DNA of 64,000 nt from Psychroflexus sp. ALD_RP9. Its GTDB lineage: Bacteria > Bacteroidota > Bacteroidia > Flavobacteriales > Flavobacteriaceae. Positions 1-64,000 of this stretch are shown piece after piece. The translations under genes were made by a program, and so were the position numbers. How positions within the stretch are numbered: the first letter of the stretch is position 1; each line of letters begins with the position of its first letter. The DNA lies in the NCBI RefSeq assembly GCF_017311165.1, contig NZ_CP062973.1, positions 1,364,001-1,428,000 of the forward strand, read 5' to 3'. The notes beneath the pieces were generated by a model, which saw nothing but the letters and a program-made list of their open reading frames with translations, did no database searches and was not told the origin of the DNA.

Positions 1-1986
1 ATTAAAGTTACCGAGTTTAAAGAACGCATGCACGAACTTAATCAAGGCATTAATTGGAAACCAAAATCAACTGGAGAAGGTCGCTTTGGTAATTGGTTAG
101 CTAATGCTAATGATTGGAATTTATCACGATCCCGTTATTGGGGAATTCCACTTCCTATTTGGAGAACAGAAGATAAATCAGCAACCAAAATAATAAGCTC
201 TATTGAGCAACTTAAAGCTGAAATAGATAAATCTGTCGCAGCTGGCTTAATGAAGGAAAATCCTTATCAAGCATTTGAAGTTGGTAACATGACTGACGAA
301 AACTATAACAAAGTCGACTTACACAAAAATGTAGTTGATCATATCGTTTTAGTATCAGATGAAGGCCAACCAATGCACAGAGAAGCCGATTTAATAGATG
401 TTTGGTTCGATTCGGGTTCTATGCCTTATGCACAATGGCATTATCCGTTTGAGAAAAAAGAAGAAGTCGAGCAAACTTGGCGTAAAGCCGACTTTATTGC
501 TGAAGGAGTTGACCAAACACGTGGTTGGTTTTACACACTTCATGCCATTGCAACCATGATATTTGATGACGTTGCTTATAAAAATGTTGTTTCTAACGGC
601 TTGGTTCTTGACAAGAATGGTCAAAAAATGTCCAAGCGATTAGGTAATGCAGTAGACCCATTTAAGACTTTAAAAACTTATGGTCCAGACGCAACACGTT
701 GGTATATGATTTCTAATGCCAATCCTTGGGATAACTTAAAGTTCGACCTTGAAGGTATTGGCGAAGTGCAACGTAAATTATTTGGTACCTTATACAATAC
801 ATATTCATTTTTTGCACTTTATGCTAACTTAGATAACTTTAGTTATAGTGAAGATGATATCCAGACCCAAAACCGACCTGAAATCGATCGGTGGATTTTA
901 TCTGAATTAAATACACTCATAAAAACAGTCGATAGTTTTTATGCTGAATATGAGCCAACTAAAGCAACACGAGCCATTTCAGAATTTGTTCAAGAAAATT
1001 TAAGTAATTGGTATGTGCGCTTAAGCAGAAGACGTTTCTGGAAAGGCGACTACAAATCTGATAAAATTTCAGCCTATCAAACTCTGTTTACTTGCTTAAA
1101 AACCATAGCTCAATTATCAGCGCCAGTAGCACCGTTTTATTCAGATCGGCTTTACAAAGACTTAACTTCCAGTATACAAACTGAAGGTTTTGAAAGTGTA
1201 CATTTGGCCGAGTTTCCTAAAGTAGAAGAATCATTAATCGATGCCGATTTAGAACATAAAATGCAAATGGCACAAACCATATCTTCATTAGCACTTTCAT
1301 TACGAAAGAAAGAAATGATAAAGGTAAGGCAGCCTTTAAAACGCATTATGATTCCTGTGCTCGATTCAAATATCAAGTCACAAATAAGTGAAGTAGCAGA
1401 CTTGATTAAGTCAGAAATTAATGTCAAAGCAATCGAATTTATTGATGACACATCAGGTATTTTAATTAAAGAAATTAAACCTAATTTTAAAGTTCTTGGG
1501 CCTCGATTTGGTAAAGATATGAAGTTAGCTGTTCAAGCAATTAATCAGCTTGATGCCAATGCTATCGCTAAAATTGAAGCAGAAGAACAGTTAGAGATTA
1601 GTATAAATAACGAACCGACAATATTAACACGTAATGAGGTTGAAATTATTTCGCAAGATATTGAAGGCTGGTTGGTTGCTTCAGCAAATGGGCTAACGGT
1701 AGCCTTAGATGTTAGCCTTAATGATGAGTTAAAATATGAAGGTATTGCACGTGAATTGGTCAATCGTATTCAAAATTTACGAAAAGATTCTGGTTTTGAA
1801 GTGACCGATCGTATTAAAATAGACCTGAAAGAAACAGCTAATTTGAAACAAGCAGTTCAGGCTAATTTAGAATATATTAAAAAAGAAACATTAGCAAACG
1901 AATTAAATATAAACACCGATGTTGAAAATGGCGTTGAAGTAGAATTTGACGATGTGAGCACCATTTTGAGCATTACTAAATTATAA
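1..1986 (+). CDS. ileS: Isoleucyl-tRNA synthetase, 3' part
   Basis: Charges tRNA-Ile with isoleucine in the cytoplasm (class I aminoacyl-tRNA synthetase). The reading frame is open from base 1, so the gene enters from the left edge and its HIGH motif lies outside the window. The class I signature KMSKR is encoded near 628-642, after a typical ADFIAEGVDQTRGWFYTLH stretch. An anticodon-binding helical region and the C-terminal extension seen in long bacterial IleRS follow. The stop lies 5 bases before the DksA-like gene, which is the usual ileS-dksA order in flavobacteria. In many relatives lspA comes next, but here it does not. The product assignment is secure. Confidence 0.97.
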   Translation: MKVTEFKERMHELNQGINWKPKSTGEGRFGNWLANANDWNLSRSRYWGIPLPIWRTEDKSATKIISSIEQLKAEIDKSVAAGLMKENPYQAFEVGNMTDENYNKVDLHKNVVDHIVLVSDEGQPMHREADLIDVWFDSGSMPYAQWHYPFEKKEEVEQTWRKADFIAEGVDQTRGWFYTLHAIATMIFDDVAYKNVVSNGLVLDKNGQKMSKRLGNAVDPFKTLKTYGPDATRWYMISNANPWDNLKFDLEGIGEVQRKLFGTLYNTYSFFALYANLDNFSYSEDDIQTQNRPEIDRWILSELNTLIKTVDSFYAEYEPTKATRAISEFVQENLSNWYVRLSRRRFWKGDYKSDKISAYQTLFTCLKTIAQLSAPVAPFYSDRLYKDLTSSIQTEGFESVHLAEFPKVEESLIDADLEHKMQMAQTISSLALSLRKKEMIKVRQPLKRIMIPVLDSNIKSQISEVADLIKSEINVKAIEFIDDTSGILIKEIKPNFKVLGPRFGKDMKLAVQAINQLDANAIAKIEAEEQLEISINNEPTILTRNEVEIISQDIEGWLVASANGLTVALDVSLNDELKYEGIARELVNRIQNLRKDSGFEVTDRIKIDLKETANLKQAVQANLEYIKKETLANELNINTDVENGVEVEFDDVSTILSITKL

Positions 1987-1991
1987 TTAAA

Positions 1992-2375
1992 ATGACAGAT
2001 GTAAATACAAAAGATCGCTATTCTGACCAAGAGCTAGAAGAGTTTAAGGCTTTAATTGAAGACAAAATTGAAAAAGCACAACATCAATTACAGCAGTATG
2101 TAGATGCTTATAAAAATGGAAGTTCAAACGATACAGAAGATACTTCGCCAACCTTTAAATCTTTCGACGAAGGTAGTAGCACTTTAAGTAAAGAAGCCAA
2201 TTCTCAATTGGCGATTAGACAAGAAAAGTTTATCCGTGACTTAAAAAATGCACTTATTCGTATTGAAAACAAAACTTATGGTATTTGCCGTGTAACGGGT
2301 AAATTAATCAATAAAGAGCGTTTAAAATTAGTCCCTCATGCTACATTAAGCATCGAAGCTAAAAATAAGCAGTAA
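1992..2375 (+). CDS. DksA/TraR-family regulator with degenerate zinc finger
   Basis: 127-residue protein of the DksA/TraR family, which binds RNA polymerase through the secondary channel. The N-terminal half is a charged coiled coil (about residues 8-40). The C-terminal YGICRVTGKLINKERL block matches the family zinc-finger region, but only one of the four zinc cysteines remains (Cys in YGIC). The CxxC partners are replaced, for example by VTGK. It starts 5 bases after ileS and is probably cotranscribed with it. A convergent hairpin terminator follows. Family membership is clear; whether it responds to ppGpp is not. Confidence 0.88.
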   Translation: MTDVNTKDRYSDQELEEFKALIEDKIEKAQHQLQQYVDAYKNGSSNDTEDTSPTFKSFDEGSSTLSKEANSQLAIRQEKFIRDLKNALIRIENKTYGICRVTGKLINKERLKLVPHATLSIEAKNKQ

Positions 2376-2383
2376 ATATGTCG

Positions 2384-2417
2384 ATACCAGATTAAATTAA
2401 TTTTTTTAATCTGGTAT
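2384..2417. terminator. Bidirectional terminator between dksA-like and CYTH genes
   Basis: A 12-bp inverted repeat (2384-2395 with 2406-2417) encloses a 10-base AT loop. T-rich stretches lie in or beside it on both strands. It sits between two convergent genes and abuts the stop codon of the CYTH gene. Confidence 0.75.
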
Positions 2418-2884
2418 TACCATTTTTTAAAAGGCTTTTTACTTAGACTTGAATTGTAATATTTAATTTCTCCTGTCACTTCTTTACCAAGCCAATCTGG
2501 CTTTTTAAAAGTTTCGTTAGGTTTACTAAGTTCTATTTCTGCAAGAATGAGTCCTTTATTTTCTCCCTCGAACACATCAACTTCGTAATTATGAAGGCCA
2601 AATGGAATTACATATCGCGTTTTTTCTATTGGATAGTCTTCACATAGTTGTAGTAGTTGTTGGGCATCTAAAATACTAATTGGTTTTTCCCACTCAAAAC
2701 GGCTTGTACCATCTTGACTCGATTGGCCTTTAACGGTTAAAAATGCAGTTTGTGCTAAAATTCTTACGCGTACACTTCGCTGAGGATGCGTGTTTAAATA
2801 GGCTTGTTTAATATAATAGTGAGACTCTGCTTCCTTGATAAAACGAGTCGAGTTGACTAAAAATTTACGTTCTACTTCTTGCAT
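2417..2884 (-). CDS. CYTH domain protein (triphosphate-metabolising fold)
   Basis: 155-residue protein of the CYTH superfamily (class IV adenylate cyclase / thiamine-triphosphatase tunnel fold). It opens with the signature ExExK (EVERKFLV, residues 3-10) and has the alternating charged strands that line the tunnel: VRVRI, FLTVKG, TRFEWEKPI, YEVDVFEGENKGLILAEIEL. These residues bind the triphosphate and divalent metal. In bacteria, related short CYTH proteins act on inorganic triphosphate or remain uncharacterised, so the substrate cannot be read from sequence. Its start overlaps the end of the upstream membrane-protein gene by 13 bases, which suggests an operon. Confidence 0.85.
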   Translation of the reverse strand: MQEVERKFLVNSTRFIKEAESHYYIKQAYLNTHPQRSVRVRILAQTAFLTVKGQSSQDGTSRFEWEKPISILDAQQLLQLCEDYPIEKTRYVIPFGLHNYEVDVFEGENKGLILAEIELSKPNETFKKPDWLGKEVTGEIKYYNSSLSKKPFKKW

Positions 2885-3150
2885 TGACGCTTATATTTTT
2901 GGTAAAGATAAGTGTTTAGAGGCCAAAATAAAGCGGTGTATATAATTGCTGTTAATAAACATACAACTGTAACTTGTAACAAACCTTTTAAACTCCAGTT
3001 GAATAGGCCAGATTGGTTTGTGCTAAAAAAATAAATTTCTTGTAAACCAATTACAATAACAGCAAAAACAAGACCTTCGGTATAGATAAATTTTAAAATA
3101 CCCTTTTTCTTTTTCTGCTCCCATTGTTTTATAAATTGATCTCGACTCAA
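2872..3150 (-). CDS. Small two-helix membrane protein
   Basis: 92 residues, not recognised as a named family. A basic N-terminus (QWEQKKKKG) is followed by two hydrophobic segments (about residues 22-42 and 55-80) and a basic C-terminal tail (YLYQKYKRQCKK). It is a likely inner-membrane protein with both ends in the cytoplasm. It overlaps the CYTH gene by 13 bases and should be translated with it. No functional motif is visible. Confidence 0.6.
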   Translation of the reverse strand: MSRDQFIKQWEQKKKKGILKFIYTEGLVFAVIVIGLQEIYFFSTNQSGLFNWSLKGLLQVTVVCLLTAIIYTALFWPLNTYLYQKYKRQCKK

Positions 3151-3270
3151 TGAAATAGCTGTTTAAATTGAAAATTAAATTTACAAAATATCTCTTTAGT
3201 GGTGAAATTTATGGTTTCATGTTTACCCCGATTAAAACCTGCCCCAGATTGTAGTGAAAAACCCACAGTT

Positions 3271-3347
3271 TAAAAGCCTTAGCCTAAAGTCTTTTGCAAA
3301 GCGACTTTAGGAGCTCTTGCTAAAAGGCACTTAGGACTTGGCTTTTT
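3271..3347. other. Nested inverted repeats upstream of dinB
   Basis: The non-coding stretch before dinB folds on paper into nested hairpins. The inner one is a perfect 9-bp stem (3283-3291 with 3303-3311) around an 11-base loop. An outer 7-bp pairing joins AAAAGCC (3272-3278) with GGCTTTT (3340-3346). It is not followed by a simple T tract. It could be a structured RNA, a terminator-like barrier or a dispersed intergenic repeat; the sequence alone does not decide. Confidence 0.4.
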
Positions 3348-3395
3348 AACGCGGATTTGCAACGTAAAGCTGGATTAAGGCACAACAAATCAACT

Positions 3396-3403
3396 TATAT
3401 TTG
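3396..3403 (+). promoter_or_regulatory. Bacteroidota -7 element of dinB
   Basis: TATATTTG matches the TAnnTTTG -7 consensus of Bacteroidota sigma-A promoters. It ends four bases before the dinB ATG at 3408, so the transcript would begin at or beside the start codon (leaderless or nearly so). No good -33 TTTG was found at the usual distance. Confidence 0.55.
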
Positions 3404-3407
3404 TAGT

Positions 3408-4535
3408 ATGGTAGTAGACGATTTTAAGGCGTATATTAGAAAAATTATTCATGTTGATATGGATGCGTTTTATGCATCGGTAGAGCAGTTAGACGACCCA
3501 AATTTGCGCTATTTGCCTATTGCTGTTGGTGGTAGTTCAAAGCGCGGCGTGGTTGCTGCGGCAAGTTACGAAGCTAGAAAATATGGCGTTAAAAGTGCTA
3601 TGAGTGGTAGGCTTGCGGCAAAATTATGTCCAGATTTGGTTTTTGTAAAGCCACGATTTGAACGCTACCAAGAGATCTCTAAACGCATACGGGATATTTT
3701 TTTTGAATATACACCTTTGGTCGAGCCATTGTCTCTAGATGAAGCCTATTTAGATGTGACTGTTAACCGTAAAAAAGCACCAAGTGCAACCTTATTAGCC
3801 AAAGAAATTCGGCAAAAAATAAAAGAAAAAACAGGTTTAAATGCTTCGGCAGGCATTTCGATTAACAAGTTTTTGGCCAAAATTGCGAGTGATATCAATA
3901 AACCTAATGGTCAAAAAACAATTGCTCCAGATGAGGTTTTAGGGTTTTTAGAAACACTTGATGTAAGAAAGTTTTATGGCGTTGGTAAAGTGACTAAAGA
4001 TAAAATGTATCAACTTGGTATTTTTACTGGTGCTGATTTAAAATCTAAGTCTTTAGATGAATTACAACAGCATTTTGGAAAAAGTGGTGCTTTTTATTAT
4101 CAGGTGGTTCGAGGGATTCATTTAAGCGAAGTTAAAACCGAACGCCAACGAAAATCGGTTGGTGCTGAGCGCACTTTTAATGAAAATATTTCTTCTGAAA
4201 TCTATATGATTTCTCGACTTGAAGCAATTGCTGAAGAGTTAGAAAAGCGACTAAAAAAGCATGGTTTAGCGGGGAAAACGATTACACTAAAAATTAAATA
4301 TAGCGACTTTTCGGTTCAAACGCGAAGTAAAACTTTAGGCTTGTTTATAGCTTCAAAAGAACTAATATTAGAAGAATCTAAAGATTTGCTGTATCAGGAA
4401 CGCTTAAAAAACTCAGTGCGTTTGTTGGGCATTAGTTTGCATAAGCTTAATAGCGAGCAAAATTCAAGTGAATTAACAGCCAAAGAAGCGGCGGCAGCTT
4501 CAAGACAACACGAACAGTTAAGATTGCCGTTTTAA
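3408..4535 (+). CDS. dinB: DNA polymerase IV (Y-family translesion polymerase)
   Basis: 375-residue Y-family polymerase that copies past damaged template bases. The palm motif VDMDAFYASVEQ and the catalytic SLDEAYLDVT (Asp-Glu) are both present. Fingers, thumb (NKFLAKIASDINKPNGQ) and little-finger regions follow in order. The protein ends in QLRLPF, a classic beta-clamp binding peptide. The open frame extends upstream to 3357, but I start at ATG 3408 because family N-termini align there and a promoter -7 box lies just upstream. A convergent terminator separates it from ahcY. Confidence 0.95.
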   Translation: MVVDDFKAYIRKIIHVDMDAFYASVEQLDDPNLRYLPIAVGGSSKRGVVAAASYEARKYGVKSAMSGRLAAKLCPDLVFVKPRFERYQEISKRIRDIFFEYTPLVEPLSLDEAYLDVTVNRKKAPSATLLAKEIRQKIKEKTGLNASAGISINKFLAKIASDINKPNGQKTIAPDEVLGFLETLDVRKFYGVGKVTKDKMYQLGIFTGADLKSKSLDELQQHFGKSGAFYYQVVRGIHLSEVKTERQRKSVGAERTFNENISSEIYMISRLEAIAEELEKRLKKHGLAGKTITLKIKYSDFSVQTRSKTLGLFIASKELILEESKDLLYQERLKNSVRLLGISLHKLNSEQNSSELTAKEAAAASRQHEQLRLPF

Positions 4536-4543
4536 GGTTAATT

Positions 4544-4577
4544 AAAAAGCCTACATCAAGAGATACAGGCTTTTTTT
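4544..4577. terminator. Terminator between dinB and ahcY
   Basis: AAAAAGCCT (4544-4552) pairs with AGGCTTTTT (4567-4575) around a 14-base loop, followed by T residues. The A run on the 5' side makes it usable from both strands, which fits the convergent genes. Confidence 0.8.
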
Positions 4578-4605
4578 AAGTTTTAATAACTTTAGGTTGA
4601 TGGTT

Positions 4606-5922
4606 TTAATATCTGTAATATTCAGGCTTAAATGGTCCTTCAACTGTTACGCCAATATATTCGGCTTGGTCTTGTTTTAATTCTGTTAATTCGGCACCGA
4701 TGCGTTCTAAGTGAAGTTTAGCAACTTTTTCGTCAAGATGTTTCGGTAACATATAAACTTCATTTTTATAGCGATCTGTGTTTTGCCATAGCTCTAATTG
4801 CGCTAGCGTTTGGTTTGTAAATGAGTTACTCATTACAAAACTTGGGTGACCTGTAGCACAGCCTAAGTTAACTAGTCGGCCTTCAGCAAGTAAAATAATA
4901 TCTTTGCCGTTAACAGTATACTTATCAACTTGTGGTTTAATTTCAACATGTGTACTACCGTGATTTTGCTTCAGCCAAGCGACATCAATTTCATTATCAA
5001 AGTGGCCGATGTTGCAAACAATGGTTTTGTCTTTCATAGCTTCAAAATGTTCTCCACGCACAATATCGCGATTTCCAGTAGTTGTAATGACTATATCAGC
5101 ATTGCCAACAACGGTTTCAAGCTGTTTAACTTCAAAACCATCCATGGCGGCTTGTAAAGCACAAATTGGGTCAATTTCAGTAATTGTAACTATAGAGCCA
5201 GCACCTTTAAATGAAGCGGCTGTACCTTTACCTACATCGCCATAACCACAAACAACAACGCGTTTTCCAGCAAGCATTACATCAGTGGCACGTCTAATTG
5301 CGTCAACAGCGCTTTCACGGCAGCCATATTTGTTATCAAATTTAGATTTGGTTACACTGTCATTAACATTGATAGCTGGCATTGGTAAAGTGCCGTTTTT
5401 CATACGCTCATATAAGCGATGAACGCCTGTAGTGGTTTCTTCAGATAGGCCTTTAATGTTATCGGCGAGTTCAGGATAGTCATCAAGTACCATATTGGTT
5501 AAATCGCCACCATCATCTAAAATCATATTTAGTGGTTGTCGGTCTTCGCCAAAAAATAAAGTTTGCTCAATGCACCAGTTAAACTCTTCTTCTGTCATAC
5601 CTTTCCATGCATAAACTGAAACACCAGCAGCAGCAATAGCAGCAGCAGCATGGTCTTGTGTAGAGAATATGTTACAAGAACTCCAAGTCACTTCAGCACC
5701 AAGCGCAACTAAAGTTTCAATTAAAACCGCTGTTTGTATGGTCATGTGTAAGCAGCCAGCAATTCGAGCGCCTTTTAAAGGTTGCGCATCGCCATATTCT
5801 TCACGTAAAGCCATAAGACCAGGCATTTCGGCTTCTGCAAGCTCTATTTCGCGTCTTCCCCATTCGGCTAAGCTAATATCTTTAACTTTGTAAGGTGTAT
5901 AAGTTGGAGTTTCTGTACTCAT
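4606..5922 (-). CDS. ahcY: Adenosylhomocysteinase
   Basis: 438-residue NAD-dependent S-adenosylhomocysteine hydrolase. It splits the by-product of methylations into adenosine and homocysteine and so keeps the methyl cycle running. Visible landmarks are the substrate-binding [13 protein letters not shown] segment, the Rossmann motif [14 protein letters not shown], the conserved [10 protein letters not shown] stretch, and the C-terminal KPEYYRY tail that reaches into the neighbouring subunit of the tetramer. Length is normal. It is divergent from the PPTase gene with about 56 bases between start codons, so the two promoters share that gap. Confidence 0.97.
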
Positions 5923-5978
5923 AAGTAATAATTTATCTATTTTTGAATTGCAAAACTAAGCAATACGAGCAGAATTTT

Positions 5979-6605
5979 ATGCCGATTTACAAAACAATAA
6001 CAATAGATCAATACACTAAAGCACTGATTTGGAAGATTGAAGAACCCATTGAAGTCCTAGAAGAATCAATTGAGCTTAGTGAATATTGCGCAGAACGCTA
6101 CCAGAATATGTCTTCTGAAATTCATCGAAAAGGCTTTATGAGTGTGCGTCAACTACTGAAGTTACTTGGGTATACTGATTTCGATTTAACTTATGATGCT
6201 AAAGGTAAACCGCACTTAAATGATGGTACAGAGATTTCAATTAGTCACTCTTTTCAATTTTCAGCAGTGATCGTTTCTAACCGAAAAGTCGGTATTGATA
6301 TTGAAAAACAACGGGATAAAATTAAGCGGATTGCTCCTAAATTTACACCAATAGAAGAATATCAATCGCTTGGAGAAACCGATTTAATAAGAAAATTAAC
6401 TATGGTTTGGGGTGCAAAAGAAGCACTTTACAAGCTATATGGTAAAAAAGGTTTACGGTTTTTAGAAGATATTTTTGTTCGTGATTTCGACTTTCAAAAT
6501 TTTACCACAACAGCCGAAGTTTATCAAAATAATTTAACCACAACTTACCGCTTAAATTTTTTAGAATTTGAGTCTTATACTTGTGTTTATGCCTTAGCTC
6601 TATGA
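5979..6605 (+). CDS. 4'-phosphopantetheinyl transferase family protein
   Basis: 208-residue enzyme expected to move the phosphopantetheine arm of CoA onto a carrier-protein serine. The two family signatures are present: VGIDIEKQRDKI (metal-binding Asp and Glu) and WGAKEALYKLYGKKG (catalytic Glu and Lys). Two-domain Sfp-like length. The open frame runs upstream to a TTG at 5943, but ATG 5979 gives the better N-terminus (MPIYKTITI). Its TGA overlaps the next ATG (ATGA), so translation is coupled to the GGGP synthase gene. Whether it serves fatty-acid ACP or another carrier cannot be told. Confidence 0.9.
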   Translation: MPIYKTITIDQYTKALIWKIEEPIEVLEESIELSEYCAERYQNMSSEIHRKGFMSVRQLLKLLGYTDFDLTYDAKGKPHLNDGTEISISHSFQFSAVIVSNRKVGIDIEKQRDKIKRIAPKFTPIEEYQSLGETDLIRKLTMVWGAKEALYKLYGKKGLRFLEDIFVRDFDFQNFTTTAEVYQNNLTTTYRLNFLEFESYTCVYALAL

Positions 6606-7303
6606 AGACGCAGACCCAACAATTACTTAAACAACTGCAGTTGGTTGGTCAACAATTAGCAATTTTAATAGACCCTGACAAGTTTAAATCACATCAAAGT
6701 GCGGCTATTGTTAAAGCCTTGCCAAGCAAAACTGATTATCTATTTGTTGGTGGGAGCACAGCTACTGCACAACAAACTGAAGCCTGCGTTAAAAGATTAA
6801 AACAGCAAACTGATTTACCCATTATTTTGTTTCCAGGGCATTATCAGCAAGTTTGTCGAGCAGCCGATGCCATTTTATTTTTAAGTTTGCTTTCTGGCCA
6901 TAACCCTGATTATTTAGTGCATCATCAAGTGGCGTCTGTACCACTTTTGCGTGCGTCTAATCTAGAAATTTTACCCACAGCTTATGTATTAATCGACGGT
7001 GGTAAGCCTTCAGCTGTAGAGCGCGTTAGCCAGACTTCAGCGATATTACAATCTAATATTGAATTAATTGTTGATACCGCTTTAGCAGCCGAATATATGG
7101 GTAAACAACTGATCTATCTTGAAGCAGGAAGTGGCGCTATTTATCCTGTTTCAACCGAAGTTATTTCAGCAGTACATAAAGCTTGCCGTTTACCGATTAT
7201 TGTTGGTGGTGGCTTAAAAACTCAGCACCAAATAGAGCAAGCTTATCAAGCAGGAGCAAGCTTAGTTGTTGTCGGAACAGCATTTGAGCAACAATTTATT
7301 TAA
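6602..7303 (+). CDS. Geranylgeranylglyceryl/heptaprenylglyceryl phosphate synthase family
   Basis: 233-residue TIM-barrel prenyltransferase of the GGGPS/PcrB family, which joins a polyprenyl diphosphate to glycerol-1-phosphate. Visible are IDPDKF near the N-terminus, the strand ends DYLFVGGST, ILFPGH and YLEAGSGA, and the C-terminal phosphate-binding IIVGGGLKT with VVVGTAFE. The archaeal member starts ether-lipid synthesis; members in Bacteroidota are known but their physiological product is less clear. ATG 6602 overlaps the PPTase stop by four bases; an upstream in-frame TTG is less likely. Confidence 0.92.
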   Translation: MKTQTQQLLKQLQLVGQQLAILIDPDKFKSHQSAAIVKALPSKTDYLFVGGSTATAQQTEACVKRLKQQTDLPIILFPGHYQQVCRAADAILFLSLLSGHNPDYLVHHQVASVPLLRASNLEILPTAYVLIDGGKPSAVERVSQTSAILQSNIELIVDTALAAEYMGKQLIYLEAGSGAIYPVSTEVISAVHKACRLPIIVGGGLKTQHQIEQAYQAGASLVVVGTAFEQQFI

Positions 7304-7321
7304 ATTTTAAACCTATTACTT

Positions 7322-7570
7322 ATGAATATATCAGTAGAATTAACTTTAACACCTATTCAAGATAATTATGAGCCAGCGATTATTCAACTTATTCAAAATT
7401 TACGAAACTCAGGTTTAAAGGTTTTAGAAAATCCGTTGAGTACGCAAGTTTATGGTGATTATGATGAGGTCATGACAGTGCTTAACAAAGAAATAAAAAT
7501 TGCTATGGAAGCTGTAGATCGTGGCTTATTATACATGAAAATTGTTAAAAGTAATCGTTACCGATTATGA
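7322..7570 (+). CDS. Thiamine-binding YkoF/MTH1187-type protein
   Basis: 82-residue single ferredoxin-like domain of the MTH1187/YkoF family, whose members bind thiamine or its phosphates. Visible features are the N-terminal strand ISVELTLTPI, the central VLENPLSTQVYGDYDEVM (strand, loop and helix start), and the C-terminal MKIVKSNRYRL strand. Its last codon and the pnuC start share ATGA at 7567-7570, so the two are translationally coupled. That coupling is the best hint that the neighbouring transporter may carry thiamine. Confidence 0.85.
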   Translation: MNISVELTLTPIQDNYEPAIIQLIQNLRNSGLKVLENPLSTQVYGDYDEVMTVLNKEIKIAMEAVDRGLLYMKIVKSNRYRL

Positions 7571-8205
7571 GCCGCATTTTTAATTGGTTGTTTGAACCCT
7601 ATTTTGGTACACCAAACCACTTAATTGTTTTAGAAGTAATTGGTGTCGTTTTTGGTTTTTTGAGTGTATGGTATTCAAAAAAAGATAACATCTTAGTATT
7701 TCCTACGGGTTTAATTAGTACATCGATTTTTGTTTATATTTTGTTTGTATATGGCCTGTTAGGTGATATGATGATTAATGCTTATTATTTCATTATGAGT
7801 ATTTATGGCTGGTACATATGGACAAGAAAACAAGATAAAAACCACTACATACCTATTAAAAAAGCCACTAAAGAAGAACATTTTAACAGCGTGCTGCTTT
7901 TTATGGGTACTATCTGCTTTATTATAATCGTCTATAGCTCGTTTGACAAATGGGATTCCTGGACGGCTTATGTAGACACATTTACAACCGCTTTGTTTTT
8001 TGTTGGGATGTGGCTGATGGCCAAAAAACGACTTGAAAATTGGCTGTATTGGATTATAGGTGACTTGATTTCAATACCGCTTTATTTTTACAAAGGCTTA
8101 GCCTTAACGGCTCTGCAATATATATTATTTACAATTATCGCAATTTACGGTTATAAAGCATGGCAAAAACAACTGAACACACCCAAAACCAACTTATTAA
8201 AATAG
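7567..8205 (+). CDS. pnuC: PnuC-family vitamin transporter
   Basis: 212-residue integral membrane protein of the PnuC family, facilitators that import nicotinamide riboside (PnuC) or thiamine (PnuT) and depend on intracellular phosphorylation. About seven hydrophobic segments can be counted. Conserved motifs include the N-terminal WLFEPYFG region, NAYYFIMSIYGWYIWTRK, and the late WLYWIIGDLISIPLYFYKG, which lines the substrate path. It sits between a thiamine-binding protein and a NadR-like kinase, so the context gives conflicting substrate clues. It overlaps the next gene by 46 bases. Confidence 0.9.
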   Translation: MSRIFNWLFEPYFGTPNHLIVLEVIGVVFGFLSVWYSKKDNILVFPTGLISTSIFVYILFVYGLLGDMMINAYYFIMSIYGWYIWTRKQDKNHYIPIKKATKEEHFNSVLLFMGTICFIIIVYSSFDKWDSWTAYVDTFTTALFFVGMWLMAKKRLENWLYWIIGDLISIPLYFYKGLALTALQYILFTIIAIYGYKAWQKQLNTPKTNLLK

Positions 8206-8717
8206 TACTTTTTGGGCCCGAATCAACTGGCAAAACCACACTTGCCCAATCGCTTGCAAACCATTACCAAACCAATTGGGTAGAAGAGTTTGCACGTGAT
8301 TATTTACAGAAAAAATATGATGATTCTGGTCTAATTTGTGAACCGAAAGATATTATGCCAATTGTAGAAGGCCAATTGAAATTAGAAAAAAAGAAGGCTT
8401 TAAACGCAAAAAAATTCTTATTTTGCGATACTAACCCTTTGCAAACCTATGTTTATGCAAATGCTTATTATACCAATTATGAAAATAATAGATTTGAAAC
8501 CATCCTGAACCAGCTTGACTATCAGCTTTATTTCTTAACCAACATCGATACACCTTGGGTTAAAGATGACTTAAGAGATAAGCCAACTGAACGCCATAAA
8601 ATGCTAAAATTGTTTTCAGATGAATTGAAAGCTAGAAACTTAAATTTTATAATGCTTTCAGGAAATGAAAATCAGCGTTTGCAACAAGCGATAACCTACA
8701 TTGATAAATTATTCTAA
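8160..8717 (+). CDS. NadR-like AAA ATPase / nucleoside kinase
   Basis: 185-residue P-loop protein resembling the C-terminal ribosylnicotinamide-kinase domain of NadR. Walker A is GPESTGKTT (about residues 19-27). VEEFARDYL and FCDTNPLQTYVYA follow the pattern of NadR-type kinases, including the FCDT acid that binds metal. The companion adenylyltransferase domain is absent. Phosphorylating the incoming vitamin would trap it inside the cell, which suits a gene overlapping pnuC by 46 bases. The real start may lie slightly downstream, but no better ATG precedes the P-loop. Confidence 0.85.
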   Translation: MAKTTEHTQNQLIKIVLFGPESTGKTTLAQSLANHYQTNWVEEFARDYLQKKYDDSGLICEPKDIMPIVEGQLKLEKKKALNAKKFLFCDTNPLQTYVYANAYYTNYENNRFETILNQLDYQLYFLTNIDTPWVKDDLRDKPTERHKMLKLFSDELKARNLNFIMLSGNENQRLQQAITYIDKLF

Positions 8718-8724
8718 CCAAATA

Positions 8725-10257
8725 ATGATGACAAAATTCCTAACAGAAGACCTCAAACAAATTAAAAATCACCACTTAAGTCCAGAAAAAGTTGAAAATG
8801 ATTTAAAAAAATTTAAAGAAGGCTTTGGTACCTTAAATATTGTAAGACCAGCAACTATAGGCGATGGAATTCTTACTCTAGAAGAAAACCAACTTAAGCA
8901 TTTTATTGATGTTTATAATAATTCAACTTTAAGCCGTTGTAAATTTGTACCTGCTAGTGGTGCCGCAACACGTATGTTTAAAGATTTACATAATTTAATA
9001 AAAGCCTATAATCATGAAAAGAGTTTAATAGAAAATCTTATACTTCAAGATCTTGAGCATTGGCAGCCATTTTTTGAAAATCTTTCACAGCTTCCATTTG
9101 CTAAAAGCATTTGTCATTATTTCAATTTCACAGAAGCAGATTTAAATGAGGACCAACATAAAATTGAATTTATAGCTTATGCTCTAGATAAAAAAGGTCT
9201 TCATTTATCTCAAACTCCAAAGGCATTAATTCCATTTCATACCTATAAAAATAAGTGTTTAACAGCCTTTGAGGAGCATTTGTACGAAGCAGCGGCTTAT
9301 GCTAAGCATCAGCAAAAGGCTAAGCTGCATTTTACGATTTCTGAAGCACACCAACCTAAGTTTAACAGCGTTTTAAATGAAATTATCGATAGATTAGAGG
9401 CTGAAACTAAGGTTAAATTTGAAGTTGACTTTAGTTATCAATCTAATTCTACCGATACTATTGCTATAAACTTAGACCACAGTCTTTACCGTGATAAAAA
9501 TGGTAAACTTTTGTTTAGACCAGCCGGACATGGCGCTTTGCTTGAAAATCTTAACCAGTTAACAACAGATTTGATTTTTATTAAAAATATCGATAATGTT
9601 TGTTATAATCCTGAGCAAAAAACTCAGCAAACAAACAATGATTATAAAAAGGCACTTGCAGGCATTTGTATTTCTTACAAAACTAAAATTAATCATTTTT
9701 GCAAAGCTTTAAATCAACATCCAAGCCAGGAACTTATCAGGGAAGTGAAGCAGTTTTTAAATGACAGCTTTAACCTTGACATTTCAACTGAAGATCCTGA
9801 TCAGCTTATTTCAGAACTTGATAAACCTATTCGTGTTTGTGGTATGGTTAAAAATGAAGGAGATCCTGGTGGTGGTCCGTTTTGGGTTCAGTTTAAAAAT
9901 GGAGATGAAAAACTTCAAATTGTTGAAAAATCTCAAATAGACTTTAATTGTAAAAAACAAATTAAACACTTTGAAGCTTCTACACATTTTAATCCTGTCG
10001 ATATTGTTTGTTCTATTAAAAATGCGCAAGGTGATATTTTCAATCTTCAAAAATTTGTTGATGAAGATCAAGGTTTTATAGCTAATAAATCGGTAGATGG
10101 TCATCCGATTAAAGGCTTAGAGTTACCAGGCTTATGGAATGGTGGGATGGCGCATTGGCATACCTTATTTGTAGAAGTACCACAGCAAAGTTTTAATCCA
10201 GTAAAAAGTATAGCCGATTTATTAAAACCTCAACATCAAGAATGTGTAGATGTTTAA
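8725..10257 (+). CDS. DUF4301 family protein
   Basis: 510-residue protein of a family common in Bacteroidota and of unknown function. The block KFVPASGAATRMFKDL resembles the phosphate-binding loop of nucleotidyltransferases. It is followed by an HFTISEAHQPKFN segment and LLFRPAGHGALLENLNQL, similar to UDP-sugar pyrophosphorylase-like folds. The last third carries RVCGMVKNEGDPGGGPFWV. A sugar or nucleotide transferase activity is an inference only. The open frame extends to TTG 8701, inside the previous gene; ATG 8725, seven bases after the previous stop, is preferred. Confidence 0.85.
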   Translation: MMTKFLTEDLKQIKNHHLSPEKVENDLKKFKEGFGTLNIVRPATIGDGILTLEENQLKHFIDVYNNSTLSRCKFVPASGAATRMFKDLHNLIKAYNHEKSLIENLILQDLEHWQPFFENLSQLPFAKSICHYFNFTEADLNEDQHKIEFIAYALDKKGLHLSQTPKALIPFHTYKNKCLTAFEEHLYEAAAYAKHQQKAKLHFTISEAHQPKFNSVLNEIIDRLEAETKVKFEVDFSYQSNSTDTIAINLDHSLYRDKNGKLLFRPAGHGALLENLNQLTTDLIFIKNIDNVCYNPEQKTQQTNNDYKKALAGICISYKTKINHFCKALNQHPSQELIREVKQFLNDSFNLDISTEDPDQLISELDKPIRVCGMVKNEGDPGGGPFWVQFKNGDEKLQIVEKSQIDFNCKKQIKHFEASTHFNPVDIVCSIKNAQGDIFNLQKFVDEDQGFIANKSVDGHPIKGLELPGLWNGGMAHWHTLFVEVPQQSFNPVKSIADLLKPQHQECVDV

Positions 10258-10657
10258 TAAAAAACAGCTGTTAAGCGAAATTGAAATTCAAACTGCTTTA
10301 AGTGGCGGACCAGGTGGTCAACATGTGAATAAAACAGAAACTAAAGTTATTATAAGTTGGGATTTTTTAAATTCTCAAGCAGTTAACCAAGACCAAAAAA
10401 AGCGACTTTCTAAAGTCTTAAGTTCACATATTAACAATGCCAAACTTATAAAAGTAAGTAGTGCTAAAACCAGATCTCAACATAAAAATAAAGCTGATGC
10501 TATTGTTAAACTAGAGCAGCTAGTTGACAAGGCTTTAAAGATTCCAAAAAAGCGAAAAAAAACCAAACCCTCTAAATTAGCTAAATTAAAAAGGCTAAAA
10601 GCTAAACAGAAGCAATCTGAAAAGAAAAACTTTCGCCAAAAACCAAAACTACAATAA
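10250..10657 (+). CDS. arfB: Alternative ribosome-rescue factor ArfB
   Basis: 135-residue peptidyl-tRNA hydrolase of the class I release-factor type. It carries the catalytic GGQ in GGPGGQHVNKTETKV and a long basic C-terminal tail (KKRKKTKPSKLAKLKRLKAKQKQ) that in this family enters the empty mRNA channel of stalled ribosomes. It lacks codon-recognition domains, which separates it from RF1/RF2. Its ATG overlaps the DUF4301 stop by eight bases. It is the last gene of the packed plus-strand run starting at 5979. Confidence 0.93.
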   Translation: MFNKKQLLSEIEIQTALSGGPGGQHVNKTETKVIISWDFLNSQAVNQDQKKRLSKVLSSHINNAKLIKVSSAKTRSQHKNKADAIVKLEQLVDKALKIPKKRKKTKPSKLAKLKRLKAKQKQSEKKNFRQKPKLQ

Positions 10658-10712
10658 CACTAACGAAATATATAAATTAGCATTACTACTGTTTTAAACG
10701 ATTGCTATTTAA

Positions 10713-10838
10713 TTATTCGCAGCCACAATTACTCATACCACAAGCTTTAGATGTTTTTTTTGTTGACCAAAAAAACTTTCTAATTAAATAAGCAAGTGCT
10801 GCTACAAATGCGATGATGACTAAAATTGTTTGTATCAT
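10713..10838 (-). CDS. FeoB-associated Cys-rich membrane peptide
   Basis: A 41-residue ORF on the minus strand, short enough to be missed by ORF callers. One hydrophobic helix (MIQTILVIIAFVAALAYLI) is followed by a basic linker and a C-terminal cysteine cluster, ACGMSNCGCE. This is the pattern of the small FeoB-associated Cys-rich membrane proteins often found after feoB. It starts 7 bases after the feoB stop, so it is most likely the third gene of the feoABx operon. The three cysteines could bind iron or take part in redox steps during Fe(II) uptake; that role is inferred. Confidence 0.85.
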   Translation of the reverse strand: MIQTILVIIAFVAALAYLIRKFFWSTKKTSKACGMSNCGCE

Positions 10839-10845
10839 AATAATT

Positions 10846-12951
10846 TTAGTTAAGGGTTTGAAAAGCAATTAAAGCGACAACATAAGCTAAAACTGTCATG
10901 CCAAATAGTTGGATCATGGCCCATTTCCAAGTACCAGTTTCGCGTCTAACAATAGCTAAAGTACTCATGCACTGCATGGCAAAGGCATAGAATAAAAGTA
11001 GGCTAACACCACTTGCAAAGGTAAATAAAGGGCCACCCAAAATAGGATTAACTTCCTGTGCCATTCGGTTTTTAATAGTTTCTTCTTCTTCGCTGCCAAC
11101 ACTATAAATGGTAGCAAGCGTACCTACAAAAACTTCTCTTGCAGCAAATGAACTAATAATTGCAATACCGATTTTCCAATCATAGCCTAATGGTGTTACA
11201 GCAGGCTCAATAGCTCTTCCCATAATACCAATGTAGGAATGCTTCAATTTATAAGATGCAATTTTTGTATCGAGCTCTTGGCTGGTGAGCTGCTCACCAC
11301 TTTGTTGAACTTGAGTTGTAACAATTTCTTCTGCTTGATTAAAATCGTCTCCTGGACCGTAACTTGCTAAGACCCATAATACAATTGAAATAGCCAAAAT
11401 AATTTTACCTGCGCCAAAGACAAATGATTTTGTTTTTTCAATAACGGTAAACGCTACATTTTTAAACATGGGCAATTTATAATCGGGCATTTCAACCACA
11501 AAATAAGTTTTAGAATTCATTTTCAAAAACTTATTGGCCACCCAAGCTGAACCAATGGCCGTTATAAATCCTAACAGATACAAAAGCATTAAAGTGATGC
11601 CTTGATAATTAAAAAGCCCAAATAAACGCTCATCAGGAATCACTAAAGCAATGATGATTAAATAGACGGGCAATCGAGCTGAACAGGTTGTAAATGGTAC
11701 AACTAAAATGGTAATGAGTCGTTCTTTCCAGCTTTCAATATTTCTGGCAGCCATAACAGCAGGAATGGCACAAGCTGTGCCAGAAATAAGAGGCACAACA
11801 CTTTTACCGCTCAGGCCGAATCGGCGCATGATACGATCCATTAGGAAAACAACCCGACTCATGTAGCCCGTTTCTTCTAAAATACTAATAAAGAGAAATA
11901 GAAACGCAATTTGTGGTATAAAAATCACAATGCCACCTATGCCAGGAATAATACCTTCAGCAATTAAATTTGTAAAGGCACCAGTAGGAAGGTTTTGTTT
12001 TGTTAGTTCGCTTAATGAGGCAAATAAAGCATCAATAAGGTCCATAGGGTAAGACGACCAATCGTATATCGCTTGAAAAATTAGAAATAATATAGCACCA
12101 AAAATTACATATCCCCAAAATTTATGAATCAATAACCGGTCTAAACTAGCACGTAAACCCTTAGCTTGGGTAATATCTTTGGTTAATGTTTCTCGTAAAG
12201 TTTCATTAATGAATTTATAACGAGCAATCGTTTCTTTATGTTGTAAGCGCTTAAGCTCTGCATTGCTTTTAGGTTCTAGGCCATCACCTTGAATGCGATT
12301 TCGATTAAGGTTACCAAAGTTAACATCTTGGGTAATGACGAGCCACAACTTGTATAAATCTTGTTTAGGGTAGGTTTTTTGAAGCGCTTGAAAATAATCT
12401 GGATCTATTTCTGAAGCATTTACACATGGTTGAGTTGGTAATGATTTATAGTTTTCAATGAGTTGTCTTAAACGATCAAAACCTGTGTTTTTTCGAGCGC
12501 TTAATAATGCAATTTTAGTTTGTAATTTTGCTTCAAGCGCTTTAACATCTAAACTAATGCCTTTACGCTCCATGCGGTCGGCCATGTTTATCGCTAGAAT
12601 ACAGGGAATACCTAAATCTTTAATTTGAGTGAATAGTAATAAGTTACGTTTTAAGTTTTCAATATCACTAACCACAACAATTACATCAGGAAAATCTTTA
12701 TCGTTTTTGTTGAGTAATAATTCAATGACAACACTTTCGTCAAGAGAAGTTGCATTTAAGCTGTAAGTACCAGGTAAATCTAAAATATGTGCTTTTAAAA
12801 CCCGTGATAATTTTGCAGTACCTTCTTTTTTTTCGACTGTTATACCTGGATAATTACCAACTTTTTGATTGAGTCCTGTTAGTTGATTAAAAACAGATGT
12901 TTTACCAGTATTAGGATTGCCAACTAAGGCAACATTGATTTGTTTACCCAT
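10846..12951 (-). CDS. feoB: Ferrous iron transporter B
   Basis: 701-residue Fe(II) permease with an N-terminal GTPase domain. G1 is GNPNTGKTS (residues 11-19), G3 is DLPGTY and G4 is NMAD. A linker (residues about 165-270) leads to the membrane part with Gate-type motifs (SGTACAIPAVMAARNI and FTTCSARLPVYLI) containing the conserved cysteines. Length is typical. Two bases separate it from feoA, and the Cys-rich peptide gene follows. I saw no convincing Fur box upstream of feoA. Confidence 0.96.
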   Translation of the reverse strand: MGKQINVALVGNPNTGKTSVFNQLTGLNQKVGNYPGITVEKKEGTAKLSRVLKAHILDLPGTYSLNATSLDESVVIELLLNKNDKDFPDVIVVVSDIENLKRNLLLFTQIKDLGIPCILAINMADRMERKGISLDVKALEAKLQTKIALLSARKNTGFDRLRQLIENYKSLPTQPCVNASEIDPDYFQALQKTYPKQDLYKLWLVITQDVNFGNLNRNRIQGDGLEPKSNAELKRLQHKETIARYKFINETLRETLTKDITQAKGLRASLDRLLIHKFWGYVIFGAILFLIFQAIYDWSSYPMDLIDALFASLSELTKQNLPTGAFTNLIAEGIIPGIGGIVIFIPQIAFLFLFISILEETGYMSRVVFLMDRIMRRFGLSGKSVVPLISGTACAIPAVMAARNIESWKERLITILVVPFTTCSARLPVYLIIIALVIPDERLFGLFNYQGITLMLLYLLGFITAIGSAWVANKFLKMNSKTYFVVEMPDYKLPMFKNVAFTVIEKTKSFVFGAGKIILAISIVLWVLASYGPGDDFNQAEEIVTTQVQQSGEQLTSQELDTKIASYKLKHSYIGIMGRAIEPAVTPLGYDWKIGIAIISSFAAREVFVGTLATIYSVGSEEEETIKNRMAQEVNPILGGPLFTFASGVSLLLFYAFAMQCMSTLAIVRRETGTWKWAMIQLFGMTVLAYVVALIAFQTLN

Positions 12952-12953
12952 AA

Positions 12954-13181
12954 CTATAACAAAATTTCAATTTCAATTTGTTGTGCCGTTTCTTGACGTA
13001 TGGCTAAGTAGGTGTCGTTTACATTTAAATAAAGCGGGTCTTTAAACGGTGTATTTTGTACCAACTGAACCTCATTTCCTGGAAGACAACCCATTTCAAA
13101 AAGTTTAAGCGGTATAGCTTTAGACGACATTTGGGTAATTTTGGCTTTTTGCCCTTTCTTTAAATCGGCTATGGTTGGCAT
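12954..13181 (-). CDS. feoA: FeoA-type regulator of iron transport
   Basis: 75-residue SH3-like FeoA protein, a small cytoplasmic partner of FeoB. Typical features are the LKKGQKAKI start, the central LKLFEMGCLPGNEVQLVQ, and the DPLYLNVNDTYLAIRQETAQQIEI ending. First gene of the feoA-feoB operon, two bases before feoB. Confidence 0.93.
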   Translation of the reverse strand: MPTIADLKKGQKAKITQMSSKAIPLKLFEMGCLPGNEVQLVQNTPFKDPLYLNVNDTYLAIRQETAQQIEIEILL

Positions 13182-13322
13182 TGTTTATTTAGATTTATTT
13201 TAAACAAAATTACTAAACATTTAAGTTTTAAGGATGATTAAGATTCAGTTTTTTTGAATTATTAACATCTGAAAGAAGCTCATGAGGTTTATCTGAGTAA
13301 CTTCAACAGTTATTAAAACCTA

Positions 13323-14003
13323 TTAGTCTTCAGGTTGATATTCAAGCTTTAAAATTGAAATATCTTCGATAAGGTCTTCAATTTCTTCAGGATTTGTTCC
13401 ATCGTAAAAACCGCGAATACGCTTTTCTTTATCAACTAACACAAAATTTTCGGTATGTACTAAATCATATGGGCCGCCGTCACCTTCGGTTTTTGAAGCT
13501 AAATACTGCTTGCGCGCAAGCTGATAAATTTGTTTTTTATCGCCTGTAACTAACTGCCATTTTTCAGGATTAACTCCTTTTTCTTTAGCATATTTTTGCA
13601 GTTGCTTGACATCATCAATTTCTGGTGTAACTGAATGTGAAAGCAACATGATTTCGGGGTCGTTAAGATATTCTTTTTGTAAGGTTTGCATACTTTTAGC
13701 CATGTCGATACAAATGCTTTGGCAGGTTGTAAAAAAGAAATCGGCCACGTATATTTTATCTTTAAATTTAGCTTGCGAAATACTATCGCCTAGTTGGTTA
13801 ACAAGTGCAAAATCACCAACTTTATGAAATTTACGAATGTGCTGTACGCTTGTGTCTACTAAATCGGCTGTAACCATATCTGGTTGGTAAACAGGTAATT
13901 TAGGTGTGGGCTTGTATAAATTGTAAATAATCGTAACGATAACGGCCGACATTAGCAGCATGACAACTGCAAAAAACTTGTATTTAGCAAAAAACTTAAG
14001 CAT
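13323..14003 (-). CDS. SCO1/SenC family copper chaperone-like protein (copy 1)
   Basis: 226-residue membrane-anchored thioredoxin-fold protein. SCO proteins help load the CuA site of cytochrome oxidase or act as thiol reductases in the periplasm. An N-terminal anchor (residues 9-28) is followed by the metal-binding TTCQSICIDM (CxxxC) and the distal His in LVHTENFVLVD. A paralogue at 48638-49315 lies in the oxidase gene cluster; this copy stands apart, between feo and rseP. The long YQLARKQYLASKTEGDGGPY segment fits the family. Confidence 0.92.
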   Translation of the reverse strand: MLKFFAKYKFFAVVMLLMSAVIVTIIYNLYKPTPKLPVYQPDMVTADLVDTSVQHIRKFHKVGDFALVNQLGDSISQAKFKDKIYVADFFFTTCQSICIDMAKSMQTLQKEYLNDPEIMLLSHSVTPEIDDVKQLQKYAKEKGVNPEKWQLVTGDKKQIYQLARKQYLASKTEGDGGPYDLVHTENFVLVDKEKRIRGFYDGTNPEEIEDLIEDISILKLEYQPED

Positions 14004-14199
14004 GAATTAATTTTATACAAAAATAAGGCTTCATTAGCTGCTTTGGCGTGATAAAAGTTACAATTATTTGTTAATCAATCTTTGTAAAATCAGTTTAATA
14101 GCTCTTGCTAGGATACCTTTCTTTAGCTCAACCCCATACGGGAATGATAAACATTTAATAAATAATTAATTCGGCATTTTAATTAGTGCGCTAAAACCT

Positions 14200-14207
14200 T
14201 ACTTTTG
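14200..14207 (+). promoter_or_regulatory. -7 element of rseP promoter
   Basis: TACTTTTG fits the Bacteroidota TAnnTTTG consensus, 22 bases upstream of the rseP ATG. A TTTT (14177-14180) sits 19 bases upstream, an acceptable -33 position though not a perfect TTTG. Confidence 0.55.
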
Positions 14208-14229
14208 CAATTTAAATTTTAAAATAATC

Positions 14230-15546
14230 ATGGATCCATTTTATATAAAAGCTATTCAACTTCTTTTAAGTTTATCACTCTTAATCGTTTTACACGAATT
14301 AGGGCATTTTATTCCTGCCAAGTTATTTAAAACACGTGTGGAGAAGTTCTACTTGTTTTTTGATTTAAAATTTTCACTCTTTAAGAAAAAAATAGGCGAA
14401 ACTGTTTATGGCATCGGCTGGTTGCCGCTTGGAGGTTACGTGAAAATTTCAGGAATGATAGATGAAAGTATGGATAAAGAGCAAATGGCAAAACCACCGC
14501 AACCTTGGGAGTTTAGAAGTAAGCCAGCTTGGCAACGACTCATTATTATGTTAGGTGGTGTAACCGTTAATATTATTCTGGGTTTTGTGATTTACATGAT
14601 GATTCTTCTAGTTTTTGGAAGAGATTATGTCAAGCCAGAAAGTTTATCGAATGGATTTACCGTTGCTGAACCTTTAAAAGCGTATGGTTTTCAAGACGGT
14701 GATAACTTTTTAAGTGTAGATGGTAAAGCTTTAGAAAACCCGATGAATATCAACGAAGTCTTTATGCTTAGAGATTTCGAAAAGGTTGAAGTACAACATA
14801 CCAATGGCTCTATTGAAGTTTTAGAAGTGCCAGAAGATATAGGTGTAGAACTTTTTAAAGCAGGTTACCAAATACCATTTACACCAGTTTTTGAGGCTAA
14901 ATTAGATAGCATTGTACCAGAAAGTCCAGCCGGATTAGCTGGTTTGCAGCCTGGTGATCAGGTTATTGGTGTTAATGGTGAACCTGTACAATTTTGGCAC
15001 GAGTTAACAACTGTTGTTAAAAACAGTGTCGATGAAGATGTACTAATTAAATACCAGCGCAACAATGCTATTGATAGCGTTAAAATTAGAGTTCCTGAAG
15101 AAGCTGTGATCGGGATTTATGTAGATGCTAGTTTAGAGCGTGGTCATCGTGATTATAGCTTTACTGAAAGTTTAGTTGGTGGCTTTTCATTTGGAGTACG
15201 TCAACTCACAAATTATGCCGCACAGTTCAAATATATTTTTACTGAAAAAGGCGCTTCACAAGTTGGTGGTTTTGGTGCAATCGGTGGTTTATTTCCAGAT
15301 ACTTGGGATTGGGTTTCGTTTTGGGAAACAACCGCTTTTATTTCTATTATCTTAGCTTTTATGAATATTTTACCCATACCAGCTTTAGATGGTGGCCATG
15401 TAATGTTTTTACTATACGAAATGGTTTCAGGTCGAAAACCTAATGAAAAGGTAATGGAGTATGCCCAAATGGTAGGGTTTTTTGTTTTAATTGCCTTAGT
15501 TTTATATGCTAATGGTAATGATGTTTATCGCTACTTTTTTGAATAA
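14230..15546 (+). CDS. rseP: RIP metalloprotease RseP (site-2 protease)
   Basis: 438-residue intramembrane zinc protease that cleaves anti-sigma factors and signal-peptide remnants within the inner membrane. The zinc motif HELGH is in the first membrane helix (LLIVLHELGHFIPAKLF) and the third ligand Asp is in the LPIPALDGGHVMF motif near the C-terminus. One or two periplasmic PDZ modules lie between (SPAGLAGLQPGDQVIGVNGEPV is clear). It stands alone between divergent SCO and the downstream tRNA. The ECF sigma operon at 30.5-32.4 kb is a possible client, but nothing in the sequence links them directly. Confidence 0.95.
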   Translation: MDPFYIKAIQLLLSLSLLIVLHELGHFIPAKLFKTRVEKFYLFFDLKFSLFKKKIGETVYGIGWLPLGGYVKISGMIDESMDKEQMAKPPQPWEFRSKPAWQRLIIMLGGVTVNIILGFVIYMMILLVFGRDYVKPESLSNGFTVAEPLKAYGFQDGDNFLSVDGKALENPMNINEVFMLRDFEKVEVQHTNGSIEVLEVPEDIGVELFKAGYQIPFTPVFEAKLDSIVPESPAGLAGLQPGDQVIGVNGEPVQFWHELTTVVKNSVDEDVLIKYQRNNAIDSVKIRVPEEAVIGIYVDASLERGHRDYSFTESLVGGFSFGVRQLTNYAAQFKYIFTEKGASQVGGFGAIGGLFPDTWDWVSFWETTAFISIILAFMNILPIPALDGGHVMFLLYEMVSGRKPNEKVMEYAQMVGFFVLIALVLYANGNDVYRYFFE

Positions 15547-15564
15547 AAAATTTTAAAAAAATGT

Positions 15565-15594
15565 TTTGCAAAACTAAAAAAGGGTTTATATTTG
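15565..15594 (+). promoter_or_regulatory. Promoter of tRNA-Asn
   Basis: A near-consensus Bacteroidota promoter: TTTG at 15565-15568, an 18-base spacer, and TATATTTG at 15587-15594. Predicted transcription start is about 15600, roughly 30 bases before the mature tRNA. Confidence 0.8.
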
Positions 15595-15632
15595 CACTCG
15601 CAAAACAGAAAAAACGTTCTTAACATATAAAT

Positions 15633-15706
15633 TCCTCCTTAGCTCAGTTGGTTAGAGCATCTGACTGTTAATCAGAGGGTCCAAAGTTCGAGTCTTTGAG
15701 GAGGAG
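15633..15706 (+). tRNA. tRNA-Asn (GTT)
   Basis: Complete cloverleaf of 74 nt. The acceptor stem TCCTCCT pairs with AGGAGGA (15699-15705), with discriminator G at 15706. The D stem is GCTC/GAGC. The anticodon stem TCTGA/TCAGA holds anticodon GTT at 15667-15669, and the T arm CAAAG/CTTTG has loop TTCGAGT. CCA is not encoded. A promoter lies upstream and a terminator directly downstream, so it is a single-gene transcription unit. Confidence 0.97.
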
Positions 15707-15713
15707 CAAACAA

Positions 15714-15744
15714 AGCCTGATACGAAAGTATCGGGCTTTTTTGT
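15714..15744 (+). terminator. Rho-independent terminator of tRNA-Asn
   Basis: A 10-bp stem (15714-15723 with 15728-15737, one G-T pair) is closed by a GAAA tetraloop and followed by a run of T. It lies eight bases after the tRNA. Confidence 0.92.
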
Positions 15745-15800
15745 TTTATATAAATAGCATTTATTTATATTTAAATTTTATAATTGAAGACGCATTTGTA

Positions 15801-16325
15801 ATGCCATTTAAAGATCAACAACCAAGAAAACGAATAGAATACCGTGGTGAAAATATACGTGTTTCTAGAACTAGTGGTGTATCTGCCACTAAAACGATTT
15901 CTAAAGACGGTTATGGGGCTACCATAAATACCAATCATGGCCTAAGATTTCATAAACGTTTATTTAAAGGTGCTAGGATAGGTTTACAAAATGGTAACTT
16001 TCAATTTATTGGGAGATATAAAAGTGGGCCATTTAATTTTAATGTGTCTAAATCAGGCGTTAGTACCTCGATAAAAAACAAAAGAGGTTCCTACAATCTA
16101 CTTAAACCAAACTATTCTAGTTTTAAAATGGGTGGCGTTCAAGTTAGAGGTAAAAATGCCGCTACTTTACAGCTTATATTTATGTTTTTTCAGCTGGCAT
16201 TGGGTTTAATACAGCTTATTTGGCATATAACCATCAACTTGTTGTGGTTAAGTTTTTTAGGGATTAAATGGCTGTTTGATTTTAGTGTAGGGTTTTATAA
16301 AGGGTTTAACTCAAAAGCTAATTAA
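15801..16325 (+). CDS. Hypothetical protein with DUF4236-like strand region and C-terminal membrane segment
   Basis: 174-residue protein starting at ATG 15801. The open frame continues upstream into the tRNA, which rules out the longer version. The first half is rich in Gly, Arg and Lys with short beta-strand repeats (FKGARIGLQNGNFQFIGRY, GPFNFNVSKSGVSTSIKN), faintly like DUF4236 proteins. The second half has one or two long hydrophobic helices (about residues 116-165). A tail-anchored or peripheral membrane protein is likely. Function unknown. Confidence 0.7.
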   Translation: MPFKDQQPRKRIEYRGENIRVSRTSGVSATKTISKDGYGATINTNHGLRFHKRLFKGARIGLQNGNFQFIGRYKSGPFNFNVSKSGVSTSIKNKRGSYNLLKPNYSSFKMGGVQVRGKNAATLQLIFMFFQLALGLIQLIWHITINLLWLSFLGIKWLFDFSVGFYKGFNSKAN

Positions 16326-16433
16326 CTTTTAAGGTTTGACTTATGTTTGATGAGTCAAGTTTGATTTTTTAACGATATAGCAGATTAACTAGGCGTAGTA
16401 AGGTTAAAAATATTTACTTATATTTAATGTGAT

Positions 16434-16709
16434 ATGAAAACAACACCAAACATAAATTCTTTCTTTCCTTTATTGGCTCTAAGTCTTCTGCTTATTCCCT
16501 TTGTGGCCATGCAACTAACACCAGAAGTCAATTGGTCTATTTTAGATTTTATAGTTATGGGCGCTTTACTATTAAGCTTTAGTTATGGTGTATTTTTTAT
16601 TATACAATTTGCAAAGCGCAAGTGGTTGAAGTATGGCTTAATATTTTTGTTATTTGTTATGCTACTTCTAGTTTGGGTAGAATTAGCAGTGGGATTATTT
16701 AGTGTATAA
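16434..16709 (+). CDS. Small three-helix membrane protein
   Basis: 91 residues, with three hydrophobic helices (about 10-27, 36-58 and 66-89) separated by short polar loops (EVNWSI and KRKWLKYG). No named family recognised and no catalytic residue stands out. It is a single gene with about 100 bases free on its left; the neighbour on its right is convergent. Confidence 0.65.
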   Translation: MKTTPNINSFFPLLALSLLLIPFVAMQLTPEVNWSILDFIVMGALLLSFSYGVFFIIQFAKRKWLKYGLIFLLFVMLLLVWVELAVGLFSV

Positions 16710-16734
16710 TTTGGGTGTTTTATATAAAGCAGTA

Positions 16735-17337
16735 TTAGTTGGTTGTCTTGGTTTTTTTAGGTCTATAGAATAAGGTCACCAAAAGTAATAAGGCTAAAAA
16801 TATTAAAATATAAACTTCCATCTTAGTATATAAATCAACTGAAGCGATGGCTTTTTTACCGATAAATAATTGTCGGCGGCCTTCTTCTAACTGAATTTTA
16901 GATAAACTGTGTAAGTTAGTTTCGAGTGTATTAATTTTTATTTGTAAATCTTTGTAAGATTTAGGTGCTTGACCTAACTTGTTTTCTAAGCGGTAAAGTT
17001 GTTCTAAATTCTGCTCTAAATCATTAAGTGTAGTTGCTTCAACAGGAACGAGCTTTGTGGTCTTAAATTTTTCAAGTAGCTGATTTATTTCTGTATTAAT
17101 TTCTTTATTTCTTTGGTTATAAAAAGCATCGTTTTGTTCTAAAATCGCGAGTTCTTTTTCTTGAAGTAACAAGTTAATTTCAAAAATAATATCGTTGACT
17201 ACTAAACGATCTTGATAGATGCTGTTGATGCTTTCTTGTAGCTTTTCAAAATTATGGCGGTCTACAAAATTAGTGGCAATAATTACTAACATCATAAACA
17301 GAAGTGCGCCAGCCCATTTTAGTTTTGTTAATTTCAT
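16735..17337 (-). CDS. Four-helix-bundle sensory-domain-like membrane protein
   Basis: 200-residue protein with membrane helices at both ends (about 9-24 and 172-190) and a long helical, Glu/Lys/Gln-rich extracytoplasmic region between. This is the layout of the 4HB ligand-binding module of chemoreceptors and histidine kinases, but no signalling domain follows: after the second helix only YRPKKTKTTN remains. It may be a stand-alone sensor or partner protein. In flavobacteria, which lack classical chemotaxis, such proteins are uncharacterised. Confidence 0.65.
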   Translation of the reverse strand: MKLTKLKWAGALLFMMLVIIATNFVDRHNFEKLQESINSIYQDRLVVNDIIFEINLLLQEKELAILEQNDAFYNQRNKEINTEINQLLEKFKTTKLVPVEATTLNDLEQNLEQLYRLENKLGQAPKSYKDLQIKINTLETNLHSLSKIQLEEGRRQLFIGKKAIASVDLYTKMEVYILIFLALLLLVTLFYRPKKTKTTN

Positions 17338-17550
17338 ACAATCACTCTTAATTTAATTGAAATATACTAAAAAATGTAGATTTAAACTTGGCTTTTTTTG
17401 ACTTTAATAACGCAGGCTGATTTTTTAGTTATTTGTTGTGCTGTTAAGCTGTTTTATTTTTAACATACTTTCAGATATTTAGGACGGTAATAAGCTTTGC
17501 TTGGTGTTGTTTTAATCGGTATTTCGGTTAAGGCTAAACCCTTAGTTAAC

Positions 17551-17605
17551 CCTAAGTATCCCCCAAGTATCCCCCAAGTATCCCCTAAGTATCTCCCTAG
17601 TATCT
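17551..17605. repeat. 11-bp tandem repeat in a gene-free stretch
   Basis: Five consecutive 11-base units of the form CCYAAGTATCC (consensus from positions 17551, 17562, 17573, 17584, 17595), with decay in the last units. Partial traces follow to about 17612. The unit equals about one helical turn, so any bound protein would see the copies on one face. It lies within the 443-base gene-free stretch 17338-17780, between a divergent membrane-protein gene and the ABA4-like gene. Nothing else coding was seen in that stretch. Confidence 0.85.
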
Positions 17606-17780
17606 CTTTAGTGAGCTGCTTCAACTGATGTCTAAATTAAAGTGAAATTTTAGTTCGTTTGCTGTTCTTTTAGTCGTATTTAATTCACCTTGTAGATTTT
17701 GCCTCATAGTTTCCATAGGCTTTAAATAGAGCCATTGGGTTTTACTTGTTTTTATTGTAACTTCAACCAAAAAAATAATC

Positions 17781-18221
17781 ATGACAGCAGCTTTTGTTTT
17801 TCAGTTGGTTAATGCCTTAGTTTTGCCCGCTTGGTTAAGTTTAGTGTTTTTTCCGAAAAAGAAATGGCGACAATTGGTGGTTTATACGATTGCTTTGCTC
17901 ATGGCTTTGGTTTATGCGGTTTATGTGGTATCAGGTTTAGGGCAATTTAATCCTGAAGCCTTTTCTACTTTAGCAGGGATTAAGGCTTTATTTGCGACTG
18001 ATCAAGCGGTGTTAGCTGGCTGGATTCATTATTTAGTTTTTGATTTATTAGTAGGTAATTGGCTATTACAACAATCGCAAAAACACGGTATTTCGCATGC
18101 TTTCATGGTACCATGTTTATTGCTATGCTTTATGTTTGGTCCTGTGGGTTTTATAGCTTACAGCTTGGTGCGTTTAGCTTATAAAATTACTTCAAAGCCT
18201 TCAACCGAAGCTCAACAATAA
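17781..18221 (+). CDS. ABA4-like family membrane protein
   Basis: 146-residue protein of the ABA4-like (DUF4281) family with four hydrophobic segments. The characteristic first helix is followed by LPAWLSLVFFPKKKW. The central GWIHYLVFDLLVGNWLL contains the conserved His/Asp pair of the family, and LLCFMFGPVGFIAYSL follows. Plant ABA4 is needed for neoxanthin formation; bacterial members are uncharacterised. It is followed 15 bases later by a membrane-anchored protein gene, probably cotranscribed. Confidence 0.85.
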   Translation: MTAAFVFQLVNALVLPAWLSLVFFPKKKWRQLVVYTIALLMALVYAVYVVSGLGQFNPEAFSTLAGIKALFATDQAVLAGWIHYLVFDLLVGNWLLQQSQKHGISHAFMVPCLLLCFMFGPVGFIAYSLVRLAYKITSKPSTEAQQ

Positions 18222-18236
18222 CTAAACTACATCAAT

Positions 18237-18947
18237 ATGCTTCACACTTTTTTTAGTCGTTTATTAAAGGTCTTAGCCGCTATCTTGGGCTTATTGCTTA
18301 TTGGCTTTGTGGTGTTAAAATTAGTTTATAATTCGCCTGTACCTTCTGGAGAAAGCGGTCCAGCTGCCGACGACTTGGCACAGCAAATGTTAGATGCCAT
18401 GCATCATGAGGCTTTTTCTGAAGCCAAAGAAATTCATTGGGTGTTTCGCGATACCAATCATTACAAATGGTATTTACAAAAACATCAGGTGTTGGTATCT
18501 TGGGAAGATTATCAGGTTTTACTACAAACCAAAACACCTGAGCAAAGTAGCGCATATCACCAAGAAGTTGTATTAACGGGTAAAGCGAAAGACAAAGCGA
18601 TTGCTTACGCTGTAAAAAATTTTAATAACGACAGTTTTTGGTTGGTTGCGCCATATAAAGTTTTTGATCCTGGCACTAAGCGGGAGTTGGTTAAAGAGGC
18701 TGGCCAACAACAACTTTTAGTGACTTATACTTCTGGAGGAAGCACACCTGGCGACAGCTACCTTTGGCAATTAAATGATCAAAACCTACCTATTGCAATG
18801 AAGATGTGGGTGAGTATTATTCCCTTTGATGGTTTAGAAGCCCAATGGCTTAACTGGCAAATGACCAGTGGTGGTTTTCTTTTGCCTGAGCAACGACAAA
18901 TCATGGGCGTTAACATTCCTGTGAGCAAGGTAAAGGTTGTGCCTTAA
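18237..18947 (+). CDS. Membrane-anchored hypothetical protein
   Basis: 236 residues: an N-terminal membrane helix (about 9-29) followed by a soluble domain predicted outside the cytoplasm. The soluble part is rich in aromatic residues (EIHWVFRDTNHYKWYLQKHQVLVSWEDYQ in outline) and ends in alternating strands. It resembles unnamed Bacteroidota proteins that I cannot assign. It is close behind the ABA4-like gene. A 170-base gap then separates it from the accessory island, where base composition becomes more AT-rich. Confidence 0.65.
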   Translation: MLHTFFSRLLKVLAAILGLLLIGFVVLKLVYNSPVPSGESGPAADDLAQQMLDAMHHEAFSEAKEIHWVFRDTNHYKWYLQKHQVLVSWEDYQVLLQTKTPEQSSAYHQEVVLTGKAKDKAIAYAVKNFNNDSFWLVAPYKVFDPGTKRELVKEAGQQQLLVTYTSGGSTPGDSYLWQLNDQNLPIAMKMWVSIIPFDGLEAQWLNWQMTSGGFLLPEQRQIMGVNIPVSKVKVVP

Positions 18948-19116
18948 AGCTTTATGGTTTTACTAACCGTAAAATTAAAGGCAACATCAGTTAAGGATAA
19001 CCACCTCAGGACTTACTGATAGGCCTAAATATTGCCCAACTGAACGAGAAGTTCTAAAAAAATTTGATGGTTAAAATTATATTCGTTAGTTTTAAATTAA
19101 ACTTACAAACCAATTC

Positions 19117-20157
19117 ATGAGCCAACTTCCCTTTTCACCTCATATTAATAATAATGCTTTAGCCAGCATTTTTAATAATACTTCTGCCACCTATAAATTT
19201 TATTGGTTTTTAGGAATTATTGAAGAAGTTGAACAAGGAAGACGTGAAATTGAGAAAAAAAGAATTTTTTCGAGAATGATAGCAAATGCCTGGTATCCTA
19301 TTAACTATTTTAAGATATCGTTTGGCACTCAAGATAAAATTGCTGAAATCATAGAATATCTTGTTACAACCACTAATCTTGTAGAGAATGAAGACAAATC
19401 AAAAATATATAATTTCCTGACTGAATCACTTGATAAGGAAGTCATTAAATATTTATTTCATCTGGATAAAAACGTACCACATTGGTTTTTGAGTCCATGG
19501 TTTAAAGGGCATAAAAAAACTGAAATTTATAGACAATCCTTAGCGAGTAATGATTATGCTATGTATAGGCTTGAAAAAAATACAATTACTGTTAATGAAA
19601 ATTGGTTAACCTATATTTTATCAAATGCAAAAATATTAAAAGAGTATACACTATGGAATCTAGCACTATTTGTACAAAGTAAAAACCCATTAATACCAGA
19701 TGTTGTAAATAAATTAATTAAACCAGCAAAACGAAATTCACTGACGTACCAAAGAAATAATTTTTGGAATATATATCTTAATGAAAAAAGAGATGTTAGG
19801 TGTATTTTTACTGGTGAGCAACTCGATGAATCAAATTATGAGTTAGATCATTTTGTGCCATACTCATGGGTGTCACACGACTTGATTTGGAACTTAGTTC
19901 CTGTTTTATCAGGGTTTAATAGTTCTAAAAATAATAAACTTCCTATTCTTGAAAAGCATTTTAATAGCTTTTACAATATTCAAAAAGATGCCTTAAATTT
20001 AATTGATAAGAGATTGAAAAAAAGATTTCGAGATGAATATATTACTATATTTAAATCTTATCAAACACCTGAAGATTTTAAATACCAAAAATTAATGGAT
20101 ACTCTAGAGCCACAAATTTCGGCTGCAAGCAATAATGGCTTCGAGTTTCTAGAATAA
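19117..20157 (+). CDS. HNH endonuclease domain protein
   Basis: 346-residue protein with a C-terminal HNH nuclease module at about residues 228-290. CIFTGEQL is the first strand, the first catalytic His is in ELDHFVPYSW, Asn is in DLIWNLVPVLSG, and the last element is FNSSKNNKLP. The 220-residue N-terminal part is helical and not recognised. It lies four bases before a methyltransferase-HIT gene and faces a helicase-nuclease operon, a typical defence-island setting. It is probably a DNA nuclease acting with its partner; the target is unknown. Confidence 0.8.
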   Translation: MSQLPFSPHINNNALASIFNNTSATYKFYWFLGIIEEVEQGRREIEKKRIFSRMIANAWYPINYFKISFGTQDKIAEIIEYLVTTTNLVENEDKSKIYNFLTESLDKEVIKYLFHLDKNVPHWFLSPWFKGHKKTEIYRQSLASNDYAMYRLEKNTITVNENWLTYILSNAKILKEYTLWNLALFVQSKNPLIPDVVNKLIKPAKRNSLTYQRNNFWNIYLNEKRDVRCIFTGEQLDESNYELDHFVPYSWVSHDLIWNLVPVLSGFNSSKNNKLPILEKHFNSFYNIQKDALNLIDKRLKKRFRDEYITIFKSYQTPEDFKYQKLMDTLEPQISAASNNGFEFLE

Positions 20158-20161
20158 AATC

Positions 20162-21022
20162 ATGGCCAACCAAAAGACTAACTCACATTTCACCGCTAAA
20201 GAAAGAGAAAAAATATCTTTCCCTACACGTATTTTGCTTAATGAAAATTTAATTGATGGCAAAACATTAGACTTTGGCTGTGGGCACGGAAAAGATGTTG
20301 AAGAGTTAAAAGCAAAAGGTTTTGAAATTGAAGGTTATGATCCGTATTACCAGCCTGATTATCCAAATCAAAAATTTGATACGATTTTATGCCATTACGT
20401 ATTGAATGTTTTACAAAACCAAGACCAAGCAAAAGTTTTATATGAAGTTTCTAACTTACTAAAATTTGGAGGGAAAGCCTATTTTAGTGTACGTCGAGAC
20501 ATCAATAACCCTGGTTTTAGAACTCATTTTGTACATAAAGTAAAAACGTTTCAAACCAATGTCATTCTTCCGTTTAAAACAGTTTTCATTAATGAAAATG
20601 TAGAAATTTACGAATACCAACACTATTGTTTTCTAAACCAAAATCAACCAGAAGTCAGTCCGTTTTTTGAAAAACTAGAACCCAAAGAGCAAGTGGGCGA
20701 ATTAGCGAGTTGCTTTGCTTTTCGGGATAAGTTTCCAGTTACAAAAGGGCACACTTTAGTGATTCCCAAGCGACAAGTTGCTAATTACTTCGATTTAAAT
20801 TTTAAAGAACAATCGGCCTGTTGGTTTTTAGTCAACTTAATTAAAGCCGACTTGCAAAAACAGTTCAGTCCTGATGGTTTTAACATCGGCATCAACATCA
20901 ACGAAGCCGCTGGACAAACTATTTTTCATTGCCACATCCACATTATTCCCAGATATAATAACGATGTTGAAAATCCGCGTGGAGGCGTTCGTGGGGTTAT
21001 TGATGGAAAGAAGGAGTATTGA
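20162..21022 (+). CDS. Bifunctional SAM-dependent methyltransferase / HIT family protein
   Basis: 286-residue fusion. The N-terminal half (about 1-160) has the class I methyltransferase motif LDFGCGHGKD (SAM-binding loop) and the acidic end of the next strand, GYDPYY. The C-terminal half (about 170-286) is a HIT hydrolase domain with the histidine triad HCHIHIIPR and an upstream KGHTLVIPKRQ strand. HIT proteins hydrolyse or transfer nucleotide phosphates. The same two-domain fusion is known in other bacteria. It forms an operon with the HNH gene; one base separates its stop from that of the convergent 660-residue protein gene. Confidence 0.88.
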   Translation: MANQKTNSHFTAKEREKISFPTRILLNENLIDGKTLDFGCGHGKDVEELKAKGFEIEGYDPYYQPDYPNQKFDTILCHYVLNVLQNQDQAKVLYEVSNLLKFGGKAYFSVRRDINNPGFRTHFVHKVKTFQTNVILPFKTVFINENVEIYEYQHYCFLNQNQPEVSPFFEKLEPKEQVGELASCFAFRDKFPVTKGHTLVIPKRQVANYFDLNFKEQSACWFLVNLIKADLQKQFSPDGFNIGININEAAGQTIFHCHIHIIPRYNNDVENPRGGVRGVIDGKKEY

Positions 21023-21023
21023 T

Positions 21024-23006
21024 TTAAATCATTTTAATCCATTCTCTAAGATATTTTATTGGAAACGGTAAAACTGTCAAATCTCCATTTTTAACAAAAT
21101 CAACATTCATAAGAGGAAGTAATTTATCAAAAAGGTATTGTGAATTTTTAAAAGTATCAATTTTTCTAATCACCGATGCTCTCGAAATAGTTTGTTGAAT
21201 TCCTTTTCCTTTTATACCAACAAAATAAAAGTGACTTTTATTTTGTCGGAATGAGTGAATATCTAACTGACTGTCTAATAATTCATATCTGGATTTATCT
21301 CTTAAATATGATTTTAATACTTCTCCTGTTTCTTGTTTAACTTTTTCGACAAAGGTTTTTTTGTCATTTCTGTTTTTGAAGCAGTGTAGTAGATTTTTTT
21401 TATTCCAAATTTCAATTTGATTTATTTTGCTTTTTAACCCTTGCGCTTTTTCTGTTTCAAATACTTCACCTATTAATTTTAATACTAAATCTTTAGTGAT
21501 ATTAATTTTGGCAGTTTCTTTCGTCAATATATCGTTTATTAATTCAAACTCTGGAATTGTGAAGTTATTAGTTCGCTTTATTATATTAATATTCCCAATA
21601 TCATCCTTAACAATAAATTCGGTATAGTTATCATTACCAAAAGCATCACACAACTCATCATATTCATTTTGATTAAATAAATCTGATTCGAATTTTTCAA
21701 AATAAAATTTACCATCCGGTTTAACTGTTAAGTAGTAGAATTCTTCATTATGTTTTATTCCAAAAATCCATTTGTTAGTGTAATTAAACTTAGACCAATC
21801 AATTATTGAAATTTTATTGTTGCTAATATCATTTTTAATTGCTAATTCTTTAATAATTGCTTTGAGACTTGCTTTTGAGTTCAGTTTGAAATCTTCAAAA
21901 GTTATATGTTGGATATTATTGGAAGGTTTATAAGGGTCATTCTGTTCATATTTTTGATAAAAACGTTTATTGTGAATTAGCTTAACACTATAACTCGTAT
22001 TGTTTTCTTTTTTAGCAATTTTTGTTTTTGAATTTGGAACAAGGCTCTCAATTTCTTGTTTGATGAAATCAAGATGTTCGTTTGAGCTTTCATCTTTGAT
22101 TCCATCAATTAGAAAAATACTTTCATTTAATTTACTATAATCAAAAGTATTTAAATGGCGAACAACATTGTTTGCTTTAACTTCTTTAAATTTAAAACTT
22201 AAATACTTTGAGAGTTTCTCGTTTATGTTGTCTAAAACATCTGATAATATTCCTATTTTACTGTCTTTAAATTCGTTTAAGTTGCTAAAATCTAAAAATG
22301 GAATATTACTTTTCTCTAAAGTTCCTTTTTTTGAAGTTTGTTTTAGGATGAATAGATTATCTGCTTTAACTTTCTCGGTAGATAAAACCCGTCTAAGTGT
22401 GTTGGTGGAATGAACAAATGTATATTTTGGGTATTCTTTGAGTTTCTTTTTCGAAAACTCCATTTGCTTACTTAATAAAACACTTGAAAATGTTTTTACA
22501 TTTAGTTGTAAACAACAATTTGGATCAATATAAAAATCTAACCCTACAATTTTAAAAATTTGTTCTTTTTCTTTTGACTTACTAATTTTTAAATGGCTTG
22601 GACTGAATAAATAAAGCTTACCTGTCAGGTTGTTAAATGTTAGTCTTTTATGATTTGGTGTAGCAATTGAGTTAATTATTAACTGGGCTAGTGTATGTGT
22701 ATCTAATTGTTCAAGTTCTTTTGCATTTAAAAACTTAAATGAAAACTTATCACCATCTTCAATTTTTTCAAGTTGTTTAGATATATCTAAGTTTGTAATA
22801 TACTTTTTGTCAAATAGTGCGTAAAATGATTTGCCTCTTTCAAAAATGATACTTTTTGTTTTTAATTTAAACCCAATCTCATCAAGCACTAATGCACCAT
22901 ATTTTATATAATCCTCAGAAGCAGAAAACTTAACAACTGTATAGTCCAACAACAATTGCTGGAAGTTCAACTGTATATCTAACTGGTTTGTTTTACAAGT
23001 TTGCAT
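21024..23006 (-). CDS. DdmE-like partner of helicase-nuclease (candidate inactive Argonaute)
   Basis: 660 residues, no domain identified with certainty. It follows a DdmD-like helicase-nuclease and overlaps it by 14 bases. In Vibrio cholerae the partner in this position is DdmE, a DNA-guided, catalytically dead Argonaute of similar size. Suggestive features: residues 245-345 could be a MID domain (a strand-helix pattern, with IKQEIESLVPNSKTKI resembling the guide-end pocket helix). Residues 376-450 (LKAIIKELAIKND, then WIFGIKHNEEFYYLTVKPDG) look like the start of an RNase H/PIWI fold. There the first catalytic Asp position reads Lys (GIK). No DEDX set was found. All of this is inference; an unrelated accessory protein remains possible. 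Confidence 0.5.
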   Translation of the reverse strand: MQTCKTNQLDIQLNFQQLLLDYTVVKFSASEDYIKYGALVLDEIGFKLKTKSIIFERGKSFYALFDKKYITNLDISKQLEKIEDGDKFSFKFLNAKELEQLDTHTLAQLIINSIATPNHKRLTFNNLTGKLYLFSPSHLKISKSKEKEQIFKIVGLDFYIDPNCCLQLNVKTFSSVLLSKQMEFSKKKLKEYPKYTFVHSTNTLRRVLSTEKVKADNLFILKQTSKKGTLEKSNIPFLDFSNLNEFKDSKIGILSDVLDNINEKLSKYLSFKFKEVKANNVVRHLNTFDYSKLNESIFLIDGIKDESSNEHLDFIKQEIESLVPNSKTKIAKKENNTSYSVKLIHNKRFYQKYEQNDPYKPSNNIQHITFEDFKLNSKASLKAIIKELAIKNDISNNKISIIDWSKFNYTNKWIFGIKHNEEFYYLTVKPDGKFYFEKFESDLFNQNEYDELCDAFGNDNYTEFIVKDDIGNINIIKRTNNFTIPEFELINDILTKETAKINITKDLVLKLIGEVFETEKAQGLKSKINQIEIWNKKNLLHCFKNRNDKKTFVEKVKQETGEVLKSYLRDKSRYELLDSQLDIHSFRQNKSHFYFVGIKGKGIQQTISRASVIRKIDTFKNSQYLFDKLLPLMNVDFVKNGDLTVLPFPIKYLREWIKMI

Positions 23007-26000
23007 AAATGTTTATCTCTTTTAAAATTGAGTGGTTTAATTCCTTTGTTTGTGTATTCCATAAAAACGGAACTTCAATAATTTTTCCGTCAGTAGATTT
23101 TACTGTTTGCCATTCATTGGCAGAGAGAATATTAACTATAAACACTTTATCGCCTTGCACTTTTTCTAACTTCTTTCTGATTTTAGACTCTTGATTTTCA
23201 AAACCGATTTCTGTTGTTTCTTTCCAGTGTTTGAAATCTACATAAATGTTAGAGTCTTTTATTTTATAATCAAAAATCTCGTATTTCTCAATTGATAATT
23301 CTTCAAGTTGAATACCGAAATGATTTTTGAAAATGAATTCACCTATTTGCTCTCCTAAAGTTCCTTTGTAAATATTATTGAACATAACAGGTGTAATAAT
23401 ATACTTATTGGTTTTGAACGATTTTGCCCATTTCTTTTTGTCAAAAAGGTCATTTACTCCGTCTATTTCTAAAAGTTCATTTAGCCTTGCAGTTTCAAAA
23501 GAAATTTCACTTCCGCTATTAGATTTGAAATCAACAATAATATTTTTAAAATCGTTGAAGTATTCAGATTCTTTAAGTTCGAAATGGTATTTATTTGATG
23601 CTTTTGGTAATTCAATATATAAATCCAAAATTCGATTCAAATTCAAGGTATTTATTTCTTCTTCCGATATAGTTGGAAAACGTAAACACATTTCTCTTAG
23701 CTTTTCCCATTCTTTTACTCGTTTTTCGTTCCAACCCCATTCTTCATTTGATATAAATTTTTGAATTATAGAATGAACTTTTTTATTAGTTGCAGTGGCA
23801 AGATTTTTAAATTTTGAATCTGTTTGCTGTTGGATTTTGATTTGTTGTTTACTTGAATTAACCAAAGCTTTAAATTCATTCAATACTAAATTATTTTCTG
23901 TATCAAAATCGCAAATTAACCTATCTAACTCTTTATCTGCATAGATGTAGATACTTAGTGCCTTTAAATTAGTTCTACATATTCTTCCAATGGCTTGGAT
24001 TATATATTTAGCGTAGTGTTGTTTTATATTGTCGTCTTGATAAAGATTAACTTTTGGTTTGCCTAAATCTTCTTTGGTATTAAAAGAAGCTAATAAATGT
24101 TTAAATGCTCTAGTAACTTCTGTGTTTAATTGATTTATGGAAATTATACCAGCTTGTGTTAAAAATTCTAATTGAAAAAGGTATTTAATAAAGCCTTCTT
24201 CATTTAAATCTTTATTAACTTGCTGTATAATATGTGTTGGTTTGTCTAAATAAATAGCGTTAATATCAGTCTTTCCTTTAGTATTCCAATTAATTAGTTT
24301 TTTACTTCTAACATTTATCAGATCTTTAGGATTTTGTGCTATAAACTGTAAATTTTGACCAGCTCCCATTGTTTGATACATAGAGATTATAAATACTTTT
24401 TTTCCTTTTTCAAGTCGTTTTATTAAGTCTTGTTTTTTGTTATCAAAGTCATTACTGTTTATAACTGTGTAAGCATTTTTAATCTTGAATTTATCATTAA
24501 TTTTGAATTCGTCAACAAGATTGTTTTCTTCAACTAGCATTTCAAATATCTCTTTCAAAATAGCTAAGTCAAGAGTTTTATCGTTCCATTTAGGTTCTTT
24601 GTTTAATAAGCAGAGAAAGCCTTTAATGTCATCTTGAAGTAGAAACTGCTTAAATGCATAGGAAATCTTATAATATCGATTAAGTAAGTAACCGTTAATT
24701 TTGTGATTTTTAGCTTTAATTTTTCCTAAAATTTCATTTGCTAGCTCTTTACTATTAAGTAAATTGTAAAAATCATTTTGATATTTTTCAAACTCAACAT
24801 CATTTGGTTTTAGATAGCCTAACCATTCAGTATGAATTTTTGCTTTATAATAGTATTTATTTTGCTCGTTAAATAAATCCGTTAGAATTTTATTTTCTTC
24901 ACTATTTAATTCTATAAATTTTGAACCTAATTGTCTTTTAAGATAAGTTATGTCATAATTACCCGTAACTGTCTTAACTAAAGCAGTTGCTGAAATCCCA
25001 ATAACCTTAGATTTCTCAGCAAGTTTTAATAAAAATTTTTCAGGGGTATTTTGAAAACTATAAATGAATGTTTTCGTTTTAGATTGATGAGAATCGTCAT
25101 CTACAAAATCATAATACCTAAAACCATTTTCGTAAACGCTCAAATCATAATTAAGTTCGGTTTTTCCGTTTTTGTTTTTTGTTGGTTTTTCTCTCGAACT
25201 TAAAATATTATCAATTAAAAAGTTTTTGTATTTGATATCTAACCCAAACTCCTCAATAACTGTACTTAATGCTAAATCAAACGTAAATTCAGCTCTTTTT
25301 GGGTTGCTTTCTCTCTCTTGTGTTTCAAGTTGCTGATAATTTTCTGCAATACTTTTTAACACTCCACTAAAATAATTTACAAAGCCTTTTATTTGGTTCA
25401 GTAAATGAACCATACTTTCGCCTTTAGGTTTTGTGTTTTCAAAAATTATTTCATTTGTTTTAGATGATTTATTTTTATTAAGACGAATATAACTTTTATT
25501 GTTTCTGTAAACAGAATGGTATTGAAAATCGTGAAACAATAAATTTCTTTGATTTACATTTTCATTTTCATGATTTTGTGTTTTAAAGCTATAATCGAGC
25601 TGATATTTGGTTACAATTTCTTCTGATTTTTTTAATAAGGCTTCTTGTATGTCGTGAAGTGGTAAACCATAATTATTATCAATTAATTTTTGTCTTTTTT
25701 CTGAATGAGTTATAAACTTCTGAGGAAAAATATTTTTAGATAATGCCCAATTGATTTCTGTAAAAAGATGAATGAAATCAATTCGTTGTTTTTTTCCTTT
25801 TTCGATTATATTTTTGAGAATATTGTCTTTTGTAGCATCAAATTCATCTATGAAAATAATTGCATCTTTTGTTAAATCATTTTCCAAGAATGAGTATGAA
25901 GGTTCTACTAACGTACTATTTTTATGGTAGAATTTATCAATGCTTAGAAAGAACACTTTTCTTTTTGATGTGAATACAGCAGGATAAAGTTCTCCAATCC

Positions 26001-26538
26001 ATTTTAGCTCATCATTGGTTTGAATTGCTTTAATTCGTTCTTGTTTATTAGTGAAATTATCTTTTAGATACTTTTCAATTATTCTTCTAAACTTTGGTTC
26101 AAAATCGGTTCTAATTTCATCTTTAAGTTTAGAAACATATACTTTTAATGAATTATTTTTTTCGTTGTTTTTAATTTCAGCAACATTACTTTTTATAGAG
26201 TAAAAAACTTTATGGTTTTTAAAATAGTCGTTTATAGAGTTTTCTACATCTTGAAAACGCTTAACTAAACAGTCAGAGTTTGAGTCTAAAAAAGTAATAT
26301 CTTTTTCAAACTCCTGAAGCTTATTTTTAGGTTTAAAAAAGTCATCTCTCAATTCATCAAAAGGAAGATTCTTTTTAAGATTTGTTACGAAAAATATCTT
26401 TCTATTTTCTTTGCAATAGCTTTTGTAATTTTCAAAAATCCAAGTTAAAACTGTATGAGTTTTTCCAGAGCCAGTAGGTGGGTTAAATAATAATAATCCA
26501 TTTTCTTTGTTACAGTGATTATCCAGGATTTTTTTCAT
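22993..26538 (-). CDS. SF2 helicase with C-terminal PD-(D/E)XK nuclease (DdmD-like)
   Basis: 1181 residues. Helicase motifs in order: Walker A PPTGSGKT (20-27), DEFD box in IIFIDEFDATKD (about 227-238), motif III-type GISATAL (514-520), MYQTMGAGQNLQF (about 720-732), and motif VI QAIGRICR (848-855). The C-terminus carries a PD-(D/E)XK nuclease: Glu in GTLGEQIGE (1059-1067), Asp in IFDYKI (about 1090) and DFK (1101-1103). The combination and length match DdmD, the helicase-nuclease that destroys plasmids in Vibrio cholerae. A stop codon two codons upstream of the ATG fixes the start. It overlaps the 660-residue partner gene. AT-rich coding unlike its neighbours. Confidence 0.82.
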   Translation of the reverse strand: MKKILDNHCNKENGLLLFNPPTGSGKTHTVLTWIFENYKSYCKENRKIFFVTNLKKNLPFDELRDDFFKPKNKLQEFEKDITFLDSNSDCLVKRFQDVENSINDYFKNHKVFYSIKSNVAEIKNNEKNNSLKVYVSKLKDEIRTDFEPKFRRIIEKYLKDNFTNKQERIKAIQTNDELKWIGELYPAVFTSKRKVFFLSIDKFYHKNSTLVEPSYSFLENDLTKDAIIFIDEFDATKDNILKNIIEKGKKQRIDFIHLFTEINWALSKNIFPQKFITHSEKRQKLIDNNYGLPLHDIQEALLKKSEEIVTKYQLDYSFKTQNHENENVNQRNLLFHDFQYHSVYRNNKSYIRLNKNKSSKTNEIIFENTKPKGESMVHLLNQIKGFVNYFSGVLKSIAENYQQLETQERESNPKRAEFTFDLALSTVIEEFGLDIKYKNFLIDNILSSREKPTKNKNGKTELNYDLSVYENGFRYYDFVDDDSHQSKTKTFIYSFQNTPEKFLLKLAEKSKVIGISATALVKTVTGNYDITYLKRQLGSKFIELNSEENKILTDLFNEQNKYYYKAKIHTEWLGYLKPNDVEFEKYQNDFYNLLNSKELANEILGKIKAKNHKINGYLLNRYYKISYAFKQFLLQDDIKGFLCLLNKEPKWNDKTLDLAILKEIFEMLVEENNLVDEFKINDKFKIKNAYTVINSNDFDNKKQDLIKRLEKGKKVFIISMYQTMGAGQNLQFIAQNPKDLINVRSKKLINWNTKGKTDINAIYLDKPTHIIQQVNKDLNEEGFIKYLFQLEFLTQAGIISINQLNTEVTRAFKHLLASFNTKEDLGKPKVNLYQDDNIKQHYAKYIIQAIGRICRTNLKALSIYIYADKELDRLICDFDTENNLVLNEFKALVNSSKQQIKIQQQTDSKFKNLATATNKKVHSIIQKFISNEEWGWNEKRVKEWEKLREMCLRFPTISEEEINTLNLNRILDLYIELPKASNKYHFELKESEYFNDFKNIIVDFKSNSGSEISFETARLNELLEIDGVNDLFDKKKWAKSFKTNKYIITPVMFNNIYKGTLGEQIGEFIFKNHFGIQLEELSIEKYEIFDYKIKDSNIYVDFKHWKETTEIGFENQESKIRKKLEKVQGDKVFIVNILSANEWQTVKSTDGKIIEVPFLWNTQTKELNHSILKEINIYANL

Positions 26539-26633
26539 TCTTTAAACGATTAAATGGTAACTTACGTATCAATTATATATAATTCATTTAAATTATCATA
26601 ATTATAAATTGTTTTTTATTGTTAATAAACAAA

Positions 26634-26641
26634 CAAAAGTA
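26634..26641 (-). promoter_or_regulatory. Possible -7 element of the helicase operon
   Basis: On the minus strand TACTTTTG fits TAnnTTTG. It would give a transcript start near 26628 and an AT-rich leader of about 90 bases before the ATG at 26538. No convincing -33 TTTG was seen, so confidence is low. Confidence 0.4.
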
Positions 26642-26679
26642 TCGCTAATTGTTATTCTGGGCGTTTTTTTACCGTTTAC

Positions 26680-26931
26680 ATGGTAGATGATAATGGAAAT
26701 ACTTGGAAAGAGTTAAGTTATAACGGTTATGGTATTTTTGGAGGCAAAGATTTTTATGAATTATTAGCTGAAATGAATGGTCTAACCAATAGGGAAGATG
26801 GTATTAAACTTTATTTTGATAAGGATGAAAGTAACGTAAAATATCCTAATTTGGTTGAGCACATTGAAAGTTGGCAATGGCAAAACAAAAAACCTGAAAG
26901 ATGTCCATACCAAGGTCACTTTTATGAGTAA
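26680..26931 (+). CDS. Small hypothetical protein, possibly 5'-truncated
   Basis: 83 residues from ATG 26680, soluble and aromatic-rich, with a Gly-Gly turn (GYGIFGGKDFYELL) and a Pro/Cys-containing end (PERCPYQGHFYE). The frame is open for 17 codons further upstream (to 26629) without a start codon, and the in-frame TVY just before the Met continues the strand-like pattern. It may therefore be the tail of a longer gene cut off at the island edge. I recall similar unnamed Bacteroidota proteins but cannot name a family. It is divergent from the helicase gene. Confidence 0.5.
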   Translation: MVDDNGNTWKELSYNGYGIFGGKDFYELLAEMNGLTNREDGIKLYFDKDESNVKYPNLVEHIESWQWQNKKPERCPYQGHFYE

Positions 26932-26939
26932 GCATCAGC

Positions 26940-26971
26940 TAGCTTAAAAACTTATGATAAGTTTTTAGCTA
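26940..26971 (+). terminator. Strong hairpin after the small hypothetical gene
   Basis: An inverted repeat of about 13 bp with one bulged T, based on TAGCT-AAAAACTTA and its complement around a short loop. It begins nine bases after the stop codon at 26931. No clean T run follows, so it may be a weak or rho-assisted terminator. Confidence 0.5.
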
Positions 26972-27376
26972 AATACGCAGTTAACTTTTTTAGTCATAAA
27001 TGTTATCTACATTTCGCTATGCGTATGCATTTTTCTCTATGATGGCAAATTAAGTGGTGTTCACTGTAGTTTTTCTTCACCAAAAGCCGGCGTATTTATG
27101 TTTTAGAGGTTTGGGCGCTGCAATTCCATAATAAGGATTTCAAGCAATATCTTATACAACTTCATTCATATTCATTAACTTTTTTATCTGTTTTGCCCAT
27201 ACTAATACATGTACAAGTTTTGATGTAAGCAATTCTTGTTTTAATGCTAATAAGGTCTAAATTTTAGAAGTATTCTTACTCGATGCTTCAGTAGGGCTTA
27301 AGTATAGCTAATGTATTAAGAGTGTATTAAAACAGGGTTTCAAAAAAGCCTTAATTCTATCAAAATGTAAAATAAA
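26972..27376. other. Gene-free stretch at right edge of the island
   Basis: About 400 bases without a credible ORF on either strand. A GC-richer block near 27080-27140 (around CCGGCGTATTTATG and GGTTTGGGCGCTGCAATTCC) looks unlike its surroundings and resembles intergenic sequence I associate with other flavobacterial genomes, so it may be a dispersed repeat. No insertion-sequence ends or target duplications were recognised. Confidence 0.45.
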
Positions 27377-27407
27377 CTTGACATTGTAAATTTTTGTTGT
27401 ATATTTG
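27377..27407 (+). promoter_or_regulatory. Promoter of membrane protein/XRE pair
   Basis: CTTG (27377-27380), a 19-base spacer, then TATATTTG (27400-27407) closely match the Bacteroidota -33/-7 consensus. The expected start near 27414 leaves a leader of about 37 bases before the ATG at 27451. Confidence 0.75.
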
Positions 27408-27450
27408 TAAAGTTTTATTTACATTTTATCAACTTTAATCTTAACTTAGC

Positions 27451-27840
27451 ATGAAGAATTTAAAACAACAAACCTTAAAATTAGCAGGCTGGACGTGGTC
27501 TTGGGTAGCCACCTTAGCCTTAGCCACTTTTGGTCCCAAATTTATTTGGGACGAGCATTACACGCTAACCACTTTAGCCATTGCCGTAAACTTAATTAAT
27601 GGCGTGATGATGATTATTGCTAACCGCCGTTATTTTAATGCCATGGACGAGCTACAGCGCAAAATACACACAGAAGCCCTAGCCATTACCTTAGGTTTAA
27701 GCGTAATTGTAGGTTTAAGCTTTTCTTTGCTCGACCAAACCAATCTCATTAGCTTTGATGCAGAAATCGGCTTTTTAGTCGGCTTTATCGGCATTACTTA
27801 CATGTTAGCTTTAGCCATTAACCGAAACCGTTATACATGA
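27451..27840 (+). CDS. Four-helix membrane protein paired with an XRE regulator
   Basis: 129 residues with four predicted hydrophobic helices (about 14-31, 40-57, 75-95 and 104-123) and a conserved-looking MDELQRKIHTEALAITLG loop. The pattern is known from membrane proteins that sit directly in front of a small Cro/CI-type regulator in many bacteria. Its stop overlaps the regulator's ATG (ATGA, 27837-27840). The regulator probably controls this small operon and may respond to the state of the membrane protein; this is inferred. Confidence 0.75.
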   Translation: MKNLKQQTLKLAGWTWSWVATLALATFGPKFIWDEHYTLTTLAIAVNLINGVMMIIANRRYFNAMDELQRKIHTEALAITLGLSVIVGLSFSLLDQTNLISFDAEIGFLVGFIGITYMLALAINRNRYT

Positions 27841-28040
27841 AAAACAAACTGAAAGTCTTACGGGCAGAGCACAATTATACACAAGACCAGCTCGCTAAAG
27901 CGGTAGAAGTTTCGCGGCAAACCATTAATGCGATTGAAAAAGGAAAATTTGATCCTAGTTTAGTCTTGGCCATAAAGCTTGCCCGCTTGTTTAAAACTGA
28001 AATTGAAGCGATTTTTATTTATGAAGACCAAGCCAGTTGA
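27837..28040 (+). CDS. XRE-family helix-turn-helix regulator
   Basis: 67-residue single-domain Cro/CI-type DNA-binding protein. The helix-turn-helix is YTQDQLAKAVEVSRQTINAIEKGKFDPS (about residues 14-41), with the usual QxxLA and RQTIxxIE contacts. Translationally coupled to the upstream membrane-protein gene by a four-base overlap. Short Yoz/YobD-like regulators of this type generally act on their own operon. Confidence 0.9.
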   Translation: MKNKLKVLRAEHNYTQDQLAKAVEVSRQTINAIEKGKFDPSLVLAIKLARLFKTEIEAIFIYEDQAS

Positions 28041-28086
28041 AGTGATTAGCCTAGCACTAACCACGAGCATCTTAATCAACTAGTGC

Positions 28087-28956
28087 TTAAGATTGGTGTA
28101 ACTCAGCTTTATAGTCATCAATCTGCTGCTGAAGCTGTTGCGGTAAACTCGGGTTTTTGATATCTGTATAAGTTTGCATCTTTGCTTTAATTATTTGAGC
28201 AACAAGTAAACGCGCATGATGTTTAGAATCTGAAGGAATAATATACCAAGGTGCTTCAGTGGTTGAGGTGGCCGAAATGGCAGCTTCGTAACAGCGAATG
28301 TAATCATCCCATAATTTACGGTCTTTTAAATCTTCTGGCGAAAACTTCCATTGTTTATGAGGCTTGTTTAGGCGTCTGAGTAGTCGGTGTTTTTGTTCTT
28401 CTTTAGAAATGTGCAGAAAAAATTTAAAAATAATACAACCATTTTGGTGGATGCTTTGTTCAAAATGATTAATCTGCTGAAAACGTTGCTCCCAAAAATC
28501 TAGTGTTATATCGCTTAAACTATTAATATGTGGTATGTTTTCATGCAAGACAATTTCGGGTTTCACCCTTGAAATCAAGACGTTTTCATAATGCGAACGG
28601 TTAAATACCGCATATTTACCACGTGCAGGTAAGGCTTTATAGTGTCGCCACAAAAAATCATGCTGAAGCTCTTGGCTTGTGGGTTTTTTAAAGCTATGAG
28701 ACACCACACCACGCACATTAAAATCTTTAAATACCTCTCGTATTAAGCTGTCTTTACCAGAAGTATCCATGCCTTGAATACAGACTAAAACCGAATATTT
28801 GCCATGCGCATAAAGCGTATTTTGCATCTCACCAAGTTGGCGGCGTACTTTCCGCAATTGCTTTTTAAGCGTTTTTTTACGCCTTTGGTGGTCGAGTAAT
28901 GTAGGATATTGGTCTAGCTTAATTTGTGTCGTTGCCATAAATTGATTAAAATTCAT
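28087..28956 (-). CDS. Polyphosphate kinase 2 family protein
   Basis: 289-residue PPK2-type P-loop kinase that uses polyphosphate to phosphorylate nucleotides. The Walker A variant is QGMDTSGKDSLI, followed by the HSFKKPTSQELQHDFLWR segment (polyphosphate and base contacts), the lid region with FNRSHYENVLISRVKPE, and the Walker B-proximal CIIFKFFLHIS. Length and the basic N-terminal helices fit single-domain PPK2. AMP versus NDP preference cannot be told from sequence. It is convergent with the XRE gene. Confidence 0.93.
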   Translation of the reverse strand: MNFNQFMATTQIKLDQYPTLLDHQRRKKTLKKQLRKVRRQLGEMQNTLYAHGKYSVLVCIQGMDTSGKDSLIREVFKDFNVRGVVSHSFKKPTSQELQHDFLWRHYKALPARGKYAVFNRSHYENVLISRVKPEIVLHENIPHINSLSDITLDFWEQRFQQINHFEQSIHQNGCIIFKFFLHISKEEQKHRLLRRLNKPHKQWKFSPEDLKDRKLWDDYIRCYEAAISATSTTEAPWYIIPSDSKHHARLLVAQIIKAKMQTYTDIKNPSLPQQLQQQIDDYKAELHQS

Positions 28957-29362
28957 CTCAATAGTGTTTTAAAGCGCATCAGCAAAATAAACGATTGCAT
29001 AAGTATATCCTAGGTTTGTACTTGGTTTTTTAAAAAAAGTTGTTTTTAAAGCGGCTGAATGATATCTTAATACCTCAGTTTTTTTTTGAAGCTATAAGCC
29101 AGAATATAACTAAGCATAAAATTTGGTTTAGTCTTGATCTTAACCTCTAAAACATGTTCAGTCACTAAAGAATTCAGTAAAGTTAATTTTACCTCATTAA
29201 GCTAAGTCTTCAATTAAGAACACTGGTTTTTCTAAAGAGCCTTTGCAATTTTAACTTCAAAATATATTTATAGTCTACATTTAAATTATTAATTGTTAAC
29301 TATTTGTAAATCAGAAATTAGCAACTGAGTTTCTGGTTTATTTTTAGCTAAAAAATTAGATC
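28957..29362. other. Gene-free stretch upstream of the SPFH lipoprotein
   Basis: 406 bases between divergent genes. No ORF with coding character was seen on either strand, nor any repeat or RNA structure that I could support. It presumably holds the promoters of the PPK2 and SPFH genes, but no clear TAnnTTTG was placed. Confidence 0.5.
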
Positions 29363-30169
29363 ATGAAAACAAAACACATTTTTTTAGTAGCATTTGCAGT
29401 TGTACTAACGAGCAGTTGTGCGGTTATCAGGCCTGGTGAAGTTGGGATTAAACAAAAATTAGGTCAGTTATCTGATGAGGTCAACACTGAAGGAACCGTT
29501 TATTTTAATCCGTTGACTAGCCGTGTAATTAAAGAGTCTACCCAAACTAAAAACATTAAACTCTTTTTAAGCTTACCCAGCAAGGAAGGCTTAAGCGTTA
29601 ATTCTGAAATTTCTATTCTTTATCGTCTAGATGGTAACAAAGTAGCCTCGGTACTTAAAAACTTAGGTCAAGATTATGAGTCGGTTATTACCAGTGTATT
29701 CCGTTCAGCTGCTTCAGATGTTTGTGCTAAATTTTTCGCGAAAGATATGCATTCAGGTATGCGTGCCGTGATAGAAGATGAAATTTTAAATAAGATGAGA
29801 ATTAATCTTGAAAAACAAGCTGATGGAATTGAATTAATAGCGGTACTCATGAAGCAAATACAGTTGCCGCCTGGCTTAGCGAGTTCTATTGAACGTAAAC
29901 TGCAAGCCGAGCAAGATGCCATGCGAATGGAGTTTGTACTGAAGCAAGAAACCTTAGAAGCTCAAAGAAAAATTATTAATGCTAAAGGCGAACGAGATGC
30001 CCAATTAATTATTGCAGAAGGATTAACCAATGGTATTATTCGCATCAAAGCCATTGAAGCTTTTAGAGAATTATCTAAATCTAACAATGCCAAAGTAATT
30101 ATAACCGATGGTAAAACGCCGCTTATGGTTAATGATAATCAAACCGTTACGCCGACTTCAAATAAGTAA
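29363..30169 (+). CDS. SPFH/prohibitin-family lipoprotein
   Basis: 268 residues. The N-terminal signal ends in a lipobox (VLTSSC, Cys about 19), so the protein should be lipid-anchored outside the cytoplasm. That is unusual for prohibitin-like proteins but common in Bacteroidota. The SPFH domain follows (GEVGIKQKLGQ to about residue 180), then a coiled-coil stretch (EQDAMRMEFVLKQETLEAQRKI, AKGERDAQLIIAEG) that in this family drives ring assembly. Function is likely membrane scaffolding. A rho-independent terminator follows directly. Confidence 0.88.
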   Translation: MKTKHIFLVAFAVVLTSSCAVIRPGEVGIKQKLGQLSDEVNTEGTVYFNPLTSRVIKESTQTKNIKLFLSLPSKEGLSVNSEISILYRLDGNKVASVLKNLGQDYESVITSVFRSAASDVCAKFFAKDMHSGMRAVIEDEILNKMRINLEKQADGIELIAVLMKQIQLPPGLASSIERKLQAEQDAMRMEFVLKQETLEAQRKIINAKGERDAQLIIAEGLTNGIIRIKAIEAFRELSKSNNAKVIITDGKTPLMVNDNQTVTPTSNK

Positions 30170-30184
30170 AGTCTAATGGTGTTT

Positions 30185-30220
30185 AAAAGGCCTGTTTTTT
30201 ATTAAAGTAGGCCTTTTTTT
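30185..30220 (+). terminator. Terminator of the SPFH gene
   Basis: AAAAGGCCT (30185-30193) pairs with AGGCCTTTT (30209-30217) around a 15-base loop and runs into a T tract. It is 16 bases after the stop codon. Confidence 0.85.
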
Positions 30221-30366
30221 ATATCGGTCTTGTATATTCTTCAGTGGTGAGGCAAATAAGCCATTTCTAATTTAGATTGAGACCAATGTAATTAAAATAC
30301 TACGACTTTTATATTAAACCCAAATCTTATCATCGAAGATATGAGTTGTTGGATTTTCTTTCTTCT

Positions 30367-30594
30367 TTATTTAATAGCCAGTTTTAATTTCCAGGAATTT
30401 TGTCTAATATAAAATACAGTAATTATTTCAATTTTCCTTTGGTCATAATTTATTCTAAAATAAAATGTTGTTTGCTCGTTTACAACACATTTATTTAGAT
30501 TATCAAATTCTGAAGATTTTAGGCAGCTTTTTGGAATGACACGACTTGAATTTTCTATTTCCTCATTTGATTTAAAAATCGCTGTTCTTTGATG
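30367..30594 (-). pseudogene. 5'-truncated RelE/ParE-type toxin remnant
   Basis: A minus-strand frame of 75 codons without any start codon ends at 30367. Its second half reads IPKS, then NKCVVNEQTTFYFRIN, IEIITVFYIRQN and a final KLKLAIK. These are the C-terminal strands and conserved Arg-Gln-Asn ending of RelE/ParE-family toxins of Bacteroidota. The N-terminal helices are missing. The frame's upstream part overlaps the 3' end of the membrane-protein gene at 30555. No antitoxin gene is nearby. It looks like a dead toxin fused by deletion to the end of the sigma-factor operon. Confidence 0.7.
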
Positions 30595-31103
30595 CTACTT
30601 TTAATAATAATAGCAACAATAAAAATAAGAGAAACAACACCCGAAACGAGAATATAGGTGTAAAACCCTTTTGATAAGTAATCCTTAAAATAAGGAAGGA
30701 GTAAACAAAATCCAACTACGTAAACTGCTATGCAGATTGGCGTAACAGCATAATTAATTATTTGTCGAGCTTTGTAATAATTTTTTAAATAGGCGTGGTA
30801 AGATTTTTGGGTCATCGAAATGAGCTGTTTTTCCTTGCGATATAGCGAATAAAATTCTAAGATAATTCGCAAAGTAAGACTTGAAATCATTAAAACTAAA
30901 CCTAAATTAAAGTTGTTCCATTGTCTGAATGCATAGTAAAAAGCATAGATGATTAAAACAACCACTGTTAAAGACATCACAGCAATACTAATATGTTGAT
31001 TGTTGCGTTGTTTCTTTGCTTTTTTTATAATATTCTTAGGATTAGAGTTATAGCCATCATTAGCTTGACTCTCCCACAATTTATTTAAGTGATCATTTTC
31101 CAT
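30555..31103 (-). CDS. Four-helix membrane protein, candidate anti-sigma factor
   Basis: 182 residues. A hydrophilic N-terminus of about 35 residues (ENDHLNKLWESQ to KKAKKQRNNQ) precedes four hydrophobic segments in two pairs (about 39-58 and 68-85, then 118-138 and 146-166). It overlaps the ECF sigma gene by 11 bases, the usual position of an anti-sigma factor. It has no zinc-binding HxxxCxxC motif. The role is inferred from context. The C-terminal codons overlap a broken toxin frame, so the end of this protein may have been changed by a deletion. Confidence 0.7.
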   Translation of the reverse strand: MENDHLNKLWESQANDGYNSNPKNIIKKAKKQRNNQHISIAVMSLTVVVLIIYAFYYAFRQWNNFNLGLVLMISSLTLRIILEFYSLYRKEKQLISMTQKSYHAYLKNYYKARQIINYAVTPICIAVYVVGFCLLLPYFKDYLSKGFYTYILVSGVVSLIFIVAIIIKSSIKEQRFLNQMRK

Positions 31104-31584
31104 TTTTGATACATTTTAAAAGTGATTTTCGAATACGACTTAATCGCGTTCGTAATGTTCCGTGTGCTAAACCAACAGCATCTGCAATAGTTGCTTGTGG
31201 TACGTTTTCTAGTTCTAATAATATTAATGCTTTATTTTGCTCGTTTAATTGGTCTATACAGTGATACATCTTTTTGATGTGATCTGCCTCGTTGTTATTG
31301 CCAGTATCATCAGGAGTATTCGACAATACGTTCTCATTAATAGGGATGTTTTTTTTAGATTGACGTAAATCAGATAAACATACATTTACTGCAATTCTAT
31401 AAATCCAAGTCTCAATAGAAGATTTCCCTTTAAATGAATTTCTATGTTTCCATACCTTTATAAAGGTTTCTTGAAGCCATTCATTAGCAAGCTCATTATT
31501 TCCTGACGCATAGCCTAAGCATAGCCTATGAATTTTAGAAGCCTGTAAGTTATAAATGTTAGTAAACTCTTGTTCAGTTATCAT
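31093..31584 (-). CDS. ECF-type RNA polymerase sigma factor
   Basis: 163-residue sigma-70 family protein with only regions 2 and 4, as in ECF sigma factors. Region 2 includes LANEWLQETFIKVWKHRNSFKGKSSIETWIYRIAVNVC (core binding and -10 recognition). Region 4 contains ALILLELENVPQATIADAVGLAHGTLRTRLSRIRKSL (helix-turn-helix). Its ATG shares one base with the stop of the upstream hydrolase gene (TAATG), and it overlaps the downstream membrane protein. The three genes form one operon. Confidence 0.93.
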   Translation of the reverse strand: MITEQEFTNIYNLQASKIHRLCLGYASGNNELANEWLQETFIKVWKHRNSFKGKSSIETWIYRIAVNVCLSDLRQSKKNIPINENVLSNTPDDTGNNNEADHIKKMYHCIDQLNEQNKALILLELENVPQATIADAVGLAHGTLRTRLSRIRKSLLKCIKNGK

Positions 31585-32432
31585 TATTTAGATGATAATA
31601 TCGTTTTAATTTGTTTAAAAAACCATTCAGGTTGGTCTAGCATTATAAAATGGGCACTTTTTTCTGCCATAATAAAATTGTAATCTTTTAAATTGGCATA
31701 CTGACTTTTATAAGTTTGCTTAACCATTTCCTTACCATAGGGTTGTGATGCTGCGATTATAGTAACAGGAATCGAAATGTTTTTTAAACTTTCTCTAAGA
31801 TCTAACTTAAGGTAATCTGTATAGCCATAAACATATGTTTTTCGGTCAGATTCTAGTATCCAGTTCTTGATTTTTTCTTGAGCTGTGGCTTTAAGGCTCA
31901 TTGTTTTAGACATGGCTATGGCAGTTTGCTCAAAGGCTACATCATCCATTGCCAGTAGTTGATTGTTATATGGACTTTTATACCTCAAGTTTTCGGGATT
32001 AAAATCAGGAATCATTAATGCACCAGAAGCAGGAAGCGCATCAATTAGTATGATTTTAGAAAGTTTTAAGTCCTTTTGTGCAGCAAGCCAAGTGGCCAAG
32101 GTTCCGCCCAAACTGTGTCCAATTATGGTAGTGTTTTGCAAGTTGTTTTTTAAGATATAGTTTTTTAGAGACTTATTGACTTTAGGTAACCAAGGGAATT
32201 CTATGGGTTCTTTTCCGCCAAAACCAGCTAAAGTGACCACATGGCATTCGTAATTTTTTTCAAGTTGCTTTACTAGTGGATTCCAAATACCTCCAGGAAC
32301 TGTAAATCCAGGAATTAATAAAATAGGTTGTCCATTTCCTGTAACTTCTACACTGATAGGTTGACTTTCATTTTTTGCGTAAATTGAATAAGTAAATACA
32401 AATGAGATTAATAATAAAATTAAATTTTTCAT
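31584..32432 (-). CDS. Exported alpha/beta hydrolase
   Basis: 282 residues. A signal peptide (KNLILLLISFVFTYSIYAKN) leads into an alpha/beta-hydrolase fold: oxyanion strand QPILLIPGFTVPGG, nucleophile elbow IGHSLGGT (Ser about 108), and a late catalytic His in KSAHFIMLDQPEWF. The acid is probably in the region before DYLKLDLRESL. An esterase-like activity in the periplasm or outside the cell is likely; the substrate is unknown. It is the first gene of the ECF sigma operon, an unusual partner for a sigma factor. Confidence 0.9.
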   Translation of the reverse strand: MKNLILLLISFVFTYSIYAKNESQPISVEVTGNGQPILLIPGFTVPGGIWNPLVKQLEKNYECHVVTLAGFGGKEPIEFPWLPKVNKSLKNYILKNNLQNTTIIGHSLGGTLATWLAAQKDLKLSKIILIDALPASGALMIPDFNPENLRYKSPYNNQLLAMDDVAFEQTAIAMSKTMSLKATAQEKIKNWILESDRKTYVYGYTDYLKLDLRESLKNISIPVTIIAASQPYGKEMVKQTYKSQYANLKDYNFIMAEKSAHFIMLDQPEWFFKQIKTILSSK

Positions 32433-32635
32433 TGTTATTAAGTTTTGGTTTCCCTTTAGATGCAGAAATCAAAAAATGTTACATTTTATATTAAGAGCTA
32501 CAAGGAATATCGTTAATTTGTTTTTGATATGCTTTATTAAATGTTGTAGATACACCTTTTTAATAAAGCAAACTTAGCACTAAATCTTTTACAGCGGTGG
32601 TTGAATTTAAAGTGCCTATGAAAGATTATGGTAGA

Positions 32636-32800
32636 GGTTTTTGAGCAACAATCGCAGGCTTTGTTGGGTTTCTTATTCTTTTAATATAAATTGTTTAGGA
32701 TACCTTTTTACACGCTATAAAACTTCTCTAAAGCGTGAGTTTTGGCAAAAAGGCGATTGTTGGTCGGCGATGAGGTAGCCAATTAAATGCCCTTGTTTCA
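32636..32800 (-). pseudogene. Degraded duplicate of the 3' end of mfd
   Basis: About 165 bases on the minus strand align without gaps to the mfd coding region at about 34532-34690. Translated in the mfd frame it reads LIGYLIADQQSPF, then SRFREVL, stop, PKQF, LKE, stop, and LRLLLK. By hand count 37 of 51 residues equal mfd. Stop codons are TAG (32715-32717) and TAA (32673-32675). Orientation is the same as mfd. No other gene was seen in the 405-base gap 32433-32837. The fragment cannot be functional as protein. Confidence 0.9.
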
Positions 32801-32837
32801 GAATTAACATTAAAAAGTCAATACTATTAGGAATATT

Positions 32838-33221
32838 TTAGTCCATCATCAATATTTTAAACTCCTCAAAATTAATTGGTTTTAAGTGATAATGGTCTTG
32901 TAAGTTATAGTATTTAGCCTGCTCTATATCTGAGGGGTTTTCTGAACTTGTTAAAATATTGATACAGATATCTTTTGAAATTTCTAAAGTATGAAATTCA
33001 GTTAAAAATTGCCAGCCATTCAATAACGGCATATTGATGTCAAGTATAATTTTATCAGGGAGTAACTCAGGTGTATTTAAATGCGCCTTAATATGGTTAA
33101 TTGCTTCGAGTCCATTTTCAAAAAATTCAACCTTGATCGTGTTTTGGTTAAGATTTGATAGGTATTTTTTTAAAATAAAAACCTGGATATCGTCATCCTC
33201 TACAATTATTATTTTTTTCAT
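32838..33221 (-). CDS. Stand-alone response regulator receiver protein
   Basis: 127-residue CheY-like receiver with no output domain. The acidic pocket is VEDDD (residues 7-11), the phosphoacceptor Asp is in KIILDINMPLLNG, the switch Ser/Thr is in NILTSSENP, and the conserved Lys is in LKPIN. Single-domain receivers of this type are frequent in flavobacteria next to PAS kinases. Its start is one base after the stop of the histidine kinase gene, so the pair is cotranscribed. It probably acts by protein contact. Confidence 0.93.
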   Translation of the reverse strand: MKKIIIVEDDDIQVFILKKYLSNLNQNTIKVEFFENGLEAINHIKAHLNTPELLPDKIILDINMPLLNGWQFLTEFHTLEISKDICINILTSSENPSDIEQAKYYNLQDHYHLKPINFEEFKILMMD

Positions 33222-33222
33222 T

Positions 33223-34329
33223 TTATGCCTTGGGTATTCTAACTTTAAAATGCGTGCCTTTATTCACATCACTTTCAATAAAAATTCGACCTTGTAGGGT
33301 TTCAACTTGGTTTTTAACCATAAACAAACCCAAACCTCTAGATTCAATATTTTTGTTGGTATGAAAGCTGGTGTAGGCATTAAAAATACGGTCTCTATGT
33401 TTTTCTAAATCAATGCCCATACCATTATCTTTAAATGAAAGATTGACTTCATGTTTATTTTCATTAAGTAAGCTAATTTCAAGTTTAGATTCTGCCTTGC
33501 GGTCATCTCTATATTTAATTGCATTATTAATTAGATTATAAAAGATGCTCTTTACAAATGAGACATTAGATATAATGGTAAGGTCTTTAGGTAATTGGTT
33601 GTACAAGACAACTTGATTTGTTTGAGCTAAAAATTCTAATTCCTCAAAGCAATCATTGGTGAGATGATAAAGGTTAAGACTTACTTTATTTTCCTTAATT
33701 TTTGCATCTTCAATCAATAAATCATTAAGTTCTTTAAGTGTATTGGTCAGCTGATTTGAAGATTTAACCAGCTTATCAAAAAGCTCGTGTTCTTCAATTT
33801 CAGGAATGTCCATTTTCATGAGTGTCAATAGGCTTGAAATATTCCCAGCTGTAGATTTTAAGTTGTGAGAAATAATGTGGTTAAAGCTTTTAAGTTTATA
33901 GTTTTGCTCGCTCGCAATAAGTAAAGCTTCTTTAAATTGATTTTCTTTTTTAATCTGCTCTGAGATATCCTGAAAAGTACCATGAACACCAACGATTTCA
34001 TCATTATAAAATAAAGGTTGGCCTATGGCTCTGACGTGTTTTAAATTGCCTTTGGCTGTTTTAATCCTTAAGGAAACATCATAAGGTTTTTGGTTGTTGT
34101 AACAATCATGAAACACTTCATTAATAACCGGACGATCTTCTTCTACGAAAAAATTAATTCCAGCCTCTAAATCAGGTATAAAATGCGCTTCAACCTCGTG
34201 AATCAGCCGGGTTGTATCACTCCAAAATATGTCTTCGTCTCTTAAGTTAACAGACCAAAACCCAATCAGAGCTTGACGATTACATTGTAAAAGCAACTCA
34301 TAATTTGCAATTATTTTTGTTGGGGACAT
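33223..34329 (-). CDS. PAS-domain sensor histidine kinase
   Basis: 368-residue soluble kinase with no membrane helix. A PAS/PAC module occupies residues about 10-132 (ending VGVHGTFQDISEQ). A dimerisation/phosphoacceptor region follows with His in FNHIISHNLKSTAGNIS. The ATPase domain has N box NLINNAIKYRD, G1 FKDNGMGIDLEKH and G2 ESRGLGLFMVKN. It senses a cytoplasmic or membrane-derived signal that cannot be deduced. It is paired with a receiver one base downstream. The pair lies between mfd and a degraded copy of the mfd 3' end. Confidence 0.93.
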   Translation of the reverse strand: MSPTKIIANYELLLQCNRQALIGFWSVNLRDEDIFWSDTTRLIHEVEAHFIPDLEAGINFFVEEDRPVINEVFHDCYNNQKPYDVSLRIKTAKGNLKHVRAIGQPLFYNDEIVGVHGTFQDISEQIKKENQFKEALLIASEQNYKLKSFNHIISHNLKSTAGNISSLLTLMKMDIPEIEEHELFDKLVKSSNQLTNTLKELNDLLIEDAKIKENKVSLNLYHLTNDCFEELEFLAQTNQVVLYNQLPKDLTIISNVSFVKSIFYNLINNAIKYRDDRKAESKLEISLLNENKHEVNLSFKDNGMGIDLEKHRDRIFNAYTSFHTNKNIESRGLGLFMVKNQVETLQGRIFIESDVNKGTHFKVRIPKA

Positions 34330-34451
34330 CAGGTATACTTTCAGTAAAAATAATCAAAAATAGGTATAACTTGCAAAAAAATATCTAGCCTAATACGAGC
34401 TTAAGTCATTTTTCATGCAAGAAATGCGGCTTTTGGGTTTTAAATAATTAA

Positions 34452-37400
34452 TTAGTGCGCTTTTTCTTTAGGAGATATTTGTAAAGGCTTCAATAATTCA
34501 TAAGCTTTTTTAATACTGCTAACTTGGGTGCTTTTGAGTAATAAACGTAAACCTTGTCGGGTTTCTTTTTCCTTTAAGACAAATTGTTTAGGATGCGTTT
34601 GCACATGCTGTAAGACTTCTCTAAAACGTGAGGTTTGGTAAAAAGGCGATTGTTGGTCGGCGATGAAGTAGCCAATTAATTGCTCTTTTTTTAAGACCAA
34701 TTTCTCTAAGCCCATACTAGCAGCAATCCATTTAAGGCGTACCGAATCGAGTAAATCTTGGGTTGGTACTGGAAGCGCACCAAAACGGTCGATAAGTTCG
34801 GCTTCAAAGGCTTGTAAGTCAGCCTCAGTTGAAATTTCATTAAGCTTGGTGTAAAGGCTTAAACGCTCTTTGACGCTATTGATGTAATCATCAGGAAATA
34901 AAATTTCAAAATCGGTATCTATTTGTGCATCTTTTACAAAAACAGTATCAACACTATTTTGTTCGTCTTCATACACCTCTTTAAATTCATTTTCTTTTAA
35001 TTCATCAATGGCTTCATTTAAGATTTTCTGGTAGGTGTCAAAGCCGATATCAGCAATAAAGCCACTTTGTTCACCACCTAATAAGTCGCCAGCACCACGA
35101 ATTTCTAAATCTTTCATGGCAATATTAAAGCCGCTGCCCAATTCTGAAAACTGCTCTAAAGCGGTGATGCGTTTACGGGCATCAGGTGTCATTAAGCTCG
35201 TAGGTGGCGTAATTAAGTAACAAAAGGCTTTTTTATTACTTCGGCCTACGCGACCGCGCATTTGGTGCAGGTCTGATATCCCAAAATTATGGGCATCATT
35301 GATTAAAATGGTATTGGCATTGGTCACATCTAGGCCGCTTTCTATAATGGTGGTAGAGACCAATACATCAAACTCATTATTCATAAACGCCAACATGAGT
35401 TGTTCGAGTTTTTTACCATCCATTTGGCCATGCCCGACACCAATTTTGGCATCAGGTACAAGCCGTTGAATCATCCCAGCGACTTCTTTAATATTTTCGA
35501 TGCGGTTATTGATAAAAAAGACTTGCCCACCACGTTGAATTTCATAAGCTACGGCATCCCGTATTTGATCTTCGGTGAAGCGAATTACATGGGTTTCAAT
35601 CGGGTAGCGATTGGGCGGTGGTGTTTTAATGGTTGATAAATCCCTAGCGGCCATTAAACTAAATTGAAGTGTCCGCGGAATAGGTGTAGCGGTTAAGGTT
35701 AAAGTATCTACATTAGCTTTAATGGTTTTGAGTTTGTCTTTAACAGAAACCCCAAACTTTTGTTCTTCATCAATAATTAATAAGCCTAAATCTTTAAACT
35801 TGACGTTTTTATTGACTAATTGATGCGTACCGATCACGATATCAATTTTTCCAGCTTCTAGTTCTTCTAAAACCTGACGGCGTTCTTTGGCGGTTCTAAA
35901 ACGGTTGAGGTAATCAACCGTAACGGGAAAATCTTTTAAGCGCTCAGAAAAGGTTTTATGGTGTTGAAAGGCTAAAATCGTGGTTGGCACTAAAACCGCG
36001 ACTTGTTTGCCATTATCAACCGCTTTAAAAGCAGCTCTAATAGCGACTTCAGTTTTACCAAAGCCAACATCTCCGCATACCAATCGGTCCATCGGCTGTT
36101 GACTTTCCATATCAGCTTTTACAGCTTCAGTTGCGGCGCCTTGGTCGGGTGTGTCTTCATAAATAAAAGAAGCTTCAAGCTCGTGCTGTAAATACGAGTC
36201 TGGCGCATATTGATAACCTTTGTCTAATTTTCGCTTGGCGTATAGTTTAATTAAATCAAAGGCAATTTGCTTAACCTTAGTTTTAGTTTTTTTCTTTAGG
36301 CTTTTCCAAGCTTTGCTTCCTAATTTATAAATTTTAGGTGCTTTGCCCTCTTTACCGTTGTATTTAGAGATTTTATGTAAAGAATGGATACTCAAATACA
36401 ACACATCACGATCGCCATACACTAGCTTAATGGCTTCTTGCTTTTGACCTTCTACATCAATTTTTTGCAAGCCACCAAACTGCCCGATGCCATGATCAAT
36501 ATGCGTAACATAATCGCCTACTTCTAAGCTGGTAAGCTCTTTTAGTGTAATGGCTTGCTTTTTGGCATAACCATTTTTAAGGTGGAATTTATGATAGCGA
36601 TCAAAAACTTGATGATCGGTGTAACATAAAATTTTGGCATTGACATCAACAAAACCTTGGTGTAGCGGTAAAACTGAAGTTTGGTAACTTAAGTTGTCGT
36701 CTATTTCGCTTAAAATATCTTTAAAGCGTTTGGCTTGCTGTTCGGTAGCACAGCAAATATAGTTGGTAAAGCCTGCGTTGCTGTATTCTTTGAGGTTTTC
36801 AACCAGTAAATCGAATTTTTTATTGAAGGCTGGCTGCGGTTTCGTGTCAAAATTTAAATGTGTTGTTGCTGAGAAGTAAGTTTGCCCATTAAGTTGAATA
36901 ATTGGGTAAGCTTCAAGTTGTTGCATGATGAGTGCCGCGTTGCAAAACAATTCGGCTGGTTGGGCATGTTTTACTTGCTGGCTTAATTGTTCGAAGGCCG
37001 TTTGGGCTTTTTCAAATAGAAGGTCTAATTGCTTGGCGAGTAAATCAGGCGATTTAAGTATGATCAAGCTGTGATTTGAAATATACTCAATAAAGCTCTG
37101 GCGTTTTTCATCTAGGGCTTTATTTTCAACATTCGGCATAATCGACACTTTTTTGTGTCGCTCTGTTGAGAGTTGAGTTTCGATATCAAAACTGCGAATA
37201 CTTTCAACTTCGTCTCCAAAAAACTCGATGCGGTAAGGTTCGTCATGGCTAAATGAAAACACATCAATAATACCGCCACGCACAGAAAATTCGCCAGGTT
37301 CAGTTACAAAATCAACGCGTTTAAATTTGTATTCAAACAAGACTTCATTAACAAAATCGATTGATAATTGGTCTTCCAGTTTAAGTTTTAAAATACTTTT

Positions 37401-37829
37401 GTTCAGCTCAGATTTAGTCACCACTTGTTCAAACAAAGCTTCAGGATAAGTCACGATGACTGATGGTTTTTTACGCGAATTAATGCGGTTTAAAACTTCA
37501 GCTCTGAGCAGAACATTAGCGTTGTCGGTTTCTTCAATTTGGTATGGTCGACGATAAGAGCCAGGATAAAATAATACTTGTTCATCACCGAGCAATTGTT
37601 CTAAATCATTTAAATGATAAGCCGCTTCTTCTTTGTCATCAAAAATAAGTAAAAATGGTTGGTCGAGTTTTTTGAAACATTCGGCCATGTAAAAAGAAAC
37701 CGCCGAGCCCACTAAATGGTCAAGTTTAAATTTTGGTGCGACGCCTTTTTCTTCAGCTTGAAGCGCATTTATTAATTGCTTGAAATTAGCTGAATTGGCT
37801 AGGGCTGTACTAATATTGGTCTTACTCAT
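34452..37829 (-). CDS. mfd: Transcription-repair coupling factor
   Basis: 1125-residue SF2 translocase that removes RNA polymerase stalled at DNA damage and recruits UvrA. Order of domains: UvrB-like N-terminus (about 1-330), RNA polymerase interaction domain (LEVGDYVTHIDHGIGQFGGL), translocase motifs GDVGFGKTEVA, DEEQKFGV, LTATPIPRTLQ and QMRGRVGRS, and the C-terminal regulatory TRCF domain. The frame stays open to 37871, but I start at ATG 37829 because a promoter -7 box lies at 37836-37843. A broken duplicate of its 3' end lies 1.7 kb downstream. Confidence 0.96.
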   Translation of the reverse strand: MSKTNISTALANSANFKQLINALQAEEKGVAPKFKLDHLVGSAVSFYMAECFKKLDQPFLLIFDDKEEAAYHLNDLEQLLGDEQVLFYPGSYRRPYQIEETDNANVLLRAEVLNRINSRKKPSVIVTYPEALFEQVVTKSELNKSILKLKLEDQLSIDFVNEVLFEYKFKRVDFVTEPGEFSVRGGIIDVFSFSHDEPYRIEFFGDEVESIRSFDIETQLSTERHKKVSIMPNVENKALDEKRQSFIEYISNHSLIILKSPDLLAKQLDLLFEKAQTAFEQLSQQVKHAQPAELFCNAALIMQQLEAYPIIQLNGQTYFSATTHLNFDTKPQPAFNKKFDLLVENLKEYSNAGFTNYICCATEQQAKRFKDILSEIDDNLSYQTSVLPLHQGFVDVNAKILCYTDHQVFDRYHKFHLKNGYAKKQAITLKELTSLEVGDYVTHIDHGIGQFGGLQKIDVEGQKQEAIKLVYGDRDVLYLSIHSLHKISKYNGKEGKAPKIYKLGSKAWKSLKKKTKTKVKQIAFDLIKLYAKRKLDKGYQYAPDSYLQHELEASFIYEDTPDQGAATEAVKADMESQQPMDRLVCGDVGFGKTEVAIRAAFKAVDNGKQVAVLVPTTILAFQHHKTFSERLKDFPVTVDYLNRFRTAKERRQVLEELEAGKIDIVIGTHQLVNKNVKFKDLGLLIIDEEQKFGVSVKDKLKTIKANVDTLTLTATPIPRTLQFSLMAARDLSTIKTPPPNRYPIETHVIRFTEDQIRDAVAYEIQRGGQVFFINNRIENIKEVAGMIQRLVPDAKIGVGHGQMDGKKLEQLMLAFMNNEFDVLVSTTIIESGLDVTNANTILINDAHNFGISDLHQMRGRVGRSNKKAFCYLITPPTSLMTPDARKRITALEQFSELGSGFNIAMKDLEIRGAGDLLGGEQSGFIADIGFDTYQKILNEAIDELKENEFKEVYEDEQNSVDTVFVKDAQIDTDFEILFPDDYINSVKERLSLYTKLNEISTEADLQAFEAELIDRFGALPVPTQDLLDSVRLKWIAASMGLEKLVLKKEQLIGYFIADQQSPFYQTSRFREVLQHVQTHPKQFVLKEKETRQGLRLLLKSTQVSSIKKAYELLKPLQISPKEKAH

Positions 37830-37835
37830 GGCTTG

Positions 37836-37843
37836 CAAATATA
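37836..37843 (-). promoter_or_regulatory. -7 element of mfd
   Basis: TATATTTG on the minus strand matches the TAnnTTTG consensus and ends six bases before the mfd ATG. The transcript would be leaderless or nearly so, as for dinB. It sets the start codon at 37829 and excludes the longer frame. A -33 TTTG at standard spacing was not found. Confidence 0.55.
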
Positions 37844-37936
37844 ATAGATTTTGCGAGGCTGTAGCGGTCAATTTTTCTATAAAAGAAGCTTAAAATCATT
37901 CAGGTATTGATCTATATAATTGAGCCATGAATCAAT

Positions 37937-37967
37937 ACGAGGATGAACAGTTTGTGTTCATCCTCGT
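37937..37967. terminator. GC-rich hairpin between ppc and mfd
   Basis: A 12-bp perfect stem (37937-37948 with 37956-37967) has a seven-base loop. It lies 24 bases past the ppc stop on the minus strand. There is no T tract in the direction of ppc transcription, so termination may be partial or factor-dependent. Confidence 0.55.
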
Positions 37968-37990
37968 TTATAATTTTAAAATATTCTCAT

Positions 37991-40498
37991 TTAAGCTGAA
38001 TTACGGCTAGCGTTAATGTTACCAAATAAACAACGAACGACTAATTTTTCATAAGTATCAAAGTCGGCATCTTTTTTCTGCATTTGAATTAAGGCGTGTT
38101 GCTGAATGCTGAGTAATGGTAAAATGATTTTCTCTCGTGCACTTATAGACTGTCTTGCTCTCGGTTCATTTTCCATCAATTCATTTTGTTTTGTCAGCTG
38201 AAGTACCCATTTTTTGGTCAGCAGATATTCTTCGCGCAAGCCTTTCCAAAAACTACCATAAGTAGAATGTTCAGCCATATAAGCCGTGAGAGGGAAATAG
38301 GTTTTTTTCATCGACATCATACTGTTGTGCACCAATGATTTAAAGAAGTTAGAAGCTTGGTACAATTCTTCAACTAATTCAAATTGGTCTTTGTATTGCT
38401 CTAAAGCAGTGCCTAAGCCATAATAACCTGGAATATTTTGTCTAATCATACTCCAAGAACCGACAAATGGAATGGCTCTTAAGTCTTTTAATTCTAGTTG
38501 AGCACTTGGTTTTCGTTTTGTAGGTCGGCTACCGATATTAGTAGCGCCATATTGTTTTAAAGGCGTCATATTTTCTAAATAGCCCGTAAACAATTCATGG
38601 TTTTTTAAGTCAAGGTATTTTTGATAGCTGATGTCTGATAAGTCGCCCATCACAGTTTTAAGCCTATCGCTTAAAGCTTTACTTTGCTTAGATTTAATAC
38701 CCGATAATAAGAGTTGCTCAAAGTTATAAGAGGCTTGTTCATGCGTACCAAATACGCTGGTAATGGTTTGTCCTTGAATGGTTAATTGTATGTTTTTATT
38801 TTCGATATCAGGACCTTGTGAGGCATAAAATTGGTGGGTTTTACCACCACCACGTGCTGGCGGACCACCACGACCATCAAAAAAGATGACGCTAATGCCA
38901 TAGTCACGTGAAAGTTTAGTGAGCGTTTCTTTGGTTTTAAAAATTTCCCAATTAGCTTTTAGATAACCGCCGTCTTTTGTGCCGTCAGAAAATCCTAGCA
39001 TGATATGCTGCTCATTTTGGCGAGCTTTTAGGTGTGATTGGTATGTTTTGTTTTCATAAAGGCTTTTCATGACATGATGTGCATTGCTCATACCTTGCAT
39101 GGTTTCAAAAAGTGGAACAATATCAATATTGATGTCTTCATCCTTATATCCTGAAAATTTGAATAAAGCATAAACGTTTAACACATCTGTAATTTTTTCA
39201 GCATTTGAAATGATGTAGCGATGCACACTTTTTAAACCATTTTTTTGCTGAAGAGACTGTAATTGTTGTACGTTTTTTAGCGTATCGCTTGTAAGTTCGT
39301 TAGCGTATTCACTGGGTTTTGCTTTGGTTTCACGTTGAGTTAAAACTTCAACTTGTTGCGCTTCATTTAGGTTTTTCCAGTCTAGATTAAATTCTTTTTG
39401 AACAATGTCTGTGATCACTATAGTATGAATGGAAGCATCCTGACGAATATCTAAGGAGGCAAAATGTGCGCCAAATAAATGAACACGACCTATGAAATCG
39501 TTAATTTCATCGATATAAAGGCTATTATAGTTTTCTATTATAATGGCTTTAACTTCTTCTAATGTTACCAAGATTTCTTGAGCGCTTAGTGATGCATCTT
39601 CTTGAAATATCTGGCGATACAATTGCTGTTTTAAGTTATTTAATAAAGCATCAGTTTTTCTAAAGCTTATTTTCTTCATCAGCCATTTTAAATGGTGATA
39701 ATAACATTTCATGATTGAAGTTCGCAGTTCTTTGGCCACATTTTGAGTTGTTTCAGCATGAACAAAAGGGTTGCCATCGCGATCGCCACCTGGCCAAAAG
39801 CCAAGTTGAAGTAATTGTGGGTTAAAATCAGGTTCAACTTCTAATCGGTCACAAATTTTATGGTAAAGCCTACCTAAAGTTTGGTAATACACATATCGTA
39901 AATAAAAAATGATGCTTTTGGCTTCTTGAAAAGGTGTTGGTTTTTCTTTATTAATAAACGGTGTAAAGGCTAGTTGTTGTAAACTCTTATCAATTTGTTG
40001 AATGTCGTTTATTTTTATGGCTTCTCTTAATTGATGCATAATACCTTGCACCGTATTAGGATAAAACTGAGTTGGGTGTGCTGTGAATACTACACGTACG
40101 CCAAAGTTTTTAAAATGCTCAAGGGTTTCAGGATCAAGCTTGTTGTTTTCGAAAAATGCGTCGATTCCAGCTTTGTTAAATTCGCTAAAGGCAGCATCTT
40201 CAACACTATCAAACAGGACAACTTGGCGTTCTATATACTGCACCATTCTAAACAAGAAATCAAATTTTTCTTCGGTGGTTTTAACTGTGGTGTGTTGCTT
40301 TAAGAAATCGGTAATGACTTGATCTGGGCTTAACTTTTGCTTGTAATAATCCAAGCTCATTTTTTGAAGTAAAGGCACATAAACGCCAGTGTGTTTAATA
40401 TTTTCGTTAGGTAGGTTGGTGAATAGGCTGTTATAAATAAGAAATTTATTGGTGATTAAATTTCTGAACTTTTCTAATTTTACTTCTGATAATTTCAT
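37991..40498 (-). CDS. ppc: Phosphoenolpyruvate carboxylase
   Basis: 835-residue anaplerotic enzyme that adds bicarbonate to PEP to form oxaloacetate for the TCA cycle. Catalytic signatures are VVFTAHPTQFYPNT (active-site His), the central LGFSDGTKDGGY, the glycine-rich loop FFDGRGGPPARGGGKTH, and GSRPTKRK near the C-terminus. It is a bacterial-type enzyme, slightly shorter than the enterobacterial form. It is monocistronic by context: a hairpin follows it and about 160 bases precede it. Confidence 0.96.
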   Translation of the reverse strand: MKLSEVKLEKFRNLITNKFLIYNSLFTNLPNENIKHTGVYVPLLQKMSLDYYKQKLSPDQVITDFLKQHTTVKTTEEKFDFLFRMVQYIERQVVLFDSVEDAAFSEFNKAGIDAFFENNKLDPETLEHFKNFGVRVVFTAHPTQFYPNTVQGIMHQLREAIKINDIQQIDKSLQQLAFTPFINKEKPTPFQEAKSIIFYLRYVYYQTLGRLYHKICDRLEVEPDFNPQLLQLGFWPGGDRDGNPFVHAETTQNVAKELRTSIMKCYYHHLKWLMKKISFRKTDALLNNLKQQLYRQIFQEDASLSAQEILVTLEEVKAIIIENYNSLYIDEINDFIGRVHLFGAHFASLDIRQDASIHTIVITDIVQKEFNLDWKNLNEAQQVEVLTQRETKAKPSEYANELTSDTLKNVQQLQSLQQKNGLKSVHRYIISNAEKITDVLNVYALFKFSGYKDEDINIDIVPLFETMQGMSNAHHVMKSLYENKTYQSHLKARQNEQHIMLGFSDGTKDGGYLKANWEIFKTKETLTKLSRDYGISVIFFDGRGGPPARGGGKTHQFYASQGPDIENKNIQLTIQGQTITSVFGTHEQASYNFEQLLLSGIKSKQSKALSDRLKTVMGDLSDISYQKYLDLKNHELFTGYLENMTPLKQYGATNIGSRPTKRKPSAQLELKDLRAIPFVGSWSMIRQNIPGYYGLGTALEQYKDQFELVEELYQASNFFKSLVHNSMMSMKKTYFPLTAYMAEHSTYGSFWKGLREEYLLTKKWVLQLTKQNELMENEPRARQSISAREKIILPLLSIQQHALIQMQKKDADFDTYEKLVVRCLFGNINASRNSA

Positions 40499-40599
40499 GC
40501 CTTAGAATTTAAAAAAACCAAGATAATAAAATTAGAAAAAGTCGAATATGACGAATGGCAGAAAACCTAAAAGTTATAGCATTGCGACTTATTTTAAAA

Positions 40600-40640
40600 A
40601 AAAACTTCAGCAATGGCCTATAGCCATAACTGAAGTTTTT
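40600..40640 (-). terminator. Terminator after the DUF4837 gene
   Basis: An 11-bp outer stem (40600-40610 with 40630-40640) and a 5-bp inner stem (40613-40617 with 40623-40627). Read on the minus strand it is followed by nine T residues. It lies 22 bases beyond the DUF4837 stop codon. Confidence 0.88.
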
Positions 40641-40662
40641 AAGCTGTGTTGTGTGTTAAAGT

Positions 40663-41637
40663 CTACTTTATAAATTGAGCAGAACGTAATATGGCTTCAA
40701 CCTCAATCATTTGTGTGCGTTTTGAAGCTGAAGGTTTAAAGACAAAACCTTCTAGCATCAGGTAGGTATTATCAGTTTTGTTTTTAACCGCATAAGTTAA
40801 AAAGGGACCGCCCATGAAAAAGCCTTTAACCTCCCAAGTACCTTTGACTTCATAGGCAAATTTACCATCGATTTTAGTTTCAAATAGATAAGGCGCATAA
40901 GCTTTTTCGGTACTCATAAAGCTCTCTTCGGTAGGCCCTGGAATTTTGGCTTGACCAATACTATCACGTACTTTAATGATGTTTTCAAGTATGTTATTGT
41001 CTTTCTCTATGCTTTCGGCTGGAACTTCGTAAATAGTAAGCTCCATACTACCATGTTTGATGTCTTTTCTCAACCAAATAAAGTTGTTTTCTGTTTTAGC
41101 ATAGCGATAAGCTGTAGGCAGGTTTAGGCTGATATTAAATTCGTCTCTAATGGCTTGGTCATCTTTTAAAGACTTAGCAATGCGTCTTTGTCGCTCTTTA
41201 ATTTCAGTAGCTTGCAAGTCGTTTATGACTCGGTCTGCATTTGCTTTAAGGAGAGAATCGAAGGCTTTTGCTGAGTTGGCACCAAATAAGTAGCCAACCT
41301 GAGGTTGAGCAAAGCTATCAACTAAACGTTGGATTTGAGGTTGTTTGGTATTTTCAAATTTGATAAAAATTCGATTTTTACGTGCAAAGCCTGTAAATAT
41401 TTCAGGAGGAATTTGTCTAAGATTAAACTGTGGTTCTTGTTGAGGTAAACCTTTAAAATCGGCGGCAAATACATCTCTGATATGCTCACCTAATTTTCCA
41501 TTCCACTGTTCATTTTCAATGATCACATTCAATTCGTTAAGGTTCCCTGACGACTCGGCAATGATTCGTTGACTTGGTTTGTTTTGGCAAGCTATAAATA
41601 GACTTATAATTGCAACTAAACTGGTAATTTTGCGCAT
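40663..41637 (-). CDS. DUF4837 family lipoprotein
   Basis: 324 residues from ATG 41637. The longer open frame would place seven codons before a normal signal peptide and is not favoured. The signal MRKITSLVAIISLFIAC ends in a lipobox (Cys 17). The mature part contains the repeated DUF4837 features NLNELNVIIENEQW and two similar halves with FIWLRKDIKHGSMELTIYEVP and GFFMGGPFLTYAV. The family is widespread in Bacteroidota and uncharacterised. It is the last gene before a strong terminator and probably belongs to the ctp-permease transcription unit, with about 70 bases between. Confidence 0.88.
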   Translation of the reverse strand: MRKITSLVAIISLFIACQNKPSQRIIAESSGNLNELNVIIENEQWNGKLGEHIRDVFAADFKGLPQQEPQFNLRQIPPEIFTGFARKNRIFIKFENTKQPQIQRLVDSFAQPQVGYLFGANSAKAFDSLLKANADRVINDLQATEIKERQRRIAKSLKDDQAIRDEFNISLNLPTAYRYAKTENNFIWLRKDIKHGSMELTIYEVPAESIEKDNNILENIIKVRDSIGQAKIPGPTEESFMSTEKAYAPYLFETKIDGKFAYEVKGTWEVKGFFMGGPFLTYAVKNKTDNTYLMLEGFVFKPSASKRTQMIEVEAILRSAQFIK

Positions 41638-41705
41638 AAAATTTATTTTAAAAGTCATTAAGACTCATCTAATATCATTCCAAACTTCACTAAATATTAA
41701 ATTTT

Positions 41706-42785
41706 TTATGATTTAACATCCAAAGCATCGCGAAGTGCATTACCGATAAGCATAAATGCCATAACTAGCGACATGATGGCTAAACCAGGAATTATTGCTA
41801 AATAAGCTTTGCCAACAATGATATAGCTGTAGTGGTCTTTAATCATGGCGCCCCAACTTGGGATAGGTGGTTGAGCCCCAATTCCCAAGAAACTGAGGCC
41901 ACTTTCGATTAAAATGGCAGCTGCAAAATTTGCTGCTGAAATTACAATAACAGGCGCGATAGCATTTGGCAAAATATGTTTAAACATGATGCTACGATGG
42001 CCTAAACCCAATGTTTTTGCGGCGACAATGTATTGTTCGTTTTTTAAACTGATAAATTGCCCACGGACTACACGTGCCACTTCAACCCACATAGTGAGTC
42101 CGACTGCTATAAATACCTGCCAAAATCCTTTGCCTAGCACAAGTGTGATGGCAATAACTAATAAAAGTGTCGGTATAGACCAAGTCACGTTGATGAGCCA
42201 CATAATGGCTTGATCTATTTTACCACCAAAATAACCAGCTATAGCTCCTAAACTAATGCCGATGAGAAGAGAAATGAAAACAGCTACAAAGCCAATAGAG
42301 AGTGAAATTCGGCTCCCAATAAGTAAACGGCTTAATAAGTCACGACCATATTTATCGGTACCGAGCCAGTAGGTTTGCTTATGGATGACTGAGTTGTTTT
42401 TCGAACTTAACTCAGATAGCGGAATAACTTGGTCGAATTCATTTTCTAAAATACCATAAGTGTTGTAAAATAAACTATCATTTTTGAGTTTGTAAGTTTC
42501 TATAGGAACAAATTCTGCTGAAGCCGATTTACCCGTTAAAAACCAAGTGCTATTTTCATTTACAACCGCTTTTTTGTAGAAGCCTTTTACAGTAAAGCCT
42601 GGCGGTTTTGAATGAATGCTTAAAGCCATTTGGTTGGCATTTGCTGAGTTGTCAGGAGCTATAATATAAGCTAACAAGGCAACTATGCTGATTAAAACGA
42701 CATAGACAAAACTAGAAACGCCCCAAAAATTACTTTTAAATTTTTGGAGCGCTAAATAAGTTTGTGAATGTTTATTTAACCACAT
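41706..42785 (-). CDS. ABC transporter permease, OppC/DppC type
   Basis: 359-residue permease of the peptide/nickel transporter family. An N-terminal membrane helix (about 20-42) is followed by a 70-residue extracytoplasmic loop. The permease core then follows, with about five helices and the EAA loop EQYIVAAKTLGLGHRSIMFKHILPNAIAP that contacts the ATPase. No ATPase, binding protein or OppB partner is encoded nearby, so these must be elsewhere in the genome. It starts nine bases after the tail-specific protease gene. Confidence 0.92.
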   Translation of the reverse strand: MWLNKHSQTYLALQKFKSNFWGVSSFVYVVLISIVALLAYIIAPDNSANANQMALSIHSKPPGFTVKGFYKKAVVNENSTWFLTGKSASAEFVPIETYKLKNDSLFYNTYGILENEFDQVIPLSELSSKNNSVIHKQTYWLGTDKYGRDLLSRLLIGSRISLSIGFVAVFISLLIGISLGAIAGYFGGKIDQAIMWLINVTWSIPTLLLVIAITLVLGKGFWQVFIAVGLTMWVEVARVVRGQFISLKNEQYIVAAKTLGLGHRSIMFKHILPNAIAPVIVISAANFAAAILIESGLSFLGIGAQPPIPSWGAMIKDHYSYIIVGKAYLAIIPGLAIMSLVMAFMLIGNALRDALDVKS

Positions 42786-42794
42786 GACAGCGGT

Positions 42795-44930
42795 TTAAGG
42801 TTTTATAGATTTTTCGGCCACTTTATAATCTGCGTTTGTTTCAAGTTCGCTTAAAACTTGAATGGCTTCTTTTACATAAGCATCTTTTGATAGACTTTTA
42901 TACCATCGATTACGCTTTTCAGCCAAAGCGGAATCACTTTCAAACTTAGCCATTTCGTAAGGTAAGGCTTTGAATTCTAAATTATTAGAGTAATTGTTTA
43001 TATCTTCAAAGCGCTCAGATTGTTGACGCATATCTTCTTGATCAGCTCTATAAATTTCGTAGTTTAAGCTAAAGGTATTCATGTCTCTTTGAGACTTGAT
43101 CCATTGTGCATTTTCATCAATTAATTGAAGAACTTTATTTTGATTTAAACGCTTGATCGAGTTTTTAATCACTTCATCATAATTTTTATAACCATTCCAC
43201 GGCGAATATGAAGCCGCAGCAATTTTATCCCATGGCATAGGGTTTTCATAATCACGTTCTCCAATATCTATGTATGAGTAACGATCTGGAACAGGAACAT
43301 CGCTTTCAACGCCTTTTAATTGAGTAGAGCCGCCATTAATTCGATAAAATTTTTGTGTGGTAATTTTTAAAGCACCCATATCACCAAATGTACTATTTTT
43401 CATCCAACGGTTAAGGTCAACCACATTTTGAACGGTGCCTTTACCGTAGGTTTGCTTACTCCCAATAATAATAGCTCGTTTGTAATCTTGCATGGCTGCC
43501 GCTAAAATTTCTGAAGCTGAGGCTGACAATTCATTGACTAAAATAACTAAGGGTTTATTCCACAATATATTACGGTCGGTATCTTTTAAAACTTCAACAT
43601 CGTTTTTACGATCTCTTACTTGAACAACAGGCCCATTTTTAATAAAAAAGCCTGCAATATCAACAACTGTTGAGAGTGAACCACCACCATTATTCCTTAA
43701 ATCAATTACAAGTCCTTCAACATTTTCTTGGTTTAGGCGTTCAATTTCTTTTTTAATATCAGATGCAGCATTTCTGTTCTTGTAATTATTAACATCAAAA
43801 TAAAATTTCGGTAAATTGATGATGCCATAATTGTGATTTTCTTTCTTAGTTACTGCTGTTTTGGCGTAGGTTTCTTCAATTTCAACAACATCTCTAACTA
43901 TTGAAATATTTTCAATTTTACCATCTACTTTCTTAACGGTTAATGTTACCATTGTAGATTTTGGGCCTTTAATTAATTCTACGGCATCACTAAGTCGCAT
44001 GCCTGTAATTGTTACCGCTTGATCTTCATCTTCTTGTTTTACTTTTTGAATGACATCACCAACTTCTAGTTTTCCGTTCTTCCAGGCAGGTCCGCCAGAA
44101 ATAATTTCAACAATTTTAATGTTGTTGGTTTGCTTTTGTAATCGAGCACCAATACCTTCTAATTTTCCTGACATTGAGATATCAAAACGCTCTTTGTCTT
44201 GAGGTGCTAGATAATTAGTGTGAGGATCGAATTGGCTAACTATACTATTAACATAAATACCGAACCAATCTTTGCGTTCTAAGTCGCTCATGGTTGAATA
44301 GAAATTTTTAAGCGATTTTCTGGTTAACTCTCGTGCTTCAACTTCTAGTGAATCTAAAGGTTTAGGTTCAAAGTTATCTTCATCTTTTTGGCGTTGTTCT
44401 TGTTCTTCAACTAAGTCGATGTAGTTAGATAAAGTTGTAAACTTTAATTGTTTACGCCAACGCTCTTTAAGTTCTCGGTTGTTTTTAGCATAATTCAATT
44501 CATCATAATCGGTTGATATCATTTCATCTTTACCGAAATTAAAAGGTTGGTCTAAAATTTCAATATAAAAGCCCTTAGTTGCCTCCATTTGTGATTGCAA
44601 GTTCTCATAGGCTTGGTTAAAAAAAGTAATGTCTCTTCCTTTTATAGCATCATCGATTTCAGTTTTATAAGCATTTAGATCTTTTATTTGCTTTTGTGTA
44701 AAATAGCGTTTCATTGGATCAAGCGTACCCATGAAATCTTTGTAAACCGCTTCTGAAAAATCATCATTCATAGATTTCATATCGTAATGACCTTGATTAA
44801 TCACGAAACTGATGAGCTCAATAAGCACTTTATCTTTATCTGAATCGGCATCGAATTTCTTGGTGGTAAAACTGCACGATGTAATTGAAAGTACAGTAAT
44901 AACAAATAGTACAAATATGTTTTTCTTCAT
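42795..44930 (-). CDS. Carboxy-terminal processing (tail-specific) protease
   Basis: 711-residue periplasmic S41 protease of the Prc type. The signal peptide looks lipoprotein-like (VLSITSCSF). An N-terminal helical domain precedes a PDZ domain (about 245-330). The protease core has the nucleophile in ELSASASEILAAAMQDY and the general-base Lys in KQTYGKGTVQ. A C-terminal domain typical of Prc (DUF3340-like) follows. Family members trim C-terminal tails of envelope proteins and tune peptidoglycan hydrolases. It is first in a unit with the ABC permease. Confidence 0.95.
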   Translation of the reverse strand: MKKNIFVLFVITVLSITSCSFTTKKFDADSDKDKVLIELISFVINQGHYDMKSMNDDFSEAVYKDFMGTLDPMKRYFTQKQIKDLNAYKTEIDDAIKGRDITFFNQAYENLQSQMEATKGFYIEILDQPFNFGKDEMISTDYDELNYAKNNRELKERWRKQLKFTTLSNYIDLVEEQEQRQKDEDNFEPKPLDSLEVEARELTRKSLKNFYSTMSDLERKDWFGIYVNSIVSQFDPHTNYLAPQDKERFDISMSGKLEGIGARLQKQTNNIKIVEIISGGPAWKNGKLEVGDVIQKVKQEDEDQAVTITGMRLSDAVELIKGPKSTMVTLTVKKVDGKIENISIVRDVVEIEETYAKTAVTKKENHNYGIINLPKFYFDVNNYKNRNAASDIKKEIERLNQENVEGLVIDLRNNGGGSLSTVVDIAGFFIKNGPVVQVRDRKNDVEVLKDTDRNILWNKPLVILVNELSASASEILAAAMQDYKRAIIIGSKQTYGKGTVQNVVDLNRWMKNSTFGDMGALKITTQKFYRINGGSTQLKGVESDVPVPDRYSYIDIGERDYENPMPWDKIAAASYSPWNGYKNYDEVIKNSIKRLNQNKVLQLIDENAQWIKSQRDMNTFSLNYEIYRADQEDMRQQSERFEDINNYSNNLEFKALPYEMAKFESDSALAEKRNRWYKSLSKDAYVKEAIQVLSELETNADYKVAEKSIKP

Positions 44931-45067
44931 AATTTAAAATATCTTCAAATAAACAAAAAATTGAACTTTAATAGTGCAATTTGAATTTAAAATTAATGCA
45001 AAATCAATCGTATTCAACTAATAATTTGTTAAACCTAAGAAACAGGCTTAAATCTCCTATAAAGTTT

Positions 45068-45090
45068 TACTTTTGACCTAAAATTTAGGT
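45068..45090 (+). promoter_or_regulatory. surE -7 box with overlapping palindrome
   Basis: TACTTTTG at 45068-45075 fits the TAnnTTTG consensus. Directly adjoining is a 15-base palindrome, ACCTAAAATTTAGGT (45076-45090), covering the predicted transcription start and ending one base before the surE ATG at 45092. It could be a repressor site or a start-site hairpin hiding the start codon. Confidence 0.5.
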
Positions 45091-45091
45091 T

Positions 45092-45871
45092 ATGAATAAA
45101 AGACCACTTATTTTAGTTACTAATGATGATGGGATTACAGCGCCAGGAATTCGGCATTTAATCTCTATAATGAAAACTTTAGGAGAGGTTGTTGTAGTCG
45201 CGCCTGATCGACCGCAAAGTGGTATGGGACATGCCATTACAATAAGCGATAACTTGTATTGCGACCCTGTTACTATTGATAAATATTCTGAAATTAAAGA
45301 ATATAGTTGTTCAGGAACACCAGCCGATTGTGTAAAAATTGGAACCCAAGAAATACTTGACCGTCAACCAGATTTATTAGTTAGCGGCATTAATCATGGT
45401 TCAAATGCTTCTGTGAATGTGATATATTCTGGTACCATGAGCGCAGCGGTTGAAGCGGGTATTGAAGGAATTCCTGCTATTGGGTTTTCGTTACTAGATT
45501 ACAGCATGGAAGCTGACTTTAAACCCACTACAAAATTTGTCAAGCGTATTACTCAACAGGTATTAGCACATGGTCTACCTGAAGGTTGTGTTTTAAATGT
45601 TAACTTTCCTGTTGCTGAAAGCAGCGAAATTAAAGGCATTAAAGTTTGCCGTCAAGCAAAAGCACATTGGCAAGAGCAATTCGACAAACGCTCTAACCCA
45701 CAAGGTCGAGATTATTACTGGCTTTCTGGAGAATTTATTAATAATGATAAAGGTGAAAATACCGATATTGAAGCTTTAGAACAAAATTACGTGTCGGTGG
45801 TACCTGTTCAATTCGATTTAACAGCACATCGTGCAATGGAGACATTAAATAAATGGAAATTAAATGATTAA
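45092..45871 (+). CDS. surE: 5'/3'-nucleotidase SurE
   Basis: 259-residue metal-dependent nucleoside monophosphate phosphatase. The metal-binding TNDDGITAPGI (Asp-Asp) is at the N-terminus, followed by VVAPDRPQSGMGHAIT, SGTPADCVKIG and the ISGINHGSNASVNVIYSGTMSAAVEA block (metal-binding Asn). It overlaps a small membrane-protein gene by eight bases, and that gene overlaps a thioesterase gene, making a three-gene unit. The ctp gene is divergent from it. Confidence 0.96.
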   Translation: MNKRPLILVTNDDGITAPGIRHLISIMKTLGEVVVVAPDRPQSGMGHAITISDNLYCDPVTIDKYSEIKEYSCSGTPADCVKIGTQEILDRQPDLLVSGINHGSNASVNVIYSGTMSAAVEAGIEGIPAIGFSLLDYSMEADFKPTTKFVKRITQQVLAHGLPEGCVLNVNFPVAESSEIKGIKVCRQAKAHWQEQFDKRSNPQGRDYYWLSGEFINNDKGENTDIEALEQNYVSVVPVQFDLTAHRAMETLNKWKLND

Positions 45872-46151
45872 ACAGATTTTAATAGGCTTTATAATAGGAG
45901 TGATTGCAAACCTTGCTGGGCTATATTTATACGTTTATTTTTTTACAGACTATGAAATCGAAGTTGCCTTACGCTTAAGTTATCAAGATGGTTTTATAGG
46001 TAAATTAATTGCTTTAGGTGCTGTGCTTAATTTTTTACCTTTTTTTGTATTCATTAAAAAGAAACAAGATTATCGGGCTAGAGGCGTTTTAATAGCCACG
46101 ATATTAAGCGCTATTTTAATTTTAATCAGCAAAATAATTGACTATGTATAG
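45864..46151 (+). CDS. Small three-helix membrane protein
   Basis: 95 residues, three hydrophobic segments (about 4-26, 46-66 and 75-94). The loop KKKQDYRARG is basic, so the second loop is probably cytoplasmic. No named family recognised, but the protein is typical of conserved flavobacterial genes next to surE. Overlaps by eight bases at both ends (surE and thioesterase). Confidence 0.7.
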   Translation: MIKQILIGFIIGVIANLAGLYLYVYFFTDYEIEVALRLSYQDGFIGKLIALGAVLNFLPFFVFIKKKQDYRARGVLIATILSAILILISKIIDYV

Positions 46152-46620
46152 TAAAAGATTTGACGTTCGCTGGAGTGATATTGATGCTAATCGACATTTA
46201 GCAAACTCAGCTTATCAAAATATGATGAGTCATGCGCGTATGGCGTTTTTAATACAAAATGGTTTTACTCATGAGGCATTAATTAGCCATAACCTTGGGC
46301 CAATTGTGTTTTATGAGCATATCTACTATTTTAAAGAAATTATGCCTGAAGATCAGGTAACTGTAAGCATTGCTCTCAAAGGTTTATCTAAAGATGGTCG
46401 TTTTTTTCAGTTTGAACATAATTTCTATAATCAAAATGGAAAGAATTGTGCTAGAGCTGAAATGATGGGTTCATGGATTGATATGAAATCTAGAAAGTTA
46501 ACAGGTTTACCAGATGAAATGTTACAAAGTATTGAAGCCATGGATAAAACAGCTGACTTTAAAGTGCTAACCAAAGAAGATACTCGAAAACACCAACAAG
46601 TACCTAAAGATATAGATTAA
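46144..46620 (+). CDS. Acyl-CoA thioesterase, hot-dog fold
   Basis: 158-residue 4-hydroxybenzoyl-CoA thioesterase-like protein. The opening FDVRWSDIDANRHLANSAYQNMM is the family active-site region with catalytic Asp and the His-Asn pair. The long central strand RFFQFEHNFYNQNGKNCARAEMMG follows. A TTG two codons upstream is in frame, but ATG 46144 is preferred. It overlaps the previous gene by eight bases. Its stop abuts the stop of the convergent EamA gene with no spare base. Confidence 0.9.
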   Translation: MYSKRFDVRWSDIDANRHLANSAYQNMMSHARMAFLIQNGFTHEALISHNLGPIVFYEHIYYFKEIMPEDQVTVSIALKGLSKDGRFFQFEHNFYNQNGKNCARAEMMGSWIDMKSRKLTGLPDEMLQSIEAMDKTADFKVLTKEDTRKHQQVPKDID

Positions 46621-47523
46621 TCAAGACCTGGCACGTTTTCGTGCTGGGTTTTTAGTTACCATAAAAACACCTAAAAATACTAAACCAGCTGAAAGCACTT
46701 TGAGCGCTGTCATTTGGTCCACACCCGATATAACTGCATAAGCAATGGCAATTACGGGTTGTAGATAAACAAATACACCAATTGTAGAGGCAGAAACTTG
46801 TCTTAATGCATAGGTATTTAGTAAATAGGTTAAAAAGGTGGTTCCAATTACAACAAAGCTCATGCGCCAAATTGCTGAAAATGGTAAATTAAGCCAGTCA
46901 ACTTCAGTGAACTCGCTAATGGTAATTGGGAAATTTATAATAACTGCCGTTAAAAATAACCACTTCATCAATGTAAATGGATGATATTTTGCTGTTAAAG
47001 GTCTTACAACGATAAGGTAAAGGCCAAAAGAAAGCGCGTTAATAATAATTAAGGTGTTTCCTAATGGAATATTAGGGGCATTTGTTGTGGTTTCTTTTCC
47101 GAAAACAACTAAAGCTATGGCGCCAGCTAACCCAATAATAGCACCACTTATTTTGAGTATAGTTAGTTTTTCACGAATTAATATCGCAGATAAGATAAAC
47201 ACCAAAATAGGTGATAAAGTCACAATTACCGAACTATTTATTGGTGTTGATAGACTCAAGCCTTTAAAGAAAAAAAGCATATTAATGACCATTCCAAATA
47301 CCGCTGAAGCAATTAGCCTTGGCCAATCTGCACGATCTATTTTTTCAGGTTTTATAAACAAACCAACAAGCCAAAATAGAATTGCAGCACCACTAACTCT
47401 AAGCAAAATAAAGCCTAATGGCTGAATGTAAGTTGGCATTAAACCTTTAGCTAAGGTGTGATTTATACCATAAATACTTGTCGCACCAAACGCAGCTAAC
47501 AAAGCTAAAACCCTAGGACTCAT
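46621..47523 (-). CDS. EamA/DMT-family exporter
   Basis: 300-residue drug/metabolite transporter with ten predicted membrane helices in two EamA repeats (INHTLAKGLMPTYIQPLGFILLR in the first; FGLYLIVVRPLTAKYHPFTLMKW in the second). Substrate unknown; relatives export amino acids, nucleosides or metabolites. The frame is open to 47592, but ATG 47523 gives the family-like start MSPRVLALLAA. It overlaps the ArsC-like gene by 11 bases and so is the last gene of the minus-strand unit from the oxidase cluster. Confidence 0.92.
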   Translation of the reverse strand: MSPRVLALLAAFGATSIYGINHTLAKGLMPTYIQPLGFILLRVSGAAILFWLVGLFIKPEKIDRADWPRLIASAVFGMVINMLFFFKGLSLSTPINSSVIVTLSPILVFILSAILIREKLTILKISGAIIGLAGAIALVVFGKETTTNAPNIPLGNTLIIINALSFGLYLIVVRPLTAKYHPFTLMKWLFLTAVIINFPITISEFTEVDWLNLPFSAIWRMSFVVIGTTFLTYLLNTYALRQVSASTIGVFVYLQPVIAIAYAVISGVDQMTALKVLSAGLVFLGVFMVTKNPARKRARS

Positions 47524-47869
47524 TAAAAAAATCTTGCAAAGCTGTTTTGGTTGCTTTTGAGTTACCAATAAAAACCTTTTCATTATACACAAAAACAGGA
47601 CGTTTGAGCAAGGTATAGTGTTCTAAAATAAGTGCTTTTGTTTCATCTTCGCTTAATTCACGGTTTTTAAGATTGAGTTCTTTGTAGATTCTAGCGCGCT
47701 TATTGAGTAAATCTTTATAAGAGTCGACCTCATTTTTTAAGAACTTCAATTCATCTGAAGAAATGGGTTCTTTTTTGATGTCTTGCAGAGTTAAATCACT
47801 TGGAAGATTTAAGCTATCAATGATTTTCTTACAAGTGTCACAAGTTGAAAGGTAAAACACTTTTTTCAT
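47513..47869 (-). CDS. ArsC/Spx-like thioredoxin-fold protein
   Basis: 118-residue member of the arsenate reductase (ArsC)/Spx family. It carries CDTCKK (Cys about 10 and 13) at the N-terminus, helical middle RARIYKELNL and the conserved LKRPVFVYNEKVFIGN ending. Both cysteines are present, so it may be redox active. Membership alone does not prove arsenate reduction; it could be a YffB-like or regulatory protein. It overlaps its upstream neighbour by four bases and the downstream EamA gene by 11. Confidence 0.85.
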   Translation of the reverse strand: MKKVFYLSTCDTCKKIIDSLNLPSDLTLQDIKKEPISSDELKFLKNEVDSYKDLLNKRARIYKELNLKNRELSEDETKALILEHYTLLKRPVFVYNEKVFIGNSKATKTALQDFFNES

Positions 47870-48093
47870 GATTCGGTGCTTTGTTTTTTCTTAAAACTTC
47901 GGTAGACGAAGTATAATACACCACCTACTAAAATGTAAGGGAAAGCCATCAGATAAACAATACCATTGTTAATACCTTCGGCGGCACTATTGTCTGCCTC
48001 AGACTCTAAAACTGCTCTACACATCGAACATTGTGAAAATGCTTCAACTTGTGTAAAAAATAAAAGCAGAATATAGATTATATGTTTTTTCAT
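47866..48093 (-). CDS. Small exported Cys-containing membrane protein of the oxidase cluster
   Basis: 75 residues from ATG 48093; the longer frame overlaps the DUF420 gene and is rejected. Signal or anchor segment (KKHIIYILLLFFTQVEAFSQ), then CSMC at the start of the mature part, a membrane helix (about 46-66) and a basic tail. A thiol pair directly after the export signal suits copper or heme handling during oxidase assembly; this is inferred from position among SCO and DUF420 genes. Confidence 0.75.
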   Translation of the reverse strand: MKKHIIYILLLFFTQVEAFSQCSMCRAVLESEADNSAAEGINNGIVYLMAFPYILVGGVLYFVYRSFKKKQSTES

Positions 48094-48104
48094 GATGTCA
48101 TTTT

Positions 48105-48641
48105 TTAATAATAAGGATACATAAAAAGATAAACTAAAACACCTGTTATAGCAACGTACATCCAAATAGGGAAGGTCCAACGGGCAATCTTTTTATGCTT
48201 TTCATATTCTCCAGTTAAACCACGGTACATGGTAAATAATACTAAGGGAATTATAATTCCTGACAAGACAATATGCGAAATTAAAACAAAGAAATATATT
48301 GGTCTAATTAGACCTTCACCTCCAAAAGGAACTGGATCAATGCTAATTTTAGAAAGTACGTAACTTACCAAAAATACCACGGATAACAAAAAAGCCGTGA
48401 TCATAACATTGCGATGCAACTCTTTTTTTTGTTGTTTAATTAACCTGTAACCTACAAATAAAAGAATGGCAGTTAAGCCATTGATGACTGCATGAAAGAA
48501 TGGAAATGTGCCAACATCTACACCAAACAGATTTGTGCGTTCAGGAAGAAGCATTAAGATAACAACAATAATAGGAACGAGGATTGATAAAGCTATAATT
48601 GTGGGTATCGCTATTTTATCTACTTTAGAAATGCTTTTCAT
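48105..48641 (-). CDS. DUF420 family membrane protein
   Basis: 178 residues with five membrane helices. Family landmarks: FFHAVINGLTAILLFVGYRLIKQQKKELHRNVM and FFVLISHIVLSGIIIPLVL, with several conserved His residues placed near the membrane surface (FFHA, LHRN, ISHI, KHKK). DUF420 proteins occur with cytochrome oxidase and SCO genes and are thought to take part in oxidase assembly. Its ATG overlaps the SCO stop by four bases. Confidence 0.9.
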   Translation of the reverse strand: MKSISKVDKIAIPTIIALSILVPIIVVILMLLPERTNLFGVDVGTFPFFHAVINGLTAILLFVGYRLIKQQKKELHRNVMITAFLLSVVFLVSYVLSKISIDPVPFGGEGLIRPIYFFVLISHIVLSGIIIPLVLFTMYRGLTGEYEKHKKIARWTFPIWMYVAITGVLVYLFMYPYY

Positions 48642-49315
48642 TGTAATAAGAGTTTAATGTCTTCAATTAAGATGTCTATTTGAGGGTCTTCTTCACCTTC
48701 GCCATCAGGAGCGTCATGTGGTACAGAGCCACGATAAAAAACAATGGGGTTACCAAATTCATCTCTTCGGCAACGAATGTAGCCGTCTTGATCTACTAAA
48801 GCGAAATAGCCTGAATGCTCAAAACCACCTGGTGCATTTTCATCTTCTGCAGCATAAATATTGAAGCCTTTATTAGCAAGTTGATAAATATCGTTTTGAT
48901 TTCCTGTAAGCAAATGCCAATTTGGATGTTTGATATTATATTCTTCAGCATAATCAGCTAAAACTTCAGGCGTGTCATTTTCAGGATTTATAGTGAATGA
49001 TGCGATACCGAAATCTAAATTACCGTAGAACTCATTTTGCACTTCAACTAAGTTATTGGTCATAATTGGGCAAATAGTTGGGCAAGTTGCAAAAAAGAAT
49101 TCAACGACATAGACCTTATCATTATAGGTTTGGTTCGAAATTGTATCCTTGGCTTGATTAACAAATTCAAATTGAGGTACTTTTTTCTTTTTCCCATTAA
49201 TTTCTAGATAGGCGAGTGACTCACTTGAGTTTCTGCTACCAAATTCTTTAACGACCCAAATACCAAAAATGAGCACGATTAATGAAATACCGACGTATGA
49301 ATATTTTTTACCCAT
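48638..49315 (-). CDS. SCO1/SenC family copper chaperone (copy 2)
   Basis: 225-residue anchored thioredoxin-fold protein. An N-terminal helix (about 5-24) is followed by the metal motif ATCPTICPIM (CxxxC) and the distal His in GGFEHSGYFALVD. Position inside the oxidase cluster and before DUF420 makes it the likely chaperone for the CuA site. It differs clearly in sequence from copy 1 at 13323. The C-terminus has an acidic stretch (PDGEGEEDPQ). Confidence 0.94.
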   Translation of the reverse strand: MGKKYSYVGISLIVLIFGIWVVKEFGSRNSSESLAYLEINGKKKKVPQFEFVNQAKDTISNQTYNDKVYVVEFFFATCPTICPIMTNNLVEVQNEFYGNLDFGIASFTINPENDTPEVLADYAEEYNIKHPNWHLLTGNQNDIYQLANKGFNIYAAEDENAPGGFEHSGYFALVDQDGYIRCRRDEFGNPIVFYRGSVPHDAPDGEGEEDPQIDILIEDIKLLLQ

Positions 49316-49953
49316 TATTGACGTTTTGCTTTGTATTTTTTAAGTGCAAGTCTATATTCAGCTAGGATAATTTTAACATCATCATTAAATTTATCACTAA
49401 TTTCTGCGAGGTTACTCATATCATAGCCATACTTAATACCTTCATCCTCGTCATCGCTTCGCCCTCTGAGGTTTAATTTTTTATCGATAATGAACATGAG
49501 GTTGGTTGCTAAGTTTTGATCAAGATTTAAATCTGTATTTAGGCTTTTAAAGAGTTTAGAGATATTTTCAGATTCAAGAACTAAAAATTTCCAATTTTTA
49601 CTACTAGAGGTTTTATCAATTTCGGCCTTAAATGCATTAATCTTTTCTACTTGATCAGGTGTAATGACTGAGACGACCTGAAAATCTTTAAACTCATGAT
49701 AGCGATCGTATATTTTTTCTTTAACATTAAAGGCGTAAACTTTTTTAATGTCAAAATCTTTACCAAAAAACGAGAGTAATGTGATTTTATTTTCAAAATC
49801 TACTTTAGATTCTTCAGATAGATTCTCTAAGGTCGTGATATTATTTTTTAGTTTTGGAAGTTTTGCAAAGTTATTAATACCACTTGAAAAGAAGAGATAT
49901 GCCACTAAAGGCAGTATAAAAAGTATAACTAGTACAAGGCGTTTTTTAGTCAT
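49315..49953 (-). CDS. Anchored thioredoxin-like protein lacking cysteines
   Basis: 212 residues. An N-terminal membrane helix (about 5-23) precedes a domain with a thioredoxin/SCO-like pattern: strand NKITLLSFFGKDFDIKK where SCO has its CxxxC, then VVSVITPD, and NLMFIIDKKLNLRGR where SCO proteins have the FxLVDxxGxIR strand. There is no cysteine in the protein, so it cannot bind copper by thiols or do disulfide exchange. One base overlaps the true SCO gene. A structural partner for SCO is a possible role. Confidence 0.65.
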   Translation of the reverse strand: MTKKRLVLVILFILPLVAYLFFSSGINNFAKLPKLKNNITTLENLSEESKVDFENKITLLSFFGKDFDIKKVYAFNVKEKIYDRYHEFKDFQVVSVITPDQVEKINAFKAEIDKTSSSKNWKFLVLESENISKLFKSLNTDLNLDQNLATNLMFIIDKKLNLRGRSDDEDEGIKYGYDMSNLAEISDKFNDDVKIILAEYRLALKKYKAKRQ

Positions 49954-49974
49954 CTAAATTTTTTTCAAAATTAA

Positions 49975-50002
49975 AAAAGGCGGTTGATTAAAACCGCCTT
50001 TT
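49975..50002 (-). terminator. Internal terminator after cytochrome oxidase subunit IV
   Basis: An 11-bp stem (49975-49985 with 49992-50002) with GGCGGTT core and a six-base loop. On the minus strand it runs into T residues. It divides the structural oxidase genes upstream from the SCO-DUF420-ArsC group downstream. Confidence 0.88.
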
Positions 50003-50024
50003 CTATGAATTTTTAACCTATAAT

Positions 50025-50387
50025 TTAGAAATCCCAACTAATATAACCATTGGTGTATACATCATGTATATAATCTCCTTCAATTAGTAAAATAGCAATA
50101 AGGTAGCAGATGAGAAACACGCCAGTCCAAACAACTGTTCTTCGTAAGCCTGCAGACTCATGCTCCATGTGCATAAATGCCCATGTAATGTAATACGCTT
50201 TGAAAATGGTAAGGATAATGAAAATCCAGTTCAGTAGTGAGGTTATTGCGAAGTCGGTTTCTACTAGAAATTCAGGTTTTATTATCCCTAAAATCACTTC
50301 TACAATAGTTAAAACAGAAAGTATTATGAAGACTTCCCAAATTCGTTTTGTTGCTGATGATTTATTGTGTGTTGTATCTGTTGCCAT
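50025..50387 (-). CDS. Cytochrome c oxidase subunit IV-like protein
   Basis: 120 residues from ATG 50387; the longer frame overlaps the upstream subunit III gene. Three membrane helices (about 19-37, 46-67 and 82-102), with family features FKAYYITWAFMHMEHESAGLRR. This matches the small CtaF/CoxD-type subunit of bacterial caa3-like oxidases. It follows two subunit III-type genes with 10 bases between and precedes a strong terminator. Confidence 0.88.
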   Translation of the reverse strand: MATDTTHNKSSATKRIWEVFIILSVLTIVEVILGIIKPEFLVETDFAITSLLNWIFIILTIFKAYYITWAFMHMEHESAGLRRTVVWTGVFLICYLIAILLIEGDYIHDVYTNGYISWDF

Positions 50388-50397
50388 AATATATAAT

Positions 50398-51384
50398 TTA
50401 TACAAGATAGAAGAATGTGAAAACGAAAACCCAAACAAGGTCTACAAAGTGCCAATAAAGACCAACTTTTTCTACCATTTCGTAAGAGCCTCTTTTCTCG
50501 TAAGTGCCTATAAGAACATTAAAAAATATAATTATTAAAATCACTACACCAGAGAATACGTGAAAACCGTGAAAACCAGTGATAAAGAAAAAGAAGTCTG
50601 CAAATAATTGTGGTCCATATTCATTTCTAGTAAGGTTAGCACCTTCAACCACTCTAGTTACTCGATTATTAAGATATTGTTCAGCTTCAGCTCTATCTAA
50701 AATCGTTTTTTCACCTGCTTCATTTAGTTGCATTGTTCTGATCGAATATTCGCTTTTTTGCATAAAGCCAGCCTTAATTTCTTCTAGCGTAACACTTGGC
50801 TGTTCGTTACCTGATTGATACCAGATACCATTATTGGCTTTATGTTCTCGATCTATTTCAGTTAGTGGGACTGCAATATCATTAATTGAAACTCGATGGC
50901 CGTCATTATCAACAAATTGAAGTATATCGCCACCTTTTGTTTCTATAGCGCCATATTCGCCTTTGATAAAGTTTTTCCATTCCCAAGCTTGTGAGCCTAA
51001 GAATACAATACCACCTAAAATAGTCAGCGCCATATAGGTAACTACTTTGTTTTTTTTCATATGATGTCCAGCATCAACGGCAAGCACCATTGTTACAGAT
51101 GAAAAAATAAGTATGAATGTCATTAAGGCAACATAATACATTGGTGCATCCACACCATGTAAAAAAGGGAAGTGATTAAATACTTCGTCGGCGATAGGCC
51201 ATTCATTAATAAATTTAAATCTTGAAAAACCGTAAGCGGCTAAGAATGCTGAAAAAGTAAGGGCATCTGAAGTGATGAAAAACCACATCATTAACTTACC
51301 GTAGCTTGCTTTAAGTGGCTTGCTGTCTCCGCCACCCCAAAGTTTACCTTCGGTTCCTGTTTTAGCAACAGTTGTAGACTCCAT
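50398..51384 (-). CDS. Cytochrome c oxidase subunit III with long insertion
   Basis: 328 residues. Subunit III helices flank a 100-residue hydrophilic insertion (about 140-245) after the SQAWEWKNFIKGEYG segment; typical bacterial subunit III is about 200 residues. Landmarks are KLMMWFFITSDALTFSAFLAAY, the C-terminal FITGFHGFHVFSGVVILII, and LYWHFVDLVWVFVFTFFYL. Subunit III supports proton uptake and stability of the oxidase. It is preceded 42 bases upstream by a second, shorter subunit III-type gene. Confidence 0.93.
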   Translation of the reverse strand: MESTTVAKTGTEGKLWGGGDSKPLKASYGKLMMWFFITSDALTFSAFLAAYGFSRFKFINEWPIADEVFNHFPFLHGVDAPMYYVALMTFILIFSSVTMVLAVDAGHHMKKNKVVTYMALTILGGIVFLGSQAWEWKNFIKGEYGAIETKGGDILQFVDNDGHRVSINDIAVPLTEIDREHKANNGIWYQSGNEQPSVTLEEIKAGFMQKSEYSIRTMQLNEAGEKTILDRAEAEQYLNNRVTRVVEGANLTRNEYGPQLFADFFFFITGFHGFHVFSGVVILIIIFFNVLIGTYEKRGSYEMVEKVGLYWHFVDLVWVFVFTFFYLV

Positions 51385-51426
51385 AAAATTAAATATTAGT
51401 TAGTGCAAAAATAGACAAAAAAGTTT

Positions 51427-52002
51427 TTATTTAAAGAAATATAAAAACAAAAACAAATAGACCCATAATGCATCGACAAAATGCCAGAAAGTCAAGCCTA
51501 GCTCAAAACCTAGCATATTTGATGCTGTATATTTTTTTCTAAAATGATTATAAATTACTACAAGTAGGACGATTAATCCGCCAAGAATATGTGCTAAATG
51601 GGCAACAACCAACACATACACAAAAGACATACGCACGTTACTAGCTGCTCCTGTAAAGTGGTAGCCGTCTTCAATAATTTGATCAAAGCCAGCAAATTGC
51701 ATGTAAACAAAAAGAGCACCCAATATTAGGGTGACTAGCATTAAACTGTTGGCTAGACTTCGATTGTTATTTTTTATAGCAGTTTTTGCAAAATGAAAAG
51801 TAAAGCTACTTATAATGATAATAATGGTACTATATAAAAATAGTTGTGGTAAAGCATATTCTGAAAGCCAGTCAGGACGACTTTTACTTACAACATAGGC
51901 ACTTGTAAGACCAGCAAAGGTCATTGACATGCTGATGATGCCAAACCATAGCATCATTTTTTTAGCTTTAATTTGTTTTTTATTTCTTAAATCTCCATCC
52001 AT
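51427..52002 (-). CDS. Cytochrome c oxidase subunit III-type protein (short copy)
   Basis: 191 residues with five membrane helices. The family ending LGFELGLTFWHFVDALWVYLFLFLYFF and the AHLAHILGGLIVLLVVIYNHF helix are clear. Two subunit III-like genes in tandem are usual in flavobacterial caa3 clusters. Overlaps the end of cyoE by 16 bases, so the heme O synthase and the oxidase subunits are made from one message. Subunits I and II are not in this window. Confidence 0.93.
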   Translation of the reverse strand: MDGDLRNKKQIKAKKMMLWFGIISMSMTFAGLTSAYVVSKSRPDWLSEYALPQLFLYSTIIIIISSFTFHFAKTAIKNNNRSLANSLMLVTLILGALFVYMQFAGFDQIIEDGYHFTGAASNVRMSFVYVLVVAHLAHILGGLIVLLVVIYNHFRKKYTASNMLGFELGLTFWHFVDALWVYLFLFLYFFK

Positions 52003-52898
52003 GATCGTACATATTTATCAGCTACGTAAACTATTTGAATTAAAGTGATGTAAGTAACGCTCGCTAACATTAACTGCTTTGAAGCTTTTACTTGTTTGGT
52101 TTTAAAAAGTTTGATTGCTTTTAAAAGCATATATATTCCTAAAGCAAATATAATTATTGCTGAAATTGGCGTGATGTAAAAATCTCCTGTAACACCTAAG
52201 ACTGGAATTAAAGACACAATAATCGTCCAGATGGTATACAGAATTATTTGTACAGCGGTTCCTTTATCTCTTTTGCCAGTTGGTAGCATAAAAAAACCAC
52301 CTTTCTTGTAATCGTCATATAGCCACCAACCTAAGGCCCAAAAATGTGGAAATTGCCAAAAAAATTGAATCATAAATAGGGTTCCTGGTTCGATACCAAA
52401 ATTTCCGCTTGCGGCTACCCAGCCAAGCATAAACGGGATTGCTCCAGGAATAGCACCTACAAACACAGCAAGTGGTGTTTTTGTTTTAAGTGGTGTGTAA
52501 AGGCTTGTGTAGATAAAAATTGAAATTGCACCAAACATGGCTGTAATTGGATTGATGATGTATAACAAGTAAATCCCAATTAAAGTTAAAATTGAAGCAA
52601 TTATAAATGCATAGGTTTTAGACATTCTACCAGCCGGTAGTGGCCGTGATTTAGTGCGGTCCATTTTAGCATCTAAGTCTTTTTCGATAATTTGGTTATA
52701 AGCATTGGATGCACCAACCATGGCATAACCACCTAGTGCTAGGTAAATAATGTGCCATAAATTAATTTGCTCTACACCAAGTAAGTAGCCAGCTACTGAA
52801 GAAAAAACCACACTAACTGCTAATCTAAACTTCGTTATACTCTTGAAGTCAGCTATAAAATTTGGTAACGATCTGTGTGTGGTAATTGATTTTGACAA
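51987..52898 (-). CDS. cyoE: Protoheme IX farnesyltransferase (heme O synthase)
   Basis: UbiA-family prenyltransferase that attaches a farnesyl group to heme b for the oxidase. The first Asp-rich motif is NAYNQIIEKDLDAKMDRTKSRPLPAGR, the second is WWLYDDYKKGGFFMLPT; about nine membrane helices. The frame opens at TTG 52919, but that codon lies inside a good promoter -7 box (52917-52924), so it cannot be translated from that promoter. I give TTG 52898 as the next usable start; 303 residues. The exact start is uncertain. First gene of the oxidase unit. Confidence 0.93.
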   Translation of the reverse strand: MSKSITTHRSLPNFIADFKSITKFRLAVSVVFSSVAGYLLGVEQINLWHIIYLALGGYAMVGASNAYNQIIEKDLDAKMDRTKSRPLPAGRMSKTYAFIIASILTLIGIYLLYIINPITAMFGAISIFIYTSLYTPLKTKTPLAVFVGAIPGAIPFMLGWVAASGNFGIEPGTLFMIQFFWQFPHFWALGWWLYDDYKKGGFFMLPTGKRDKGTAVQIILYTIWTIIVSLIPVLGVTGDFYITPISAIIIFALGIYMLLKAIKLFKTKQVKASKQLMLASVTYITLIQIVYVADKYVRSWMEI

Positions 52899-52916
52899 TC
52901 TATAAATACTTTTTTG

Positions 52917-52924
52917 CAAAGATA
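52917..52924 (-). promoter_or_regulatory. -7 element of the cyoE-cox operon
   Basis: TATCTTTG on the minus strand matches TAnnTTTG. Transcription would start near 52910, downstream of the outermost possible cyoE start codon. It lies in the gap after the beta-barrel gene, so cyoE can be transcribed independently. Confidence 0.5.
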
Positions 52925-52988
52925 GTACGAAATTAAGAGATGTATGCCTCAGACGTTCGTTAATATTTACACAGAATTTTAAAGCCTT

Positions 52989-55079
52989 TTAACGGTCGTA
53001 GTACCAATTAAATAAATCTGTTCTAAAACCGAAATTTAACCAAGTTGTCGTATTATCAAATACCTTTGAAGTATTTGTACTCGCATTAAAATCTCTATAA
53101 ATAAGTGAGGTGTATAACTTTAAGTTTGTTTTAGGGTTAAGTAAGTAGCCTAATTCAAGCTCACCAATAAAAATATTAACGGTATTGCCTTGACCTATTT
53201 TAACATTATTTTCAAAAGCGCGATCACGTTCATTTCCGAAAATAATACCACCATAATAAGGGTCAAAGTTCTCGTTGGTTTCTAGGCCGCGTTTACCAAA
53301 AATCAGTTTTGTATGCCCATACCATCTATCTTTTCTATACCTAGCAATACCAATTAATTCTCTGAAATTAGCGCCCCATTGATGAGCCAATGATTGGTTG
53401 TTATGACCGTAATTAAGTACACCTGTATTGTGGGAATAGGTATAAGGTCTTACCTGATTATATTCTACTTGAAGCGTTAAGTCTTTAACCTTAAATGCAT
53501 CAAAATATTTTACACCAAGTTGGTAGCCAAGCTTATTTTTCCAGCTTTGTTGACCACCAAATACAGCATCACTTGAAAACTCATCTATAATAAGCTGTCC
53601 ATAAGAATTAATTTGGTCTGTCCACTTATATTTATAACTAAGACCAATCAAAGCATTACCGCCTTCAGAACCTGTAGAAAACTGAATCATTTGGTAAAGT
53701 ATAACTGGATTCAAGTAGTTGAAGTCAAACCCTCGATTATTATCGTTTTCCCAAATGACCGACTCAAAAAGACCAAGATTTAAGCGTTTAGTAACATTGT
53801 AGCTTAAATGGTGAGTTGCCATAAATTTAGTACGATAAGAGCCATTATCATTTACAGCGCTTCTAATGTCGCGTAGTGAGCGCCATGTATTTGTATATTT
53901 TAGTTTCCAAACATTAGTTTCAATTTTAAAGTATGGATGAATAGACGCATTGTCACTTATAAATAAAGATCTATATCCATCACCGATGAAGTTTTGACCA
54001 TGCCCGAGTGTAAATCTGAAATATTGACTAGGCTTGTAGCTTATATAGCCTTCAGCGATTGGGTAGTCATACGCATCTTCTCCAAACCTTTTGGCAATTC
54101 CTCTTGATGGAATCGTTGCAGGGTTGCCATCATAAGGTCCAATCGATTCTGCATAACGATTAAAATAATCGGCAAAACGGCCTTGACTTTCGTAAATAGC
54201 TGTAAATACATTAATTTTTTTACCAAGTTGTCCTTGAATAAAGGCTGCTCGCGTATTGTTGTAGGTGTAATCACTATTCGAGTCAAAGTCTTTTCCTAGT
54301 TGTAAATCAGCGCCAATGTTAATAGTGAACCAGTAATCTTCTCCTTTTATGGTTACTAAGTCTTCATTAAAGAATTTTTTTCCAAACCAAGTATCAGTCT
54401 CAAATCTTAGTGTTTCTACATTATCTTTGAAGCTGTAGTAAGGTTTTACTTCTTCATAAGAAAATGGTTTTGAAGCTGTATGAGTATTGGTCCCAATCAT
54501 ATTCATTTGTTTGTCGAAACGATTATAAACCTCATGTGAAAACGGAATATTTAGCTGACTATCAAACTGTTCGTCATTAAATTTTTGATTTTTTAAGCGA
54601 TCGTATTCTAACTTTAGAGGATTAGTTTTAATCTCGGTTGAAGTTTTGTTGGCCGTGCTATTTGTTTGAACTAATTTGAAATTTTCGCTTAATTCAAAAG
54701 GTACTTTAACAGTAACATTATACCTTACAAATCGCGGTTTTGCATTATAAGTTGCGGGTTTAATTTGAGGTAATTTAGCGATAGCTTTTTCAAGTTGGCG
54801 TTTTACTTTAATATTTGAAGTATTAATAAATATTGGTTTAAATACGCCAGCTGTATCAACCTCAAATAATAGTTTAGCTTCAATAAGTTGAGTCGTATCT
54901 AAATCGTTTGGGTGACTATATTTTTCCTTTAATTCTGAGATAAATGTTTCATTAAAGCATTTTTTAGTTGAGATAGATTCACAATTTTCGAAAACAGGAT
55001 AAGTCTCAAGCTTTTTTTGGGCAGTGCTAATAAAAGTTGCGTTTAAGGCAAGAATTAAAATAAGTCGATTCAGATTCAT
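52989..55079 (-). CDS. Outer-membrane beta-barrel protein with TonB-C-like N-terminal domain (RemB-like)
   Basis: 696 residues. A signal peptide (LILILALNATFISTAQ) is followed by a region (about 24-130) resembling the TonB C-terminal fold: YPVFENCESISTKKCF, then a KAIAKLPQIKPATYN strand, much like the neighbouring TonB protein. The remaining 500 residues are amphipathic strands with aromatic ends, consistent with a barrel, including FRFTLGHGQNFIGDGYRSL. It resembles proteins annotated as gliding motility protein RemB in flavobacteria, though I cannot confirm the name from sequence alone. It lies just before cyoE, with tonB about 110 bases upstream. Confidence 0.75.
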   Translation of the reverse strand: MNLNRLILILALNATFISTAQKKLETYPVFENCESISTKKCFNETFISELKEKYSHPNDLDTTQLIEAKLLFEVDTAGVFKPIFINTSNIKVKRQLEKAIAKLPQIKPATYNAKPRFVRYNVTVKVPFELSENFKLVQTNSTANKTSTEIKTNPLKLEYDRLKNQKFNDEQFDSQLNIPFSHEVYNRFDKQMNMIGTNTHTASKPFSYEEVKPYYSFKDNVETLRFETDTWFGKKFFNEDLVTIKGEDYWFTINIGADLQLGKDFDSNSDYTYNNTRAAFIQGQLGKKINVFTAIYESQGRFADYFNRYAESIGPYDGNPATIPSRGIAKRFGEDAYDYPIAEGYISYKPSQYFRFTLGHGQNFIGDGYRSLFISDNASIHPYFKIETNVWKLKYTNTWRSLRDIRSAVNDNGSYRTKFMATHHLSYNVTKRLNLGLFESVIWENDNNRGFDFNYLNPVILYQMIQFSTGSEGGNALIGLSYKYKWTDQINSYGQLIIDEFSSDAVFGGQQSWKNKLGYQLGVKYFDAFKVKDLTLQVEYNQVRPYTYSHNTGVLNYGHNNQSLAHQWGANFRELIGIARYRKDRWYGHTKLIFGKRGLETNENFDPYYGGIIFGNERDRAFENNVKIGQGNTVNIFIGELELGYLLNPKTNLKLYTSLIYRDFNASTNTSKVFDNTTTWLNFGFRTDLFNWYYDR

Positions 55080-55129
55080 GGTAAGTTTAAATTAGTTCGT
55101 AAAGATAACAATTCTACTTATTACTAATT

Positions 55130-55162
55130 TTAAAAAAAAAGCCTAGGTAATTAACCTAGGCT
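55130..55162 (-). terminator. Terminator after tonB
   Basis: A perfect 9-bp stem, AGCCTAGGT (55140-55148) with its complement (55154-55162), and a five-base loop. On the minus strand it is followed by nine T residues (55131-55139). It ends the ruvA-sprA-gcvH-vanZ-tonB run. Confidence 0.9.
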
Positions 55163-55187
55163 GCATTAAATTATTGAAATTTTGAAG

Positions 55188-55898
55188 TTAATCTCTAACT
55201 TGAAAGGTAATAGGTAATGAGTAAATAACACCTACTTTTTGTCCACGTTGTTCACCTGGCTTCATTTTAGGTAACTTTTTAATTACACGTTCACCTTCAC
55301 GTTGTAACCTTGGATGTGGAGCTCTAGCACCAACCTCTACAATATCACCGTTTTTATTGATTTTGAATTGAACATAAACACGGTTAATACCTGATAATCC
55401 CAAATCTGAAGCTAAACCTGTATTAAACTCATCATTTACAAACTCCTTTATTTTTTCACTCATACATTTTTTCTTGTCCTTAGCGTTTTCACAACCAGGG
55501 AAAATAGGTGCTTGCTCAATGACCATAAATGACACATCGCCAATTTCTTCTTCAACTTCTTCAACTTCTTCAACTTCAACTACCTCATCTTGGTCTGTAT
55601 CGGTTGCTTCAATGACAACTTCTTCAACTTCTTCTTCGTTATCAACGACCTCGATTACAGGTGGTGCTGGTGGTGGCGGTGGTGGCGGTGGCGGTGGTGG
55701 TGCTTGAATTTCAGTGATTGGTACATCTTCTTCTTCAAGCATGTTTAAATCTACCTTGCCAGTGTCTATTTGCTCTTTATCGTATGTTTTCCATTCGATT
55801 AAGACCAACGTAATCCCCAGCATAAGTGCTAAACCAATTTGAAAGAAAAGAAAACTTTTTCTATTCAAATCTTTTTTAGGATTCTTTTTAGGTTCCAT
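55188..55898 (-). CDS. tonB: TonB-family energy transducer
   Basis: 236 residues. A basic cytoplasmic tip and one membrane helix (about 16-35) are followed by a periplasmic linker with 11 consecutive prolines (67-77) and a Glu/Val-rich repeat (EVEEVEEVEEE), then a C-terminal domain (about 130-236) with FPGCENAKDKKKC and the family ending VIYSLPITFQV. It transmits proton-motive force to outer-membrane transporters. The Glu/Val stretch is coded by near-perfect 9-base repeats that could slip in frame. Last gene of the sprA unit by position. Confidence 0.93.
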   Translation of the reverse strand: MEPKKNPKKDLNRKSFLFFQIGLALMLGITLVLIEWKTYDKEQIDTGKVDLNMLEEEDVPITEIQAPPPPPPPPPPPAPPVIEVVDNEEEVEEVVIEATDTDQDEVVEVEEVEEVEEEIGDVSFMVIEQAPIFPGCENAKDKKKCMSEKIKEFVNDEFNTGLASDLGLSGINRVYVQFKINKNGDIVEVGARAPHPRLQREGERVIKKLPKMKPGEQRGQKVGVIYSLPITFQVRD

Positions 55899-55940
55899 AG
55901 TTAAATTTTAGAGGTTACTAAAGTATAAATTTTCAATTTA

Positions 55941-56357
55941 CTAATTAAATTTTAGCCATTTAATTTTTAATTTCTCTAACAAGATTGCAAAGACTATAGC
56001 TGCTGATATGCATCCAATAGAATTAGCAAACATGTCGTTGACGTCAAAAGTTCTATAACTAGTTATTAATTCTTGTAGAAACTCAATAACAATGCCAAAA
56101 AGTATAATTGAAATACAAATACTTAAAATAAACTTAATTTTAGTATGTTCTTTAGCTGAATTTAAATAAAATAAATTCCATGCTGTGCTTAATATGAAAT
56201 AAGCTATGGCATGATATACCTTATCAGAATTTTCAGTGCCAATGCTAGGAATGTTACTCATTCTAACTAAAGATAGAATTGCTATACCACAACTTATGAT
56301 TAGGGCAACAGCAAAACTGATTTTTTTATCCGATATGAGCTTTGTAAGCTTCAGCAT
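55941..56357 (-). CDS. VanZ-like family membrane protein
   Basis: 138 residues with four membrane helices and VanZ-type landmarks: [21 protein letters not shown] near the second helix, [30 protein letters not shown] in the third (the conserved E-x-x-Q and FDxxDxxxN pattern). VanZ of enterococci gives low-level teicoplanin resistance; flavobacterial homologues next to gcvH and sprA are uncharacterised. Its start lies inside the end of gcvH, a 32-base overlap. Confidence 0.9.
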
Positions 56358-56703
56358 CCATTAATTCGTCTAATTGCGATTTATCACTTACTTTTACTTT
56401 AATCATCCAGCCATCGCCATAAGGATCTTCGTTAACTTTTTCTGGTTCGTCTTCTAGACTTTCATTAAACTCTATTATTTCACCATCAACAGGAATAAAT
56501 AGGTCAGACACTGTTTTAACGGCTTCTACAGTTCCAAAGACTTCATCTTTATCTAGGGTTTCATCAACAGTTTCTACTTCAACGTAAACAATATCGCCAA
56601 GTTCACTTTGAGCAAAATCTGTAATGCCAACAGTAATCGTATCACCATCAATCTTAATCCATTCATGGTCTTTAGTATACTTTAAGTCTTCTGGTAAATT
56701 CAT
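56326..56703 (-). CDS. gcvH: Glycine cleavage system H protein
   Basis: 125-residue lipoyl carrier that shuttles the aminomethyl group between P and T proteins. Lipoylated Lys 63 is in [23 protein letters not shown] at the N-terminus and [11 protein letters not shown] near the C-terminus are standard. Its neighbours here are sprA (15 bases upstream) and vanZ (overlapping), a constant flavobacterial arrangement unrelated to glycine cleavage genes, which are not in the window. Confidence 0.97.
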
Positions 56704-56718
56704 ATTTTTAATTTTTAT

Positions 56719-59700
56719 TTAGTTTCCAAAGTTATATCTAATTGTAAATCCGCTTCTAATAGTTGTTTGCGGGAAAATGGTTGAAATTGCATTTTTAGAA
56801 AACACATGGTCGTAAAAGAAAATAGCCGTTAAGTTTTTTGTAAAGGCATAATCTGCAGTAAAGTTAATAGACCAAATATCTTGACCAGCGGTTATTCTAT
56901 TATTTTCAATATCTAAAGAACGTATAATTGTTTCATTTCGGCGTAAAGAAACATCGGCTTTTAAATTTAAATCGCTACTTAAAATTCTTCTGTTGCCTTC
57001 AAACTGGGTTACAATTTTTAAATCTTTAATTCTGTAGCCAAGACCAACGATATATTCTTCACCAAGCATTTCTGTTAATAAGCTATTATTAAAGCTTAAA
57101 GATAATGCCCTATCTTTTTTATATTCGGCTAAAATACTGACCGAATTTTTCATTTCAAAATCTATTTTCAATAATGGTGTAAACTGTTCTATTAAATTAA
57201 CATTCGCTATAATCAATTCACTGTTAAAATTACCATTTTGATCTAGGTTAAATTCACTATACGGCGATAACCTGTTGTATTGTAAATTACTTTGGAACTG
57301 GTTAACTGTAAAACTCGATGAGTAAGCATGCTGAATTGAAAATCGTGTAAAACGCTCTTTAAACCAATTTAACCGCATTAAGCCTGTGTATTTTAAATTC
57401 CAATTAGGCAATGGTGTGTCTCTGAAGGTTTTTAAGCTTGACTTTGAAGCATCTTCTCCAGTGTAAGCAGATAAAAACGACGGTAAAAGAACGTCTTGGC
57501 TATTTGGGCCAAAACCAATCGGATAGCCGTTTTCGTCAAGGTTATCTGGATTGTTAATATTTATACCTGCTCGTGTAGCAAGGCGGTTGGCAATGATTAG
57601 CCTATTTTCTTTAAATTGGTCAAAGGTTGCAGAAACATCTCGGCTACTTGGCTGAAATGCTGTCCTAATCATATTAGTAGAAATATTGAAATTACCAAAG
57701 CTATACGGCGTGATAGATTGGTACTGTAGTGTATTTTGGTCAACACGAAAGTTTTCGGTATAGGTTTCTGAGTATAAGCGGTTAGCAATTAAATCTATGG
57801 TTAGACCTGGTAGTAGTCTAATACCAGCTTGAATATCGAGTTGCTCGTTTTGAGTTTTTGTGTACTCTTCATTAAAATCTTGATACATGGTTAACCAACC
57901 TTTTCTTGCTGCTATTTCACGTACGTCATTTTGACTTCCAAATGTAAATCCAGCCGTTGGCTTAAATGTTCCGCCAAAGCCAATACTATTGGTATAGCCT
58001 GGTAAATAGATTCCTTCTGTATTGGCGTAGTTAACTTGAACTCTATCTACAGCAGTCACTAAGCCAATTAAGGTATTAAAGGCTTTATCTTTTACGCTAA
58101 GTTCAGTAGGTAGTTGTTCAGCTTCATTTGTTTTTTTCTTTTGGTTAGCTTGCTGAAGTCTATTGTTTCGTCTTCTAACACCTCTTTGATTTTGTGTTTG
58201 ATTTTGATCGCCTCTAGCTCTTTTTTTCTCTAAACCAAGGTAACTATAAAGTCTTGACATCGTCAGTGTAGCATTTAAATTATGAGCAGACGAGTTTTGA
58301 ACCGAATTTCCTAGATCTGGAATATTGTCTAGGCCTCGTAAAATTTCAGAGCCTTTTTGCCACATAAAATCTCCTGTATAAGAATATTGAGCTCTTACAA
58401 AACTTAAAAACGGAAGCTTTTCTAAAGGTAAAGTATAATTAACCTGAAGTTTTTGATAATGCCTATTAGGTGCACCAAAATTTAAAAAGTCGTCCCAAAC
58501 ACCAACTGAATTATCTTGGTTATTATTCTCATCAATAAAATTTCTAACAATACGGTTGGTAGAAGAGTTGAAGTTAAAATTCAAATTATCGGTTAACTTA
58601 TAATCAATAGCATATTGCCAATCGTAAAAGTAGTTACGTTGATATAATTTAGGTGTGCCAATACTACCTGGCGGAAGGTCTATATTTCTAAATTGTAATT
58701 CATTGTACTGCCTATTAATGTTAGATGATGCAGAGATTGAAGTAGGTAACAAGTTAATGTTAAAATCTTTCAACAAATTGAAATAAGGGCTGTTGAGCAA
58801 CTCTATGTTTTTGAAAGGTTCAACTTTTAGCGGTTCAACTTGATATTCATAGGTTAGACTTACATCAACGCTTTGGTCTTTAGATTTTTCTACTTCGAAG
58901 TCACGATAGTCTTCTTGATTATAGGTGCCTGAAAATGTAAAATTTTCTACGTCATAAGGCATTGGTGTACTATCATCATTGGTTCGGTCTTTTCGAAGGC
59001 CAATAACACTCACACTTTGTCTTCTTGTGTAAGTTTCTGCGCGTTCTAGTATTTGGTCTTCTGTAGCCTGGTCTTGTGCATTGTCTAGTAAAGTTTCAAG
59101 TTCTAAATCTAGGTAAACAGGATCAAACTGAGGTGTGATTAATTCTTCTCCACGACTGTAGGAAAACGGAATTTTAATGCCCCAATTTTCGGGTAAAAGT
59201 TGGCCAAAATTTAAGCCTGTAACCACATCATATTGTTTCACATCTTCACGACTACGTTGATTTGGGCCTTGTTCAATACCGCCAAAACCAACGGTGCTAC
59301 GTCTACCTGAAGCAGAAATATTTGCAAAATCAGCAAAATTCGTGTCCATGTTTGCAACAGCTGCCCAACCGCCTTGGTTTTTAAGTCCAGAAAGCCTTAA
59401 CTCGTTAAACCAAACATTACCTGATACATTTTGGCCTGAAGCATTCCTTAAACCAAGCATTAAAACTCTAATGTTTCCAAAGCTCGGATTACCTTTAATG
59501 CCAACTCTTAATTGACCTGGTGTAACTTCAGTAGAAGGTGATAAGTCTTCGTTAAAAAAGTTTAAATCAAGATTGCTAAGTGCATTATTGCCTAATACTA
59601 TAGATTTAATTTCTTGAAGAAGATTAAGCGGTAATTTTAAGTCGTTTTCTTCAGGCCAGACACCACGAGCTGTTATATCTGAAGGATCGCTAACGGTAAG

Positions 59701-62700
59701 AGGAATTTCAACTTGGTAGAAGTTATTAGTAAAATCAATTCCCATTCTGATGAATGCCACCAATTGATTATCCTGCAATTGCGGATTTGGTGCAGGTAAA
59801 GCTTCAGCATGTAAAAATAGCTCTAGGTTTTCATACTGCCGCATATCAATTTGGTAATTTTTAAACACACCACGCGAATCTTCTGATTCTAAGTTTTTTA
59901 CAATTAAAGCTAAAGATTTTTCGTCGTCTCTAACGGTTACATTATTATTAACTAGTTGTTCTCTAACAACGCCAGGTGGCGTTACATAAGTAGAAGTAAT
60001 TTCTTCACTTACGGCTTCAACATTAAATTGTGTATTTGAGTTTAATTCAGGATCGCTTCCGTCAGGTACAATTGCTTGGTCATAAGTTAGATAATCGCCC
60101 CTAACTAAATCTAGTGATCCGAATCTTAAAATTGTTTCTTCTTCAAAATCTGTTAAGAACATTCGCATGAACCGTACTGAACGTAAGTCTGAAATGCCAC
60201 CAATAGCAAATTCTTGGTTGGTGCGTAATGGTACTCGAAATTGAACCCATCTTGCTGGTATTTGCTGACCATTTGGTAAAGTGGCATTAACTTCTCTTAC
60301 ATCAGTAATATAGTCTCTATTAATGCCTGCAATATTACTTGTGTTATTTTCTACACTCATGTTAGGAAATAGCGGAACCTCATACTCGAAATAACTATCT
60401 ATCGTGTTCATGGTATTGTCGCGGTTAACATCTTCAACATCAGGAAAAGCTGAATTACCACGATTGTTCTGAGTCACTTCAACTGGGTTATTGCCTTGTA
60501 GTCCATTATATTTTTCGTAACGCTCTAAAATACCGCCATCAGCGTTTAAATAAAAGATAAAGTCATCTTGTGATGGGTCTTCAAAACCAGCAAATTGAGG
60601 GAATTTTTCTGCTTCATCTATATTTGTGAGTCCATCTAAACCAACATCTTGATTAACTCTAGCTTGGCCTTCAGAATCGAAAGCATAAACCAAAGACTGG
60701 CTACTCGGAACTTTTGCGAAGTTGGTACTGATAGCATTCGAAAAGCCACCATCTTCTGGTAAACCATTTTCGAATTGTTTTCTACCATCTTTCAAAATAT
60801 CTTCAGAAATACTTCCGAAGTTTAAAACCACTTTACCGCCGTTGTTGTTTGCGTTTTCAGCATAAATGAAAGGATCCATCACCCAAAATTCAACAAATTC
60901 GACATTAGCTCGTTCAAAGTCGGTAGTTTGTAAGCCACGCATGATTCCACCAAAATTTTGAGATGGGTCAGGCAATTGCCCGTCGGTTGAAGCTGCTGGA
61001 TTATAATTGTACATTCCGCGATTACTTGGTTTGTAGTGTAAGTCAAGCGAAAATATAGTTTGAATTTGACCTGGTACTAAATCGGTATTAGGAAATAATT
61101 CATTAATTAAAATACGGCGTGAATAGTATTGTGATAAGTCTTGGTCTGAAATTCCTTCAGGTCTTTGAGAGCTGTAAAAAATAGGGTCTATGGTATACCA
61201 ATTTAATTTTGCTCTATAATTATTGATACTAATATCATCATTAACATCATAATTTCCACCAGTGTCATTAGGTCCACGAAAACCAACAGGTACACTAGAA
61301 AGTGCCCATGCATCAGGGTTTAAAACCGAAATTGATGTTTGTGAGCCTTCAAAATCATCTACATAAGTGGTTGCTTCACCACCAAATTCATTTCCTTTTG
61401 GAGCACCAGGCTTTAAGTAGGCAAATTCGCCTCTTAAAGAGAAACGCGACTCAACATCGGTATCTGTATTAGGTAATTTATTGACTAATCTTGTGAAAAA
61501 AGGGACCTCAGTATCGTATTTAAAATTGAAGCCGTAGATAGAATTATTAATAGGCTCGGTGTTATAGTCTGCTTTTTGAGTAATTGGGCGTTCATTAAGG
61601 TTTAAAAATGTTGCGCCAAGTTGAAGTTCATCACTGAAGCGATGTTGCACATCAATACCTGTAAAGCGTTTGGTTTGTCTGCCAAATAAGGCATTGTTTT
61701 CAGTTGAAATATTAATAGGCGTATTGGAGGCGAGAAGTGCTTCATCTAAAATATTAACGCGGCCAAGTTCATAATTTACGGTATAATCTACACCTTCTTG
61801 AAGTTCCCGACCACCAGCTGTAACTGTAACAGAACCACGCGGAACATTAAAAGCACCAATGGGTATACCATCACTGCCAGAGGCTTTGTAGCGACCTTTT
61901 AACTGAAACTTGTTTTTATCGGCACCTTGTTGTTGTGCTTGTGTTTTTGTAGTTCTGTACAAACTTCTAAAAACATATTTAGCTTGGTTACCATTGTAAG
62001 TATTTATATCATTATAGTCTTCTGTACCTGTATTTGGTGTATTGTCTAGTTTATTAAAAAGGTATTCGCCAAAAGGCTCAACTTTTGTAAACTTAATTAA
62101 GCCGTTTTGAGGGTCTATTGTAATGCCAGTAACAAAGTCGAAAAATCCATCGCCACCGTTAATAGGGTCGTTATTAGCGTTTAATTGGTCAAAATTAAAT
62201 ACCTTTAGTAAGTTTTGGTCTTCTACGTCTAAAGGTAAAGCTTCATTAGCGTTTGGTGCCTGAGTGATAAAGTTAACAGGTTGTGGGTCTGTGTATAAAA
62301 TATTAAATCTAAAACCATCTTGCTCAAGTTGCGTAGCTCCTAAGCTATAAAAGTTTTTCATCATTAAATCCCAAACAGGCTCGTTAACATTAGTGATTGG
62401 GCTTTTAAGCATTTTAACCACTAAGTTTTGGCTCTGAGGAATTTGTTCACCTTCTATGTTTGGGTTTTCGGTTGTTTCAGTTGCTTCTGGACCACCATTG
62501 GCAAATTCACCAACCCTAAAAACTGATCCATCTGTAGTTTTATATTCAAAAGCAACTCCAAGTATTTCATCATTAGACAGACGCTGATTTAAACTAATAT
62601 AACCTAATTCTGGATATAATGTAAAATCATTTTGCGTTAATTCTCTAGCATTTTCTAGTATAGCATAGTCACGGCCTTCGCTTACAAAACTATTAGCTTG

Positions 62701-63954
62701 ACCGAAACCTTGGTTAACAGTTGCAATGTCTCTAATATTATCGGTCAATAAAGATGTGCCGTTATTGATGCCAAGTGGGTTAAAATCGTTGTTAGCGTTA
62801 TCTGGTCTTCCGCCAGGATTATTAATAAAGTTCGGTACAGGTGATCCTGTGAGGTTACCTTGGTTATCTATGAAAAGACCAATATTCTGTGGTTGAGACT
62901 CACCAATATCTTGTATAGCTACAATATTTCTAGCGTTAGAAAAGGTTTGAGAGTTGTTGGTTCGATTGGTGACCCAAACTTGAATTCTTGTGATTTGGAA
63001 TTTACTATTTATAAATGGGTAGTTTTCTAGCGCCTCATTGTATTGGTCACGAAAATACTGTGATAGGAAAAAGTGCCTATTTTCATCATAATCTAAAATA
63101 AACTTATCAAAATCACGAACTGTTGCGCCACCTTCAACACTTACATTTTGGCGTTCTGAATTTAATTCTGAAAATACACCTGTAATGGTTGTTTTTCCAA
63201 ATTGAAGTTCAGTTTTTACACCAAATAAACTCTGTGCACCTTCAATTAATGAACTGTTAATAGGCATGTTTACATTACCAACTTCAATTTTTCGAATAAT
63301 ATCGTCTTCGGTTGGTGTATATTCTAGCTTAATTTGATTTTGAAAATCAAAAGTTGATTGTGTATCATACTCAGCGTTAACTTTTAAACGTTTACCAACT
63401 GAAGCTTGCATCCCAAAGCTAATACGTTGATCGAAATCGAAAGTTAAGTTGCTTTGGTTTCTTGGTGATATAGCAGGGTTATCTTGTTTAGAGTATAATA
63501 TTCCTAAATCTATTGCAACAGAGCCTCGAGGTATGACTTCAATTTTGTTACCCCCAAAAATGGTTTCGAAAAATGAATTATTGACATAAAATATGGGAAT
63601 TAAGTTTTTTTGTTCTTCATCATTTTTCCCGTTAGCTGCATCAGTTTTTTGTTTAAAATAGGCCTTCAGTTGTTCTTCAAGATAAAGATCTTCAAATTCT
63701 TTACGCGTTAAAACTAAAGGATACTTTACATTAACATCTCCTACTTTTTCAGTATAAATGTACTTATCTAAAATGGGGTCATAAGTGTATTTTTTTAAGA
63801 TACTTGATGGATCTTCCATAAAAATACTACCGAAAGCGTAACCTGTTTTTGTGCTATCTTGATTGTTTTGTGCATTTATCGTTAAGCTACAAACAACTAA
63901 GCTGAAAAAGAGAAAATAGTGAGATTTAAATTTGAGAAATTTAGTTGGTTTCAA
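56719..63954 (-). CDS. sprA: SprA, T9SS translocon / gliding motility protein
   Basis: 2411-residue outer-membrane protein. In Flavobacterium johnsoniae, SprA forms the giant beta-barrel channel of the type IX secretion system that exports gliding adhesins. A signal peptide (FLKFKSHYFLFFSLVVCSLTINAQ) is followed by long alternating-strand sequence with SprA N-terminal repeats and no internal stop. Length fits the family. The start codon is TTG at 63954: no ATG lies nearby, and the next in-frame ATG would remove the signal peptide. Only five bases separate it from the ruvA stop, so the genes are cotranscribed. Confidence 0.96.
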   Translation of the reverse strand: MKPTKFLKFKSHYFLFFSLVVCSLTINAQNNQDSTKTGYAFGSIFMEDPSSILKKYTYDPILDKYIYTEKVGDVNVKYPLVLTRKEFEDLYLEEQLKAYFKQKTDAANGKNDEEQKNLIPIFYVNNSFFETIFGGNKIEVIPRGSVAIDLGILYSKQDNPAISPRNQSNLTFDFDQRISFGMQASVGKRLKVNAEYDTQSTFDFQNQIKLEYTPTEDDIIRKIEVGNVNMPINSSLIEGAQSLFGVKTELQFGKTTITGVFSELNSERQNVSVEGGATVRDFDKFILDYDENRHFFLSQYFRDQYNEALENYPFINSKFQITRIQVWVTNRTNNSQTFSNARNIVAIQDIGESQPQNIGLFIDNQGNLTGSPVPNFINNPGGRPDNANNDFNPLGINNGTSLLTDNIRDIATVNQGFGQANSFVSEGRDYAILENARELTQNDFTLYPELGYISLNQRLSNDEILGVAFEYKTTDGSVFRVGEFANGGPEATETTENPNIEGEQIPQSQNLVVKMLKSPITNVNEPVWDLMMKNFYSLGATQLEQDGFRFNILYTDPQPVNFITQAPNANEALPLDVEDQNLLKVFNFDQLNANNDPINGGDGFFDFVTGITIDPQNGLIKFTKVEPFGEYLFNKLDNTPNTGTEDYNDINTYNGNQAKYVFRSLYRTTKTQAQQQGADKNKFQLKGRYKASGSDGIPIGAFNVPRGSVTVTAGGRELQEGVDYTVNYELGRVNILDEALLASNTPINISTENNALFGRQTKRFTGIDVQHRFSDELQLGATFLNLNERPITQKADYNTEPINNSIYGFNFKYDTEVPFFTRLVNKLPNTDTDVESRFSLRGEFAYLKPGAPKGNEFGGEATTYVDDFEGSQTSISVLNPDAWALSSVPVGFRGPNDTGGNYDVNDDISINNYRAKLNWYTIDPIFYSSQRPEGISDQDLSQYYSRRILINELFPNTDLVPGQIQTIFSLDLHYKPSNRGMYNYNPAASTDGQLPDPSQNFGGIMRGLQTTDFERANVEFVEFWVMDPFIYAENANNNGGKVVLNFGSISEDILKDGRKQFENGLPEDGGFSNAISTNFAKVPSSQSLVYAFDSEGQARVNQDVGLDGLTNIDEAEKFPQFAGFEDPSQDDFIFYLNADGGILERYEKYNGLQGNNPVEVTQNNRGNSAFPDVEDVNRDNTMNTIDSYFEYEVPLFPNMSVENNTSNIAGINRDYITDVREVNATLPNGQQIPARWVQFRVPLRTNQEFAIGGISDLRSVRFMRMFLTDFEEETILRFGSLDLVRGDYLTYDQAIVPDGSDPELNSNTQFNVEAVSEEITSTYVTPPGVVREQLVNNNVTVRDDEKSLALIVKNLESEDSRGVFKNYQIDMRQYENLELFLHAEALPAPNPQLQDNQLVAFIRMGIDFTNNFYQVEIPLTVSDPSDITARGVWPEENDLKLPLNLLQEIKSIVLGNNALSNLDLNFFNEDLSPSTEVTPGQLRVGIKGNPSFGNIRVLMLGLRNASGQNVSGNVWFNELRLSGLKNQGGWAAVANMDTNFADFANISASGRRSTVGFGGIEQGPNQRSREDVKQYDVVTGLNFGQLLPENWGIKIPFSYSRGEELITPQFDPVYLDLELETLLDNAQDQATEDQILERAETYTRRQSVSVIGLRKDRTNDDSTPMPYDVENFTFSGTYNQEDYRDFEVEKSKDQSVDVSLTYEYQVEPLKVEPFKNIELLNSPYFNLLKDFNINLLPTSISASSNINRQYNELQFRNIDLPPGSIGTPKLYQRNYFYDWQYAIDYKLTDNLNFNFNSSTNRIVRNFIDENNNQDNSVGVWDDFLNFGAPNRHYQKLQVNYTLPLEKLPFLSFVRAQYSYTGDFMWQKGSEILRGLDNIPDLGNSVQNSSAHNLNATLTMSRLYSYLGLEKKRARGDQNQTQNQRGVRRRNNRLQQANQKKKTNEAEQLPTELSVKDKAFNTLIGLVTAVDRVQVNYANTEGIYLPGYTNSIGFGGTFKPTAGFTFGSQNDVREIAARKGWLTMYQDFNEEYTKTQNEQLDIQAGIRLLPGLTIDLIANRLYSETYTENFRVDQNTLQYQSITPYSFGNFNISTNMIRTAFQPSSRDVSATFDQFKENRLIIANRLATRAGININNPDNLDENGYPIGFGPNSQDVLLPSFLSAYTGEDASKSSLKTFRDTPLPNWNLKYTGLMRLNWFKERFTRFSIQHAYSSSFTVNQFQSNLQYNRLSPYSEFNLDQNGNFNSELIIANVNLIEQFTPLLKIDFEMKNSVSILAEYKKDRALSLSFNNSLLTEMLGEEYIVGLGYRIKDLKIVTQFEGNRRILSSDLNLKADVSLRRNETIIRSLDIENNRITAGQDIWSINFTADYAFTKNLTAIFFYDHVFSKNAISTIFPQTTIRSGFTIRYNFGN

Positions 63955-63959
63955 ATGAA

Positions 63960-64000
63960 TTATAATTTTTTCAATGCCAGTTTAATGATATTTTCTACAC
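63960..64000 (-). CDS. ruvA: RuvA C-terminal end (partial)
   Basis: The last 12 codons of a minus-strand gene at the right edge: VENIIKLALKKL, then TAA at 63960-63962. This matches the C-terminal helix of RuvA (branch-migration complex subunit), and ruvA is the usual gene before sprA in flavobacteria. So little is visible that the name rests mainly on gene order. Confidence 0.6.
   Translation of the reverse strand, partial: VENIIKLALKKL

Follow-up and report, generated by a model that had tools for sequence, protein, structure and literature searches.

A probable DdmDE anti-plasmid gene pair of a Bacteroidota branch in Psychroflexus sp. ALD_RP9

The operon and its two predicted proteins

The window analysed here, a 64,000-nucleotide stretch of the genome of Psychroflexus sp. 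ALD_RP9, carries two overlapping genes on the minus strand, both opening with ATG: ddmD (22993-26538), an ORF of 1181 aa that would encode an SF2 helicase with a C-terminal PD-(D/E)XK nuclease, and ddmE (21024-23006), an ORF of 660 aa for a long-pAgo-like and probably inactive partner. Both ORFs and their overlap of 14 bases, described in an earlier note on this DNA, were re-found in the ORF listing of the window, the overlap lying at 22993-23006. A putative leader of the operon (26539-26628, minus strand) separates the start of ddmD from the right edge of a block that differs from the same site in a congener, G414. The search upstream of ddmD for a Bacteroidota-type -7 box returned one TACTTTTG at 26641. 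Conserved motifs and the existence of homologues indicate that the ORFs are not chance, and both genes are shown to be under purifying selection by dN/dS values of 0.075-0.13 (0.075-0.089 for DdmD and 0.091-0.130 for DdmE), calculated from three pairs per gene that are non-independent; dS approached saturation in two of these, and a fourth pair per gene yielded no value.

For the 1181-residue protein, the sole PADLOC match is DdmD (E 1e-51), and the closest solved relative is Lactobacillus casei DdmD (2.6e-68, residues 10-1166), followed by Vibrio cholerae DdmD (2.8e-47, residues 195-1141). Six solved sequences are found at E<=0.001. One is L. casei DdmD; the five others carry the label "Helicase/UvrB N-terminal domain-containing protein" and are taken as V. 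cholerae DdmD, since three come from the entries of V. cholerae DdmDE complexes (9ezy, 9bgk, 8u3k) and the remaining two equal them in score and size. A closer affinity of the helicase to another known system was looked for and is not seen, the PADLOC and solved matches all being DdmD. Pfam contributes helicase signals only, below its cut-offs.

The SF2 motifs and the PD-(D/E)XK core reported earlier were all located in the DdmD sequence: PPTGSGKT (Walker A) at residues 20-27, IIFIDEFD at 227-234 (DEFD 231-234), GISAT at 514-518 (SAT 516-518) and QAIGRICR at 848-855, with FDYKI and IYVDFKHW close to the C-terminus and the nuclease residues E1063, D1090 and D1101-x-K1103. PPTGSGKT, DEFD, SAT, GR..R and the four residues E1063, D1090, D1101 and K1103 are invariant in all eight Bacteroidota homologues, and the V. 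cholerae chain has GEQ, FD and DSK aligned with these four residues; the same key DdmD residues are retained in relatives from Nostoc, Persicobacter and Cetobacterium.

The 660-residue partner finds L. casei DdmE at 1.8e-12 in a single-sequence search. Searched against 177,635 distinct PDB sequences, a profile of six Bacteroidota partners (A1) returns no chains up to E 10 other than those of solved DdmE, and a profile with two distant partners added (A4), likewise restricted to DdmE chains up to E 10, matches L. casei DdmE over the full length at 8.2e-32 and V. cholerae DdmE at about 5e-13. The absence of catalytic signatures claimed for this protein agrees with the family searches, in which neither Pfam nor PADLOC gives a match up to E 1 (informative for PADLOC only if a DdmE model is included) and the two matches from NCBIfam are weak (0.013 and 0.054). 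As the profiles find only DdmE chains, the partner is assigned as DdmE by sequence, and it is these profiles, rather than structure models, that decide in favour of the DdmE identity proposed in the earlier note.

The models themselves, predicted for the full-length protein and for its MID-PIWI part, are both poor (mean pLDDT 45.9 in one and 53.8 in the other), and the structural check that had been suggested came out divided. With the poor full-length model, Foldseek gives a single match at E<=0.001, to V. cholerae DdmE (9bgk_E, 1.2e-11), and VIA-align ranks DdmE chains at the top, followed by Argonaute chains, the rows to DdmE having an rmsd of 10-26 A; with the MID-PIWI model, also poor, Foldseek gives no match at E<=0.001 and no DdmE or Argonaute among the 50 rows listed.

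Within the product of the minus-strand ddmE gene, putative domain bounds place MID at about residues 230-370 and PIWI at about 390-660. Residues 231-374 match L. casei DdmE and residues 232-364 match V. cholerae DdmE, in a stretch that we take to be the MID domain of both; the region at 245-345 previously suggested as MID thus falls inside the part aligned with solved DdmE, its naming as MID resting on that assumption. The position of K418, likely the replaced first catalytic Asp of an RNase H-like start, holds K or R in all six Bacteroidota DdmE and is Lys in the aligned L. casei DdmE, but the Nostoc partner has neither K nor R there and that of L. intestinalis has a gap; the Asp-to-Lys replacement read in the earlier note is likely.

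The same evidence bears on a different identity, in which the pair would be an ApsAB-type system composed of the Argonaute-like ApsB and a related helicase-nuclease. ApsA and DdmD are described as one broad family and both kinds of system remove plasmids, according to PMC11096173; however, the profile relatives of the partner are DdmE chains, and that paper found ApsB and DdmE to lack any similarity in sequence. Furthermore, by that description, the ApsA motifs lie at 218, 532, 823, 1140 and 1420-1435, against 20, 231, 516, 848 and 1090-1103 here. An ApsAB identity is accordingly barely credible. The pair very probably represents a Bacteroidota branch of the DdmDE anti-plasmid systems, and the divergent Bacteroidota version of a DdmDE-type operon put forward in the earlier note is supported by the DdmD matches and the DdmE sequence profiles together.

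Insertion site and neighbouring genes

The operon lies in a block (19096-26628) that shows no similarity to the corresponding site of congener G414 and contains an HNH gene, a methyltransferase-HIT gene, ddmE and ddmD. The nine congener stretches fetched for comparison include a single one, L047 of G414, that keeps both flanks, and blastn similarity to it extends on the left to 18962 and over 19038-19095 and resumes on the right from 26629. In L047 the same site is occupied by a Dnd/Pbe-type block (DndC 6.7e-148, PbeC/DndD 7.3e-131, DndE 5e-13, PbeA 5.2e-280), and the site has therefore taken up two different defence blocks; to label it a hotspot is to rely on this single comparison with G414. 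The right junction of the block is marked by an ORF remnant on the plus strand (26629-26931, with a small ORF at 26680-26931); in G414 the corresponding ORF is 128 codons long, and its 5' part is absent here. No convincing target-site repeat was found around the block among the AT-rich pairs listed.

The two other genes of the block are on the plus strand: an HNH nuclease gene of the Cas9-type HNH_4 family (19117-20157; Pfam HNH_4 4.6e-11) and a methyltransferase-HIT fusion gene (20162-21022; HIT 4.8e-24, methyltransferase 7.1e-13), the latter convergent with ddmE. That all four genes fill one block differing from G414, with the two pairs 1 base apart, would fit a four-gene system in which the HNH nuclease and the methyltransferase-HIT protein act with DdmDE. 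Against such a system, the two genes are on the strand opposite to ddmDE and occur in none of the seven DdmDE stretches fetched (flanks 3.4-10 kb), and they are found together in a congener without DdmE (G407, L048). Moreover, three further congeners that lack DdmE have the methyltransferase-HIT gene close to the same marker gene, complete in L051 and reduced to an end piece in L049 and L050. Joint action of all four genes is thus very improbable, and these two neighbours probably form a separate pair, outside the DdmDE system.

Distribution, mobility and probable activity

Seven related loci were found in genomes labelled Polaribacter, Kordia algicida, Nonlabens tegetincola, Aquimarina (MAG), Algibacter (MAG), Draconibacterium aestuarii and a Bacteroidales MAG. 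Their DdmD shares 65-91% identity with that of the window, and a ddmE homologue comes directly after ddmD in all seven. The same arrangement, with ddmE directly downstream, is seen in a further genome, G566 (DdmD 49%, DdmE 42%); overall, the DdmE homologues are 42-77% identical to the window's DdmE and provide a basis for reading guide-binding and DdmD-docking residues.

The distribution of DdmDE in Bacteroidota is sparse. Among 395 Bacteroidota genomes, PADLOC DdmD is found in one, the genome of the window itself, and the A2 profile likewise retains that genome alone from six matches, five from one genus having been dropped as pieces of 58-59 residues (E 2e-5 to 5.2e-4). The family survey finds four of 397, comprising the same genome, G779 (at the coordinates of L002), G492 (at the coordinates of L007) and G566. 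The DdmE profile matches one of 60 relatives, again the window's own genome, and none of the 26 other genomes of the genus. Carriage by phages was not seen: of 349 pattern matches in viral contigs, not one encodes a relative, and 50,697 phage records gave no match.

Several observations lead us to read ddmDE as a horizontally moving two-gene cassette. In blastn comparisons (E<=1e-8) of window positions 16000-29500 with the seven loci, similarity is confined to the genes: it runs only from 21016-21037 to 26538-26546, in two pieces for L005, and ends at most 13 bases from the two gene ends in all seven relatives, leaving the window's flanks unmatched. DdmD identity to the window is 90, 76, 91, 65 and 67% in the genomes of L001, L002, L003, L005 and L006, far above the 51, 43, 54, 48 and 46% of a control, the M50/PDZ protease of the window; a second control, PPK2, gives 54, 58, 54 and 28% and no match in the same five genomes. 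In addition, DdmD of Draconibacterium, which we take to belong to another order, is 77-78% identical to the Aquimarina and Algibacter proteins, while these two are 67-68% identical to the window's, and ddmDE has a G+C content of 26.4%, compared with 33.6% in the window.

Relatives are also borne by plasmids, with tblastn of DdmD against 72,556 plasmids returning five records. Nostoc sp. UHCC 0926 plasmid pn2 (292-kb) carries what is, by sequence comparison, a clear DdmDE pair: its DdmD is 37% identical over 98% of the query, its DdmE is 31% identical (2e-48) and finds L. casei DdmE at 7.6e-13, and ddmE directly follows ddmD with a 1-base overlap, both being annotated as hypothetical proteins. 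On the L. intestinalis plasmid, the gene directly after ddmD matches DdmE at 1.1e-10 and is a probable ddmE; as aligned, the annotated DdmD CDS is without the Walker A stretch, although the match by tblastn starts 264 bases further upstream than this CDS. In L. delbrueckii pLD01, the helicase is in pieces.

Two pairs were not counted as DdmDE. The DdmD-like gene of Persicobacter pPP11 adjoins ParA and ParB genes, and its partner, tried as DdmE, gave an hhalign E of 0.0092 with a probability of 4%, at the C-terminus only, the best PDB row being 0.62. The partner of the DdmD-like protein on Cetobacterium p6 reached E 0.094.

DdmDE might, on a tentative view that we consider rather doubtful, be mainly a mobile two-gene weapon, spread as a bare cassette across Bacteroidota and also borne by plasmids against rival plasmids, rather than a fixed chromosomal guard. 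If so, plasmid-borne DdmDE would need a way to spare its carrier plasmid, which bears on the target choice of DdmE; the plasmid pairs raise the testable question of how a plasmid carrying DdmDE avoids elimination by it.

Whether the Psychroflexus copy works is a matter separate from its identity. A copy that is DdmDE by descent and not an active plasmid remover, being decayed, silent or directed against phages or integrative elements, would overlap with the DdmDE reading on identity and differ on function. In favour of this reading, ddmE is one open frame in five of the seven loci but split across frames in L003 and L007, which may reflect decay or assembly error, and many partly deleted homologues are reported in PMC11096173. 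In the window, however, both genes are open, the key residues are retained and dN/dS is low, and an inactive or redirected copy is improbable. By analogy with characterised relatives, the DdmDE copy in Psychroflexus sp. ALD_RP9 is likely to remove plasmids actively.

Proposed mechanism and comparison with known systems

By homology, the inactive Argonaute-like DdmE would hold a short DNA guide and pair with matching plasmid DNA, and guide-bound DdmE on the plasmid would then recruit DdmD, which would load on the displaced strand, translocate by its helicase and cut that strand with its PD-(D/E)XK nuclease, so that the plasmid would be lost. Each of these steps, from guide use and recruitment through translocation and cutting to plasmid loss, is proposed here from characterised relatives. 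We know of no established source of DdmE guides.

The model follows the V. cholerae system, for which PMC12409362 describes DdmE as an inactive pAgo whose DNA guides locate plasmid DNA and which recruits DdmD. The autoinhibited dimer of DdmD comes apart, and the protein, once loaded on the non-target strand, translocates in the 5' to 3' direction and degrades part of the plasmid DNA; full degradation of the plasmid is presented there as still unresolved (PMC12409362).

The present locus extends DdmDE, a recently described form of plasmid elimination, to Bacteroidota. A literature search that covered mainly open-access papers found none naming DdmDE in Bacteroidota, which is weak evidence of absence. 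The type of system is already known; the plasmid relatives and the exchangeable site add interest to it and do not make it a new kind.

The nearest characterised relative of both flavobacterial proteins is L. casei DdmDE (solved: 9iw3, 9ix4, 9ixm), with similar sizes and a common C-terminal P-x-P-x-K-x-L-R-E ending; it differs in coming from another phylum and in its low identity of 21-24% (VIA-align rows). V. cholerae DdmDE (VPI-2), further away by score than L. casei, has the same two proteins and motif set in a single operon. The V. cholerae genes have upstream of them one for a protein containing HTH and WYL domains (PMC12409362); the upstream ORFs examined here (26680-28040) show no WYL domain. 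ApsAB of Escherichia coli ST38, like DdmDE, combines a helicase-nuclease with an Argonaute-like partner and removes plasmids, but is set apart by its description in PMC11096173, with the ApsA nuclease residues at 1420-1435 against 1063-1103 in flavobacterial DdmD. The Nostoc pn2 pair shares the gene order of the flavobacterial one and resides on a plasmid of a cyanobacterium.

Exchange at the chromosomal site and adjoining genes

Bounded by a 236-residue gene on one side and a small ORF on the other, the chromosomal site that holds the ddmDE block of the window is occupied in the congener G414 by a Dnd/Pbe-type block (L047:1365-12294); defence blocks have therefore been swapped between these two bounds, and the site is, as seen in this one congener, a place of their exchange. 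Also within the window, a gene whose product has a Cas9-type HNH domain is closely packed with a gene for a methyltransferase-HIT fusion (19117-21022); the two are possibly a separate defence or nucleotide-processing operon. The methyltransferase part of the fusion resembles the Dnd-associated family (1.1e-19, under that family's cut-off), and the same pair is carried by the congener G407 (L048:738-2629).

Relatives of ddmDE in other genomes

In an Aquimarina MAG, ddmDE adjoins genes for a TraG-type conjugation ATPase and a reverse transcriptase (L004:3-11645), and may therefore ride on an integrative conjugative element. Further genes with a likely role in defence lie beside the relatives in Kordia algicida (SIR2-domain gene, L002:15652-17541), Draconibacterium (large NACHT-type gene, L005:2917-9339) and an Algibacter MAG (GmrSD C-terminal domain gene, L007:2136-3404). 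In the latter (L007:6966-8953), as in Nonlabens tegetincola (L003:13533-15498), ddmE is broken across frames while ddmD is open; the sensor gene may have decayed, or the assembly may be at fault.

A DdmD-like gene on a plasmid

On plasmid pPP11 of Persicobacter psychrovividus, a DdmD-like gene and an overlapping partner gene (L057:4360-10364) adjoin ParA and ParB genes. The 761-residue partner, which has no clear match to any DdmE, possibly represents another type of partner.
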